Shown here: positions 1 through 64,000 of the stretch, piece by piece
Position numbering within the stretch: the stretch's first letter is position 1
Layout: each line of letters opens with the position of its first letter
From: Chytriomyces cf. hyalinus JEL632
Taxonomy: Eukaryota > Chytridiomycota > Chytridiomycetes > Chytridiales > Chytriomycetaceae
NCBI GenBank assembly: GCA_025435555.1
Contig: JAIWWG010000019.1
Span: 186,001 to 250,000, forward strand
DNA length: 64,000 bases
Direction of reading: 5' to 3'
Position numbers and translations under genes: made by a program
Notes under the pieces: model-generated
The model's database searches: none
Told to the model about the DNA's origin: nothing
Seen by the model: only the letters and a program-made list of their open reading frames with translations

Positions 1-235
1 CAGCTTTTGGGTTGACCGTTCATCGACTGGTTTGCAGATACGCGGCCGATATGCTTGCGAGATACGGCCGATAGGTTTCCGATGTTCGACCGATAAATCG
101 GAAGAACATCGGCCGAATGGCGTGAGCGTCCGGATCTCGGCCGATTTATCGGTCGTGTATCGTCGCCGCATCGTCGCCGTTTTCGACTGATAAATCGGCC
201 GATTTCGCCCGTGAAAAGATTGGGGGTGAACACAG
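1..235. repeat. Cluster of palindromic CGACCGATAAATCGGCCG-type repeats (probable intron 3' part)
   Basis: This stretch is dense in variants of one 18-bp imperfect palindrome. Copies lie at 87-101 (CGACCGATAAATCGG), 138-155 (CGGCCGATTTATCGGTCG, opposite orientation) and 184-201 (CGACTGATAAATCGGCCG). Half copies of the CGGCCGAT type occur near 43, 65 and 110. The 138-155 and 184-201 copies form an inverted pair. The downstream desaturase exon starts cleanly after an AG at 234-235, so in its present context the cluster lies in an intron or directly upstream of the exon. Whether it is a dispersed repeat, a MITE remnant or a local expansion cannot be told from one window. Confidence 0.7.
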
Positions 236-1153
236 CCGGACACTCGGGCATAACACACGACCGCTGGACCGACACCGTAATGGGCATCTGTCTTGGAAAC
301 TATGTCGGAGGTCTTTCAGTCGGCTGGTGGAAAAAGAACCACAACGTTCACCACATAGTAACAAACCACCCAGAACACGACCCTGACATTCAACACATGC
401 CATTCTTGGCAGTAACAAGCCGGCTCATGCACAACCTATACTCTACTTACTACAAACGCGTGATGGAGTTTGACGCCGTTGCACGTGTCATGATTCCCAT
501 TCAGCACTACACATTTTATATCCTTCTCGCGTTTGGCAGATTCAACTTGTACGCAAACAGCTTTGCATACCTGTTTTCAAAGGACAGAGTTCCACATCGG
601 TGGTTGGAACTTGGAGGGTTGGTTGTGTTTTGGACGTGGTATCCAATGCTATTGTCAACGCTGAAGGCAAAGCCTAGTTTGATTGTATTGCACGTATTGG
701 TGAGTCACATGTTTACGGTGATTCTGCATGTGCAGATCACATTAAGCCATTTTGGGATGGATACGACGGTTGTGGAGGGTGAATCGTTTGCAGAGATGGC
801 GTTGCGGACGAGTATGGATGTGGAGTGTCCCAGGTACATGGATTGGTTCCATGGAGGGCTGCAGGTAAAAAAATATTTTGTTTTGTGTTTTTGGGTTTGG
901 AAGACTGATTCTTTTCCTTCATAAATAGTTCCAAGTTGTGCACCACATGTTTCCACGTGTACCACGCCATAATTTACGGGCTATTGTGCCGTTGGTGGAG
1001 GAGTTTGCAAAAGAGCACGGACTCACATATCATCGCTACAAGTTTATCAAAGGGAACTGGATTGTTTTACAGTGCCTTGCCAAAGTAGCGGCAGAGGTGC
1101 GTGAATCCATGCAGATTGCCGTGGACAAAATTAATGCAGAAAAGAATAAGTAA
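236..1153 (+). CDS. Front-end fatty acid desaturase, C-terminal part (delta-8 sphingolipid / delta-6 type)
   Basis: Membrane-bound di-iron desaturase of the cytochrome b5-fused front-end family, which puts a double bond between an existing one and the carboxyl end of an acyl chain or into a sphingoid base. Exons 236-864 and 929-1153 are joined by a 64-nt intron. The exon entering at 236 begins in phase 1 (G|CC), giving A-G-H-S-G-I-T-H, the end of the first histidine box. The second box is in WWKKNHNVHHIVTN and the third is QVVHH (Q-x-x-H-H), followed by FPRVPRHNL. Hydrophobic segments lie between boxes two and three. The wording resembles fungal delta-8 sphingolipid desaturases more than acyl delta-6 enzymes, but substrate is inferred. 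The cytochrome b5 domain and the first part of the enzyme lie left of the window or were lost at the repeat cluster. The protein ends with a Lys-rich tail at a TAA. Confidence 0.85.
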
Positions 1154-2074
1154 ACAGTGTTGGGAAACCAAGATGGAGAGTTGATGGAGGAGGGGGTGTT
1201 TTTTCAATGTCATGTTTTTCCGTTGTTGCTTTTGTTGCGAGTTTGGTGGTTGGGACGCTTTCTCTCTCTTTTTTTTCTGTAGACTTTTTCTTTCTTAGCG
1301 CTGTTTTGCGTTTGCTGCTCGCGCCGTAATTTAAAATATGTTTGTAATATTTTATAAACCAATGGGTAAATATTTAAACATGTACAAGCTATTTATTTAC
1401 TTTATTGCTCAAATCATTCGTGTCGTTGTTTCTTTTCCGGCATTTTCAGTGGATGGATGGGGCCGCCCCACTAAACACTAAAAAAAGGAACACCACGTGG
1501 GGGTGTGTTTTGTAAGTGAAGAATTCTATTCAAAGAAAGCGTTTGCTTCAATTTTTGGGGATTTGATTTCGTCATAAATTGGTGCCACGCAATCCGTGTC
1601 ACGTAACACAAGAGAAAGGTTCGGGGTGAATTTCAGGGTTCCGACAATCACTGGATGGTCTTCCGAGTACCGGCCTGTGCTGCTGCTGCGAGGAGTGACT
1701 GGCTGTGGCTACCAGTCCAGAAATGCGGATGTTCATGTGGCAGGGCTGGCAGGCAGAAGGAGGCATGGATCGGTCGGCAGATATGCGGAGATACCTGTAC
1801 ATAACACGACACCTGCATGGACGACATGGTCAAAAACGCGTGTGCAATTCGGCGCTTCGGAAAACAGTGCTACTGGACTACTTTTACTATTAGAATATGG
1901 ACACGAAAAACGCAAAAAAAAACATGTATGAGAAAAAAAATGCCAATCAAGAGCTTGGGAAAGATGGGGGGTGGGGCGGGGGTAAACGTTAAAGCAAACG
2001 GATGATGACTGGGGAGAACACATCCCTCCCCGGAACACACAGACAGGCACGCACGCACGCGCACAGACCCAGCA
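1154..2074. other. Intergenic, no gene supported
   Basis: The first ~250 bases are T-rich and AT-rich with TATTTTATAAACC-like and AAATATTTAAAC elements, fitting the 3' UTR and poly(A) region of the desaturase gene. The rest holds only short overlapping open frames on both strands without recognisable motifs. A (ACGC)n-like run near 2045-2060 lies just beyond the 3' end of the next, minus-strand gene. Confidence 0.6.
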
Positions 2075-2633
2075 TCAGTCTATCAGATAATGGATTTCCA
2101 TTTTGGAAGGAAACTTTTTCACTGTGGCTTGCCCGGGTGATGGCGGCCCAGCACCATCACCACCAACACTTGATCCCGGACTCTGGAGCCGTGCAGTATA
2201 CGACTCCGGACTGTACGACCCCGGCGGCACCATGCTCACTGCGCCAGGCGGACTCGTCGTCAATCCCATCAATCCAGTTGCCCCCATCAGAACACCCAAC
2301 TCAGCCATGTCGCCGCCACCTCTCCCCGTTTCAACAGAACAAGAATCGGCGTCTCGTGCATAGGTCCAGCCTTCCCGGCGCGCATGCATACGTTCATGCC
2401 GTTGCAGTTCATCCTTCCGTGCGAATGCTTTGACACAGAAAGAACATGCATGCTCTTTCCGAGAGACATGGGCAGACACGTGATGTCGACGCAAGTGTTC
2501 CATACGGCAGAAACCTTTTTTGTTATGAGCGACACGATGAGCATACAAGACACTTGCGTGCAAGACAACAACACACACACTTACTTTTGCAGCATTGCAA
2601 GCATTCAAACTTCTTTCGAGATCGCTCAGGCAT
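2075..2633 (-). CDS. Small C2H2 zinc-finger protein (two fingers, Msn2-like spacing)
   Basis: Two exons on the minus strand, 2633-2585 and 2514-2075, joined across a 70-nt GTAAGT..AAG intron that interrupts the first finger; 162 aa. Splicing rebuilds a perfect first finger: C-L-Q-C, three residues, F, five residues, L, two residues, H, four residues, H. The second finger is CSFCVKAF..L..H...H. The close pairing of fingers near the N-terminus resembles stress-type two-finger factors such as Msn2, though there the fingers are C-terminal. The remaining ~95 residues are rich in Gly, Ser and Pro with no known domain. The start chosen is the ATG at 2633, which places only eight residues before the finger; a Pro-rich open frame continues upstream, so a longer N-terminus is possible. 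It is probably a nuclear DNA-binding regulator with unknown targets. Confidence 0.75.
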
Positions 2634-3102
2634 TGGGGATTGTTGAGGAGGACTGGTTGTTTGGTATAGAGGACAGGGTTGCCTTGCTGGAGTTGGTTGG
2701 TTGGGTGTGGGTGCCCGTGTGGGGGGTGGGTTTTTTTTTAAATGCGTTTGGATGGGGGGATGCGCAAAACAGAAATTGGTCTGGTCCCCTTTCCTGTTGT
2801 TTTTTTATTGGTCTTATTTTTCATTTTTTTTTTAAGGGCCCTTGTATCACATGGTCTCCGTATTAATACGAGATTTGTGAATATTTTCTTGCATTTTTAT
2901 TTTATTTTATTTTTATTTACGCTAATTTCTTTCTCTTTTTTTTTAGAATATTGATCCATTTATTTTTGGTATTTTATTTGGTATTTTATCAACATGTAAA
3001 ATGTATCGAGTTTTGCAATTAATTCTCACGTTTTATGTACAACGAGCGGGAGCGACGAATGTGGTGTATATAATATCAAAACAATAAGGAAAAACAGAAA
3101 CG
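2634..3102. other. Intergenic between two minus-strand C2H2 genes
   Basis: This holds the presumed promoter of the gene ending at 2075 and the 3' flank of the gene ending at 3103. It is strongly T-rich on the plus strand (long T and TTTTA runs at 2730-2960), with several AATATTTT and TATTTTATTT stretches. No coding or RNA feature is recognisable. Confidence 0.5.
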
Positions 3103-3837
3103 TCATTTCAACATTGGGTGAAAGTTGCGCTCATGTCGATTCCGCGTCTGACTGTACCGAAACCCTGCATTGCACACTTTACAATGGAACGGATGCGTAG
3201 AGCTGCTGTTGAGCTGATCTTGCGTCCCACTGTGATCCAATCGAACATGAGCCGTCAAGTTACGGTTATGTGCATACACTTTGGTGCATCCAACAACGTG
3301 GCACTTGAATGACCGCGATTTCTGCTGCTGCTGCTGGGAAGTAGAGTTGTTGCCGCCGCATTTGGATGATGATGGTATTGATTTGTTTTGACTGACTGAT
3401 GTGATTGTTGTTGTTGCAGGAGGTTGTTGCGGGTGCATTGAGCTTGTATCAAAGAGTGTAAAGTCGGCAGAAAAAAAGTCCAAAGTTTCGGAGGCTGATG
3501 TGACGACCGGTGACGGGTTTGGCGATGCAGCGGCTGATCCACCTTCAAGAAACTGAAACAGTTCCGCAAGGAAGCCATCGTCATACTTTGGTGGTTGCGC
3601 GGATTTGGGTTCGGCGGCCAGTTGTTGTGTCATCGAGGCAGACATAGAGGCGGATGATCCAAAGTTGAAAGGTGATGACGAGTATACGTCAAAGTGGTGA
3701 AGCAGCGATGTGGGTGGGGTTTCCAAGTTCGAGAGACTGAAGGCTGGAGTGAGGAGGTCGTCTGTTACAGGCGTTGCGGAAGCTAGGTTCATAAACAGCC
3801 AGTCAATGTCGTTGCCGCTGTCGGTTGATGAAGGCAT
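3103..3837 (-). CDS. C2H2 zinc-finger transcription factor, intronless
   Basis: Single-exon 244-aa protein. The two C2H2 fingers sit at the extreme C-terminus, roughly residues 177-240. The first is C-x4-C type (CHVVGC...H....H) and the second is C-x2-C type (CKVC...H....H), joined by a long Ser/Thr/Gln-rich linker. The N-terminal two thirds is acidic and Ser/Pro/Thr-rich, with aromatic-acidic patches (DDGFLAELFQFLE, LDFFSADFTLFD) that look like transcription activation regions. A poly-Gln run precedes the fingers. It starts at the ATG at 3837 after an untranslated stretch with in-frame stops. It neighbours another C2H2 gene on the same strand, but their fingers differ in spacing, so recent duplication is not evident. 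Targets are unknown. Confidence 0.85.
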   Translation of the reverse strand: MPSSTDSGNDIDWLFMNLASATPVTDDLLTPAFSLSNLETPPTSLLHHFDVYSSSPFNFGSSASMSASMTQQLAAEPKSAQPPKYDDGFLAELFQFLEGGSAAASPNPSPVVTSASETLDFFSADFTLFDTSSMHPQQPPATTTITSVSQNKSIPSSSKCGGNNSTSQQQQQKSRSFKCHVVGCTKVYAHNRNLTAHVRLDHSGTQDQLNSSSTHPFHCKVCNAGFRYSQTRNRHERNFHPMLK

Positions 3838-4175
3838 TTTGTGTGCGTTGGATGCTGTAATGAGTTTCTGTTGTGGAGTTTGGGCATTTTGCTCTCGCGC
3901 GCAGTTACACGTTTATATGTGTCCGTGTTTGGAGTGGAAAACTCCGGATTTTTGTCAATGTTCATTTTTCAGGGAGTGCGCACTTGCTTGGAAAATTTTG
4001 CACACGTCCTGGGCAAACACAACAAAAAGAACAAAAACCAGTGAGTGATTCACTTGCAACTGCTGCGCCCTTGTTTTTATTCAAAAGGTGGAAAACACGG
4101 GTTTCCCATTCGGACGTGGCATTGGTCTGTTTCGACGTCGCTTTTTTCTTCTCATAGCGTGGCCATCCATCCCTT

Positions 4176-4191
4176 CCCCCCCCCCCCCCCC
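4176..4191. repeat. Homopolymer C16 tract
   Basis: An uninterrupted run of 16 C on the plus strand, in the upstream region of the minus-strand C2H2 gene (G-run on that gene's sense strand). Such runs are prone to length errors in sequencing and to real slippage. Confidence 0.9.
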
Positions 4192-4332
4192 AAGACCTGC
4201 AGTCTGACTCGACAGCAACAGGTGGGCGATGCTCTGCTCTGCTCTTAAATAAGGGTTTCTTGCGATGCTCAGCGTCCTTCTTTGCCACAAACAATTTTTT
4301 TTGGTGTCAATGCAATGGGAGTGGAGTGGGGG

Positions 4333-4384
4333 GAGTATGCCACTCCCTGCCCATCCATGAGTATGCCACTCCCTGCCCATCCAT
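4333..4384. repeat. Perfect 26-bp tandem duplication
   Basis: Two identical adjacent copies (4333-4358 and 4359-4384), each beginning GAGTATGCCACTCCCTG and ending CCATCCAT. The repeat lies in a longer CCATCCAT/ATGGATGG-rich stretch. Confidence 0.9.
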
Positions 4385-4794
4385 CATCCATCATGGATGG
4401 ACCAAACCAAAAATGGAGTAGTATAAAATGAAGTTCAACACCCTCCCTCCCTCCCTCTGATGATTACTGACGCGTGCGTGCATTTGATTCCCCATTGATG
4501 GATCACATGCCATCCATCGTGGATGATGAGTAAACAAATGCTCAGGTGTTCAACGCACAAATAAGAGAACGAGAACTGGATGGATACATTTCATGTATTA
4601 ATTAATACATTGTGTATATATCCGCACCGTCTGTTCGTGATGTTTTCATGTCCCCCCACTGACTGTCCAATACGCATCTATCCAACACGCATCTGCAATT
4701 CAAGCATTAGATATGCACCGTTTTCGTGCATATCCAGTATATCACGCACTCTTTGTTACACTCCTTGGGGTGGGTGGCGCTGCGATGGGGTAGG

Positions 4795-4848
4795 GACAGA
4801 CAGACAAGCAATTCACGCTTCGACAGACAGACAAGCAATTCACGCTTC
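4795..4848. repeat. Perfect 27-bp tandem duplication
   Basis: Two identical adjacent copies (4795-4821 and 4822-4848). Each contains GACAGACAGACAAGCA followed by ATTCACGCTTC, and the unit itself contains (GACA)3. It lies about 400 bp upstream of the membrane-protein start codon. Confidence 0.9.
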
Positions 4849-5254
4849 CGTCGCATTTCTCAGAAAGGATGAACAGCAAGACGATTACAGACAGCTGCAG
4901 TCGCGCGCTTGGATCGGGCCAATCATTCAGGTTGCACAAGTGAGATGGTGTTAACAACTTTTTGCTTCAATTCGAGTTGCACAAGTTGCAAAAGTAAGAT
5001 GTGGGGGGGTCAATAACAACAGACGCTGCTGCTGCTTGCATCCAAGAGACAGATGATCAGCAAGCAGCCAGACTAGTTAGCTAGCTATACAGGACTCTGG
5101 ATTGTTTGACTCGCAGGATATGCGGTGTGTTTGTTTCGTGTTGCGGCACATTCTGTTTGAATTGGATGGACAAATTAATCCAAAGTTTTGATTGGACGCT
5201 CAATTTTTACACTTGCTCCCAAACAAACACGCGCGAACCCAGACCCCAGACCCC

Positions 5255-6343
5255 ATGTCCATCCGCGCTTACAATGCGGTGTTGTCCACGTACGGCACCA
5301 CCAACTGCGACGCTGCAAACACTGTCTTTGCCCAGGCCATGACCGTCACCAACTGCACCGCCAGTGGCTCTTGCCCAACTGCATCTGCCCCACACCCCGT
5401 TATTGGTGTCGCTCAAAAAGATACCTGCGTCAAGGACTATGCATCCTTTATCGACAGTCTCTTCAAGTACTCTCCTTACGGTTACTTGGAGAGTGGGACC
5501 TGTCCTTCAGGCCCTTCGGCCTTCTCAGTCTTTCACGTGTTGAATGTGTGCACGTTGCTCAGCAGTGGCACGGCCTCCGAACTCTGGTTCTACTACCCTC
5601 AGAACAAGACTCTAACTCAAAGCACATACGCCGACACGGCATGCAGGGTTCTCACTGGCCGGAATGTCCGTCCACTTAAGGAAACATGTGACAGCACCAA
5701 CAACATATACAGGGTCTTTAGCGTCCCGCTTCCTCCTTCCTCGTCTACCTCGTCTACCTCATCTTCAACAACAACGTCTGCGACTGCCTCGTCCACAGGG
5801 TCAGGCGCTCAGGCGCCTGCTCCTGGACCCGTACAAGGTGATAATAAGGTGATGATTATCATCGGCGTCAGTTTGGGAGCTGTGCTTCTACTGATTCTTG
5901 CATTCTGCATGGGTGCACAAAGACGGAAGCAAAAGGAAGCGTGAGCATGAACCCCCTGACTAATAACTGTTCAATTTGACCATCTGCTCACCAATTTTTT
6001 CCACACGGACAGACTCAAATCGGACCCCCCACAAATAAACTCAATCGCGCCCACCCCCGAACTCCAGACACCAGGCATGACAACGACAGATGCAGACCGC
6101 ATGCGCCAATCCCTTCCAGCTGTTCCCCTCTCAACCTATCACGCGCGTCCACCAATGCAGTCTTCGCTCATGTCAGTCTACCAAACACGTGAATCGAGCA
6201 TGGCCGCGCGTGATCGCGGGGAATCGTTTGCGTTTCAGTTACGTCATCCAACGGAGCGTGAGCAAAAGGTTGAAGAGAGTCCACCAGAGTATTCGGCCAT
6301 GCCTCACTCTGGCATTTCCACCACAAGTGATATGAAGCTGTGA
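5255..6343 (+). CDS. Single-pass membrane protein with Cys-containing ectodomain, 5' end uncertain
   Basis: Exons 5255-5940 and 6013-6343 (72-nt GTGAGC..ACAG intron, phase 2) give 338 aa. The N-terminal ~165 residues contain about ten Cys and several N-x-S/T sites, typical of an extracellular domain. A Ser/Thr/Ala stalk (TSSTSSSTTTSATASS) follows, then one strong membrane segment (MIIIGVSLGAVLLLILAFCM) closed by Arg/Lys. The ~100-residue cytoplasmic tail is encoded mostly by exon 2 and contains PPEYS near the end. This topology demands a signal peptide, yet none follows the ATG at 5255 and the frame is closed at 5189-5191. The true first exon is therefore probably upstream and missing from this model, with CAG acceptors available at 5239-5254. 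No family recognised; a surface receptor or wall sensor is a guess. Confidence 0.65.
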
Positions 6344-6474
6344 AAAGGGGGCGACAAAGAGATGACTACCATATGTAGAGTATAAGATAAAATCCAGTTA
6401 AAATAAATTTACAAGTAAATCCCCCAACCAATTAACGTGTAACAAAATATAAGAACAGGCTCAGCAAAAAAAAA

Positions 6475-8773
6475 ATGGCATCGCAAGAGGGACCCTCCAA
6501 GGAGCAAAAGTACGATCGGCAGCTGAGGTGAAAACACATGCAGACCAAGCAATAACCACACGCTCATAATCGGACGATTGAAAAATGTAGACTCTGGCAA
6601 GCGCACGGCCAACGGGCTCTCGAGAATGCAAACATCCTGGTCGTCAACGCATGCGCAACAGCGACCGAGACACTCAAAAACTTGGTCCTTCCAGGTCAGC
6701 CCAACCTGCCCCTCTCAACGAAAAAAAACATGATTACGAATTCGTCCGTTATTTGACACGCTGAACCCCTTCTCACCGCACACACCAGGCATTGGCTCAT
6801 TCACAATCCTTGATGACAAGGTTGCAGACGGCGCGGATGTCGGCAACAATTTTTTCCTGGATCACACTGCAATCGGTCAATCTCGCGGAAAGTACGCGAC
6901 CGAACTTTTGCGCGAACTGAACCCAGACGTGGATGGTTTCCACGTGGACGAATCCCCAACGAGAGTCATTGCAACTGAGCCGTCGTTTTTTGACAAATTT
7001 ACTCTTGTCATTGCCACGCAGTTGTCAGAGGCAGATGTGAAGGCGCTTGCTGCAATTTGTTGGGAGAGGGGGGTTCCTTTCTTGCATGTGCGTAGTTATG
7101 GATTTGTGGGATATTTGAGGCTTGCTGTCAAGGAACATGCCAGTTAAGGATTGCCTTGGGTTTGCCTTATTTTTTTTTTTGGAGACTAACCCCGGCCCTG
7201 ACGAATTTTTGTTCAAACAGTCGTTGAAACTCATCCTGAAAGCATCCTTGATTTGCGTCTCGATTGCCCTTTTACAGAATTGACTGAGTATGCGGACTCT
7301 TTTAATTTGGCGACTCTCGAAAATATGGATTTTGCGCACGGTAATGCTTGCAAAATCCGGAAATGATGGCCAGCCCCCTGATCTTTTCTAAAAAAAAAAA
7401 ATTTGTTTGTTCATGTCCCCCGCCACAGTCCCATATGTGGTGATCCTGCTTCAGGCACTGCAGGCTTGGAGAGCTTCGGTAAAAAAAATTCAGTGGATGG
7501 ATAAATTGCGCGTTTTCATGTGTTAAGTTTTTTTGTTCTTCTCAGAACGGCAAACTCCCATCGACAACACCTGAGCGCAATGCTTTCAAGGCAATGGTTA
7601 AGTCCATGGAGCGCCCAGGAGTTGAAGATGAAAATTTCCAAGAAGCCATGAAGTCCGTCTTCCGCGCGTGCAGTGCGACTGTGGTGAGCAAGCACAATTT
7701 GAAGACAACGAACGAACGAAAAGAAAACTCGACTGAACAAGTTTTGTTTTTTTAGATCCCCGGAAACGTTGCAAGTATTTTGAAGGAAGCCAAAGCAATC
7801 ACCATTACCCCCGAGGTACTGCTTTCAATTCTTTCTTTTCGCTGAAAAATGAATTTGTAACAATCTGTTATACAGACATCATCATTCTGGATCCTCGCAA
7901 GTGCAACGGCAGAATTTGCAGAATCCGAAAATGCCCTTCCGCTTGCAGGAGTCGTTCCAGATATGAAGTCCGACACTGAAAGCTTTGTCAAGTTGCAAAC
8001 AATTTACCGCGATCGATCGCATCAGGATGCTGCGCGTGTGCATGCGATTGCAACCAGTCTCGCGGCAGGGGGTGGGGCCGCGGCGCCATCGATGGATGAG
8101 ACTGCGCGTTTTTGCAAGAATGCACGGCTTTTGAAAGTTGTTCGAACGAGTTCGATTGAATCTGAGCTTTCGGAACCGTGTCCTAAAGCGTCGGAAATAG
8201 GTATTTATTTATTTTTTTGTTTGAAGGCTGTTTCCAAAACGAAGGAAGTTCATATTTATGGACAATTCGCAGGGCAAATGGCGCAAGATTTGGATAGTTG
8301 TATTCCATTTTACCTTCTTTTGCGCGGTGTTGATGCGTTTTATGCGGAGCACATGCGGTACCCAGGTGAGAATGAGAAGTGTGTTTGATGAAGGAAAAAC
8401 CCCATCTCAACTCGCAATTTTATTCGCGACAGGGTATCATTTGGAGGAAGTCGAAACCGATATTGGTCTTTTGAAAAAGAGTTGCGCTGGAGTGCTGACG
8501 CGGATGGGACTTCCCATTTCAACTCTGACTGACGATCTGATTCATGAAACGTAAGAAACGTCTTCATTCATATACAAAATGAGGGAGGTTTCTTGACTGT
8601 CTTTCTTCATCAGTGTCAGGGCGGGCGCCAGTGAGTTGCATACGATGGCGTCTTTTATGGGAGGGGTGTGCTCCCAGGAAGTGATCAAACTAATCACGTC
8701 GCAGTATGTGCCGCTGAACAATACCTTTCTGTACAACGGAATCAAGAGTGTTGGAGGCAGCTTTGATCTTTGA
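6475..8773 (+). CDS. NAE1: NEDD8-activating enzyme E1 regulatory subunit (APP-BP1/Ula1)
   Basis: Regulatory half of the heterodimeric E1 that, with UBA3, adenylates NEDD8 for cullin neddylation. Eleven exons: 6475-6527, 6591-6694, 6789-7142, 7221-7340, 7429-7478, 7546-7683, 7756-7815, 7876-8200, 8273-8365, 8433-8550, 8614-8773. All phases agree and give 524 aa (human protein 534). It opens with [17 protein letters not shown], the ThiF/E1 adenylation-fold start, then [15 protein letters not shown]. It continues through the family-specific [11 protein letters not shown] region and [13 protein letters not shown], and ends [18 protein letters not shown]...FLYNGI, as in animal and plant homologues. 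As expected for this subunit there is no catalytic Cys. The intron at 8201-8272 is 72 nt without an in-frame stop and could be missed as coding. The ATG follows an A-run. Confidence 0.93.
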
Positions 8774-8877
8774 AGGGAAAACGGGTTTTGAAAAAATCAC
8801 CAAGTTAAAAAAAAAAAAGAGAATCATCGCACTTGTTGGTAAATATTTAACGGAGAAAAAAAGAAACAAAAACCCGC

Positions 8878-9443
8878 ATGATCCGCTCGCTCCTCCTCTC
8901 AACATCAGCACGAACCACCCGCAGCTTCTACACATGGAACGTCCCAACAGACACTGCTCGAGTGACACTCGATGACGGATCCATCCTCATCCGACGCACA
9001 AAAGAAGCGCTGCCCACACATGTGGAGGTTGACCCTGTCCTGGCCCTGCCCCCACGGCTGCGAAGCTTCCCAAAGCGAACCCCACTTTCCCCTGAACAAG
9101 TGGCAGAGTGCATCAAACTGCGGACGGAAGACCCTGATACATGGACTGTCAATGTGGGTTTTTTTTTTTTTTGTGATTTCTGTTGAAAGTGGACCATCTA
9201 ACCCACTCCTTCTCTGCCACGCTCTCTGCGATACTCTATACATGATCGAAAAAAACAAAAAAGGCTCTATGCAAGCGATACAATACGTACCCTGGTCGTG
9301 TGCTCGAACTTACTTCCCGTTCAATGAAATCCTCGGATAGGAAGCAGATGCTTGCAGCGCAGGAGCAGAAGCGATTTGATGCATTGCCAATCAGTAAAAA
9401 AGTGACGATTGTGGACCGGATTCGTCGAAAGGCGTTGTGGTAG
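8878..9443 (+). CDS. Mitochondrial large-subunit ribosomal protein mL58 (MRPL20 family)
   Basis: Exons 8878-9153 and 9264-9443, 151 aa, phase 0 junction, 110-nt intron with a T13 stretch. The N-terminus (MIRSLLLSTSARTTRSF) is a basic, hydroxylated mitochondrial import sequence. The core reads LPPRLRSFPKRTPLSPEQVA...LRTEDPDTWTV, then across the junction NALCKRYNTYPGRVLEL. This is the fungal MRPL20 pattern of a Trp-Thr followed by a small helix-turn. The protein ends in RIRRKALW, the basic-aromatic terminus of the family. It acts as a fungus-type protein of the mitoribosomal large subunit. It starts about 100 bp after the NAE1 stop on the same strand and is convergent with the bZIP gene. Confidence 0.82.
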
Positions 9444-9650
9444 TTTTTGCCCACATGTCGTGCCAGCAAAGCTACTGCGTGGGAAAGTTTGGGAGAAATA
9501 TTTTGTAGTGTGATGAGGATATCGGGGACTCATGAATCCTCTAAAAAGGGATGTTGGTTTTTTTTTTTTAATGTCATATCGAAAAATACAAAACACTCTC
9601 CAAAAAGATCATACACGGTCAATTCAGTGAATGTTGTGTTGCCTATGGTT

Positions 9651-11214
9651 TCAGCACGTTGATGTTATGGACATATTTTCAAGCTTCGCAATGGCCTCAT
9701 TGATTGTCTTCTCCTGGTGGAAAAGCGTCAGATTCCAAAGATGGAGAACGGAAACTTAAACAGATCCACGACTCGTAATTTACCGCAATATGCCTGTTCT
9801 TTTCCCGAAACTGCCGGTTTCCAGCAAACAGCAGCGCTCGATCTTCCGTGGAACATTTTTTGAGGAGCGCTCGAATTGTGCGACCCAACAGCACAAAATC
9901 TTCAGCATGCATTTTTGTCAAGCAGAGGAGGGCGCAATATTCATCGATAGAGTCGTGCGAGTCTTTTAGAGATGGGATGGATTTGAGGTACTGATTTAGT
10001 TCCAAGCCGCGTTCTGGGATGACGGGAGCCGTTTGTTTCTTTTCAATGATTTTGAAATCGACAACGCGATTCATCAAGTACTCCTGAGGAGATAAAATGA
10101 AGGGTAAAAGACAAGTAAGAAGCTGCGCGTAAACTGTTAAAAACAAAAGAGAGGATCGTTACCATGATGGGGAGATTCAACTCTTGAAAGGATTGGAAAA
10201 TCTCGAACGCGGTGTACTGCTCGGCAAAGGACTTGCACGAGTGCCATACTTCGTGCCATGAAGAGATTGCTCGGAGAAGGTGTCTGCTGATCTGCCGCTT
10301 TTCTGTACTCCGTGCCGCGTGCTGTTTGTAGTTTTCGATTGATTAATAATCAACCACACTCACAGAAAACAGACACGTACAACAACAAGGTCCGCAACAA
10401 GATCGACATGCTTCGAGTGAACGAGAGAGGGAATGCGTTTAAGCGAGTAGCGCACGTATTCGACGCGGACGGGCCCGAACATTGCCTCGGCCGAGAGCGG
10501 AGGTAGCTCCTGCGAGGCAATGTCAGTCCAGTCGTCAACGATCATTGAGTCGGGCGTTTTCATTTCGGGCGAGTTGGTTGACGTGTTTGGGCGTGTTGAG
10601 TGGTGCGGAGTGTTTTGGTTTGCGGAGCTTGTTTCGTTGTTGAAGACAAAGTCAAAGTGCACGAGCGGGTTGAATCCACGCGCCGTTTCCAGCGAATCGA
10701 TTGTTTTCTGCATCTGGCTGACTTGTGCTTTGGCTGCCTCCATCTTTGCAGTCATGTCGATCATCCTGTTGAGGTAGAAGTCCACTCTGGCTTTTGCCTC
10801 AGCGCAATTTGTACAGACGGATGGCTCTGTGGTCTCTGGAATGACGGCGGCAGACACGGTAATGTCGCTCGAAATGCCGCTCCCGCCAAAACCTGCTGCC
10901 CTCACAGTGCTCTGGATACTCCGGACCGTCTCAGCCGCTTCTCTTTCCACTGTCACCAGCCTGGCACTCAGCTTTGCATTCTCGGCGGCCTTCACATCGA
11001 GAAGCTCTTCAAACTCCCGCACCTGTCGCTGCAGATGCTCAATGCGTTCCTGCATCTCCTCCCGCTCTTTCTGCTTCCTCTCTCTAAAGTTACGGCCGTT
11101 GACACGGTTGAGCAGCTGCTTCTTGTTCTGTGGCAGAGTGTTTGTGGGCTTTCGGCCCTTTGCCGACTTTGCGTACTTGGAGGTTGGTTCCGGCGTGTCA
11201 TCGGAGGAGTCCAT
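9651..11214 (-). CDS. bZIP transcription factor, AP-1/Yap-like with variant basic region
   Basis: Four exons on the minus strand: 11214-10381, 10321-10163, 10083-9784, 9713-9651; all junctions phase 0; 451 aa. The basic region at residues ~31-48 reads KKQLLNRVNGRNFRERKQ, followed by a coiled coil to about residue 100 (QERIEHLQRQVREFEELL). It matches the fungal AP-1 layout N-x-x-A-Q-x-x-F-R, except that the A-Q pair is N-G here. The C-terminal ~200 residues form a helical region (YLMNRVVDFKIIEKKQ, HAEDFVLLGRTIRALLKK) like the C-terminal extension of many fungal bZIPs. It lacks an obvious Cys-rich redox domain as in Yap1. Skipping the last junction would instead add about 25 unrelated residues; the spliced end REKNRHIAEKTINEA is preferred. 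Confidence 0.82.
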
Positions 11215-11713
11215 GGATCCTAACCCAGAATTTGTGGATTTCTTTTGATTTTTTATTGAGAGATGAGCGTTGGCGACATTAATTTGCGCCCGTGCGCCTG
11301 GACGTGTTCGGCTTATTGCGTCTCAGCGCGCGGGAAGGCGACCAGTACCGACGCTTGTGTCCACCTCAGAGCACGCGCTGCCTTCGCGCCTGTACTGGAA
11401 GAGACAGCGCGCAATGTGTCTCTTGAGCGCCGCTGTTTGTCACACAAGCATTGATTTATAATGTGACCCGTTGACTCAATATATTCCGATTGAGCAACAG
11501 ACTCGACGACTGCCCCATCCCACTTACAATCGATGATACGTATTTATTTTATATTCCATACACCACAACTGAACTGGGTCCTGGCCCTAGCAAAGGTACC
11601 CGCTTTTTTAAGTTGCTACCGACCAACATCCCAAGCACCCTGAGACACAAAGCTTCATAAAACCCCGTCTCATTGCATCCCTCTACACACTACCAAAAAT
11701 TCAATCGACACTG
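11215..11713. promoter_or_regulatory. Divergent intergenic promoter region
   Basis: About 500 bp separates the minus-strand bZIP gene from the plus-strand gene at 11714. It contains a GC-rich half (11280-11440) with GCGCGC and CTCAGCGCGC elements near the bZIP start, and an AT-richer half with CATAAAACCCC 50 bp before the right-hand ATG, plausibly a TATA-like element. No coding frame is convincing. Function is inferred from position only. Confidence 0.45.
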
Positions 11714-12948
11714 ATGGCATTCCCACACCCACTCCTCGACGACTTCCGAGCCGGTTTCAATCAACACGTTGACGACTACATTGACGCCCAACCCAACTGC
11801 GGAGGATATGGACAACCGTTCGGTTGCACTTGCGCTCTTTGCACCTCACAATACGGTCCAACCGGTGGACGCAACACTGGCATGTTTGATCCTACCAGTG
11901 GCTGCACGTTCCCGCAACAACAAGGTACATTCGGCGGTGGAGTTTATGGTCCTCTTGGGCATCACCGCGGCCGCGGTCGACGGGCTGGTCTCAATCAGCC
12001 AAGTCCATGGGCTTACAGCGGTGACTTTGGCTGGAATCAGGAGAACGGGTTTCAAGTGCCGTATGGCAGACCATCACGAATGGTGAGCCCTCAGCACTAA
12101 GTTTTTGGGTATCATGACACAAGTTTAAAGCTCTTAAATCCAGAACCGCAGCCGGTCTCAAAGCCTTCCAAGGCCGTGGATGAACGCGTTTCTTTCAAAC
12201 CAGGGTCTCAGCAGCCAGCGCCAGACAGCATTCCCCCCTCACTTTGGCATGGGTACTGCATGGGATGGCATGAACTACGGCGGAATCAACGGTCCTTCGG
12301 AAGCAGTTCGATTCAACATTGTGAGAGAGTTGCTTCAAGACCTGCGCCGCAATGATTTCCAGGTATTTCTCCTTTCACGTGACAGATTTTCCCTGAAAAC
12401 GACAAAAAAAAAACCACACGAAAAAAGGCCGAACTCGTCAAAACGCTTCTTAAAAAATCCAAAGCGACGCGCAACCGAGCTGGACTCGTGAAAGCCCTTG
12501 CGAGGGGTGAACAGATTCCGCCTTTCGTGATAAGCAAGCTCCTTGCAGAAGATTGGATGCTCGACAGCGTCACCGAAGCCATGGTTGGACAGCTTGCGGA
12601 TGATCGTGTCATGAATCGCCACGCGGATGCTATTATCCAAGACGCATTGACGGGTCGCCCACACCTCCCTCACCCGTTCCATCAAGCCGCGGTTGAGCGT
12701 GAGGTATGCTTGGATTTAGTTTCTCAAACAGTACTTGATATACATCTGCGCTTTTTGGCATTCACCGTTTTTTTCAATATCCACAGAATTTCCTGTTCGA
12801 CGCTCTTGCGGCAAAGGGAGTCCACCGCCTCACATCTCCAGTTGCACGCAAGACATTTGTGCAACCAGAAGCGGTGCGCCAGGTGCTGGAAACACTTGCT
12901 GCAGGACCTCCAGTGGGACTTGGGATGGCGCCAGGCCGCAATTTCTAA
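11714..12948 (+). CDS. Unrecognised Gly/Arg-rich protein with N-terminal Cys motif
   Basis: Exons 11714-12082, 12144-12362, 12428-12703 and 12787-12948, all phase 0, 341 aa. The N-terminal third has a compact Cys cluster (CGGYGQPFGCTCALC) followed by low-complexity Gly/Arg/Gln sequence with HHRGRGRRAG. The rest is more ordered. Exon 2 ends with the helix VRFNIVRELLQDLRRNDFQ, and exon 3 is almost all helical (AELVKTLLKKSKATRNRAG, VTEAMVGQLADDRVMNRHA). Exon 4 continues FLFDALAAKGVHRLTSPVA. There is no membrane segment or signal peptide. I recognise no family; the Arg/Gly stretch would fit an RNA-associated protein, but that is a guess. The gene model is supported by consistent frames and by a compositional break at each proposed junction. 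Confidence 0.7.
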
Positions 12949-13184
12949 GCAGAAGCGGCGTTTGTGCTTTCAAATTTTCGTCTCCCATTCCGCGTTCCCC
13001 TCGTTTGCAGCAAAGATTGCCGGTGTTTTGTTACCAGAAATAAAAGAGAATAAGGAGAAATAATGTGGTCACTGACGGTTAGTGAGTATCGAACTTCATA
13101 AAGGGCGGTTCAACTCGTTTGGTGGCTGTGTTTCTGTTGATAAGCGAGATAAATCATTGCGCCAAAAATAGAAACCAGCTAAAA

Positions 13185-14488
13185 ATGTTCAAGGGCATGC
13201 TGAGAGACAAGGACGCAAAAGGACTGGCGCACACGCGTTCTCTCACAGACTCGGCTGCTGGGAACACGAGGGACAGCGTGGGCGCCATGGGCCATGCCGG
13301 CGGGAAGAGTTCCACACCAGCTCTTCAGTCCTCATCTTCAGACTCTGAAGTGGCCGACGCGGAGGTGGGAAATCGATTGTATTACTTAAAGTTCTGTTTA
13401 CCACCTGCGCCGCTGTGTTAAACCTTGATTTTTTGTGCTTCTTCCCAGGCTTTTGTGCAGCTGGTCAAAGCCAGGCTCAAGGCGCACCCATACTTGTCAT
13501 CGCTGTCTGAGCTGGACTTGAAGCGGTTCCTAGTTGCAAACAAAGGAAGCTCAAACCATGCCCTCAAACACGTTCAGGCGGCATTGGTGGGTGCCATTGT
13601 ATTTACAACACATCGCATCACGTACAAACTGACCGACTGAACGCCTCGCGCCTGCAGGACTGGCGAAACGCAATCAATTACAAATCCATTTTAAACGAGG
13701 ACTTTTCAGATCTCGAAGCAACCGGAAAGCTCACAATCGAGTCCACAGACTCTCAACAAAACGCAGTCATGATTTGGCAGCAATCCAGACATTCGCCTCT
13801 CCCGTCATCTCAACCCACTTCATCAGCAGCTGGAGCCCCAGCCACGGCGCCAAGCACACCGAAACTCTCGAACCGAGAATCCAAAGAAGCAGCGCAAGCA
13901 GCCATCGACCGCAACCTGCGATTCTTCATCTACACCATCCTCCGCGCATATCAAACACACCGTCTTCGCACAGACAATAAGCTTGTTGTAGTGATTGACC
14001 GTATCGGAATGACACCCGCGAATTATGACCAACCGCTTGGAAAAGCCATCATTGCTTGCATGCAATTTTTTCCTGAACAATTTGAAGCGTATTACGTATT
14101 TCCGAAAAACGCCGTGCTGATGGTTGCTTGGAAAGTTACACGTGTATTTTTAGATCCTGTTACTGTTGCGAGAATCAAACTGTTGGGTGAGGGTGAAGTG
14201 AAGGCAACTTTGGGTGCCATTATTCCAAAGGATGAACTGCTGGTGCGGTATGGCGGAACTAAATCGGATGTGTATGATGCGGTGGCACCTGTTCCTGCTG
14301 TTGGTTCAAGTGAAAACCAAGGTGCTGTTGACGATGACGATGATGATCAAGATGATTTTGTGGACGCAGATGGGACTGCGGAGGAAATGCTTGATCTGGG
14401 GAGTGTGAGGGATGGTAAAGCCACTCCAAGCTTAGTGACTGGAAATGACAGCGCATGTTCGCCGACATCTCCCGCGCCAGTTGCATGA
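13185..14488 (+). CDS. CRAL-TRIO (Sec14-like) lipid-transfer domain protein
   Basis: Exons 13185-13364, 13449-13586 and 13658-14488 give 382 aa. A Ser/Gly-rich lead is followed by the CRAL-TRIO-N helical segment (LKRFLVANKGSSNHALKHV, then ALDWRNAINY) and, after a Ser/Pro/Ala linker, the lipid-binding lobe. There, DNKLVVVIDRIGMTPANYD, QFFPEQFEAYYVFPKNAVLM and PKDELLVRYGG follow the order seen in Sec14 proteins. The C-terminus is strongly acidic (DDDDDDQDDFVDADG). Family members shuttle phosphatidylinositol, phosphatidylcholine or other hydrophobic ligands between membranes; ligand cannot be read from this sequence. The start at 13185 (MFKGMLRDKD) is preferred over an upstream in-frame codon because it follows an A-rich leader. 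Confidence 0.85.
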
Positions 14489-14806
14489 CCTTTTGTATAT
14501 TTCTTCCCTTCCCCCCTTTTTTTTTTAATATTGTTTTGGTTGTTGGTTCCTTTTTCAAAACTCTGTATTGACTGAATCTATTTATGCACATTTTGTTTTT
14601 GTTTTCCATTCCTGATTTAGTGTTGCGTCTAAATAATATTCAAACATTTTAATAGCCCAAAGACGCGTTTGGCGCCCGCGCCTGACGCCGTTAGAAGCCC
14701 CTTTAAGCGTTTGGCTGCTTGAATCTCTTGGCTGTTAATCTGGACACAACTTGGTGCCACATTTTCTGCCAAAGAAAAGTTGGGATTTCCAAAGAAAGCG
14801 ACAGGG
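14489..14806. other. Short intergenic region
   Basis: About 320 bp, T-rich on its left half (3' UTR of the CRAL-TRIO gene, with TTTTTTTTAATATTG), and GC-richer towards the channel start. A longer in-frame read-through begins at a TTG at 14780, but the first ATG is at 14807. No other feature seen. Confidence 0.5.
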
Positions 14807-17750
14807 ATGCCCGACACAACCGGCCCACTTCTGACACTGCTACAAGAGCTACAGGAAAGGGTTTTTGCCATGGAGTCCCAGCTCATGATCATGAAGCCCA
14901 TCACGCGTCAGGCGATGATGATGCTATCTCAGTTGTCGCCCAACGAATCAGATCAGAATATGAACGTGGCACCTCAAATGCAAGAAATTCTATCCAAATT
15001 CTCCAAATCTGCGGCCAGTTTAAAAGGCGGGTTACTTCAGAATGTTTTGGAGGACGCGACCACCGAAAGGGCCCACAGCAACGCCATCCACACACATACA
15101 GTGGACCTTCCTGATTCAAACCATCTCTTCTTAAAAACGCGGCCACAAGCAGGACGAAGGCTGTCGGCGACGCGATTTTCGGCACCTGTTGCGGCTGGGC
15201 TTGGGACTGTGCAACAGATGGAGGAGAAGGAAATTCCAGAAAGAGATGGAGAGCTTCAAACAAAATCCCCCCTTGATCAGGGCAAAAGCACGGCCGATGC
15301 CACACGCGCTTCGACTGGGTTTTGTTCCACCATGAAGAGATCTAAATCTGCGGGCCACACGGCAGGAGCCCGTGCTTTTTCTAGCACGACCGAAGTTCCA
15401 CCAGCAATGCCACCCTTACCAGCCCCTGAAATTTTACGAGCGCCGAGTTTAGTCGTAACCGAAGCAAAGGATCTGCGTCAAAGCAGCTCAGTGTCAATTG
15501 AAGTGCCCATGATTTTTGACGTAGAGCATCCGTCGGTTGTTACCGCGGTTCAACCGAGAAACAATGTTGTGAGCGAAAAAATCGAATGTACCGATGAAAA
15601 CGAGTCTCTCTCGAGGCCTGGCGTTTCTACACCGCTTGCCTTTTCCTCGCGCCGGACTTCGCTGTTCCGGGAAGCTTCAGCGACGTTGGAAAGACAAGCA
15701 AACAAACGAATCTCTGCATTCTACGAAAACGCGTTTTCAGCAAAATACAATCAGGGAGGGTCCCTGGCATCGCTGGAAATCTCGATTCCACCTGTTTCGG
15801 AAATAAATAGTGACAAGCTGGACGACGAGAAGGCAGACCAAGTGGTGGAACAGCCACCATCAACATCCATGTTTATTACCGGACTGAATCCGCTTTCATC
15901 AATTTCGGTGAATTTTGAGGTCTTTATGGCAGGTTTGATTTGCCCGTTTACTTTACCGCGTCAAAGCCGGGGCGCTGAATCTCCCAAAAGGGTTATATTT
16001 GTCAGTCTTGTATTTGATCCCATTAGAAGTCGGGTTGCAATTGAAGCTACATTGGGGCTATAGCCTTGTTCTCTCGACCATATTCATCTTTGACATTGCC
16101 GTTGAGTTTGCGACTTTCCGCATAAACCATCCAGCCATCTCTGTTCTTGACAAACCGTGCCTCCGAGATTGGCAGCTGTATTACTTAAAGACAGGATTCT
16201 GCTTAGATCTCATATCCGCGTTACCGTTTGAAGTCCTCCCCGTTCGAGAGCAGGAATTTCTTTGGGGACTACGCCTTCTGAGACTTTACAAGCTCCCTCG
16301 GATATTCTCCACTTCTCCAAAATTTGCGGCCATCCGAAAAACATTGGAGAGTTCGCTTGGAATAGGAAAAACGTTTTCTGGAATATTTTCGCTCCTTTTT
16401 TGCCTGGCCATCTTTCTCCACCTGGAAGCGTGCATTCTGTTCCTTGCCGGAAGGTTGAATGACTTTAGCAATGCCAGCATCGCCAATGTGCAATTTAAAG
16501 ACACTTTTGAAAGGTACATCTGGGCGCTGTTTACGGTGCGTATTTTTTTTTTTTTTGTCCGCCAACAGCCACTGAGGAAAACGAGATGCGCACTGATTTG
16601 GTTCCAGGCCACTGGAAACACGTTTCCTCTTTATTATAAGCCAAACACAATCATTGAACAAATGATTGTGATCGGTTTTCTGCTTGTGGGTGCCGGGCTG
16701 GTGAGCACTTCGAGACATTTTATGCTTGCACAAGTTTTGCTAAAAACATGAACAAAATGCAGTATGCCTCCATTGTTGGAATGATTTCCGCATTTTCGAT
16801 GGGCTTTGATGCATCCGGTCGGCTGTACAAGCAAAAAATGGATGAGCTGCGCGAGTACTTTCGATGGAAAGACATTAACGAAATCACGCAAAGAAAGATC
16901 TTCAAGTACTACGAGATCAAATACAGAGGCAAATTCTTTGAGGAGGTGAAAAAACAAAACCCCCTCGCGTTCGCCAACTGTCGCTGCGATTATTTTGACA
17001 TCGTTTTCCTGTTTGTTTTGAAGGAAATCCTTTTTAGCGATTTGAACGAGCCGCTTCGAAAAGAAATTGCCCTTCACAACTGTAAAAGCATTATTTCGAA
17101 AGTGAATTTCTTGAGACGAGATGTGGGAGATGGGCGCGATGACCTGTTTCTCGGAAGAATTGCCATGTCTTTGAAGACGTGCTACTTTGTGACGGGCGAT
17201 ATCATTATTTCGGAAGGAGGGGTGAGTACCACGAATCTTTCTCTATGCATGCAAATTGTATGCAGTCAGTTAAACTCTTTGCTACTGTTCAGGTTGACAG
17301 CGACATGGTTTGTACCTGTTTTGAATATATCAGTTGGTTCAAACCTAAACCAACCGTCAAAACAAAAAAGTATTTCATCATGAGCGGACATGTGAATGTT
17401 TTTGTCAGTGGAAAAAACGTGACTACTCTCTCGGAGGGATCCTTCTTTGGAGGTTAGTCACTTGAGCAACTTTCGTGTCATCTCCCGCTCACCTGACTCT
17501 GCGCTACCCCGGTACAACGCCCATGCCCCCCCCCCCCCCCCCCCCCCCGTAAACTCACCATGTAGAGGTAGCGCTGATGGGCAACCTATCTCGAACATCG
17601 ACCGTGCAGGCAGTATCTTCATGCATGCTGTACCGCCTTTCGAAGCGAAACTTTGCCGATATCCTCACAGAGTACCCGGACATGAAAGAAAAAGTGGAGA
17701 TTATATTTAGCAAGACTTTGGCGAAACTTAAAATTGCGGCTGGGTGTTGA
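14807..17750 (+). CDS. HCN/CNG-type cyclic-nucleotide-gated cation channel
   Basis: Eight exons: 14807-15932, 15991-16535, 16608-16700, 16763-16945, 17024-17221, 17293-17307, 17371-17452, 17566-17750; 808 aa. The N-terminal ~370 residues are a long disordered cytoplasmic region. S1-S6 follow. S4 (LRLLRLYKLPRI) has a basic residue every third position, so a voltage sensor is retained. The pore line is WALFTATGNTFPLYY: the filter lacks the T-x-G-Y-G of K+-selective channels and resembles the T-I-G-E-T type. The C-linker (YYEIKYRGKFFEEEILFSDL) is HCN/CNG-like. The cyclic-nucleotide domain has GHVNVFVSGKNVTTLSEGS and the phosphate cassette FGEVALMGNLSRTSTV with its Arg. The exon of only 15 nt (VDSDM) is needed for that domain. 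cAMP/cGMP-gated channels in zoospores serve light or chemical steering; this role is inferred. Confidence 0.9.
17526..17548. repeat. Homopolymer C23 tract inside channel intron 7
   Basis: An uninterrupted run of 23 C on the sense strand in the intron 17453-17565 of the channel gene. The C-run takes the place of a normal T-rich pyrimidine tract before the TGTAG acceptor at 17561-17565. Confidence 0.9.
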
Positions 17751-18103
17751 CTTGACGGGACCTTTTTTCGTTCATTGTGTTGTTGTGAGTGGGAACAAAA
17801 AAAGCAGCCTTGTGCTCATGAAATGCCGTAGTGAGCTTTCCAATATTTTATTCGCTTTTATCTTGCCGCTATCTGGAAGTGAAGGTGGGACAGGGGTGCG
17901 AGTGAAGTGGGTCCGCGACTGAGACGGAAGCGACAGAGAAAGCTGGAAAAATTGCGGTGGACGATTCCGCACCTGAACTACCTCAGCACCATCAGCTTCA
18001 GGAGTCTTCATCGCGAGTCATTATATTTAAAAAGTATTTTAAACGTTACAATCACGGTCTGTGATTTACATCGCCATTTAGTTTTCCCTTTCAAAAACTC
18101 AAC
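17751..18103. other. Intergenic between channel gene and unknown gene
   Basis: About 350 bp with the 3' UTR of the channel gene and the promoter of the next plus-strand gene. An AT-rich TTATATTTAAAAAGTATTTT stretch lies near 18020, about 80 bp before the next ATG. No gene is supported. Confidence 0.5.
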
Positions 18104-19657
18104 ATGGCCGCAATCTTCGCGCCTGGTGCAGAGTCACCCAGCATAGCCACAGCAGCTTCAATCCTCGCGCAACTTCAACATCAAATGGAACGAGATCCTG
18201 GCCAAACAGACAGCCGACGGCACAGCCACGCCGTCTCAGCAGCCGTCGCCGCCACAGGACCGGATATATCAAACACGGCCCATGGTCTGGTTGATCAAAC
18301 GGCTCTTGGTTATACACGCCCAATCGCAGACCTGGTTTTGTCTCCCTTCAGTAACTTTTCCATTGGGTCGCCTGCTTCTAAAACGAGCGCAGTGTCAAGC
18401 GCAGGTCCCGTTCCAATGCCACCTAAAACTCGCAGCAACAATGTCGAGTCTGAGTACAAATTAAACGGCAGCGATCTGCACATTAACGCGTTCAAAGCCT
18501 CGTCGCGCCCAACAACAGCAAAACGTGTCAATATTCTCGCAAAAGTACACCAAACAGCCAAAACATTTCTTGAGAGTAACGCCACGGCCGCGCTTCATGC
18601 TCCGCCGCAGCCGCAGACCCCACAGAAAGTCAAAGTGATGGTTCAATCCACTCTATCCAAACGAAGCACTCAAAAATCCAACCCGGCAAATGCTCAAGAA
18701 TCGGATTCAAGCAACGCAGAAGCCAGTTACAGCCCATCATTTCCTGCCTTTCCAGCCCCGAAGGCAGCCGCCAAGGCTTCTGAAGCGCCGAACCAGGCAA
18801 AAGTCCGAGTTCGGAGGGAAGACTTGGTCGGGGGACATGCACGACACTGCGCAGATCTCGGCGAAGGAACACTATTAAGCCACGTGGCCACGAGTGCTAG
18901 AACAAATGCGGCGCGAAGAAACACGTTTGGGGAGTCGAACCGGGTCCAGTTTCTTGCGGCGTTGGCAAACACTGCGACAGGCTCGCACGGCCTCGGAGGC
19001 GGCAGAAGGACTGTTGTGCCGCAAGTTTTTGCACGCAACGCTGTGGGATTGACTCAGTGCGGAAGCGCGGCTGTCGGTGAGGGTAGAATCCTGGCACCCA
19101 GCTGCACCTTTGGGAAGCTGGACCGAGTCGTGTCCCGTGCTTCTCCTTCAATTGCAACACATGCCGATTATGTGACAAGTGCCTCTCAGAAAACAGTACT
19201 GCCTGCCCAAAACAGACGACTCATTTCTTCCTTGGACGGCAAAAACATGCCCACCAGGTTCCAAGATCTCATTGAGATGGAGGCGAGGTTGCCCACTCGC
19301 AATCTGGATTCAAAACTGGCTCGCAGCGACCAAACACAACAACCCAGCGTCCAAGTGCGAAATACAAGATTCGGCGCAAACACACAGTACACGCATTGGA
19401 CAGATCACGTTGTGCAGCCTTTACCCACGAGTCACTTTTACATCAAAGAGCAGGTATTTATTGTCTATGCTTGTGTGTCGCTTGTTTCTGCAGTATCGTG
19501 CATGTTTAACGTGTGTCGGCGCCACCAGGATCGGCTGCAGATTGAACCTTGGATTGACCAGCGTCAGATACAGAAGCGCCAGCAGTACGCAGCCAAGTTG
19601 GAGCACTGCGTACGCGACAAGAACGCAGGGGACCGTGTTGGACACATGTTGGGATAG
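18104..19657 (+). CDS. Unrecognised basic protein, possibly axonemal
   Basis: Exons 18104-19453 and 19529-19657 (75-nt intron without in-frame stop) give 492 aa. The protein is basic and low in complexity (Ala/Ser/Thr/Gln-rich), without membrane segments or a signal peptide. It carries short aromatic or charged patches near the C-terminus: RNTRFGANTQYTHWTDHVV and, across the junction, HFYIKEQDRLQIEPWIDQR, then a Gln/Lys/Arg helix ending MLG. Such short Trp/Tyr-containing repeats in an otherwise disordered basic protein are seen in some microtubule-lumen proteins of cilia. Together with the neighbouring channel gene this suggests, weakly, a flagellar role. No family can be named. Reading through the intron would insert a hydrophobic VFIVYACVSLVSAVSC segment, which is out of character. 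Confidence 0.6.
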   Translation: MAAIFAPGAESPSIATAASILAQLQHQMERDPGQTDSRRHSHAVSAAVAATGPDISNTAHGLVDQTALGYTRPIADLVLSPFSNFSIGSPASKTSAVSSAGPVPMPPKTRSNNVESEYKLNGSDLHINAFKASSRPTTAKRVNILAKVHQTAKTFLESNATAALHAPPQPQTPQKVKVMVQSTLSKRSTQKSNPANAQESDSSNAEASYSPSFPAFPAPKAAAKASEAPNQAKVRVRREDLVGGHARHCADLGEGTLLSHVATSARTNAARRNTFGESNRVQFLAALANTATGSHGLGGGRRTVVPQVFARNAVGLTQCGSAAVGEGRILAPSCTFGKLDRVVSRASPSIATHADYVTSASQKTVLPAQNRRLISSLDGKNMPTRFQDLIEMEARLPTRNLDSKLARSDQTQQPSVQVRNTRFGANTQYTHWTDHVVQPLPTSHFYIKEQVFIVYACVSLVSAVSCMFNVCRRHQDRLQIEPWIDQRQIQKRQQYAAKLEHCVRDKNAGDRVGHMLG

Positions 19658-19733
19658 AAGAGAAGAGTATACGATGGAATGTTTGTTTGTTTTGACTGCT
19701 CACGCGTGTTGCCCAACTGTCGAAATGACCCTA

Positions 19734-19739
19734 AATAAA
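19734..19739 (+). terminator. Probable poly(A) signal AATAAA
   Basis: Canonical AATAAA 77 bp after the stop codon of the 18104-19657 gene and 66 bp before the ABCC start codon. It therefore fits as the 3'-processing signal separating these two tandem genes. Confidence 0.5.
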
Positions 19740-19805
19740 TTTGTGACAAATCGCCCTTCTCAACTGATTAATCAGGAACATTTTTGGTAAAAATAAAAAT
19801 AAAAA

Positions 19806-22800
19806 ATGACACAAGCGGCATGGTACAACAAGGTCCCAAGCAGCGATGGGCCACTTGTCCACGGCATTGGCTCCACCACGCCCAGTGCCGAGCTGCGTGC
19901 ACCCTGGTACATGTTCCCACTGCAGACATGGCTCACTCCCCTCATGCGCGCGGCTTCAAACCATCCCCTCGAGTTTGCCGATCTCTTCCGCCTTTTGCCA
20001 AAGTACGAAATGGCTTCAACTGCAAAGCGGCTCGAGGACGAAATCACCCGCGCTCTCGACACAATGCCCGCAGGCACACGCATGGATGCCCAACTGGACG
20101 CCAAGAACGTGGCGCTTCTCAAGTCGAAGCTGATGTGGATCTGCATCCGGCTCTTTCCGAAGGAAATGTAATGAAAAAAATTATTGGTTTCCTTTTGAAC
20201 ACACTTTTCAACTGCTTTTTCCAAGGGTCTTTTCTCTGGTCTTGAATTTGGTGTCCACCGCAACGAACATTACAGCGCCAATTATTATGGCTTCGTTTCT
20301 GACATTCCTAGAGGACAAGAAGGCACACGCGCCGTCACACGGCTACTACTTGTGCATCCTATTCCTGCTGAATCAGCTTGCAAATGCGTTTGGATGGAAC
20401 TCTTCCCAGTACTATGCTCGAGGCGTAGCCATGGCAATCCGATCAGCCATGTCGAGCGTTATTTACCGCAAGTCTATGACCATGTCAACTGAATCACGCC
20501 TCAAGTTTTCAAATGGTCAAGTCTTCAATTTGATAGCTTCTGATTGCGCGAATCTGGAAACCTCTTTCCGAGATTTGACTGGTTTAGTTGCAATCCCAGC
20601 AATTGCTATTGGATTGACTGCTCTGTGCGTTATATATCTCGGCGTGCCTGGAGCAATTGGTAAGGGCATATGAGCACAAGCCCCCTGTTGAGGCAGCAGA
20701 ACCTTTAACACTTTCTCCCAACATAGGAATGGCTATATTGATTCTGGGAATATTTTTGGCTTCATTCTTTATGGGGCGCATGCTGACACTCGAACGCCAA
20801 GCCTTGAACGCCACCGACATCCGTGTAAAATCAACGTCCGAAGTTTTAAACACGATCAAACTTGTGAAACTGTTTGCGTGGGAAAACTCTTTCACAAACC
20901 GCATTTACGACCATCGAGAAGCCGAGCTGGCTGCGCAAAGGAACATCCGCGTCGCGACAGTCGTCATTGAAATGTTTATTTTCGGGCTTCCCCTTATTTC
21001 GAATCTCGCAGTGTTCACTCTCTTTTTCGTGTTTGGGAATGAGTTGACAACTGCAAACGTGTTCACGGCATTGACGATCATCAATTTGATTCGCTCGCCG
21101 ATTTCTTACATTCCATTCTACTTTCAGTTGAGTATACAAACGGGTTCAATCTTTCAAAGAAATTAACCCCCTTTTATTTTAGATTAACTTGGAGTGGTGT
21201 CGTTTCCTTCGAACGCATCGCCGACTTTCTTCTTTCCCCAAACCGTGAGAACCAACCCACTCAGCATGAAACAAGTGAAAGCGATGAAAACGCGATCGTA
21301 ATTCAAAAGGGTTGCTTCAGCTGGCCAGGTGCTAATGAAGATGGGTTCGCATCGGAGGAAACAGTTGTTGAGGATGACTCGATGAATGCTGCGGATACGG
21401 AAATGGTTCCCATTGGTGCCAGCAATTTAAAGCGCATTAACCTGACACTTAAAAAAGGCACCTTGACTTTGATTGCGGGGCCTGTTGGGGCTGGAAAATC
21501 GAGCTTGTTGCATGCTATACTGGGTGATATGAATCGTACAGAGGGGACTTTAGATGTGAGGAACCCCCTTTTTTTAATGTGTTGCTCTGATGGCGAATGC
21601 AAACGAGACTGTGTTGTCTTCAGATTTACGGCCAAATCAGCTACGCCTCTCAAACTCCATGGCTTCAAAGCGCATCCATCCGCGACAACATTTTATTCGG
21701 CGCCGCATTCGATCAACAGCGTTACAGCACGGTCTTGAAAGCATGCGCTCTGGAAAGAGACTTGTCGTTGTTCTCGGACGGAGATCAATCTCAGATTGGA
21801 GAAAAGGGGGTCACCTTGAGTGGAGGTCAGGCAGCACGAATCGGACTTGCGCGAGCAGTTTACGCGGACAGGGATATATTATTGCTGGTATGACATGGGT
21901 CTGTTTTTATCTCCTATTTTGGGGTAATCATTCACGCCGTTTGCGCGCAGGACGATCCATTAGCGGCAGTGGACGCGCATGTTGGAAAACACTTGCTTGA
22001 ATCTTGCCTGCTAAAGCTTTGCAAAGGCAAGACTGTGATTCTTGTGACGCATCAGATGCAGATTGCTTCGAGAGTAGACAATATTGTCCTCATGCACAAT
22101 GGTCTCGTTATGGAGTCTGGTTCATACAACGAACTGATGACGAAAGAAACAAGATTTGCCAGTTTGATGCAAAGGTGAACTTTCAAAGCATGCCCAAAGT
22201 AGAAACTTGTAGTTTATCCGTTGTTCCATCATTCAGCTTTGCAGGCGAAGGTTCTTCGGATCAAAACTCGAAACCGAAACCTTCGCGACCGAAATCTGCA
22301 AGCCAAAATGAAGTTCAAGTTGAGGGTGATACTGCAAAAGCCCTTATGGTTGTAGAAGAACGCGCGTTTGGGAGCGTTGCCTTAAAGTACTATTCAGCTT
22401 AGTAAGTTCCAGTCATTGAATTTTCTTGATATGCAGCAAAGTGTCCCTTACATCTTCCACCCTCGGCTTTTAGTCTGTTGAAAACTGGAGGGGTTTTCGT
22501 TCTATCATTTTTCCTCGTCTGTGCGATCGTGTGGCAAGCTGTGCGTGTGTTTACAGACTTGTGGCTTACGTACTGGCTTTCTGGTGTCTTTCCCTCGTTT
22601 TCCAGTCTGGCGTATATTCTTGTGTACCTGGGGCTTGCTGTCGCTCAGTCCGTCTTGTTATGTTCGTCTAAAAAATTCCTTCGCATTTGAAGCTGCCAAA
22701 TTCTAACAGACATTCACTACGCTTAATCAGTTGGTATATCTTACGGTATCGCCGTCGGAACAATCAACGCAAATCGCAAGCTTCACAACGAATGCTTGAA

Positions 22801-24607
22801 TAGCGTCATGAATGCGCCCATGTCCTTTTTCGAAACGAATCCGTTGGGAAGAATTATTTCCAGATTTTCAAAAGACTTTTCCGAAGGTGATCATGTTTTG
22901 CAGAAAATATATCCAAAAACTTCCTCCTGCTAACCTCCGAACTCGCCAGTGGACCGCCAGCTGCCAGTACTGATTCAGCAAGTGATGGAAAGCACACTAT
23001 CTCTGATTGGAACTGTAGTCTTGATTGCGTATGCAGTACCTCTTTGCTTGGTTCTTGTAGTGATTTTGTTCCCGCTGTATCTTCATTTCTTGAAGTTTTT
23101 TCGCGCGTAAGTGTTCTCTGAAAATGCCCATTTGCAACTAACCCAAAACCAAAAAGTTCCATTCGCGAACTGAAGCGACTCGAAAATCTAAGTCGATCTC
23201 CTCTATACGCTCACATCTCAGAGACTCTCTCCGGCCTCTCCACAATCCGCTCTTACGACCGAATGCATGATTTCTACACACTTCAAAATGCTTTCCTTGA
23301 TGCCGGAAACCAACCCATCTATCTAAAAAGCGTGGCTGAATGTTGGATGAGTAATCGGGCAGAGTCGTTTATTGCATTGCTTATTTTTGCTGTTGCGTTG
23401 GTCGGGCTTGTGACAAATGCGGACGCGCCGTTGCTTGGGTTGGGGCTTTCGTATGCGTTGGCGTTAATGGCGATTGTGAACGGCTTATTACCGCGCGTGG
23501 CAGATTTGGAGGCGAGAATGTGAGAGTTTTGTTGATTTTGGAAGTGGTATATGCTGCTGATTCCACCTTTCCAACTTTTTTTTAAAGGAACTCGATTGAG
23601 CGCATCTTTCACTACATCACAGAACTACCCAGCGAGAAAAAAGAGCACGACTCAAGTGTTTCAGAATCTTGGCCAACCAAAGGAATGATCGAATTCAATA
23701 GATTCAGTCTTCGATACCGTGACGATCTGGACCCTGTCTTGCATGATTTAAGTTTCCGAATTCCGGCTGGAGAAAAAGTCGGGGTCGTTGGTCGAACTGG
23801 GGCTGGGAAGTCAACGATCATCACGGCAGCGTTTCGGCTTGTAGAAGGGTGCGAAGGGAGCATCTCTATTGATGGTGTGGATGTTGGGAAGCTTTCATTG
23901 GATAATCTGAGGAGTCGCTTAGCCATCATTCCTCAAGCGCCAACATTGTTTGGTAAGTGGAATCTTAATCTCTTGGTTTGAAACTTAACTCGCGCAATTT
24001 TGGAATTCTGAAGAAGGAACGATTCGCTTCAATTTGGACCCGCTACATGAGTGTGACGATGAAGACATTTGGCACGTTTTGGGGCGCTGCGCGCTCAAAG
24101 AGTACGTGAGTATGCTGGATCAGAAACTTGATTCACCTGTTTTCGAAGGCGGAGCAAATCTCTCTGTGGGTCAACGACAATTGCTTTGCCTCGGCAGAGC
24201 CATGCTGCGAAAAAGCAAACTACTCTTTATTGATGAAGCGACAGCAAGTGTGGATGTGGAAACAGACTCTTTCATTCAGCAAGTAATCAGGGAGGAGTTT
24301 GAAGACGCCACGGTCGTGTGCATTGCGCATCGCTTGGGTACCTTGATCGACTACGACAAGATTATGGTATTGGATGCCGGAGAGTTAATCGAGGTGGGAT
24401 GGTTGAGAATCTGTTTTCAAAGTGCCGAATAACTCATCCCCTTCTTTCACCAAGTATGACGCACCGCATGTTTTACTCAGGGACCCTGGCTCGTCCTTCT
24501 CATCTCTCGTTGATGAAATGGGAGAATCGTCGGCCAGTATGCTTCGCAGTCTCGCGGAAACTGCGTTTTACGCGAGTTACAGCAAAAGGAAGGCCGTGCT
24601 AGACTGA
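19806..24607 (+). CDS. ABC transporter, ABCC/MRP subfamily (short form, no TMD0)
   Basis: Fourteen exons: 19806-20167, 20226-20659, 20727-21126, 21183-21555, 21624-21887, 21951-22174, 22237-22401, 22474-22661, 22731-22886, 22950-23106, 23157-23519, 23588-23952, 24014-24393, 24455-24607; 1,327 aa, the size of ABCC4-like short MRPs. The order is TMD1-NBD1-TMD2-NBD2 after a ~100-residue soluble lead. NBD1 has Walker [10 protein letters not shown], signature LSGGQAAR and Walker B ILLLDDP (Asp for catalytic Glu, the usual MRP asymmetry). TMD2 includes [24 protein letters not shown]2 has GRTGAGKST, variant signature [14 protein letters not shown] and IAHRLGTL. MRPs export organic anions, conjugates and cyclic nucleotides; substrate is unknown. 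The exon 8 donor (T|GTTCGT at 22662) and the exon 3 donor (GTTGAG) are the weakest calls. Only 39 bp separate its stop from the next ATG. Confidence 0.9.
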
Positions 24608-24629
24608 GCAATGCAGTTTGCTGTCAGGA

Positions 24630-24635
24630 AATAAA
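24630..24635 (+). terminator. Probable poly(A) signal AATAAA of the ABCC gene
   Basis: AATAAA lies 22 bp after the ABCC stop and 11 bp before the start codon of the next gene. Cleavage would normally fall inside the next coding sequence, so the two transcripts probably overlap. Confidence 0.4.
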
Positions 24636-24646
24636 CTTGAAAAATA

Positions 24647-27600
24647 ATGCAAGACGCCGTCTCTCAACTGACCTTGCGTTGCCAAAAACAGCGCCTGGCC
24701 ACACCGCACTTTGAGATTGAGTCAACACAGGGCGCAGCACATACCCCGCAGTTCAAGGTGTGTTGCTGTTGGTGCTCAACAATTTGCCGAACTTGACGAA
24801 CTCACGCGCTTGAACGCATTCTTCGCGGCCAGATGGCCGTGACTGTGAACGAGCGCAGATTCGTAGGGAGTTATTGGAGTCCGTCAAAGGCAATGGCAAA
24901 GGCAGAGGTGTGGTTATGCTTCCACTGGCATTTGAAAAGGGTCCGCGCTCATGTCATTTCGTGTGTTATCACTTGTCCATTCCACAGGTGGCAGCAGCGG
25001 CTTTGGTTGGCCTCGGATGGGCGCCTGCCGAATCTGGATCTGCCGCAAGAGAAGACCCTGTCCAACCTGTTCAAGCAAAACCCATTGAGCCATCACATCA
25101 ATCTGTTGAGCCGCCACCGCCAATCACCCAGCCAAAAAACTCAGAAGATGGAGCTCCTGCCCCACTTATCGCAGCGGATAACTGGGCGATTTCTCAGTTT
25201 TATGATTTGGCGCGGACGCAGAACGTGAACGTCACAGACATGTATCATCCCACAGCGGCAGGTATGTAGTGCAATTACCCACAACGCTTTGAACTGTATC
25301 TTTGTTGAGCTGATACTTTTCGGACAGGTTTCAAATGCTACTTCATGTGGGGGACGCGGCAATTGCCTATGAGCGATTCTCACGTCCGAAAAAAAGACGC
25401 GAAACTTCATGCTGCCCAACTTGGCCTCGCAGAAATTGCGTCTTCCATCACAAAATCACTTTCAACTGAAGTTATATCAAAGCCCATGGACCTATCCACA
25501 CCTCCTTCAGAAACGCAGCAGTCGTTTTCATCGTCGTCGTCGCTCCCTTCCTTCGAAAGTCCTTCACAAGTGCATTCTTCATCTTTAAACGCAAGACCGT
25601 TAATCCCCCTTCCAGCCCAACCACCTGTCGACCCAACAGTTATCCTTGCATCGCTTTATAAAATTCAATACCCCCTCGACCCATCTCCGCCAATCTACAC
25701 TGAAATGAGCACAGCTGCTGGGTTCCAATATGCCATTGCACTCAACGGCCGTGTTGTGGCTACAGGCGATGTTTTCGTCACCAAACACGCGGCAAAACGG
25801 CATGCTGCTCAATCCGGATTGCAAATCTTGATACAATGGTCGCAAGACGCAAAGAAGAGGAAGCGCACTGAAAGCGGGAGTCAAAACGGTGGTGCAACGG
25901 TTGCCTCGAATACGTTGCTGAGCTCCATATCTGCCGAATGCATTGATGCTGATGAAACGTTTGGCCGTTTGCCTGATTTGAGTCTTGGGGAAGGAGGTCC
26001 CGATCGATGGGATGTGTTGGCGGATTGTTTCTCAAAGTCACTGGGCGGAAGTGGTGATATGAGGAAATGCACACACAATATCATAGCCTCAGTTCGACTT
26101 GCGTTGCAGCAACATTCGGAGTTAAATATTGATCGCGTTGTAGTAAGCGGTGCTTTCGGACGGTAAGATATGCGATTTCTTCATTGTATCGTTCAAACTG
26201 ACACGCCATCGATTTCAGCGGAACGAATCTGATATTTGACACAATGGTTGAGTTGGTGTTGGTTCGAAACCGAAGCGATACTGTTCAACCGGAGGGCACT
26301 CTTTCAAGCGCTCTCTTGTGCGACAATGCATTTCATTCTCTCGTTGTTCAGGCAATTGAAAAAAGTACGATTTCAAATTGCGTTCGATTTCTGAAACCGT
26401 TTGCAAACGGCGGAAGCGTCCACTTGTGGTACAACGGAATTCAGTCTGTTCGATTACGTGTCGTCGAGGGTGTGAACTTTGCGCCAGCTGGGGACAAATG
26501 CGAAGATATCAAGGTTCCGAGATACCGCCAAATTATGCATCATGGAACGGCGTTACTCGAATTGCGCAATCAATTGATAAATTCAATGGACAATGTGGAT
26601 TTAGATCTATGTAATTGCATCCTAAAATTTACCTCGCGGTCTAGTAATCGTACTGATGTAATGACGCCCTTTTTCAACAGGGAATTCAACCCTATCAGAA
26701 TCAACCGCACTTTTTTTCCGCAACCATGCATTCAGCGCTCCTCTCGCTCGGTTACTGAAATATTGGGCGCTATCATTGTCCTTCAGTTCGAACGTTTCTC
26801 GCTTGGCATTGTCAAATGTGTTGGATTATGTTGCTGCTTATGCTTGGGATCAAATGGAACGCGCGCTTTCAGAGTTTGATCCAAAACGAGCCTCTTTAAG
26901 TCTGGCCTTGGAAACAGCTTTGCGCTTCATAGAAAATAATGACAAAATGCGTATTTTCTGGACCGGTAGATTGCATTTTTTTTATCGTCGAGAACCGCTT
27001 GTAATTTGCTGCAACAGAATTTTACACTCGCGACGAGATTCAGTCAAAGATATCTTCTACCGCATCATTCCCGCTGTTATTGGATCCTGTGAATCCCTTT
27101 CGAAATTTGTATGATTCAATTCCAAAAAGCGCTTGGAATGCAATGGCCACTTACGCGAAATCTTCGAGGGACGGCATTTTCGAGCAGGTGTTCTGGTTCT
27201 TCGTACTCATTTCTGTTTCCAATCTGACCTGAATGACAAATAAGGTTTTACCTCGTGGCTCAGATTTTGTCAGAACTGCGTTTAATCCTCAACTGAGAAC
27301 CGCTTTTGATGTTTTGTACCTGAACACATCAATTTGTAAGTTTTTTATGCGGTGGTTAGAAATGAAGCAGTTATCTTTGGCGTTAATCTATGGTCCGCAG
27401 CAATCACAACGAGCAAAGATCCGTTCAATTTCACGATTCCCGATTTCCAACTCAAACCAGTGACGGGTTGCTCTCCCTCTTCCTCGACGTCCACGGCACA
27501 GGAAACCTTGGAAGACGGGGAAATCTCAGAAAAACGATCAAATTTAGCAAGCATGCAGACTTTGAAGCTGTCAAGCGAAGAAACCGTTGAATCGGTTGCG

Positions 27601-27888
27601 CGTTTGCTGCAAGCAAATTTAGCGATGCAAATTTTTGCATTCCAGTTCAAAAGTACAAACGGTCGTCCGGAGGATTTTGATTCAGGTGTAGCAGTTTCTG
27701 GTGGAGCTGTGGGTCACGCAGAAGTTTCAATGATGGTGGAGGCTGCTATCGCAACATGGAAGGGGAGCCTTCGAGTGGCGTGCGATGCTGGCGTAGGCGT
27801 CAGGCCTGAAGGAGCGCTTGTTGGATGTTTGTTGTTGCCCGTGTTTGCAAAATTTGCAGTTAGCATTGAGATAGTTGTGAAAGTGTGA
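24647..27888 (+). CDS. Three-dsRBD protein with OAS-like (probably inactive) nucleotidyltransferase domain
   Basis: Nine exons: 24647-24757, 24833-24907, 24988-25261, 25328-26162, 26219-26610, 26681-26965, 27018-27187, 27245-27335, 27401-27888; 906 aa. Three dsRNA-binding domains lie at about residues 5-72, 126-192 and 256-322. Each ends in the basic-helix pattern of that fold (PSKAMAKAEVAAAAL, VRKKDAKLHAAQLGL, TKHAAKRHAAQSGL). A KKRKR nuclear-type signal follows at ~329. The nucleotidyltransferase core starts with VVSGAFGRGTNL (OAS: GSxGxGTxL), but the D-x-D that follows in active enzymes reads M-V-E. The C-terminal half follows the OAS1 C-terminal domain in order: LARLLKYWALSL, LDYVAAYAWDQ, ALRFIENNDKMRIFWTEFY and PLLLDPVNPFRNL..W. 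It is thus an OAS/DZF-like pseudo-nucleotidyltransferase by inference. Exons 8-9 are the least certain: two in-frame acceptors exist, 27371 and 27401, and the 65-nt intron was preferred. Confidence 0.82.
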
Positions 27889-27967
27889 GAGGAAGAAATA
27901 TATTGCACCTTTGAATCTTGAAGCATTTTTTAAAATCTCATTTTTTTCAGCGTAAAATATCTCGAAA

Positions 27968-30488
27968 ATGGTCAACTCCACTGGCGCTGAAACATTTGCA
28001 AACTCGAACGGAACGCGAAGCAACAAAGCGCGTGTGTCGTACCACCACTCGAATGAAGTCGGACTGTACAGCTATGGTCTGAAGCACTACATGAAGGTTC
28101 GCTCGAAGCTCTGTTTGACTCAGTCTAACGGGCACTACGACCCCAAAGCCAGCGCGAGTCCGCATGACGCATAGCTTAATCACAGCATACGGTCTTCACA
28201 GAAAGATGGCCGTGGAGGTTTGTCTGCGTCTGCAGTTTTGTGAGTTCCTCTCGAATGACACCAACCGCAGACCCCCAACCACGCTTCGTTTATGCAAATG
28301 ACTAAATTCCACACGGACGAATATATCGTATGTTTCGCTTGCGCTTGATCACCATGCTGTCGATATTTATGTGCTTCCGTGGTAGGATTACCTGAGGAGA
28401 GTTACGACAGACCCACCCGATGCTTTAAAAAAGTATGAAAGCAAATTCAATGTCGGAGACTACAGCGGAGATTGCCCTTTGTTCGACGGCGTTTACGAAT
28501 TCTGCAAACTTTCAGCCGGCGGATCAATTGGTACAAGAAAAAAAAATATGCGTCTCTCAACAGTCGGTTCTGAAAAGCGCACAACTATTTTAGATGCCGC
28601 AATGAGGATTAACTCGGGAAGAAGTGATATCGCCATCAAGTGAGCTTCCTTTCTTGTTTTTTTTGTGAAGTCATTGTTTACGATATATGACTTTCAGCTG
28701 GGCTGGTGGTCTTCATCATGCAAAGAAGAGCGAGGCATCTGGATTTTGCTATGGTAAGCGAAGCTGTGTATTGAAGTTATCCCATATTTGGCTCACCGCA
28801 TTTCAAATTAAAAAGTGAATGACATCGTGCTGGCTATACTGGAGCTTCTTAAAGTCCATGAACGCGTTGTTTATATTGATACAGATGTTCATCATGGTGA
28901 TGGTGTGGAAGAAGGTATCAGTTTTTCCGTTGATGTATAGTGTCGCGATTTTCGGTTCTAACGTCATTGATTGAAAGCATTTTTCACAACGGATCGCGTT
29001 ATGACTGTGTCATTCCATAAATTTGGCGAATTCTTCCCTGGGACGGGCGATGTGACGGTACCTTTTAAATTTGTAGAAAACTTGCGGTTGTATTCTAAAA
29101 ACCGCACGACACACATCTTCCCCATGAACGATCAGGATGTTGGTTTTGGGAAAGGAAAGCATTACTCGTGAGCTGTTTAAAATTGCTGTCGTGATCTCGT
29201 TATTCACCGATTTTGCTTTCCCAGCGTGAACGTTCCACTTCACGATGGCGTTGACGATGACTCCTACCATAATATCTTTAAAACTGTCATGCATGAAGTT
29301 ATGACAAGATATCGGCCTGGTGCGGTCGTACTTCAGCTTGGAGCTGATAGTTTAATTGGCGACCGTCTTGGATGCTTCAACCTGAGTATGCAAGGTCATG
29401 GGCGCAGCGTATCTTATATGAAAAGTTTTGGAGTTCCTCTTATCTTGTTGGGCGGCGGTGGATATACGATCAGGAACGTTGCAAAAGCTTGGTGTTTTGA
29501 GACAAGTTTAGCATTGGATATTGAAGTTCCAAAAGGTCAGAACTCAGCCTTGAAATGTTCCGCTGCCTTTTATATTGACTATGCTATTCTATCACTCCCC
29601 TTCCATGTTTTTATTTTTATTTTGCAGAGATTCCATACCACGAGCATTTTGAGGGATATGGACCCACCTACCTGCTTGACATTCCATCCAGCAATATGGA
29701 AAATTTAAATTCTCGGAAATATCTTGACACAATCCAGTTAGTTTGGGCCTCGATCTTCCTTTCTTTCTGACTTATCTGATCTGTTCCATCCGCTCTTGGG
29801 CATACTCAGAACAAAGATTCTCGAAAGCCTTCGTCATATTCCACACGCGCCTTCAGTCCAATCTCACGAAATTCCCGTCGATCAGTTCAGCTGCAGCGAC
29901 AATGAAAGCGAAGACGAACTTGTGGTCAATACCATGAACCCTGATAACCCCATCTCCACGAGCTCTAAAGACGTTAGAATGCGCCGCACATATCGCGATC
30001 AATATCGTGTTCCCGATGAAGGGCTGAGTGATAGTGAAGGCGAAGATGGTGGGCGGAGAAACGTGCAGAGTTATCGCGGACGAGGTGGCAATAGGCGGGG
30101 AGGTCGCGGCAGAGGAACAAGCAGAGGTGGAGGTGCAAGTGGTGTGGATTCCAATGGAATCGGTGGTAGCAACAGGGCTGCTTTAGCTGCTGCTGCTGCG
30201 GCTAAAGATACCGACAGAGATGACGAAAGCGGAACGGAAGGCAAAGGTATTGAAAGCCGGTCAGTGAGGATGAGACAGCGCACATTTCCACAAAGCACAG
30301 GCTCGAGCATCGGCGGAGGCCAACTTCCCACAATCAATTTTGGCGGTAACGGAGGAGCAAGTGCGGGTGGTGGAGAAAGCGAAATGGACGAAGACAGGGT
30401 CAGCGAAGTTGAGGATGGAAACGAAAAGCTGACAGATGACGAAATGCGTCAAATAAGCGATTTGATGGAAGGAGAGGGCACGAACTGA
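27968..30488 (+). CDS. Class I histone deacetylase (Rpd3/HDAC1 type) with RGG-rich tail
   Basis: Zn-dependent lysine deacetylase of co-repressor complexes. Twelve exons: 27968-28096, 28149-28217, 28271-28327, 28386-28530, 28594-28639, 28698-28753, 28816-28914, 28978-29057, 29136-29167, 29225-29535, 29628-29736, 29810-30488; 603 aa. The catalytic core is complete: [16 protein letters not shown] (general-base His pair), [15 protein letters not shown] (zinc Asp/His), [15 protein letters not shown] (second zinc Asp) and [15 protein letters not shown] (transition-state Tyr). The ~230-residue C-terminal tail, in one exon, is acidic at both ends. In the middle it holds [21 protein letters not shown] and a poly-Ala run; ordinary Rpd3 tails lack an RGG box. 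The exon 8/9 junction removes an 78-nt open intron that would otherwise break [14 protein letters not shown]. Convergent with CFAP74, 92 bp apart. Confidence 0.95.
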
Positions 30489-30580
30489 ACTCTGACGATG
30501 CGACCCATTGTTTAATACTAAAATGGATTTAAATAAGTTAGTCTTCATATTCGGAATTTTGCTGAAGCTGCGAAGCAGTT

Positions 30581-33500
30581 TTATTCGCCTGACGTGATGA
30601 ATTTCACAAACCAGACACGACTTTCAGAGTTTGAAATTAACCCTTTTGGCTCAGTATATCTCAAGCCTCCTTTCAGAGATACTTTGAAGTAAGTCTCTAC
30701 GTGGTATGGGGACGGAAACAAGGCAGTGGTTTGCTCGACACCGTCCTTGCTCGCTTCCTCGACCTTGGAGTGGTTTAAAAGCTTGGTAATACGATGCTGA
30801 CTTTTCTGGAACTCCTGCACCGGATTCAAAAGCTTGAATTGTATTGGCTTTGTACCGCCAAGTTCCACAGTGCCTTTACAGCTGTCCGGCGAAAAAGCAA
30901 ACGGAGCGTCATACGGTACGGCATCCGATTCAACAGCAGTGTCATGAGTTGCTCCTGAAATACCGAAGTTTCCTTCCCATTTCTCGATGATATATTCGGT
31001 TGAAGGGTTCCTTTTTGTATCCGGTTTCACAAAATTTGCCGGTTTCAAGGCCACTACCTGAAGTTCCCTCATTTCGACGTACCATTTTCCTGTCTCGTCA
31101 TCCATCTTCCATTGGCACGTTACCGTCACGTACTTGCGGTTTACTCTGCTCGTCAGCTTGACCATTTCGGCCAGCACCTCTTCCGATTGCTGAAGAAGAG
31201 CATTATTTGCACCGTCTTTGGACTCCTTCACCGCAGTTTTCTTTTTTGAATCCACCGCAAGCTTTGAATTTGATCCTTTCGACTCGGATCCAGCCGCAAT
31301 AGACAAGGTTGATTTGTTTAGGATGCTTCCCTCATTATCACCATCACCGTCGTCATCCTTTGAAAGCTGCTCGGCTTGTTTGGGAAACTCACTGTTGTAT
31401 AATTTTTTGGCATATTCGAATTCTTGCGTTGGATTCCATGTCTGTTGCTCGCTTGCTCCAGCGTAGGGTCTATCATACCCGAGTAGTGCTGAAGATGAAT
31501 CCCAGCATCGGCCATGTACTTGAAAATGGATTGGAGGTGAGTTACTGCAAATGATGATGCTCACTGTTTCGTGGTAAGTGTCACACTCATGGTCCGGCTT
31601 GAACTTGATCTGGTTCCGCCAAGAACAGCATTATTATGTGACTAATCACTGCTGAAAATAGTAAAATGTTGTACCGTGAACTCTTGCGAAGAACTTGCCG
31701 GAATGGATACATGCCAAGGAGAAACTGAAAACGGATTGGACAAGTTCAAGTTACCAGAGCCGGCACTGTGACACTTGTATGTTTTTGAGTATGGCGGACT
31801 GGAGATTTGGATCTTGCAAGGAAGTGCCGAATATCCATCGTTAAACACTTTGAAAGTCCGCGATCCAACGTCTCCGACGGCAATGTCTCCGAGAAAGAAT
31901 TCCTTGTCTTCAGGCTCGACACGCATGATTGGGATAATCCCCTCCCCATTGAGTGTAACTTGAGCGCATCCGATCGGACTTAAAATTTGAAGCCTTGTTG
32001 AAAACGTGAGCTCGGATTGAGGCTTGAACGACACCGTCACTTTGCAACGTTCGTACGGGACAAGCTTTACATTCATGTCTGAAGCCACGCGAAACGGGCT
32101 GCTGTCTCCCAGTATTTGGTACTGCCCGAGATCCAATGCACTGGGGCCAATATTGCAAATGACAAATTCTTGATAGCACTCTTGATCCACTGGGACAGTA
32201 CCAAACGTCAAAATAGCACTGAGTGGCTCCAAAATGACTAAGTCAGGACGAACGATCGGGGCAATCACTTTGAGGTAGAGTCGCTCCAAAGATACTTTGT
32301 GCTCAGGAATTTGGATGTTGGGAAACGTTGGATTTGATTTTCCCGAAGGAGAACTCACTGCCCTCAAAGGCGGCATTTTACGGATTTTGCAGGGAACTAT
32401 CAGCACAAGACACGTATCATCCAGTTTTTCAAGCATTGTGGCGATCTCGGGTTTGATGGCGATGGAGTCTTGAAGTGGAATGTTCTCCAAAGGTGAGGCA
32501 TAGCAACTGAACACTATTTCCACGTCTTTTGTGCCTGATTCATCCTGTTCTAATGGAGGGATTTCTTCTTTCTTGATGGGAACTTTGCCACCTTTCTCCG
32601 AAGTCACCACAGCTTCTTCGACTGACGGCGAAGGTAAGAAAGGGTCGTCCGCCTCAATTCGCTCAGGGGATTGCGCGTTCTTAAGAAGTTTATATGCAAG
32701 TAGTTTTGCTAAACTTGGAGGTTCCAGAGAGATGGCGATTTCATTTTGTTCTCCGGGCCCAATCACGCCAGCTTTTGGGTGAATGGACAGAGGAGGGGCA
32801 TCGTTGATTTGAAAAGCTGGAAATGCCGGGCCCTCAGCGAATAGCGTCTCCACGCTAGAAGTTACGAATATTCTTGGATTTTGCGCGGTTGGCTCGCCGA
32901 CCGAAAACAATTCGTCTGGGTCAAAGTTCTTGACGCAAATCTCATCCAAAGAACCAGCAATTTTTGAGCCATGCCGAAAACTCTTCAAGTAGGATGGATT
33001 CACGCGCTCTGCGGCTTGTTCGGATTCACGGCTCATTTGCTGTGATTCCATCCAGACAGATTCTTTGGACTGGTTTTTACTCGCCCAAGCACGAGATAGC
33101 ACCGTCTTTTGATAAATCCCAACAATCTTTGGCGCGCCAAATTCATACTCCAAGTCGTCGTCGCTTTTCCGCCGCCTTGTCACTGACTGTCTGATGTGCT
33201 TGTCTATGCCGGTTTCCGGATCCCAAATCTTTTTGACAATGCTTCCGGTATTTTTGAAGTTGGACGCAGATAAGTCGGCTTTGAGTTTTTTCTCATACAT
33301 GAGCCTCACTTTGGCTGTTTTTTTACTTCCCAGGGAAAGACTTTTGAACCGCACTTCCGAAAAGTCAAAGCGCGTCAACGATTTTTTGCCACTGCCCAGA
33401 CATTTGAGTTCAAAGTTTCGATTCCAGAGAGTGTGGCAGCATATCCGTGCCTTCATGTTTCCAATTTCTGTTGGCTCAAACCGGACTTTTCGGAGCTTGC

Positions 33501-36500
33501 TTGACTCTGGACCGACAATCACGGCGCCGTCAATATCTTCGCAGTCTAAGAACACAACTCGAATGGCTGGATCGGTACAGTTGAAGTTGACTTTTTGAGG
33601 TAGTCGCGAAACATTTGTGATTTTCAGGGGAATCTCCTTCACTTCCAAAAAGGAGCAGTCGCCGAACGTCAGTTCGTTGCTCTTTTTGCCAGGAACGGAA
33701 AATGTCACGTCAGTCGTAGTTATTTTCCCTGTGATTGTTAGAGGAATTGGTGTCTCAACCCCTTGGTTCAAGTATCGAATGAATGCCTGCACTTGGTATG
33801 GAAGGTCTCCATTTTTCAATAGCAAGTATCCCGATCGAGAGGGAGTTGCTTTGAACCATACTTCGGTGGATTCATTTGGCTGAGCGACGACCATACGTGG
33901 TGCAATTTCAAGAAGCCCCATATTTCCAACGTCCACTTCCAAGTTGTCAGAGCGAGCGTTCGCAGAAGCAGATTTGGAAGACTTTTTAACTTTCCGCACT
34001 GAGAACTGAGGCACATCTTCGGTCGTCATGACAGATGGCGAACGTGACGAAGCGTGACGGCCGTTTGGTGAAAACAAATTAACTCCCAAGAGAGGAGCTC
34101 CCACCCTTGCGGATGATCGTGTTTTTTGATTCAGGTTGGCAAAGGAGTTGTGAATGCTGCCGGAATCCGGAAACAGACTGTCGTCGGAAAAAAATGACAA
34201 TCCTTGCCGAGGTTTATCTTCATCTGAATCAATGCCATCCGTGCAGATCATTGATCCAAAATCCTGCGTGTCAGATATGATAGCACGCTGTTTTCCGGCC
34301 CCTTTGTGTGATGCAAAATTTTTGATCCGGTTTGACATGCCGTCTATCTCAACCCAGAACTTGATGGCTTGATTGGAATGGTTGGAAATAAGAATACTTT
34401 CTCGATACGACGAATCTGCCGCGCAAGTTCCGAAATCTATTTCCGCTTGGTTGATTCTCAACGGTGCCGGCAGGATAACGCCGCTGCAAGACAGCTTGAT
34501 TGGCGGAACAACGTCCGAAGCAAACGATATGAGACAAAGAACTTCAGAAAGAACTTCATGATCGAATAGACTTGATCTTATGGGCTCAAATGTCAGTTTG
34601 AACGAGACTGTCGAGTGCCCATCGATAATCAGGTTTGAGGCACCTTTGCTCTCCAAATAAAAGGGTTCGTCGCTTTCTTCATCACGGATAATCGATACAG
34701 TAGCAATTGTTGAAATTGCGCCGTAGTTTGTGATATCGACCAACCTGATGCAATGATGGTTTAAGCGGGAGGAGATGTCCAAATTGTGCGAGAAATAACG
34801 TCGTACCGGGTTACAATGCCTCCTTGAACGCATTTTCCGAAATCAATATCCACCGGCAAGTTTTCAGATTCGTTGTCAAAAGCTGATGGTGATGCCGAGC
34901 ACAGTCCGTCTCGCCTCTGAGTAACGTTGGCTCCTCTGATGCAGGAAATTCGAGGCCGGCACTTTTTTGTTGAACAGCCAAGCTTGACTGAGAATCTACC
35001 GCCGTATTCAGCTTCAAATAGCACTTCTCCGTTGAACACATCTTGATCAAACCCGGTCGGCGGCTTAAACACAAAAGTGACTTCGGCAACCATCCCTGCG
35101 CTAAGTCGCCCTGATGGAGGGGATTTAACTTCGAATAATGTCGCAAGATCGACTGCAAGTGGTGAGATCTTGAAAGCGTTGACGCGGCAAGACGTGTTTG
35201 TAATTTTGATGGTTTTTGAGTACGTGACATCCGGCTCATAATCTGCGAACATGACAGCAGCTGGTTCCGGCATAAATGGAGAAGACAAAAGAAGCTGCGG
35301 CTTTCTTTCGTCACCACTGATAATTTTGTGATTCGGTTGTGGCGCTTTTTTACGCCACATGGGATCGCTTTCGGAGTTTTGATTGGGCACTGATTCGATT
35401 GGAGGCAGTTTAAAGTCGCGTTTTTCAGTTCTATGCGCGTAAGGTCGAGGCGCTAAATGCTCAAGTGTTTCGCAGAGCGTTTCTTTCGACTTTTGAACTC
35501 GATGCTCTGCACGCTCGAGGTCGCTTGCTGCCAAGAGTCTTTTGAGAATAAACATCTTTCGTCCTTCCTCAATATCAGCGTTGACCTTTCGTTGCTTGTC
35601 GTCTTCTTTTTGGCGATGTCTCAGCATGTGTTGAACTTCACGGACTCCTGGCATCTGAGAAAGGTCAGTTTGACTTTCCTCTTCTTCTTTGGCTGTCAGT
35701 TCGTCTTTTTTTAGAGCTTCATGTTCGGCGATGGCTTTTCGAATTTTAGTCACTCTGGCTCTTAATGAGCTCAAATTGAGCTCTCGCAAATCATCTGCCT
35801 TTTATTGTGCCAGGTTGATGAGCAATGAGTTTACAAGGATTCTCAGTTGATTTCATTACCTGCTCCGATTTGCTATGCTTTCCTTTTTGCGCACTGTTTG
35901 TTGGTTGAGCTGCAGCTTCCTTCCTCCCCGCTTTCTTTTGCTGGAGCGATGCTTCGAGTTTGACTCGAGTTATTACCATGGCTTCCAACTGATGAACTAT
36001 GTCGGATTCCAAAATTTCGGCCAGGAGAAATTTGTAATCAGAGGTCTTGGACTGTGACGCTTGCAAGTCATGTTCGATTGAAATTATCGCGGCATTGAGT
36101 GAATCGATTGAGCTGAGGCATTCTTTTGCGAAGGCTGAGAATTCTTCATAAGATTTGTAGAGATTTTGAAGTTGAGGAGTGCCTGTCAAGAGTGCAGCTG
36201 TCGAAATTTCAAAATCCAACGGGCTGCCTTCGTCAAAGAATAGCTTTGACTTTGGCCACTCGATTTCAGCCTCAACCGTTTCCGAAACCTCCTGGAGATC
36301 AGAAAGAGAGCATATCTGAGGCCCGATTGACATGCATTGTTGGATGAAATGGTTCGCTTTCTCCTGAATCATGTTTATCACAGTCACCAAAACGCTTGTG
36401 AGGAAAAGAGTTGGAAACTGCTCAAATCACTTCCAATTTACCTGACAAATTTCCCTGCTTGACGTTAAATTCGAAAGTTCAAGCTCGTTTTTTCGGGAAC

Positions 36501-37405
36501 GGTCATTTAAAGCTTCCACTTCCTTCTGCGCACATGACTTTATCCCCCACTTCAACGCCGGTTTAAGCGGTGCAGCGATCTCTTGGAGATGTGACTGATG
36601 AACAAGATCTTCGAAAAGCTGCCTGATGGTTGGGGGAAGAGAATTGAATATTTGCTGTGGTGAAGCTTTTTTCCCTTCAATTTCCGTTTTCTTCAACTTT
36701 GATATTTTCTTTCTTTGATGCTGGACATGGAGACGAATGGGCTTGGTAGAATCCAAAGCGATGGATTCTTCTGTCCGAGACATGCGTCAGAGTTTTCCGT
36801 TTCAAGCGTGTGTTGGACTCACCCTTTTGAGCAAACACAAGTCCTGGGAACAGCTTTTCATCGGTCGCTTCGTTCAATTCTGCGAGAAGAGAATCGTCTG
36901 AGTCATTCGGATCAGGCGGGATTCCCAAGGCTCTTGTCTTCTTTCTCAGCAGCCGGCGCTCTCGCAAACGAAGCGCGGCGGACATTTCATCGCACATTGG
37001 CAGAGTTGCAATTTCATTCATGAATGGAGGCTTCGCAATTTGGAATACTTCTGAGCCAGAGTCTGGCAAATTGCGCTCGGGTGGCGCTGAATGTTGTCGC
37101 GCAAGAATGGGTTTCGATACTTCAAGGTCATTTCCCTGATGAAGATCCGGCTGTGAAACGCCCTTAGTACCCCGCAGAATCCTGTCATGACGCTTGAAAA
37201 TGCTATATTGAGCTTCTTGTTCCAGGAACGACCGATCGACGGGAGTCTGAACAACATCGGGCTCCATCACGACAACAGCCTCGCGCATAGCTTCATCTGG
37301 ATTGACGCCCGCTGAGCTTGGCGGAAGAATCAACTCCTCCTCGTCAGCGACAGACGCGTCCTTTCCTATCCCGCGGGGCGCTCCCTTCTTTGGCTCCTTC
37401 TTCAT
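30581..37405 (-). CDS. CFAP74: Cilia- and flagella-associated protein 74 (central-apparatus ASH-domain protein)
   Basis: Six exons on the minus strand: 37405-36823, 36770-36442, 36363-35860, 35798-34807, 34744-31675, 31609-30581; 2,168 aa. The first ~470 residues are charged and partly helical. A coiled coil (LSSLRARVTKIRKAIAEHE and onwards) leads into a series of ASPM-SPD2-Hydin/MSP-type beta domains. The first of these, KTIKITNTSCRVNAFKI ... RLSAGMVAEVTFVFKPP ... FSVKLGCSTKKCRPRI, corresponds closely to the CSTKKC-containing domain of animal CFAP74. The last ASH domain, EFTIKFKPDHECDTYHETV, also has its counterpart there. CFAP74 is a part of the C1 central-pair projection of motile cilia. 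In a fungus it marks a flagellated zoospore stage. It shares a 48-bp intergenic start region with the NADH dehydrogenase gene. The identity rests on remembered family pattern, not on an alignment. Confidence 0.82.
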
Positions 37406-37453
37406 GGTGTAATTGTCAACTATGCTTAGGTAAATTTTATAATAAAGTTCAAA
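37406..37453. promoter_or_regulatory. 48-bp bidirectional intergenic region
   Basis: Only 48 bp lie between the start codons of CFAP74 (minus) and the type II NADH dehydrogenase (plus). The stretch is AT-rich with TAAATTTTATAATAAAG. The core promoters must overlap each other or the opposite gene's first exon. Confidence 0.5.
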
Positions 37454-39328
37454 ATGGCAGACTCGACTCGAAAGCACCGTGTCGTCATCCTCGGCAGTGG
37501 CTGGGGCGGGATTCGACTTGCGCAAGATCTGAATCTGAACGTGTTCGACGTGACGGTGGTGTCTCCAAGAAACCATGTAGGCCCATTCTCACGTTCTGTG
37601 GCAACTGTCCTTTTTAGTAATGCTGCATGTGCGACGGATGCCTGTGATTAGTTCGTAATGACTCCTCTTCTGGCGTCCGCAGCAGTTGGTACCGTCGATA
37701 TTTCGTGCATCTCTCAGGTGACTGTTTCCAAGTTCGTGTTGACCACCCAAGGGTGGCTCTGACACATCAGGCGGCGACGCCAGCCAGTTCAACGAATTCG
37801 ATGGAGCAACGAAATCCATTTCGTCGAAGCGTCTTGCGAATCCATCAACATGGTTGGCAAAGAGGTGGACTGCTTCATCACAGTGAGCTCAAATAGCAGC
37901 GTCCACGTGCCGTTCGATTCGCTTATAATTGCCGTTGGGGCCAAGTCTAACGTATTTGGGATTCCTGGTGTGCGAGAACACGCTGTGTTTCTGTGGGCCA
38001 ATGTTCTTGGTGGTTTTGGCTGGCAGCATCCTGACTGTTTTCCACCACAACAACAGCAAAGAAGTGTCTGACGCGAATGAAATTCGCAAACGAATTTCAA
38101 TGTGCTTCAAACGAGCATCGCAAGAAAATCTGACTGACGATGTTAGTTCAGCCACATTCTGAAGCCGCAAATGATCAGCATTTTACGTGCCAAATTAACA
38201 GTGTCAACAGGAGCGCAAAAATCTGCTCCACTTTGCGGTGATTGGAGGCGGCCCAACTGGAGTTGAGTTTATCGCAGAACGTAACTTGTTCGACCTTGAA
38301 GGAGTTTTCAAGCACAAATTCACTCGCATCTTGCCAACAAAAACCAGTGAACGACTGTTTGACGGAAGATATGAACAAGCTGTATCCGCACCTCCAGAAA
38401 TTTGTTTCACTCGCACTCTACACCTCCGGAGGAAGCATTTTGCAAAGCTTTTCTCCAAAACTTGTGGATTTCGCGATGAAACACTTCAAAAAAAACGGAA
38501 TTCCGGTCTCTTTTCAATCTTCCGTTGAGTCTGTCGAAGAATCAAAGTTCACTTTGAAGGGGGGCCGATCAATACACTATGGACTGCTTGTTTGGTGTGC
38601 TGGGGTTGCGCCTATTGAGTTCGTCACGCGTTTGACTGAAGGACCGGATGCTCTTGCTGCGAACGACAATAAGTCAAAACGAATTCTAACGGATGAATAC
38701 CTCCGCGTTCTGTCTCCCGACCGAATGTCTACGTTGGAAGGTGTCTATGCGCTTGGAGACTGCGCTGATGTTTTGGGACAAAGCGTACCCGGCACTGCCC
38801 AAGCTGCGAACCAAAAAGGAGTTTGGTTGAGCAAATGTAGGCGTCTTACGGTTTTGCATTTTACCTTTCCAAACTCACACAGCGTTTCCGACTGTTCGGT
38901 TTCCTTTTCCGCAATCAGTTTTGAACCGTTCTGTTAAACGTGGGGTTATCCATCTATTGGAAACACGAGTGTCTAAAATTGCACACTTCCAGTATTCACA
39001 CAGAGGATCGCTTGGTACTTTTTTTGAAAAAAAGAAAGTCCTTATCTTACGAACTGATCTCTTCAATTATTACGGTTCAGCTTACGTTGGGAAATGGCGC
39101 GCCATTCTGGATGCGAATGATCCTCCCCAAATTCCTGCGTCTCCATCGCTGATAAAAAGGCTTCAGAAAGCGCCTTTCTATATGTTGCCTTCATTCGGAA
39201 TCCTTACTTTCTTCATCTGGCGCGGATTCTATCTGATAATCACCAAAGGCCTAAAAAAGCAAGTTCAATTGTTAAAGTCATGGGTCCTGAATTTTGTTTT
39301 TGGCAGAGATGTCTTGGACATACAATAA
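37454..39328 (+). CDS. Type II (alternative) NADH:ubiquinone oxidoreductase
   Basis: Rotenone-insensitive, non-pumping NADH dehydrogenase of the mitochondrial inner membrane (NDE/NDI group). Eight exons: 37454-37576, 37652-37717, 37784-37992, 38057-38141, 38211-38280, 38348-38836, 38919-39014, 39081-39328; 461 aa. The FAD dinucleotide fold is [17 protein letters not shown] and the NADH fold is [17 protein letters not shown]. Further family blocks are [53 protein letters not shown] and [12 protein letters not shown] hydrophobic helix near the C-terminus ([19 protein letters not shown]) fits the membrane-anchoring end. No EF-hand insertion is present. A cleavable mitochondrial signal is not obvious at the N-terminus. 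At the exon 2/3 junction several AG sites are possible; CCA at 37784 is preferred because it gives ISQPVQRI, the family pattern. Confidence 0.9.
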
Positions 39329-39329
39329 A
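39324..39329 (+). terminator. AATAAA overlapping the NADH dehydrogenase stop codon
   Basis: The last codon and stop (CAA TAA AG) create AATAAA at 39324-39329. If used, the 3' UTR would be only some tens of bases long. Confidence 0.35.
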
Positions 39330-39855
39330 GTGAGCGGCCTGCAATTTTGCAGAGATACGGGTTTGGATGATTCACGGAACCGCTTACCCCTCTGGATCCA
39401 TTTTTCACAATTTTAAAGACTGCTGTCGAGAATTGCGACATGCCTAACTTTAAAGAATGGCAATTTTTCAGGATGGCACCATGAAGTTGAAACAGACTTT
39501 ATTTAGTAAAAGACGGCCTTCAAATCGATGGAGTTCGTGTTTAGCCGTTCGAGTAGAAATAGAGTTTCGAGATGGCAAAAACAGTCAGACAGTTAATGAA
39601 ACCAAAGAACAACCTCTTCACTCCCACTCGAACACTTCGTAATTCCTTGATAGAGCAGTGTCCACAAATCACAATATACAACTCCATTTCGTCAAGCAAC
39701 ACAAACAGCAAACAGTCTGGGATGTTTGTGAAGGGGAGCAGGGGGATAGGGGCATCAAAAAAAAAAAGAAAAGAATAGATGGAGATAAATAATTAGCGCC
39801 GTTTTTTTCTTTCGGAAGGGCAGAAAAAAGAGATAAGTATTTAAAAAATTCGAAT
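39329..39855. other. Convergent intergenic region
   Basis: About 530 bp between the 3' ends of the NADH dehydrogenase (plus) and cyclin (minus) genes. It is AT-rich with an A9 run at 39759 and several ATTTAAAA-like stretches; short open frames are not convincing as genes. Confidence 0.5.
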
Positions 39856-41613
39856 CTAGGCGTTCTTCGACATCCACTCTTTGACAAAGACGCTGGCTTT
39901 CATAAACTTCTTGCTCGCGTACTTTTTGAAAAACGCTTCATGCTTGCATGGTTTGTTGAGGTATTCGAGCATCATATCACAAACTGGTTGAATTTCTACT
40001 TCCGAGTAGCCAGAGTAGAATGCCAGGTTAGAGTCCTAGGGAATGTGAGGAGGATTAAGCGTTAGAATTCTTCAACATAGCTGGCGATAAAGCGATCCAC
40101 GTACCCATTCACCCTGGTCAAGCATACGTCTGGCCAAGAATAATCCGGCAGCAGCTACATGAGATGGCAGAATGTCCAAAAAGCGATGGTCCACCAACGA
40201 GATTTCCATCAAGTACTTGCCCAGCGTTCGCGTTTGAATATTGTAGTTTTCCGCTTTACTGCATCTGCGCAAAAAGCTCATGCTACTCGGATATTGCAAG
40301 TTAAACTCAAGGACGCTCAGAACGTAACGTTCCGCTCTTTGGATTTCTTCGTCAGTGTATCCGTTATCGGCCATATAGATGAAGTTTTTGATGCTTGGGG
40401 CAATGACCTCTTCATACTTGGCGGCAATGAACATGGATGTAATACCAACGAGTTGAAGTTTGACAAGAGAAACAACGCGAAGACTGAGGAAGCGGTCAAT
40501 GATGTTGACAGTCAAATAGAGAGTTTCGGGCAACAGACGGAATTTGTTGTGAATGTCAATGAGCCAGTCAATAAGAATGTCTCGCATGCTCCACTTCAGC
40601 TCCTTCTGTGATTCCATGTAGTTTGGGTTCGGCATACATTCAACCTTTTTAAAAACATGCAGGATTAATTTCGGTGTGACAGGTTGAACGCGTTTTCTGA
40701 GCATGAACAGCCTTCTCACCTCGAGCTTTTTCATGTACTCAAAGATTTCAACCACATACTCTGAAAGCATCATGGGGTCACAAGCATCCTCAGCATCCAA
40801 GTCATCGACGCCTTCAGGATAGACAGGCCCCATCATAACCGGGGCATGAATCACTTGCTGAACTTTTTCCTGTTCCAACTCAACAGCCTCGCTACTTTGC
40901 TCTTGGGTTGCTGCAGCCGCTTTGGCGGCACGAGTCTTTGGTGAGGATTTAATCACCACCTTAGTCTTGGACGCAGCCGGGACAGCGACAGCAACCGGTT
41001 TAACTGTTTTGTCGTTTTCAACTGGAGCAGTTGAAGGCTTTTTGACAACTTTGACCAAATCTGCTCTTGCTCCTTTCGCAATCTCGGCGTGAACAGCAGT
41101 CGCTTTGGCAGCATTTTTTGCAATTTCAACGGAGCCTTTTTTGGCGGATTGAGAGCGAGCTCGAGTAGCCTTGACCACTTTGGTGTTATTCTGGGTGACG
41201 TTGCGTTATTAGAAGGGTTGTTTTGGAGTGCAGGAAAAGAAAACGCGTCAAAGTGCCAGAACACTCGGCATTCGTTAAAACAACAAACAGCAAGGCTGTA
41301 ACTTACAGATTGAACTTGAACTTGGTGAACAACGGCGAGAGGTTTTTTGGCAGCGATCGCTTGCTTTCCAGCAACAATTTTACCATCAGCCGCCACGTTC
41401 ATTGAAGATGCTTTGAGGCCGACGGTGGAAACTTTTGCGGAAATGGCTTTCGCTGCGATTTTCCCACCAAGTGCGACAGCATGAGCATTTTCTTGGTCCA
41501 TATGTTTGGACATGGCGGCAGCACGACGTGTTTGGATCTAGTGTAAAATCAAAAGAATCGTAAGCCTCGGAGAAGAAAATTGATTTGGGCAAATGCAGCA
41601 CCTGGGAGGTCAT
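39856..41613 (-). CDS. B-type (G2/M) cyclin
   Basis: Activating subunit of the mitotic Cdk1 kinase. Four exons on the minus strand: 41613-41602, 41537-41307, 41190-40105, 40035-39856; 502 aa. The first exon has only 12 coding bases (MTSQ). Splicing to IQTRRAAAMSKHMDQEN places an R-R-A-A-x-M element, a likely variant destruction box, at the N-terminus. A ~150-residue Ala/Lys-rich region follows, then the cyclin box: MRDILIDWLIDIHNKFRLLPETLYL (MRxILxDWL), IDRFLS, QLVGITSMFIAAKYEE and the C-terminal cyclin fold (YPSSMSFLRRCSKAE). It ends in a Lys-rich segment. The intron 41306-41191 (116 nt) is longer than its neighbours. Without the 12-nt exon the model would start at the internal Met (MSKHMDQ) and lose the presumed degron. 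Confidence 0.92.
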
Positions 41614-42328
41614 TCGTAAACTTTGCTGACTGTTGATACTAAAAGAGACATGAATTGTTTTCATGTCAGAATCGACCATCAATAAGAGAAGAAAAAGGTG
41701 TGAACAGAACGCACGGTGAGAAGGACGAGAGTTAGCGGATCTGAGGATGGAGCAGCCATAGGAGATTAGCAGCCTGACAGGTGAGAGTATGTGACAAAGA
41801 GAAAAGAGGGTCACCTTGGGTATCAAATGGCGATGAAACGAGAATGGCGGATTGAAGAGAGTCGAGCGGCTGCTGACGCGGGGATCAAGCTGGGACTTGG
41901 GGACTTGGGGTCGTGGTCTACCTGAGATGCGAGGGGTCGGATTGCGGCTACGGAATGAGATGTGCGTGAGATATTCAGCATCGCTGTTTCTGGGTTCTCA
42001 TGTTTTCTCGGCTCTCACCTGAGGTGAAGATGAGGATGCGTATCGACTTGTTTGGGAAGTGATTATTTAACTGGGTTCTGCTTTTCTGTCGAACACAAAA
42101 GTCCGGATTACCAAATAAACATTCTCTGGCCCAGATGTTGCTTCGTTTCCATCCAAACAACAGCCTCGATTTTTGGCAGCAGGAGAAGGGATCTAATCCC
42201 GTAAGAATGAAGCCTTCGTGTGTCGTCGGGGCGTTCACAAGTGTCAAAATGAACCGCATTCACTGAATGCACGCAACGAGTCTTAATTCGGAACGGGCTT
42301 TTATTTAAATGTCTTTATTGTGGGCTGT
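41614..42328. other. Cyclin promoter region and 3' flank of glycosyltransferase gene
   Basis: About 715 bp upstream of the cyclin start and downstream of the next minus-strand gene. A 94-codon minus-strand frame (42259-41975) has no family features and is not called. No repeat or RNA gene recognised. Confidence 0.45.
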
Positions 42329-43966
42329 TTATTGTACACGGCGTGGAGCATGGCCAGGAGTCGGTCTAATTTCATCCATTGCAGCAAAGTACTTCCTAAC
42401 TAAGAACCTTTCAGAGGCATTCAGACGTGAAACCGACCCAGGCATGGTTAAAGGATCAATATTTAAATCGTTCTGCATAAGCTTCTCGACAGCATCGCGA
42501 AACTGTTTGGATTCTGCCACCAACTCAGTCGTACCGGCAACAACTTGGTGCCCAAGACTCACAACCGTGATGTTCTGAACGCTAGATTCGACCAGCACAA
42601 GGTATTCATTCAGTTGCTTCCACACAGCCGTAAACTCGTTTCGTCCAATCAAAGGAACTGTGAAACGTGCGTCAATGTCTGCGCGCAGTTGATCTGGTAC
42701 GCGAACTGCCGCGCCTTCGGGAACAGAATGGACTCCTACTTCGTAATGGTTCGTGCTGAAAGAGGCCTCGTTTGCGAATGAGGGATACACCATCACAAGC
42801 GACTTCAAGTACATGTATTCTATCAAGTATCTGCATAAAGCTGTCAAGATATACGATCAATGAGGAAGAAAGTCAAAAAAACAGACAAACCTTTTCCAAG
42901 ACTGCCTCCACATATTTGATCTGGATCCAGGAACTTCGGGAAATTTAACCTGCTTCAAACGCCAGTCCAAATATCCAATGAACCCTCTCCAATGTTCCCC
43001 CGTGTAAACCGCACCCCATGAACTCGGCAGCTGAAATAAAAACAAATGCTCCTCCTGCGAAAGGAACTGACTGGGTCGCCAAGCGGGCGGGTTTTGAGGG
43101 TCGATTGTTGATGAGATTTCATTTAGGCGAGGTGTGTAGAGCGAGCATCCAATCACGTCTGAGTATTTTGAAGAGTTCTCAATAAGGTGACTTGTGCACC
43201 ATTGGGCGAATGTGAAGTAGAGCGGGGACAAGGAAACATCGTCTTCCAGAAAGAGCGCCAGACTGTTCGGCTTCGCCGGAGTCCAAGCCCGCAGCATCAT
43301 CTGAATAGAAAATGCGTCAGGGCTGAGCCAATCAGGTGTCAGAGAGTAAATCTATCTTCTCACGTGAGAAAGACCCAGGTGCGATTTACTTTTGAGGATC
43401 GCTATTGGGCCGTGTGTCCATCGGAATGAGCGAATCACTTCTGCAACAGCATCTAAGTATCCGGCATCCAGATGAAAGACGATCGGCACTCTACATCCAT
43501 GGGGATAGTCCGCATCTAGAATAGATTTGAGCAATCGGACGAGAGACTGCACGCGCCTCCACGCAAACACATGAAGCGTTAGATCCATATCATCGCAAGC
43601 GGACCGAATCTGCGATTTTATTTTCCGCGAGTGGGTCATCTTCGCAGCGGCAAATAAACTGAAGTTTCGGTTGGTTGAAGCGTGGCTGTCTGGGGTTTCG
43701 TCAGCGTCCGATGCTTGGATAACTTTGAATGCTCGTTGTCGATTCAGCTGCTGGCTGATTTGGATTTGGGTGAGAACCTCTGCCAAGTCCGCTGAAGTTG
43801 AGTCTGAGGCCGATTTTGACCAGCTGGCCAGGCCTGGGTAGATACTTTCGCGATGGACCACACGCATTCCTGACCGAAACCGACGCGTAATAACAAGAGA
43901 CGCAGTGAAGGAAGCAAGGACAGTTGCGAGAAACAGCGTGCAGACAGAGATGGAGATGCCCTTCAT
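42329..43966 (-). CDS. Type II membrane glycosyltransferase, GT-A fold-like
   Basis: Three exons on the minus strand: 43966-43364, 43300-42891, 42830-42329; 504 aa. A short N-terminus is followed by one hydrophobic helix (residues ~5-27, ISVCTLFLATVLASFTASL), giving the signal-anchor topology of Golgi glycosyltransferases. The luminal domain opens with DLTLHVFAWRRVQSLVRLL and PIVFHLDAGYLDAV, typical of the nucleotide-sugar fold. The metal-binding motif is LALFLEDDVSLSPLYF; an E-D-D before S-P is the arrangement known from GnT-I-like (GT13) and some GT2 enzymes. Donor and acceptor cannot be assigned. The C-terminal third (exon 3) is more variable. Junction phases agree (0, 2). Confidence 0.78.
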
Positions 43967-44124
43967 TTTGAGATTGTTTTTTACAAAAATAGCTGCGTCC
44001 AGTCATTGTCAACTCAGGGCTTCTGTCAGTGTGCCGTGAAGTGAGAATTTATTACTTCTTCTTAAATCAACGCAAAAGCAGGGTCCCACGTACACCTTGG
44101 TATGCAGATGATGCTGCAACACAA

Positions 44125-44961
44125 CTAATTCACAGGATCAGGCTCAGCCGTGGTGGCCTGTCTGCGGTACGACCGAGCCCTTCCCAGCAGTTCCGTAAAA
44201 CCCATCGCAGCCCAAGCACTCTCGGCGGGCGCGTCATGACCAACCGTAACAATTCGGTCAAATCCCTTTTGCTGTGCTTCCACCACACACACATTCAACA
44301 ATTTGCGCGTGATTCCTTTCTTCCGATAAGCCTCGAGCACACCAGCCCCTTGCAGATATGCTACTCCATGGCGGTACCGCATGGTCATGTACCCAACAGC
44401 TTCACGAGATTCGGTCAGGACAAGGTAATGTTGGTCTCCTTGTTCCCACATGTTTCTGAGCGCAACGCGCAAATGAGCAACGTATGTTCCGTCCCCGAAT
44501 TTCTCGTATCCAAACAAAGCCGATTCGATGTTGATGCGTTGTTCCCACAGCGCATCCTCCGGTGTCACTTTCGAAATCAACAGTCCCAGAGCGGGAATGT
44601 CCATCCCAGCGGCAATAGTAGGTCCTGAAATATTCTTAACGCGGAGCATACCACCCTCACTGATTTGAAACCCGAGCTTCTGCAAGAGTTCGGGAGAAGG
44701 CAGAACTGCTCCGAAAGCTTCAGCCTCAATCGAAATGGAATGCGAACATCCGTGCGTAGAAATTAGGGCGGTCAGATCTTGCTCAAGCGATGATTCGGTT
44801 GGATTTGGAGAGTCGTACTCAAACAGGATGATGGAAGTCTTCCGGATAAGCTGCAGGAAGGGTGGGCCTTGTACAAGCTTATTGGATGGATTTGCAACGC
44901 CCATTGGAATGAATTCGTCCCAGTGGCATGCCTTGACGCAGTTTGCCATGTACGTCGACAT
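44125..44961 (-). CDS. GNAT-family N-acetyltransferase
   Basis: Single-exon 278-aa protein from the ATG at 44961 (MSTYMANCVK). The frame is open further upstream to 45114, but that stretch is low in quality and contains another possible Met. The C-terminal ~130 residues form the GNAT fold: VLTESREAVGYMTMRYRHG (beta 2-4), then AGVLEAYRKKGITRKLLNV, where R-K-K-G-I-T matches the acetyl-CoA-binding Q/R-x-x-G-x-G/A loop. FDRIVTVGHDAPAESAWAAMGF is the final alpha/beta pair ending at the usual (N/A)xxxGF. The N-terminal half is unlike known domains and may hold the substrate-recognition part. Substrate unknown. It starts 720 bp from, and divergent to, the uS17 gene. Confidence 0.85.
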   Translation of the reverse strand: MSTYMANCVKACHWDEFIPMGVANPSNKLVQGPPFLQLIRKTSIILFEYDSPNPTESSLEQDLTALISTHGCSHSISIEAEAFGAVLPSPELLQKLGFQISEGGMLRVKNISGPTIAAGMDIPALGLLISKVTPEDALWEQRINIESALFGYEKFGDGTYVAHLRVALRNMWEQGDQHYLVLTESREAVGYMTMRYRHGVAYLQGAGVLEAYRKKGITRKLLNVCVVEAQQKGFDRIVTVGHDAPAESAWAAMGFTELLGRARSYRRQATTAEPDPVN

Positions 44962-45681
44962 AGTTTGTTTTTTGTTGTCATCCCCCCGTTTATGCGGGTT
45001 GTTTTTAATTGGCGTCGAATGAGTGACTGCGCCACAAAATGGAGAAAATGCAACTCCAGTGTGCACTCGTGTGGCGAAGGAGCAGGGCGATCGTTTGTCA
45101 CCATTTTTCGTCAATGTTGGCTGTCATTTGGCAGCTCGCAAAGTGAGGACTGGCCTGAAGACTGCAAACTCTCACTGAACGCTCAATGAAACTCCCAAAT
45201 AAGTAAACTCGCTTCCCTAGAGCAAGGCTAGGGCACTGTATCCCGGGAAACGCGAGAAACGCTGGATAACTGTGAGCATGTTTCAAAGCCCGCTGATGGC
45301 GGAGAAAGGAGGCATGCATGCTCAGTGAACAGTGAGAGGTTGGTTCACGCTGGTCATGGTCATGTACAAACGGAGACTTTGCTGTTGGTGACATGAATTT
45401 CTGAATATAGCTTTATCTGGTCAAGTTGAGCGTCGTTGTTCTCGCGGTACTTGTACGTGTGTTCATAATTTTTTTACGTCTCTTTTGGTAAGCGACCCTG
45501 CCCCCGACTTCCCATCCCAGCATCAGCAGCCACGACACCGTCCATGTCTTGACAGATGTGGGACCATCAAAGCATAGCGTGACATCGAAATGGGGGTCTT
45601 GATGGACGGAAGCGATGGACGAATCGATGGTCGAACCTCAACACAGCCTCGCTAAGACATGCGCATTCCCCACAGAACAAC
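44962..45681. promoter_or_regulatory. Divergent promoter region of GNAT and uS17 genes
   Basis: About 720 bp between two divergent start codons. No clear coding frame. A short CCCCACAG sequence 7-14 bp before the uS17 ATG could be the 3' end of a leader intron, which ribosomal-protein genes of fungi often have; a donor was not identified with confidence. Confidence 0.45.
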
Positions 45682-46226
45682 ATGGCCGAACAGACTGAAA
45701 GAGCCTACCAATACCAGCCTGGTGTTTTCCAAAACACCAAGCTCGCTGCCAAGAAGAAGAGCAGTGGTGCTCTCAAGAGATGGTACTGTGACGTCGGTCT
45801 TGGTTTCAAGACCCCCAAGGAAGCCATCGAAGGTACCTACATCGACAAAAAGTGCCCATTCACCTCGGGAACCATCAGCATTCGTGGAAGAATCTTGACT
45901 GGAGTCGTTGTCAGCACCAAGATGAAGAGAACTATCGTCATTCGCAGAGAGTACCTTCACTACATCCCAAAATACAACAGGTTTGTTTGAAGAATCGTTC
46001 AAAGGTGCATAAGTCGCTGAATGCATTCCACCTATTTCTCAGATACGAAAAACGTCACAAGAACCTGTCCGCTCACTTGTCCCCAGCTTTTATTGGAGTT
46101 GAGGCTGGTGACCAGGTCACCGTCGGCCAATGCCGCCCAATCTCGAAGACCGTTCGTTTCAACGTCCTCAAGGTCCAGAAGAAGATCGTGAAGGGTGCCG
46201 GTGCCAAGCAGTTCGCCAAGTTCTAA
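45682..46226 (+). CDS. RPS11: 40S ribosomal protein uS17 (S11)
   Basis: Exons 45682-45980 and 46043-46226 (62-nt intron, phase 2), 160 aa, the usual eukaryotic length. The sequence follows the eukaryotic S11 pattern throughout: [93 protein letters not shown] and [14 protein letters not shown]. The protein binds 18S rRNA in the body of the small subunit. The gene is strongly expressed in general, and its codon choice here (many GGT/GTC/AAG codons) looks more biased than that of its neighbours. Confidence 0.96.
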
Positions 46227-46584
46227 AGTCTATCGAAAAGTAAACGTGCGTGCAGTTTGAATGAGCGATCGAAGGATGCTTGCTCCCAGTTCTTCTCTCT
46301 ATTGTTCTTTCCGCAAATGTCTTTTCACGGTTGAATAATACATGACCATCAACGAAGAATTGTAACTCACATGAGCTTGGTTCAATGAATTGATAAGGGA
46401 GAAACGACTGTGAAAAGCGATCACGTACATTCAACAGTATAACATATAAAGTGCACTTCTTCGGCGAAGCCATCGGCCACAGATATGGTGTTGAATCTTG
46501 GTATCCACTTGAAATATTCTGAAGAAAGGGCTTGGTTCTAGAATAGTTAAACGCGAAACCCCAAAGCAAGAAGCATAACCTCAG
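46227..46584. other. Short intergenic region
   Basis: About 360 bp holding the uS17 3' UTR (AATAATACATG at 46335) and the promoter of the next plus-strand gene. No further feature seen. Confidence 0.5.
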
Positions 46585-49407
46585 ATGGAAGGCAACGGTC
46601 ATGAATCAACAGGAGGTCTACCAAAACTCACGCTGCCAGAAGCTGAAAGAGAGAAACATGGCTCAACACAATTGAAGACTGGATCAACCGGGGCCAGTTC
46701 AAGCTCTGCGAGACTTGGCGTAGAGATCACTCCGCTTCTTCTTACCCGGTCCAGGTCAGCGTCTCATCCTTTAGAATCAGCGTCACCGGCAAGAAGCATT
46801 TCGATGCGGTTGTTGTCGACAAAACATCGAGCAAAGACGAGCGCAAGTTCTGACAGAAACTTCGACGCGCAATCGGCCAGCCCAGATGCCAAGGAGACCC
46901 CCTGCAAGCTTTTGGCATCCTCCAAATCAAAACTATCAACCGAACACCGAACAACAGATTCCCCCTTTACATCAAAAAAGCAGTTTCCTCACTTGGCGTC
47001 GACAGGATCTTTGAACAAGTTTAACTCGATCGCACCTACTCCGCCGTCACCACGAACTTCGCAATCAGGCGCATGTAGGCCAACAACGAAAGGGAATGAT
47101 TCACAAGAGTCTCCGAGATTCGTCAACTTGCAAAAAAACTTGATGAGAAAGCTGGTTCGAGCTGACTCAGGCAGTCAGTTTCCTCAGGTCGGGTCCAACT
47201 CAGACTTGGGGAATTCGAGCGGGAACAAGTCGAGCACGAGCTCCTTGGGCAGACTAGACAGCGCCAGTTCAAACGTTTCTCGAAATTCGGCGAAAGGTGT
47301 TTCTTCAATAGGCAGGGAAAACTCAAATGCGGTCAAGAAAACTCGTGAGATTTCTCTTTTTTGGTTTGACGCTGTTGATCACAAGGTTTGAAGTTTCGAA
47401 ACTTTTCAGGAGATCCTTCCGCGGCAACTGCTCCGCTTTCTTCTAACGCGTCTTTGAAACCAAAATACCTCCCACCTTTACAGCAAAAGCCTGCAGCGAA
47501 ACCACCGGCAGAATGCGAAACTCAAAGGGCACCCGATCGAGTGTCGCCCAATTCTTCCGATTCCCGGATTCAACCTCAAGAGGAAGGATCCGGCCAGATT
47601 ACTGCTGGCAAGATTGGGGCAGCTGTAGGCTCTATTGCTGGTTTATTTCGGGACATTACTCATCGGCGGCCGTCCGATGCTCATCTGAACAACCAATCTG
47701 GCCCAAAGATGTACAACTCTATTCGAGGCACATTGAAGTATGGTAGGTAGAACATTCGTTTACATAAAAAGAAGAATGAACCATAACTGTCGTTTCAGTC
47801 GAAAAAAGCGTCACAGAAAGTTTCCAATCTATCAAAAACCAGACTCACTCGGTTTTCTCCCAAATGATGTCAACTCATTCCGTGACTGGATCTTCGCACA
47901 CGTCATCGAGAGTCATTCGCGAGGAAATGGAAGGGCCGATCTCTGAGCAGCCTGAATTTCCTGTGAGCCTGGCAAAAACCCAGAAAGAATACACAGTCAA
48001 AACAGGCCCTGGCGCTGGCTCGCTTGAAGGGACATTAACAGAACATGAGCAGAAGTTGATGGACTTTATTGGTCAATTTGATGAGAGTGCGAGTGAGTTT
48101 TGCTCGCCTTGCCGTAAAAAATACCTCTCTGAATCCTTTTTCGTGCAGGAATTTTGGCAGAATGCAGGTCCATTTCAAGCCTTAAAAAAGCTGCGCCACA
48201 ATCGACAAGGGAACTGGAAAAGATGTTTCTCAAAGGTAAACGCGGTTAATCGCCTTCTGCGACGGACAAACACATAACCTCAGGAACCAGACTATTCGTT
48301 CCTCGACGACCGGTTCTCAAGCATACTGACTAATCACATCAACAATCTCAGTCGCGATCTGAACCAATACCAACGCGCCGCTGTTCATAAAGTTGAATGG
48401 CTGCAGTTGAACCAAATGATTCGGAACTTCTTACTGCTGCACCAGTCCCTGTACCCTTCCAACACGATTATTGACGCAAATATGTCGAAAACTATTCTTA
48501 AGCATGGTCTGGCAGCCTTTAGGTTTTTTAACGGCGTCCAATAACACAATACATACGCAGTGACTGGAACCGTCGATGCAGACATCACCGCCTTGGCTGA
48601 GGATATCAAAAAAGCCATGATCAACTGGCCGCATGCACAATTTTTGCGTTTGAAAATGAATTTGCGGCATCTGGAGAGGTTTGGGTTGATGTTTAGAGCA
48701 CGGCTCATTCCAGGCACTCACTCGGACTATTAAGGCTCTGTCGCTGTATGGACGACTTTTCGGACACACTCTTTCGTCCCATGTCCATCCTCTTCGCGCC
48801 GCTGCTTATGAAAAACGGTCCACCGCAATTGAGCTTTCAAATCAAAGGCATAGAACCATCGGCATCTCCACTGCCCCAAACTAAAATCACCTCTCCGTCA
48901 ATACTAATGTCGCAAGAATCCATTACCCTGCCCAAACCATCTCCACCAGCATGTGTGAGTCCAAATATCCTATCAAGCGCCAAAGAAGCGGAGGAAGACG
49001 AGGACGCAGAAGAAGATGCATTACTGGAGCTTGAATTCGACCGATGGAATCGCGCCAAAGCGCAAGGTAGGCGCATGACGAAGTTTGCTGATGTGATTGC
49101 CAAAATGGTGGACAGTAAAAAGAAAGAGCCTGCCAAGCCCGCCCCAAGAGCAGCATTGCGGTGGCGTGACTTACGGGTTAAGATACGAGACATGGGGCCA
49201 CAGAAAATGGAACGGGTGATTGAAAGGAGTGTACGGCGAGCGGCAGAACAAACTGTGAGGAAAGGGTTGGCTGGGTTGGCGTTTTCTGAGCAGATCACGC
49301 AGGAAGCACTGGGTGCGAAGATGTTTGTTGAGCAAGGGTGCCAAACCGCGGCAGCGAGCGGGCTAGAGATGATTCTTAGACACTTGGATGCAATATTTAA
49401 GGTGTAA
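46585..49407 (+). CDS. Ser-rich protein with RhoGAP-like C-terminal helices
   Basis: Seven exons: 46585-47344, 47410-47742, 47799-48092, 48149-48235, 48291-48506, 48561-48678, 48735-49407; 826 aa. The N-terminal ~370 residues are Ser/Lys/Pro-rich and disordered. A helical middle part (EHEQKLMDFIGQFDESA, HKVEWLQLNQMIRNFLLLH) follows. Joined across the 56-nt intron before 48735 the sequence reads LRLKMNLRHLER-LCRCMDDFSDTLF-RPMSILFAPLLM. This is the pattern of the last two conserved helices of RhoGAP domains (L..L..HL.RV....N.M....LA.vF.P.LL). The Arg-finger region (GIYRxSG) was not found, so GAP activity is doubtful. The end is acidic, then basic and helical (EAEEDEDAEEDALLELEFD). Junctions 5 to 7 are the least certain; the model is phase-consistent. 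Confidence 0.62.
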
Positions 49408-49727
49408 AATGGATTTGGTGCTTGATAAACGGAACTGCAAGTACGCGTTCCTTGTAGAAACATGGAAGATGTGTAAAAACTTTCTCTGTGTTTTAAAGTG
49501 AGGTCATCGTTACCCTGCTTGAAAGCCCGCATGAAAAATGCAACGGACGTGGTAATGCTATAATCTGGGCGCCAGCATTCTCGGTGCAGCCTGAGCAGTT
49601 GTCCTGAACAGAATGCGCGCACTGGAAGATGAATTGGCAATTTTTTTGTTTTTTTTTATCCATAGAAAAAGGTGAACTGGCAACTACGAAACCACCTCGC
49701 AGTGCCTAATCCGCCATTCCCTCGCAG
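49408..49727. other. Short intergenic region
   Basis: About 320 bp between tandem plus-strand genes, with a T-run (TTTTTTTGTTTTTTTTT near 49640) and no supported gene. Confidence 0.5.
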
Positions 49728-51774
49728 ATGTCTCACGACCACGTGGATTTCCACAACCACAACCCAACGCTTACGGAGCAGCGAATGTGAGGAATATCCA
49801 ATGTTGCCCTAGAAACCTGACCCACATTCTGAACCTGGTTTTCCCAGTCTCTGCGCATCATGTGGAACCGTTATCGCACCGAACCCGGCAAACATGTGCA
49901 TCAATTGCATCCGCAGTGACGTAGATATTACCGAGGGTATCCCGAAACAGGCAACAATTCACTACTGCAAGGGTTGTGATAGGTACTTCACTGCCCCTTG
50001 CACCGGGACTTCGCTCAGCTTCTGAAAAACTTCGAATAACAACTAGATATCTTCAACCTCCCAATGTATGGGTGGTAGCTGAACTCGAAAGTAAGGAGCT
50101 CTTGACCTTGTGTCTGAAAAAGCTTCGAGGTCTTTCGAAAGTGCGACTGGTGGATGCTGGGTTCATTTGGACGGAACCTCACTCTAGGAGAGTGAAAGTG
50201 AAGTTGACCATCCAGAAGGAGGTGTGTGTTCTTTGCCGCAGCACATCTGATGAATGTTTGATTCACACTCCTCTTTCCAATGACAGGTCTTTGCCAATAC
50301 TATTCTTCAGCAAGTATTCGTTGTTGAGTACATGGTGAGCACTCAGCAGTGTGAGGAATGTACACGAGTTGCCGCGCAGCTCACGTGGAAAGCTGTCGTT
50401 CAAGTCCGCCAAAAGGTTTCCCACAAGAGAACGTTCTTGTGGTGACTATTAATTGCATTCGAATGCTTCGCCGAAATATGTATCTAATAATTTGGTTTTC
50501 GCGCTCAGGCTGGAGCAAGTTATTCTGAAACACAATGCGCATCAAAACACAACAAACATCAAAGAAGCAAAAGACGGAATTGATTTCTACTACACTTCAC
50601 GATCCCACGCGATTCGCATGGTGGAGTTCTTACAATCAGTTGTCCCTGCCAAGTTGAAGACTTCCGAACAGCTCATTTCTCAAGATATCCACAGTGGAAC
50701 GGCAAACTACAAGTTTTCGTATTCTTTGGAAATTGTCCCTATCTGCAAGGTTTGTTGCTGTCTCATTTTGTTTCGTTCTTTTTTTTTTTTACCAACTATT
50801 CTGATTGGTTTCCTTATCATGCCAGGACGACTTGTTTGTACTTCCAACTAAAGTGGCGAAATCACTTTCGGATATTAGTCCCCTTGTGTTATGTAGCCGT
50901 GTTAGCAATTCATTATCAGTCCTGGACCCGAACACCCTGAAGAGTAATAGTATTTTTTTTTGGTGTGGGAAGACATGAGAGGCTTACTATTTCCCAGTTT
51001 CTGACATGCGCAACACGGTTTACTGGGATAACCCGTGTATCGCACTCAGCGGTATCACTGATTTAGTGGAATTCTACGTGATTGATATTCAACACGAACG
51101 TGTTCACAACGGTCGTTTCGGTCTTGCAACCGCAGAAATCTCACGATCCAAAGACTTGAGTCAAACTTTCTTGGTGCGCACACACTTGGGAAACATTCTG
51201 AGGCCCGGAGATCATGTTCTCGGATACGATTTGCGCAATGCAAACTTCAACGACGAAAACTGGGATAAATTCATCAGCAAAAAGAATGCAGTTCCAGACA
51301 TTGTGTTGGTGCGTAAAAGTTACCCGAACGCGCGTAAGAAGCTCAAGGGAAGAAACTGGAAGCTCAAGACGATTACTGTTGAGGAAGAGGTTGAGGCTAT
51401 GGGCAAAAGCAAAGCGGAGAAGGCGAAGGCAGATCAAGATTATGAATTGTTCTTGAGAGATATTGAAGAGGATCCCGAATTGCGTGGGATGATGAACTTG
51501 TACAAGCGTGAGTCGTGATGCTGGTTATACCCACGTGTATCTACTCACAGCTTTAATCTCTTTGACAGAACCAACCAAACAAAGTGCTCATGATGCAAGT
51601 GGAGATGCAATGCAATATGGCGACGATTCCGAGGAGGAACCGGAGGAAGACTTCCCGGAAATCAATGAGGACGAGCTTTTGGAGGAGTTGATGGATGGGA
51701 TGGCGATTGGAGATGAGGGCGACGCTGGCAGTGAAAGAGCTGACGCAGACGCAGAAGAAGAGGAAATGGAGTAA
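49728..51774 (+). CDS. NMD3: 60S ribosomal export adaptor NMD3
   Basis: Adaptor that binds late pre-60S subunits and links them to the Crm1 exportin. Eight exons: 49728-49786, 49848-49982, 50047-50221, 50287-50441, 50509-50749, 50826-50943, 50998-51507, 51569-51774; 532 aa. The N-terminal zinc-binding module has repeated C-x2-C pairs: ILCASCGTVIAPNPANMCINC, YCKGCDRYLQPP and, later, CEECTR. NMD3-specific blocks follow: ESKELLTLCLKKLRGLSKV, FIWTEPHSRRVKVKLTIQKEV, LEQVILKHNAH, YYTSRSHAIRMVEFL and ANYKFSYSLEIVPICK. The C-terminal acidic/Glu-rich region with EDELLEELMDGMAIG resembles the Leu-rich nuclear export signal area of the family. The exon 6 donor (AAG A|GTAATA) and exon 8 acceptor fix the frame into this tail. 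Confidence 0.93.
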
Positions 51775-51875
51775 TGGTGAAAGGATACGTAACTAAAGAT
51801 TAAAGTTTGAGAGTCCAAGCATTTTGAAGTAATGTTTGAGTCAATATATTTCAAAACTTCACAGAAGCTGGGACG

Positions 51876-53263
51876 ATGGCACCCATCTCACTCTTGCTCC
51901 TCGCTGCAGCGGCAATTTCAGCACCACTCATTCGGCGGAGCGGACCCGCACCTGAGCTATACTACAAAAATTCGAACGGCGCCGGAGCCGGCGCAAACAA
52001 CCGCGCCGCTTTCCCACAACCTGCGCGCCACTTTTCTTCCAACAACGGCGCATTCAACTACGCCGGTCAGCAGCAAAGCGTCTATGGCGCGTGCTCGGCA
52101 CCCGCAGTTCGCAGAGAGTGGCGCGCGCTTTCGCAAGACGCGCAGCGCAGCTATCTCGACGCTGTCGTTTGTCTGATGCGAACACCGTCGCTGCTTACAA
52201 ATCTTTCGTCAGTTTCGCGTTCTGTTTTTGAAGACTTTTCCTACACCCATTTCTCTGTTGTCTCCCAGGTCCATGGGACTGTATGTATCCTTGCTCCTTT
52301 TTGAGATGTTATCAACCGAAATGCACGGAACTTCAAATCTAATTCTTCAATGCGAACTTCAAGGCTCAATTTCTACCGTGGCACCGGACGTTGATTTTGT
52401 TATTTGAATTTGCGCTGCAGGATTTTTGCGATTACAAAGGAACGCTACCGTAAGGCAAATACTCTCTTCATGGGAAGTTGGATGTTAAAAGTTATTGCAT
52501 TGCAGGTACTGGGACTGGACAAAAGACGCGAGCGCAATGCATAAATCTCCGGTCCTTTCTGATTCGGCATTCGGTGGCAACGGAAATGGCGGAACCCCAA
52601 CTTGCGTGCAAAATGGTCGATTTTCGTCGGCGACTGTGTTGATGGGACACTCTTCTCCGCAATGCTTGACGCGCAGATTTGACGACGCGAATGGTATGCA
52701 AGCAGCTCAGTATACGGGGGATGTTGTTCGGGCACTCGTTCAAAATGGTGGGAGGTGGGAATTTTTTTACCCACGTATTTATTCGGGACCGCACTCTGCA
52801 GTTCATAATGGAATAGGTACTTGACTTATTTCGCTATCTCACTTTTTTTCTTTTTTTCTATTTTTTTTTTGGGTTGTCAAATCTAAAGTGCAACTGCTTC
52901 AAATTAGGTGGTGACTTTGCGAATCCACCAGCTGCTGGAAACGGTAACAGAAACTTTCAGCATCTCATTGAACGTCGGTACTAAATAGTTCACTCTGTTG
53001 CAGACCCACTCTTTTTTATACATCATGCAATGATCGACAAAATTTGGAATGATTGGCAAGATGAAAATCCTCAGCTGGCCAATGCATACTCTGGAAATAT
53101 GGACTCTATGAACCCAAACGGAAATGAGGCTAAACTCACTGACTTTTTGGTGGATTTGCCACCAGGGGGTCCAACAAACGGATTCACCCTGATGCCAGCA
53201 ATTCAGGTGCAAGAGACAATTTGGAGCGATGGAGGTGGATGGTTTTGCTATATTTATGAATAA
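51876..53263 (+). CDS. Secreted tyrosinase (type-3 copper monooxygenase)
   Basis: Exons 51876-52280, 52364-52449, 52506-52816, 52908-52943 and 53004-53263 give 365 aa. A signal peptide is clear (MAPISLLLLAAAAISAP). The copper-A site has its three His in DFSYTHFSVV, SQVHGT and FLPWHR. The copper-B site has GPHSAVHNGIGG (H-x3-H) and DPLFFIHHAMIDKIW. The central PYWDWTKDA block is also present. Tyrosinases oxidise phenols to quinones for melanin or wall and sporangium cross-linking. The protein is short and has no C-terminal lid domain, as in other secreted fungal and bacterial small forms. Acceptor AAG at 52361-52363 is less usual but is fixed by AQFLPWHR. It follows NMD3 on the same strand after 101 bp. 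Confidence 0.92.
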
Positions 53264-53882
53264 AGTGATGGTATTATATACCAAATCTGCCAATCCTCGT
53301 GCAGCAAATCCAGTCTCCGTATACTTCCATTGAGATTTCAACGTCCGATGAGAGTGACCGCGCTCAGAACACTTGCTTTGTTCGGTGTGAACATTTGTGC
53401 AGGACAGTCCGTGAGGAAGGGTAGGCTCCACAGAAGCCAGCACAGGTTGTAGCTTTTTGGTCTGCCTATCAAGGGAGACAGTTCATCTGCTGCGAGTTTC
53501 ATTTTGTTTGCAATATCCAAAATGTTTGGTTCTTCGTTTCAGATGCGCGCCACACGCGAGAAATTCATTCCTTTCCATAATCAGATACTGCTGGTGCAGT
53601 TTAATTGGGGAAAGAGATGCAGTTTGGGGACAGCGGGATGATTGTGGGAGCAAACATTTATATGGTTGGTTTCACGCTCAGTTTTGATAAAGGTAATTGG
53701 GATTGAGAGGGCAAAGAGTATTACTGAAAAGTATAAAAAACAGACAAGGCAATAGAGAGAGAAGAGAAGTGTCCCTGACAAATAATGTGAACCGTGTTCA
53801 AATGAAAGATTATAATTATAACACAAAAAAATACAATGCATATGACGACTTTTCAAACTCACTAAGCCTCCTTAACTCCCTT
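53264..53882. other. Convergent intergenic region
   Basis: About 620 bp between the tyrosinase 3' end (plus) and the zinc-cluster regulator 3' end (minus). Short AT-rich frames only; nothing recognisable. Confidence 0.5.
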
Positions 53883-56109
53883 TCAGCTTGGCATGACGAT
53901 ACAAGGAAATTCGTACGGCGCACCTTGCTCAGCTCCCAACGGAACAGACGAAAATGCGACGTCGTCCACACTTGACAACACGGGAACGCCCCCGACAAGG
54001 ACGCCTTCACTATCAGCCGCATCTATGCTTTCATTGAATTTCATCTTATTCGACATCGCAGTTAACGGCCGCCTCTTCAAGGTCTCTTGATCATCTTCGT
54101 CCAATGTTTCAACCGAATCTGCCAATCCTCGCCCACCGAATCCAGCCCTCCGTTTTAACGTTCCGTCCGGATCAATAGGCTCTATTTCCAACCCATTTTG
54201 ATCACATTTGACAGTTTTTGGCAATCCCCCCAGCAGTTCAGACTCATTTAAAGGGGCAGTAGCCCCATCGCCCACTGATTGCGCCTTTTCATCACCCACA
54301 TCGCCGCCAGCACTCATCAAGATCGCTTTCCGCACTTCAGGCTCTAGATAGGCCGGAACGTCCGCGACTGACACAGTTGCACTCCCAGCTTCTTCTACGG
54401 AAAGGACATTATGCGGCTGACTGAGTTCATATAGGCATTCAACGTCCCGTTTGATGCATTGTCCACACGATGGGAGACCACGGTCACATTTCTTTTTCCA
54501 TTGGCGGCATCCAACGCATGGCGCTGGGTCACGGATCGGAATTTGGAGAGATTGTAAAGCCATCGGGAGTGTTGTATTGTTGCGTGATAGATTTTGCTGT
54601 TCCACGGCGGCAGGCGATCCTGTGGGTACTGACGGCACCAGAGCGTTTTGATCAAAGAATATCGAGTCCTGATGCATCTGACGAATGGGGAATGGGTTTG
54701 CAACATCTGTAATCCCATCGGCAGGAGCCAATTTGTCCACTGAGAAAGGTAATGGTCGCGGCTGAAAGCTGCCTTGATTGTTCATGCTCAAATTGTATAA
54801 ATGTGAGTTGATGGATTGCAGTTGCGCAGGATTATCCGATGCACCGTCAATGTCCATTCGAGGCGTTGTAACAATGTTGCTTGGTAGAAAGATATTCGAA
54901 TCGGATGATGTCATGGCTGAAGCAGCCATACCTTGAAAACCAGGGGATACACTCGTACCAGTTAAATGGAGTGGGGACATGATTCGCGACATGGTCTGCT
55001 CTTGGTCAAATATCCTCTGCATGGCTTGCATTTCCAGCCGCTGATGCTCAATCAGATTACGCATTTCCAACCCATTCTCCTGCATGTTTTTAATGTCCGT
55101 GCCAGACGGAATTTGGCCCATGTTGTAGACAGGAAGGCCGAGGACCACCTCTTGCATAGGATCCCCGTGTTGGAATAGGCCAGGATCGAATGGAGGAAGC
55201 GGAATGGAATGCAAGGATTTGATGGATATTATGGGCAGCTGATTGTGATATCCTTGAGAAGATATTTGTGAAACATCTGGTGAGGGGGAAGCGTGCGCGT
55301 GAATGTTCTCGGGATGGAATGGAAATGAGATTGACGTCGTCTGAAAGTCAAAACATACAGTTGAAGTAAGCTGCCAAAACGAGAGACTGAAGCAGCTAGA
55401 AATCAGAAGTACTTACAGGTGAAGGCGAAGGCAACAGAGGTGTATTCACGTTTGAAACATTAACAAATGGATTTGTAACATTGACGGGTGAGTCAGTTGC
55501 CGAGGCGGATAAATTTGAGTGTGTTAATGGATGTGATAGCGACGGTGATGAGGCCATGTTCAGCATGACGGAAAAGTCCAGCAACGACAAGTCAAAAGGT
55601 GGGTTTGCGGTGGAGGTGGAAATTGAGGAAACGGCGCTGACCAGCTGATTCAGCTGCACGAGTTCCTCGCGCTGCATGTCCTGATGAAGAGGCGTTCGAA
55701 CCTTGTTCATGTGGGTTGAAGAATGCGATGACTGTGAGGATCTAGAGGACGAGGACGACTCTGAAGACACAGAAGACACGGAAGATACAGAAGAGTCGCG
55801 CCTGGAGGAATGAACGACAGCACGGCGACCCCGAGGCTGAGAATGAGACGGTGAATGGGGTGGAACATTGGATTGATGAGATACGCTCTGAGGTTGTGCA
55901 CCAGACTCCATGGCTGCAGTTCTGCATTCAATTCCCATACGAATACACCGGGCGCAAGGTTGGATGATTGCAGATATGGCAGGAGAAGCTGACGAGGTCG
56001 AGGAGACTCGCTCGCATTTTTTCCGTCGTTGTTTGCAGGCGACACAGGGAATAGTACGGCTACGCCGCGTCTTGACTGTGGCTTCTGTTCCGTCTTTGTG
56101 CGGCGACAT
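53883..56109 (-). CDS. Transcription regulator with two Zn2Cys6 binuclear clusters
   Basis: Two exons on the minus strand, 56109-55417 and 55340-53883, joined at a GTAAGT..TTTCAG intron of 76 nt, phase 0; 716 aa. The first cluster, near residue 22, is C-x2-C-x6-C-x(19)-C-x2-C-x6-C (CVACKQRRKKC ... CARCIRMGIEC) with an unusually long central loop. The second, near the middle of exon 2, is CVGCRQWKKKCDRGLPSC followed by GQCIKRDVEC and has the classical short loop. A Ser-run (SSVSSVSSESSSSSRSSQSS) and Asn/Pro/Ser-rich regions separate them. The fungal-specific middle homology region was not recognised. The reading frame crosses the junction without a stop (SPSP-TTSISFPFHP), which supports a single gene; two genes remain possible. 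Gal4-type factors normally carry one cluster. Confidence 0.78.
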
Positions 56110-56778
56110 AATTGCTGAGTGATTGTTGGGTTGAACTGGAGGCAGATTGATTTGTTCCCAAGAAAACAGAGTGCTTCATGGTTTCCTGTACATCATTGCC
56201 AGTCATGACCAACTACTTAATCCAGTCAATTGTGTTATACACTCCACCACTGATCCCTAAGGATGGTATCAGGTATTATAAGTGGCTGCTGCCTGCCAGG
56301 GGAATATACTGAGCAAGATCATCATTATTACGCGTTGGCGCCTGGACCAGCACTTCTTGCTGAGGCTTTGGCGCAATGCACCGTAGGGATCCCGAAACCA
56401 CCGAAACTGGCGACACAGCTGTCCTTCCTTCACGTTGTTCAAGAAACCTCAAATCCTAAAACGCCATTCTCGCGCAATTGCAGCACCATCTCTGGTCGTC
56501 CAGCACTCAGATATTCCAAATTTTCGTGAAAGGCAGTAATTCAAGTCGGTGCAAATTTCTGTTTGCATGCTCTTCTGACGATTGATGTCGCAGTGCCTCC
56601 CAAAGAACAGATCAATCGTCGCCTTTTGGTTGTCCATGCTTCCATTGCAATCAGTTGATTAGCTTGGCCAGAAGAATTGGAATGCTGTGCAGAAAAGGCA
56701 GAATGAATACTGTCGGAGTTGTATTGTCAGATGGTCATCTGCCACCGGCAAAAGAAAATCCCAAAAACGAATATCTGT
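56110..56778. other. Intergenic, promoter of zinc-cluster gene and 3' flank of coiled-coil gene
   Basis: About 670 bp with no supported gene; a plus-strand 88-codon frame at 56263 lacks any family feature. Confidence 0.45.
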
Positions 56779-59700
56779 CTACAAGTTTCCCATATCCCGC
56801 TCCTTAATTCGAGCTCGAATTAAATCCCGAATGGACTCAGTCCGATTCCCAGCAGAACTCGTGTTTCGTAACGCACTTCGACCACCTCCAGAACCCCAAC
56901 CGCCTCCAACTCCCTCAGTATCACTCTTCGCTTTCATTGCAGATGAGGATGCACTAGCCCCTGCAAAATGGACGTTACTCGATCCACTGGAACGAACAGC
57001 CGATCCGTTTGAGGCAGATCCATAATTCCCACCTGACAACTCTCCCCCAAACATCACTCGCTGAGAAGATTCTCCACTTCTCACCAAATCCTTTTCTGTG
57101 TAATACGTGCGAAGTCCTTCCAGGCTTGGGTGCCGCCGCGCGTCGTGGAGAAGACTTGATTTGCTTCTTGGAACAACCGAGGATGTGCTGCCACTGAGGT
57201 GATTTGTTGAATCACCTTGGAATTGCCCGTTTCGCTCAAATGCGCTGCTGTGGGGGCGCCCATTAGGGGTTTTGTTGAAAACGGTCGATGTTGTTTTACT
57301 GGCTGCGGAGGCATGCTCGTTTCCTTCAAAATAATCCCGCGTGATGCTGCTTCCATTGCTGAAATAAGTTGAGCTTGCAGGTAACGCTGAAGACCGTTTT
57401 TTCATTGAGGTCGCACGAGGAGTCTCTGGACTTGAAGAAGTGGCGTATTCATTTTGGTTCGACTTTGGAGCACGCACCATTGGCTGTGAGGCTGGGGTTG
57501 TTGAGATCGAAAAAGGCACACGGGTGTCACTTGGTTTGCCAGCAGAATTTTCTGAGAATTCCGAGTTTGCACTCTCAGCATAACCATCGTTTACGACAGC
57601 ATGAGTTCTGCGATTGTGCCGCTCGGTCGTGTTGCCAAGCACTTTGGTCATTGATTTCGCAGTAGGGTAAATCGGAGCGGCGGGCGCTGGATGCTGCGAG
57701 TAACGAGGGGTTGGGTTTGGCGGCGGAGCGAGAATATCTCTGCTGCCGTTTCTGTAACTGCTCATAGTTTCACTACTGCCGTAGTATCCTTGTTCCTCCT
57801 GGTTCCGCATATCACGACCATACTCGCCATTAGCGCTCGAGTCGGTCTCAAGAGCAGATGAATACAAATCAGATACTCCCGAAACACCAGAAGCACGACG
57901 GGAAAGAGCTGATTTCGGCGTAGGCCCATTCCCTTGAAGAGAGCTTGCGCTTGGAGTTTCGGGGGAAGCAAGAGCAACCAAAGGTGCTGATTTTCTGTGT
58001 GGAGATGCAGGATTTGCAAATTTCGTTTGCAGCTGCTGAATTTGCGAAAGAGTTTCATCCAGTTTCCGGCTGAGGTTTTGGTTTGTGCTATTGGCGAACA
58101 AGAGAAAAGACTTAGAATTAGTATTCCGTCTGAGAAATGAGCCAATGTAATCAGACCTTGTGAGGGAAACAATCACATTGAGCAAGTCTGCTGATGACTT
58201 GTTCGCAACAAGTTTGTCATAGTCGTTATCTGACAGTGACGCACCGGCTGCAGCATCTTGCAGCGTTTCAGCCTCCTGCCTTGTCCAAAGATGACTTCTA
58301 TCTTTTGCACCCGTGCTGTTAGGTGAACCAGACTTCCTGGATTTCAGTTCCTCGATGATCGGAACGGCTTCCCTCAAAAATTGTTTGAAGTCATGATATT
58401 CTGCCGACTCTTTCATACTCTCTCTTGTCATATCGTCCACCTTCTTCTCCAGCTGCTCGAATCTTTCGTCCACTTCTGAAGACTTATCACTCACAAAACT
58501 CTGGGATTGAGTAAACTGGTTCGGCTTTTTGAGATTTCCAGATTCCATCATGGCTGTCAAGTGGAGCACGTTCTTCTGCAATTGCCGATTTGATTCCTCC
58601 AGTTCTGAGATATGACTCGACGTTTGGGCACGAGCCAATGATGATTCATTGATCATTGAGCGAAGTTCGGCATTCTCCTCTTCAAGCTGTTGTAGTTTCG
58701 CAGGAATTGCCTGCCCAACTGATCCTTGCAACGACATTTCTTTCTCCATTAACAGCCGGCGTTCATGCTCGATGGAATCTTGAAGTTCTGCAATAAGCTG
58801 CCTCTCGTTTGCAATTTCTTTCATTGAGGCAGTTTCGCGTTCCTTCTGTTCAATATGCGCCTTCTGAATTGCATCAAACTCGTTCTTGATATGAGCATCA
58901 TTTTCTTTCATGGACGAACTGATGAACTCTTTCATTTCCGTGAATGCAGCGACAGCCTCATCAAGCGATTGTTGTTGGGTCGTCAAACTAGCCTGTGCGC
59001 CTTCCACCTCAGCAGCCTTTTGCGACAATATATTCTGATCCCTGTCCAATTCTCGTTTGACAGCCATGAGGCGGGCCTTTTCTTCTCGCACTTCGTGAGC
59101 CTGGGTTTCAACTTCTTGGCGGAACGATTCCAGCTCCATCTTTTGATGCTCAAGTTCAGACTTGGCATACTGCAAACGCTCCGTATCAATGTCGTATTCA
59201 CGGCGTAACTCAGTAAGCTGCACTGCCTCACGGTTCGCCATGGAGGATGATTGAGAAAGGAATTCATCCTGCCGAGAACGAACTTCTGCTTCGCGCTGAC
59301 GCAATAATTCATGGCCTTCAATCAACTGCGACTGTTGAGAGTCCATGGACCGCTTCATGCTCTGCAGGCGCTGCATTTCCTGTTCATATGCACGTTGCCG
59401 GCTTTCGAGGTCTTCTCGGTCACGATCGAACGCGCCGTACTGATATTGCAATTCCTCTGAACGAGTCTGTGCATCCTCCTGCATTCGTTTCACGGCGGCT
59501 TCCATGGACTCTAAAGAACCACATTGGGACTCGAGCGTCAAGCGTAATTCTTCCACTCGCTTCTTCTCTTCATCCAACTCCTCAAATCCACGCTGCAGTG
59601 ATGCTTCCTTCTCCTTAACCTTTCCAATACTTGCTTCAACCCGATTCAAGGCCTCATCACTCTCAATTTTCAAATTTTGCGCTTCATACAACTCCGCCTC

Positions 59701-62700
59701 CACTTGTGCCTTCAGCGCTTCCACCTCTCGTTTTTCCACATCCACCGCTCTGCGACTCTCTTCCACTTCTTGAATTCGTAACCGCAAGTGGGCGTCCGCA
59801 GAAAGCGCACTCTGCGTCACAGTTTCGTCCTCTCGAACCCGTAATGCCGCCTCCTTCCGCTCCACAGCCTCCATAAACTCTCTCGCCCGCTGGTTGCTCA
59901 TCTCAACGGCACGTTCGCGCGCCTCAACTTCCCGCGCTCGGGCCTCCATAACTCCCAGCTGGGCTTGCAAGTCTCCAAATGATTCAACAGTCAGTTTAAG
60001 GGATTGCAGTTCTTGCGTGGCGGTTTCACGCTCCGATTCGAGATTGGCGCATCGAGTTTCGAGTGTAACGCGTGCTGCGACAAGGGAATTGATGTACTCT
60101 TCTGTTGCTGATTGCTGGCGCATGAGGCTATCGTTTTCAGTGAGCAGTTGAGTGTAGAGGGTATTTGGGACTTGGATCATGGGTTGTTCGGGTTGGTTGT
60201 TTGGGGTGTACGTGTTGTTATAGCTATTGGTGGACGCTGTGGGCGATATGTAAGCTTCAGGCAGGATATTACGGTCATGAAGATTTGCCGCATAGTGTCC
60301 AGAATTGTAGGAAGCCTGGTCTGGATATAAAGGGTATGATGGGCCGTTTACAGATGCATCTGCATGATATTGTAGAGCGGCACTGTTAATCGCAGAGGGT
60401 TCTCCGGCGGCATCTGTTTCATACGCATAGCCCAAGGATGAATAGGAGGGATTTTGGGTCGTTGATTGATTAATTGCGGTTGGACTGGTTGGCCAAGTCT
60501 GAAGTCCACCCGAAATAGGAAATTCGCTCGATATACGCCGCTCATGGCTCGCAGGAAGGGCGAAAGGATTCGGCGACTGCGGGCGAATCGGTGATATACG
60601 TGGTGACGTAACGTTGCTCTGTGAAGTGTGGCGCACTGGTGACTCCGCGGTACGAATTGATGCAGGCCTGTTTGGAGACTCGCGAGACATACGCGGTGGA
60701 AAGTTGGTTTCAGAACGCACATCAGATCGAACAGACAGAGATCGATTCGGAGACACAATCCGCTGGGGTGTAGTATGGATGGAAGCTGGACGAACAGGGG
60801 GTGATTCTGCATGTGTTGATAGTTGGCGTGAAGCTGGTCTTTGAGTATATTGCAAGGATGGTTCTTGTTGTTGCTTCGATGGGGATGGTTGACGTGAAAT
60901 CGGGGAACGTTGACGTGACTGTGGCCTTGGAGAGCGGGGTAAACTGGCAGGGTTCTTGAGAGATGATGGCGATCTGGCTGGGCGCTCCGATGCAACAACA
61001 TTATTGTGATCCAAAGGTTGAGGTAGCAGATGTGCGTCATAACTGCTCGTTGGGACATATTCACCAGGATATGTGGCAGACCCCATGCTTGTCGTCGAAT
61101 CATAGGGATTGGAATAATCTGCATTGTACAGTGTGGGTTGATAGTGGTTGGCGTGTGTAGTCGCAATTTCATCGAAGACAGATCCCATTGGATGAGGAGC
61201 ACCGAATCCTGGAATGGCGTCGTTGGAAGGCATTGTTGGATTTGCATCTGGGTTCCATGACAAGTGTGAATGTTGCACTGCCGGTTGCTCACTTGGTTGG
61301 GCATTTTCATCAGGGTTCCATGATATGTGGGGTTGATGCTGCGGAGTTCCAATAAGGCCGTCGCTGAAGATGAAGTGGGTAAATAATGTTTTCTTTGAGT
61401 GCGCAAAAAAACAAAAAAAACAAAAAAAACAAAAAAAACAAACAAAAAAAACAGAGGGAATGAGATTATGAGATTGCACCTTGATCCATGCCCTGCATCT
61501 ATCGTTTGTCCCTCATGAAAGTACGGCTCTTGAAAACCGGCATAACTTTCCTGATGCCTTATGTAACTTCCTGTCTGATCGCCATACTGATGCTGGCCAT
61601 AACTATGCGGCTGTTGGTGTGGGTATGTCGCATCCTGCAAATTGGAAAAAACTGCATTTAACAACATACCCGGGGCCACCTGAAAAGCGGTCTCATTCTT
61701 ACATTATTGTAATAATCATACGAGTCGGGATGGTATTGTTGGGTCTGATCACTCGGATAATACTCCTGCCCCGTCGCTTGCTGCAGCGAGTAATCGTAAT
61801 ACTGTTGTTGCTGATCACCGTAAGAATATTGTGTGGAATATTCTGGTTGATCGTATACATGTCCTGCTTGCTGAGTCGCGTTTTGATCAATTTGCGGGTC
61901 GGAGAGAGAATACCGGAAGTCCTGTCCTTCCTGGACACCAAACTGGTATTCTTGGCTGGGTTGATTGGCGTACACCTCCTGAGCAGCAGCAGGCGGATTA
62001 AATAAACGAGTCGCCATTCCAAACACACTGCTCATTCTCGATGGGGAGGCCGCTCTATCAATTCTAGGAGGCACCACATCAAATCGAGTAGGTGATGCGA
62101 GTGCTCGTGAAGATGGAGAAGTGGCCCTCTGCTGAGGCTGGAGATGTGAGTGAGTGGGTGAACGGGACCTCGAGCGTGCTCTTTGGACTGCAACAGCGTC
62201 GGCCAGGGCCCTCCGCGCATTATCGAGATCATTCTCATTGTTTGCCATAATTGATGCTGCAGTTGTGGTCATGGCTGTCACAAACGAGTTGAAGATGGAT
62301 CTGTTTCCCTGTTTCGCATTGTTGCTGACATTTGCGTCATCGGTAGAGCTTTTGAAGTCGTTAATGGCATCGATGGAGTGTGGCTGTGGTGTATGCGAGT
62401 AGACAGATGGGACCGCATCTGGGAAGTTGGCGAGCTGTCAACCGCCAATTTAAACAATAAATAACACTGAGCGGCTCTCACCATCCGATGGAACGGTAGC
62501 ATCTAGTCCGGTTTGCAACGATGCCGAATCGGCAGGTGCTGCCGCCGAGTTTTTCTTTCGTTGGTACTTGTTGAGCTGGGGGATAGGGGGGGTCAAACTT
62601 AAAACGACATCAACATATATAATGAAATGCGATAGCCCACCTTCTTGCGTGCGAGTCTCAATTTCTCATCTCGATCTGACGCTGCGGTTGCTGAGGGGTC

Positions 62701-62703
62701 CAT
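56779..62703 (-). CDS. Long coiled-coil protein, unrecognised (golgin- or centrosome-like)
   Basis: Six exons on the minus strand: 62703-62641, 62575-62482, 62418-61703, 61634-61480, 61363-58157, 58087-56779; 1,847 aa. The N-terminus, KLRLARKK then LNKYQRKKNS across junction 1, resembles the amphipathic basic start of GM130-type golgins. Residues ~60-740 are disordered, Gln/Ser/Pro/Tyr-rich, with repeated ISWNPDEN / LSWNPDAN motifs and SR/SP-rich stretches. Roughly residues 740-1350 form a nearly continuous coiled coil (LYTQLLTENDSLMRQQSA through LEKKVDDMTRESMKES). A second disordered region follows, and the protein ends SIRDLIRARIKERDMGNL. A scaffold at Golgi, centrosome or basal body is plausible, but no family is assigned. 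The 58088-58156 intron (69 nt, no in-frame stop) is likely but not certain. The first ATG is at 62703. Confidence 0.75.
61405..61453. repeat. (A7-8C)n microsatellite in intron 4 of the coiled-coil gene
   Basis: Five to six near-identical A7-A8-C units on the plus strand, i.e. a G-T8 repeat on the sense strand, within the intron 61479-61364. It lies in the first half of the intron, upstream of the CTTCAG acceptor at 61364. Confidence 0.85.
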
Positions 62704-62862
62704 CGCGAACGGGTTTCTGGAGTTCAGATTTTCACCACTCTTTGTGTTTGGAAATCTCTGTTCTTCGTTAAGAGACGCGGCTTTATTTATCAATATTCAC
62801 TTTTTTTAAACTTGGTGTTTTTAAGAGAGTGGTTACGCATGAGGAGGAGGGTTGCGCAATAT

Positions 62863-64000
62863 CTACGCAAGGACGTTCAAATCTTGCTGTCTGACAAGGG
62901 CAGCATAGACCCCGTCCTTGATTCCGAGCAACTCGTTGTGTGTGCCGATTTCAGCTATCTTTCCATCTTTCACCACGGCAATGATGTCCGAGTTTTGAAT
63001 GGTGCTGAGGCGATGTGCGATGGTAATTGTGGTTCTTCCACCAAGACGAATGGCATTGTCAATGGCTTGTTGAACGTGTTTTTCAGATTCAGAGTCCTGT
63101 TTGAGTGATACAAGTTTGAAATCAGTGGCATGCACAGACAAATAATTGTGCGGGTACTCACGAGTGCTGACGTCGCTTCGTCCAAAAGAAGAATCTTGGG
63201 GTTTCTGATCAAAGCGCGGGCAATGGCGACTCGCTGCTTTTGACCTCCAGACAGCTGGGATCCCTTGTCACCAACGCGAGTATCTTTGAAAACGAAGCGG
63301 TACATAAGGTTAAAACCCAAGAAATTCATTCAGAAGCATGTGAAACACTTGTCTCTCACCATACTTGTCTGGCATCTCCATGATAATATCATAAATGTTG
63401 GCCATTTTTGCAATCTCATCCAACTCGGCGTCTGTCACATTCGTCTTTTCAGTGCCAGCCAATATGTTTTCTCGGATGCTCATGTCAAACAAAGTTGGTT
63501 CTTGCCCAACGAGTGCCATCTGAGATCTCAGCCCTTTCAATTGAAAGTCGCGAACGTTTTTACCATCCACAGTCACTGCACCACCGGCGACATCGTACCA
63601 TCGCTGCAGCATTCCAATCGCGGAAGACTTGCCGCATCCAGATGGCCCAACCAGCGCAATTGTCTTGTTCTCGGATCCAGACAATTTGAATTCACCGCCA
63701 AAGATGGGCACAGTGGGCCGTGCGGGGTAGGTGAACGCAACGTTCTTGAACTCAAAGCTGCCCTTGATGTTGGATCCATCGTCCAGCCCCTTGGTGTCAT
63801 CTTCTGGATCAATCAACGTGGCGCGGTCAATCAACTCGAACGTGTTCAATGCCGCAATCTTTGCCTTCACAAACGTCTCTGCAAACGTTGAACCCCTCCC
63901 AAGACCCTGCGCAGTAAACATAACAGCCATGAGAACTTTAAACACGCTCTGAAAGTCCACCTCGCCAGCTTCAATTAGACGAACACCAGCATAGAATCCG
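62863..64000 (-). CDS. ABC transporter, ABCB (P-glycoprotein/MDR) type, C-terminal part
   Basis: The gene enters from the right edge of the window on the minus strand; exons seen: 64000-63360 (open at the edge), 63283-63162, 63096-62863. The visible part is the end of the last membrane domain ([20 protein letters not shown]) and the complete C-terminal nucleotide-binding domain. That domain has [19 protein letters not shown] (Walker A), [19 protein letters not shown] (Q-loop), [19 protein letters not shown] (signature), [11 protein letters not shown] (Walker B, D-loop following as DSESE) and [13 protein letters not shown] (H-loop). It ends [11 protein letters not shown]. Catalytic residues are canonical. 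Full-length ABCB proteins of this type export hydrophobic compounds; substrate unknown. The NBD sequence is of the MDR/ABCB1 full-transporter kind, but whether a first half exists lies outside the window. Confidence 0.9.

Follow-up and report, generated by a model that had tools for sequence, protein, structure and literature searches.

OAS-type proteins are best known as antiviral enzymes of animals. According to passages of PMC10732462, 8 of 12 eukaryotic supergroups contain members of the OAS superfamily, which is nested within the bacterial clade C CD-NTases; many plant, fungal and amoebozoan genomes lack such proteins despite good assemblies, and repeated loss is the explanation given there. 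The main text of that paper mentions neither DZF nor dsRNA. Catalytically inactive relatives of the fold are also on record: passages of PMC11952958 describe the DZF domain as an NTase-fold pseudoenzyme and report a more than 10-fold rise in dsRNA affinity with the DZF heterodimer, though it bound little RNA alone. Likewise, according to passages of PMC4351405, human OASL retains an OAS unit without 2-5A activity.

Here, we present a gene of the fungus Chytriomyces cf. hyalinus JEL632, found in a 64,000-nucleotide stretch of one contig (the window), whose predicted product we lean towards interpreting as a dsRNA-binding protein of the host in which an OAS-type nucleotidyltransferase fold has lost its activity (a pseudo-OAS) and which would work in the manner of NF90. 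With OAS1 and the OAS superfamily of CD-NTases (PF10421) it shares an OAS1_C domain, significant in both Pfam and PDB sequence searches, and a collinear NTase G-motif; it departs from them in its replaced aspartates, N-terminal dsRBDs, basic patch and additional C-terminal tail, and from the OAS–RNase L pathway in that no RNase L was detected in the genome. NF90/NF110 (ILF3), the partner of NF45, likewise combines dsRBDs and an inactive NTase fold within a single polypeptide, and the dsRBD part finds its top PDB match in ILF3; however, the dsRBDs of the fungal protein stand before the NTase fold (in NF90 they follow it), OAS1_C takes the place of DZF, and no NF45-like partner was found in the genome (the DZF searches being run without a positive control). 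Vertebrate OASL is comparable in its OAS unit lacking 2-5A activity, but differs in carrying two ubiquitin-like repeats and in that its inactivity is attributed to a changed oligomerisation motif rather than to the aspartates (passages of PMC4351405). The likeness to bacterial CBASS cyclases (NF041116, PADLOC Cyclase) is weak, the C lobe being recognised by two library models and the N lobe by a profile built from eight proteins; in contrast to the fungal protein, these cyclases keep the D-x-D and the third Asp, and some adjoin other CBASS-type genes. OASL has, to our knowledge, no dsRBD.

Table 1. Features of the gene, with positions in the window and the basis of each assignment
Feature	Position	Strand	Basis
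Whole gene, nine exons	24647..27888	+	24647-24757, 24833-24907, 24988-25261, 25328-26162, 26219-26610, 26681-26965, 27018-27187, 27245-27335, 27401-27888
dsRBD1 (residues 4-68, exons 1-3)	24656..25005	+	Isolated piece: Pfam dsrm E 1.8e-8, 35.3 bits against a cut-off of 23; DND1_DSRM E 9.7e-8
dsRBD2-like repeat, degenerate (residues 126-195, exons 3-4)	25177..25452	+	Likeness to dsRBD3
dsRBD3, degenerate (residues 255-327, exon 4)	25630..25848	+	Pfam dsrm E 0.0061, 17.6 bits, under the cut-off of 23; likeness to dsRBD2
Basic patch KKRKR (residues 329-333)	25852..25866	+	Sequence
N-terminal NTase lobe with GAFGRGT (residues 379-562, exons 4-5)	26002..26610	+	Profile of 8 CD-NTases
Met441-Val442-Glu443, at the D-x-D position of OAS and CD-NTases	26244..26252	+	phmmer to OAS1, hhalign, multiple and pairwise alignments
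Asn518, at the expected third catalytic Asp	26475..26477	+	hhalign; 5/5 multiple alignments; 3/8 pairwise alignments
OAS1_C lobe (residues 583-706, exons 6-7)	26740..27163	+	Pfam PF10421 E 6.3e-11, 42.6 bits against a cut-off of 19.9
C-terminal tail without known domain (residues 746-906)	27403..27888	+	Segment without any family when the full protein was scanned with Pfam

Gene structure

The spliced model of the forward strand comprises 906 codons and a stop, with no internal stop, and its eight introns (52–80 bp) are all of the GT–AG type. The splice sites were chosen by hand from the DNA, and the exons are hence predicted ones; the least certain junction is that of exons 5 and 6 (26610|26681), where the exact position is a choice and a frame change is necessary because the frame of OAS1_C must be reached. 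The outer limits of this hand-built 906-residue model coincide with those given in the preliminary description. Exon 4 is a single open stretch that carries most of dsRBD2, the whole of dsRBD3, the KKRKR patch and, as far as GAFG, the beginning of the NTase lobe. Since one uninterrupted exon spans dsRBD3 and the first part of that lobe, two separate genes, named in the preliminary description as a refuting case, are unlikely, and this candidate was rejected.

The neighbourhood is tightly packed: upstream, a frame that we interpret as the last part of an ABC-transporter gene ends at 24607; downstream, the putative ATG of a histone-deacetylase gene follows 79 bp past the stop codon. Other exons of these two genes were confirmed to match ABC_tran and Hist_deacetyl. 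No structured RNA gene was found in the window by an Rfam scan at the gathering threshold or by a tRNA scan.

The OAS1_C and NTase lobes

The spliced protein was searched against Pfam, as the preliminary description had suggested; OAS1_C and dsrm were recovered, whereas no DZF and no NTase family was. Across the whole protein, just three families appeared at E ≤ 10, namely dsrm (E 8.2e-13, 49.2 bits, cut-off 23), OAS1_C and DND1_DSRM (E 1.7e-7). The claimed resemblance to the OAS1 C-terminal domain thus holds, with the Pfam match well clear of its threshold (Table 1) and all the motifs originally cited present in the order stated. When residues 379–764 were compared with PDB sequences, four OAS1 sequences were retrieved, at E values from 5.3e-5 to 2.7e-4, together with a bacterial CD-NTase at a non-significant E of 0.55. 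The CBASS cyclase model NF041116 of NCBIfam gave 31.4 bits (E 1e-7), mostly over the C lobe and far below the model's cut-off of 200, and the PADLOC Cyclase model gave E 6.3e-6, again mostly over the C lobe. By its C lobe, with OAS1_C above the curated cut-off, the predicted protein is a member of the OAS superfamily. The tail that follows, when its last 135 residues were scanned alone, had no Pfam match at E ≤ 10 and no NCBIfam match at E ≤ 1.

The NTase lobe alone had no match in PDB sequences or PADLOC, and Pfam showed no NTase family; therefore, we built a profile from eight CD-NTases drawn from 12 stretches of bacterial and archaeal plasmids. This profile scored 9.1 bits over residues 340–562, aligned at the NTase G-motif, against 7.2 for the best of 2000 shuffles. 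With hhalign, residues 379–745 matched the CD-NTase profile at P 6.5e-4 and a probability of 27% in local mode, and at P 4.6e-4 and 14% in global mode. These results point weakly to an NTase lobe of the CD-NTase type ahead of OAS1_C. The GAFGRGT motif, previously called a P-loop, is indeed present and collinear with the NTase fold, but it is the NTase G-motif, which differs from a Walker P-loop.

Apparent loss of the catalytic aspartates

The catalytic triad of human OAS1 consists of D75, D77 and D148, and the CD-NTases of our profile keep both the D-x-D and the third Asp. In the phmmer alignment to OAS1, D75 and D77 stand opposite Met441 and Glu443, in a segment that is not significant alone. 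Both hhalign and all five multiple alignments with CD-NTases set the catalytic aspartates against Met441, Glu443 and Asn518. Pairwise alignments with the eight CD-NTases give Met441/Glu443 at the first two positions in seven cases and Asp439/Met441 in one, and the hmmsearch alignment is likewise shifted by two residues, so that the first catalytic position falls on Asp439 and the second on Met441. The third position is more variable in the pairwise set: Asn518 in 3/8 (two of these from near-identical proteins), Gly497 in 2/8, and His540, Arg512 and a gap in 1/8 each, with Asp in none. Arg512 had been considered here on the strength of an OAS1 motif and its spacing, but was rejected as the profile and multiple alignments lead to Asn518; the pairwise alignment with one CD-NTase (L034) still gives Arg512.

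Thus, the second and third catalytic aspartates are absent under every alignment made, and the first under most. Our conclusion is that catalysis has very probably been lost and that, with Met441, Glu443 and Asn518 in place of the aspartates in most alignments, the protein is very probably no 2′-5′-oligoadenylate synthetase. This apparent loss had not been remarked upon in the preliminary description, and it speaks against 2′-5′-oligoadenylate signalling.

The dsRNA-binding part

The N-terminal part had been described as three dsRBDs in series. When the pieces were scanned singly, dsRBD1 was the sole repeat above the Pfam dsrm cut-off; dsRBD3 fell below it, and the dsRBD2 piece had no dsrm match and is recognisable only from its likeness to dsRBD3 (a local alignment score of 63, reached by 0 of 2000 shuffles, the best of which scored 47). 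Local alignments of dsRBD1 with either of the other two did not rise above shuffles, nor did those of any of the three with the dsRBD of RNase III. Against PDB sequences, dsRBD2 and dsRBD3 alone retrieved no dsRBD chain, giving weak matches to other kinds of protein, whereas the three-dsRBD part as a whole was nearest to ILF3/NF90 (E 8.5e-5), followed by TARBP2, ADAR and Loquacious. The G-x-A-H loop, typical of RNA-binding dsRBDs, is present in dsRBD1 only. Hence "three dsRBDs" seems a fair description of the predicted architecture, with the rider that dsRBD2 and dsRBD3 may lack RNA binding. The KKRKR patch that follows fits the consensus of a possible nuclear localisation signal.

Proposed function and its alternatives

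In the interpretation that we favour, dsRBD1 would provide the main grip on dsRNA, and the dead OAS-type fold, making no 2-5A, would offer a second RNA-contacting or dimerising surface, as DZF does in NF90. The KKRKR patch may direct the protein to the nucleus, and the protein would serve to sequester or handle structured RNA (dsRNA from repeats, antisense transcripts or viruses) rather than to signal through a second messenger, perhaps beside the large RNAi machinery of the genome. Several lines of evidence argue for such a pseudo-OAS: the single-gene structure, the domains, the homology of the N lobe to CD-NTases and the loss of the triad, along with the failure to find RNase L, a paralogue or a Mab-21/cGLR protein in the genome (the Mab-21 search being run without a positive control). 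Weighing against it are the low hhalign probabilities, the alignment-dependent placement of the third Asp (3/8 pairwise), the two alignments that put Asp439 at the first catalytic position, and the recognition of the NTase lobe solely by our self-assembled profile. The charge of the protein also speaks against an RNA binder of this kind: it is not strongly basic overall (K+R 83 against D+E 90), with little net charge on the NTase and OAS1_C lobes.

The genome (37.8 Mb in 242 contigs) was searched exon by exon, such that all match counts are lower bounds. A search with the protein gave six matches, all of them pieces of the same gene, and thus no paralogue; OAS1_C had one match at E ≤ 0.001 (a lower bound). 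Profile searches for Mab-21/cGLR, run without a positive control, found nothing, and no second NTase-fold candidate that might act as an NF45-like partner emerged from the paralogue search or from the DZF searches (without a positive control).

RNAi genes are plentiful in this genome, with at least 16 Piwi-domain matches on 7 contigs and at least 13 RdRP matches on 6 contigs. This brings up the strongest rival to the pseudo-OAS, a real but minor possibility: the protein might be an RNAi cofactor that hands dsRNA over to Dicer or Argonaute, as R2D2, Loquacious and TRBP do, while its dead NTase lobe provides a docking surface for proteins. Its dsRBD part does match TARBP2 and Loquacious chains, though ILF3 ranks ahead of them, and the gene provides one of the genome's two dsrm matches at E ≤ 0.01 (a lower bound), the other being a small RNase III. 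However, nothing was found that connects it to the RNAi genes, and we know of no Dicer partner with an NTase fold.

A member of the DZF (NF45/NF90/ZFR) lineage that predates animals and has retained its OAS likeness would contain the same ingredients, dsRBDs and a dead NTase fold; the basic patch and the first rank of ILF3 among the PDB matches to the dsRBD part are in keeping with it. Neither DZF_N nor DZF_C, though, matched the protein at E ≤ 10 in Pfam, no NF45/NF90 DZF chain is among the five PDB matches of residues 379–764 at E ≤ 10, and the domain order is the opposite one. The genome, too, had no match to DZF_N or DZF_C in profile searches run without a positive control. The DZF link drawn in the preliminary description finds no support in these searches, and DZF membership was rejected on them, and we regard descent from within this lineage as doubtful.

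It is still less probable, and in our view quite unlikely, that the protein is an active 2′-5′-oligoadenylate synthetase or other CD-NTase with an unusual metal site, to which the dsRBDs add dsRNA sensing. The well-conserved OAS1_C lobe and the acidic residues near the expected site (Asp439, which two alignments place at the first position, and Glu443) would suit such an enzyme, but all three aspartates are replaced in 5/5 multiple alignments and the second and third are never Asp; with substitution in most alignments, an active synthetase was rejected. Further, the genome does not appear to encode the expected effector of that pathway. The sole match to the KEN domain (a lower-bound search; the domain was confirmed by Pfam) lies in a region of 6.5 kb in which luminal-type repeats, a hydrophobic stretch, a kinase and then KEN could be made out by eye, that is, an IRE1-type gene; therefore, no RNase L was found in this KEN-domain search.

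Recent horizontal transfer from an animal or bacterial donor is highly improbable. That OAS is best known from animals, and that many fungal genomes lack these immune homologues (passages of PMC10732462), would be in line with it. The codon usage looks native: the RSCU of the gene correlates at 0.71 with that of seven neighbouring frames pooled, compared to 0.47–0.67 for five of those frames against the rest, and its GC3 of 0.453 falls within their range of 0.38–0.52. On this agreement in RSCU, recent transfer was rejected; the eight short introns also argue against it. Among searches that reach close relatives only, 11 pattern matches in viral contigs and 10 in prokaryotic genomes yielded no confirmed relative, and plasmids yielded none either, just two pieces at the level of chance (E 7 and 9). 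The occurrence of OAS homologues in 8/12 supergroups (passages of PMC10732462) favours descent with losses, and the presence of an OAS-type gene in a zoosporic fungus by descent is thus plausible and less surprising than the preliminary description, which had entertained horizontal acquisition, made it out to be. Its other proposal, a fungal branch joining two plans, fares better in part: the gene is a fungal one (with Zn2Cys6 and CFAP74-type proteins encoded in the window, and at least 13 Fungal_trans matches in the genome) that combines dsRBDs with an OAS-type domain, but the link to DZF is not supported.

Lastly, a wrong fusion of two genes or a pseudogene in decay is scarcely credible, since, for all that the splice sites of the predicted model were set by hand and the active site is dead, exon 4 runs unbroken from dsRBD3 into the NTase lobe, all nine exons are open and every intron is GT–AG.

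Evolutionary implications

If the pseudo-OAS reading is correct, the OAS fold would serve as an RNA-binding scaffold outside animals, in parallel to NF90 and OASL. Among the matches listed in a literature search (titles and the openings of abstracts in open-licence PMC), none describes a fungal protein with dsRBDs and a dead OAS-type domain. A tentative and rather improbable extension is that a nuclear dsRNA-binding pseudo-OAS was already present in fungi or the opisthokont ancestor, such that either the NF90-like plan arose twice, or the animal DZF descends from a dsRBD–OAS protein of which this gene would be a surviving intermediate. The gene would in any case offer a concrete handle on dsRNA handling in early-branching fungi and on the origin of the DZF pseudoenzymes.

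The same window encodes a Zn2Cys6 cluster protein. A search of the genome for tektin was negative. Also in the window is a CFAP74-type axoneme protein, which points to a flagellated stage, and the host fungus probably has swimming spores.

Genomic complement of dsRNA-binding and RNA-silencing proteins

In the genome search (E ≤ 0.01), the sole dsrm match besides the gene for the dsRBD/OAS-like protein belongs to a small RNase III on contig C11 (Table). The genome domain search further recovered Piwi-domain (Argonaute) matches on at least seven contigs (C232, C21, C38, C1, C46, C162 and C90) and RdRP matches on at least six (C187, C171, C90, C204, C14 and C166). Judged from these domain matches, the predicted RNA-silencing set is large for a fungal genome of 37.8 Mb.

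Genomic neighborhood

Only 39 bp (24608–24646) separate the end of the putative ABC-transporter frame from the start codon of the dsRBD/OAS-like gene; the promoter of the latter must therefore be very short or lie inside the upstream gene.

Features in the window and on contig C11
Feature	Location	Strand	Domains (Pfam)
Small RNase III	L007 (stretch of C11) 1030–1746	+	RNase III domain, one dsRBD
Ion channel gene, several exons	window 14723–17383	+	Ion_trans (15939–16748)
CFAP74-type axonemal protein	window 31642–34842	-	Ig-CFAP74, HYDIN-like and ASH domains
Two adjacent open frames	window 53883–56175	-	Zn2Cys6 clusters

The open frame that follows the one with Ion_trans had no Pfam match at E ≤ 0.001. 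The predicted CFAP74-type protein suggests that the life cycle includes flagellated zoospores. The Zn2Cys6 frames, the first above the Pfam cut-off and the second below it, represent one or two putative fungal-type transcription factor genes.
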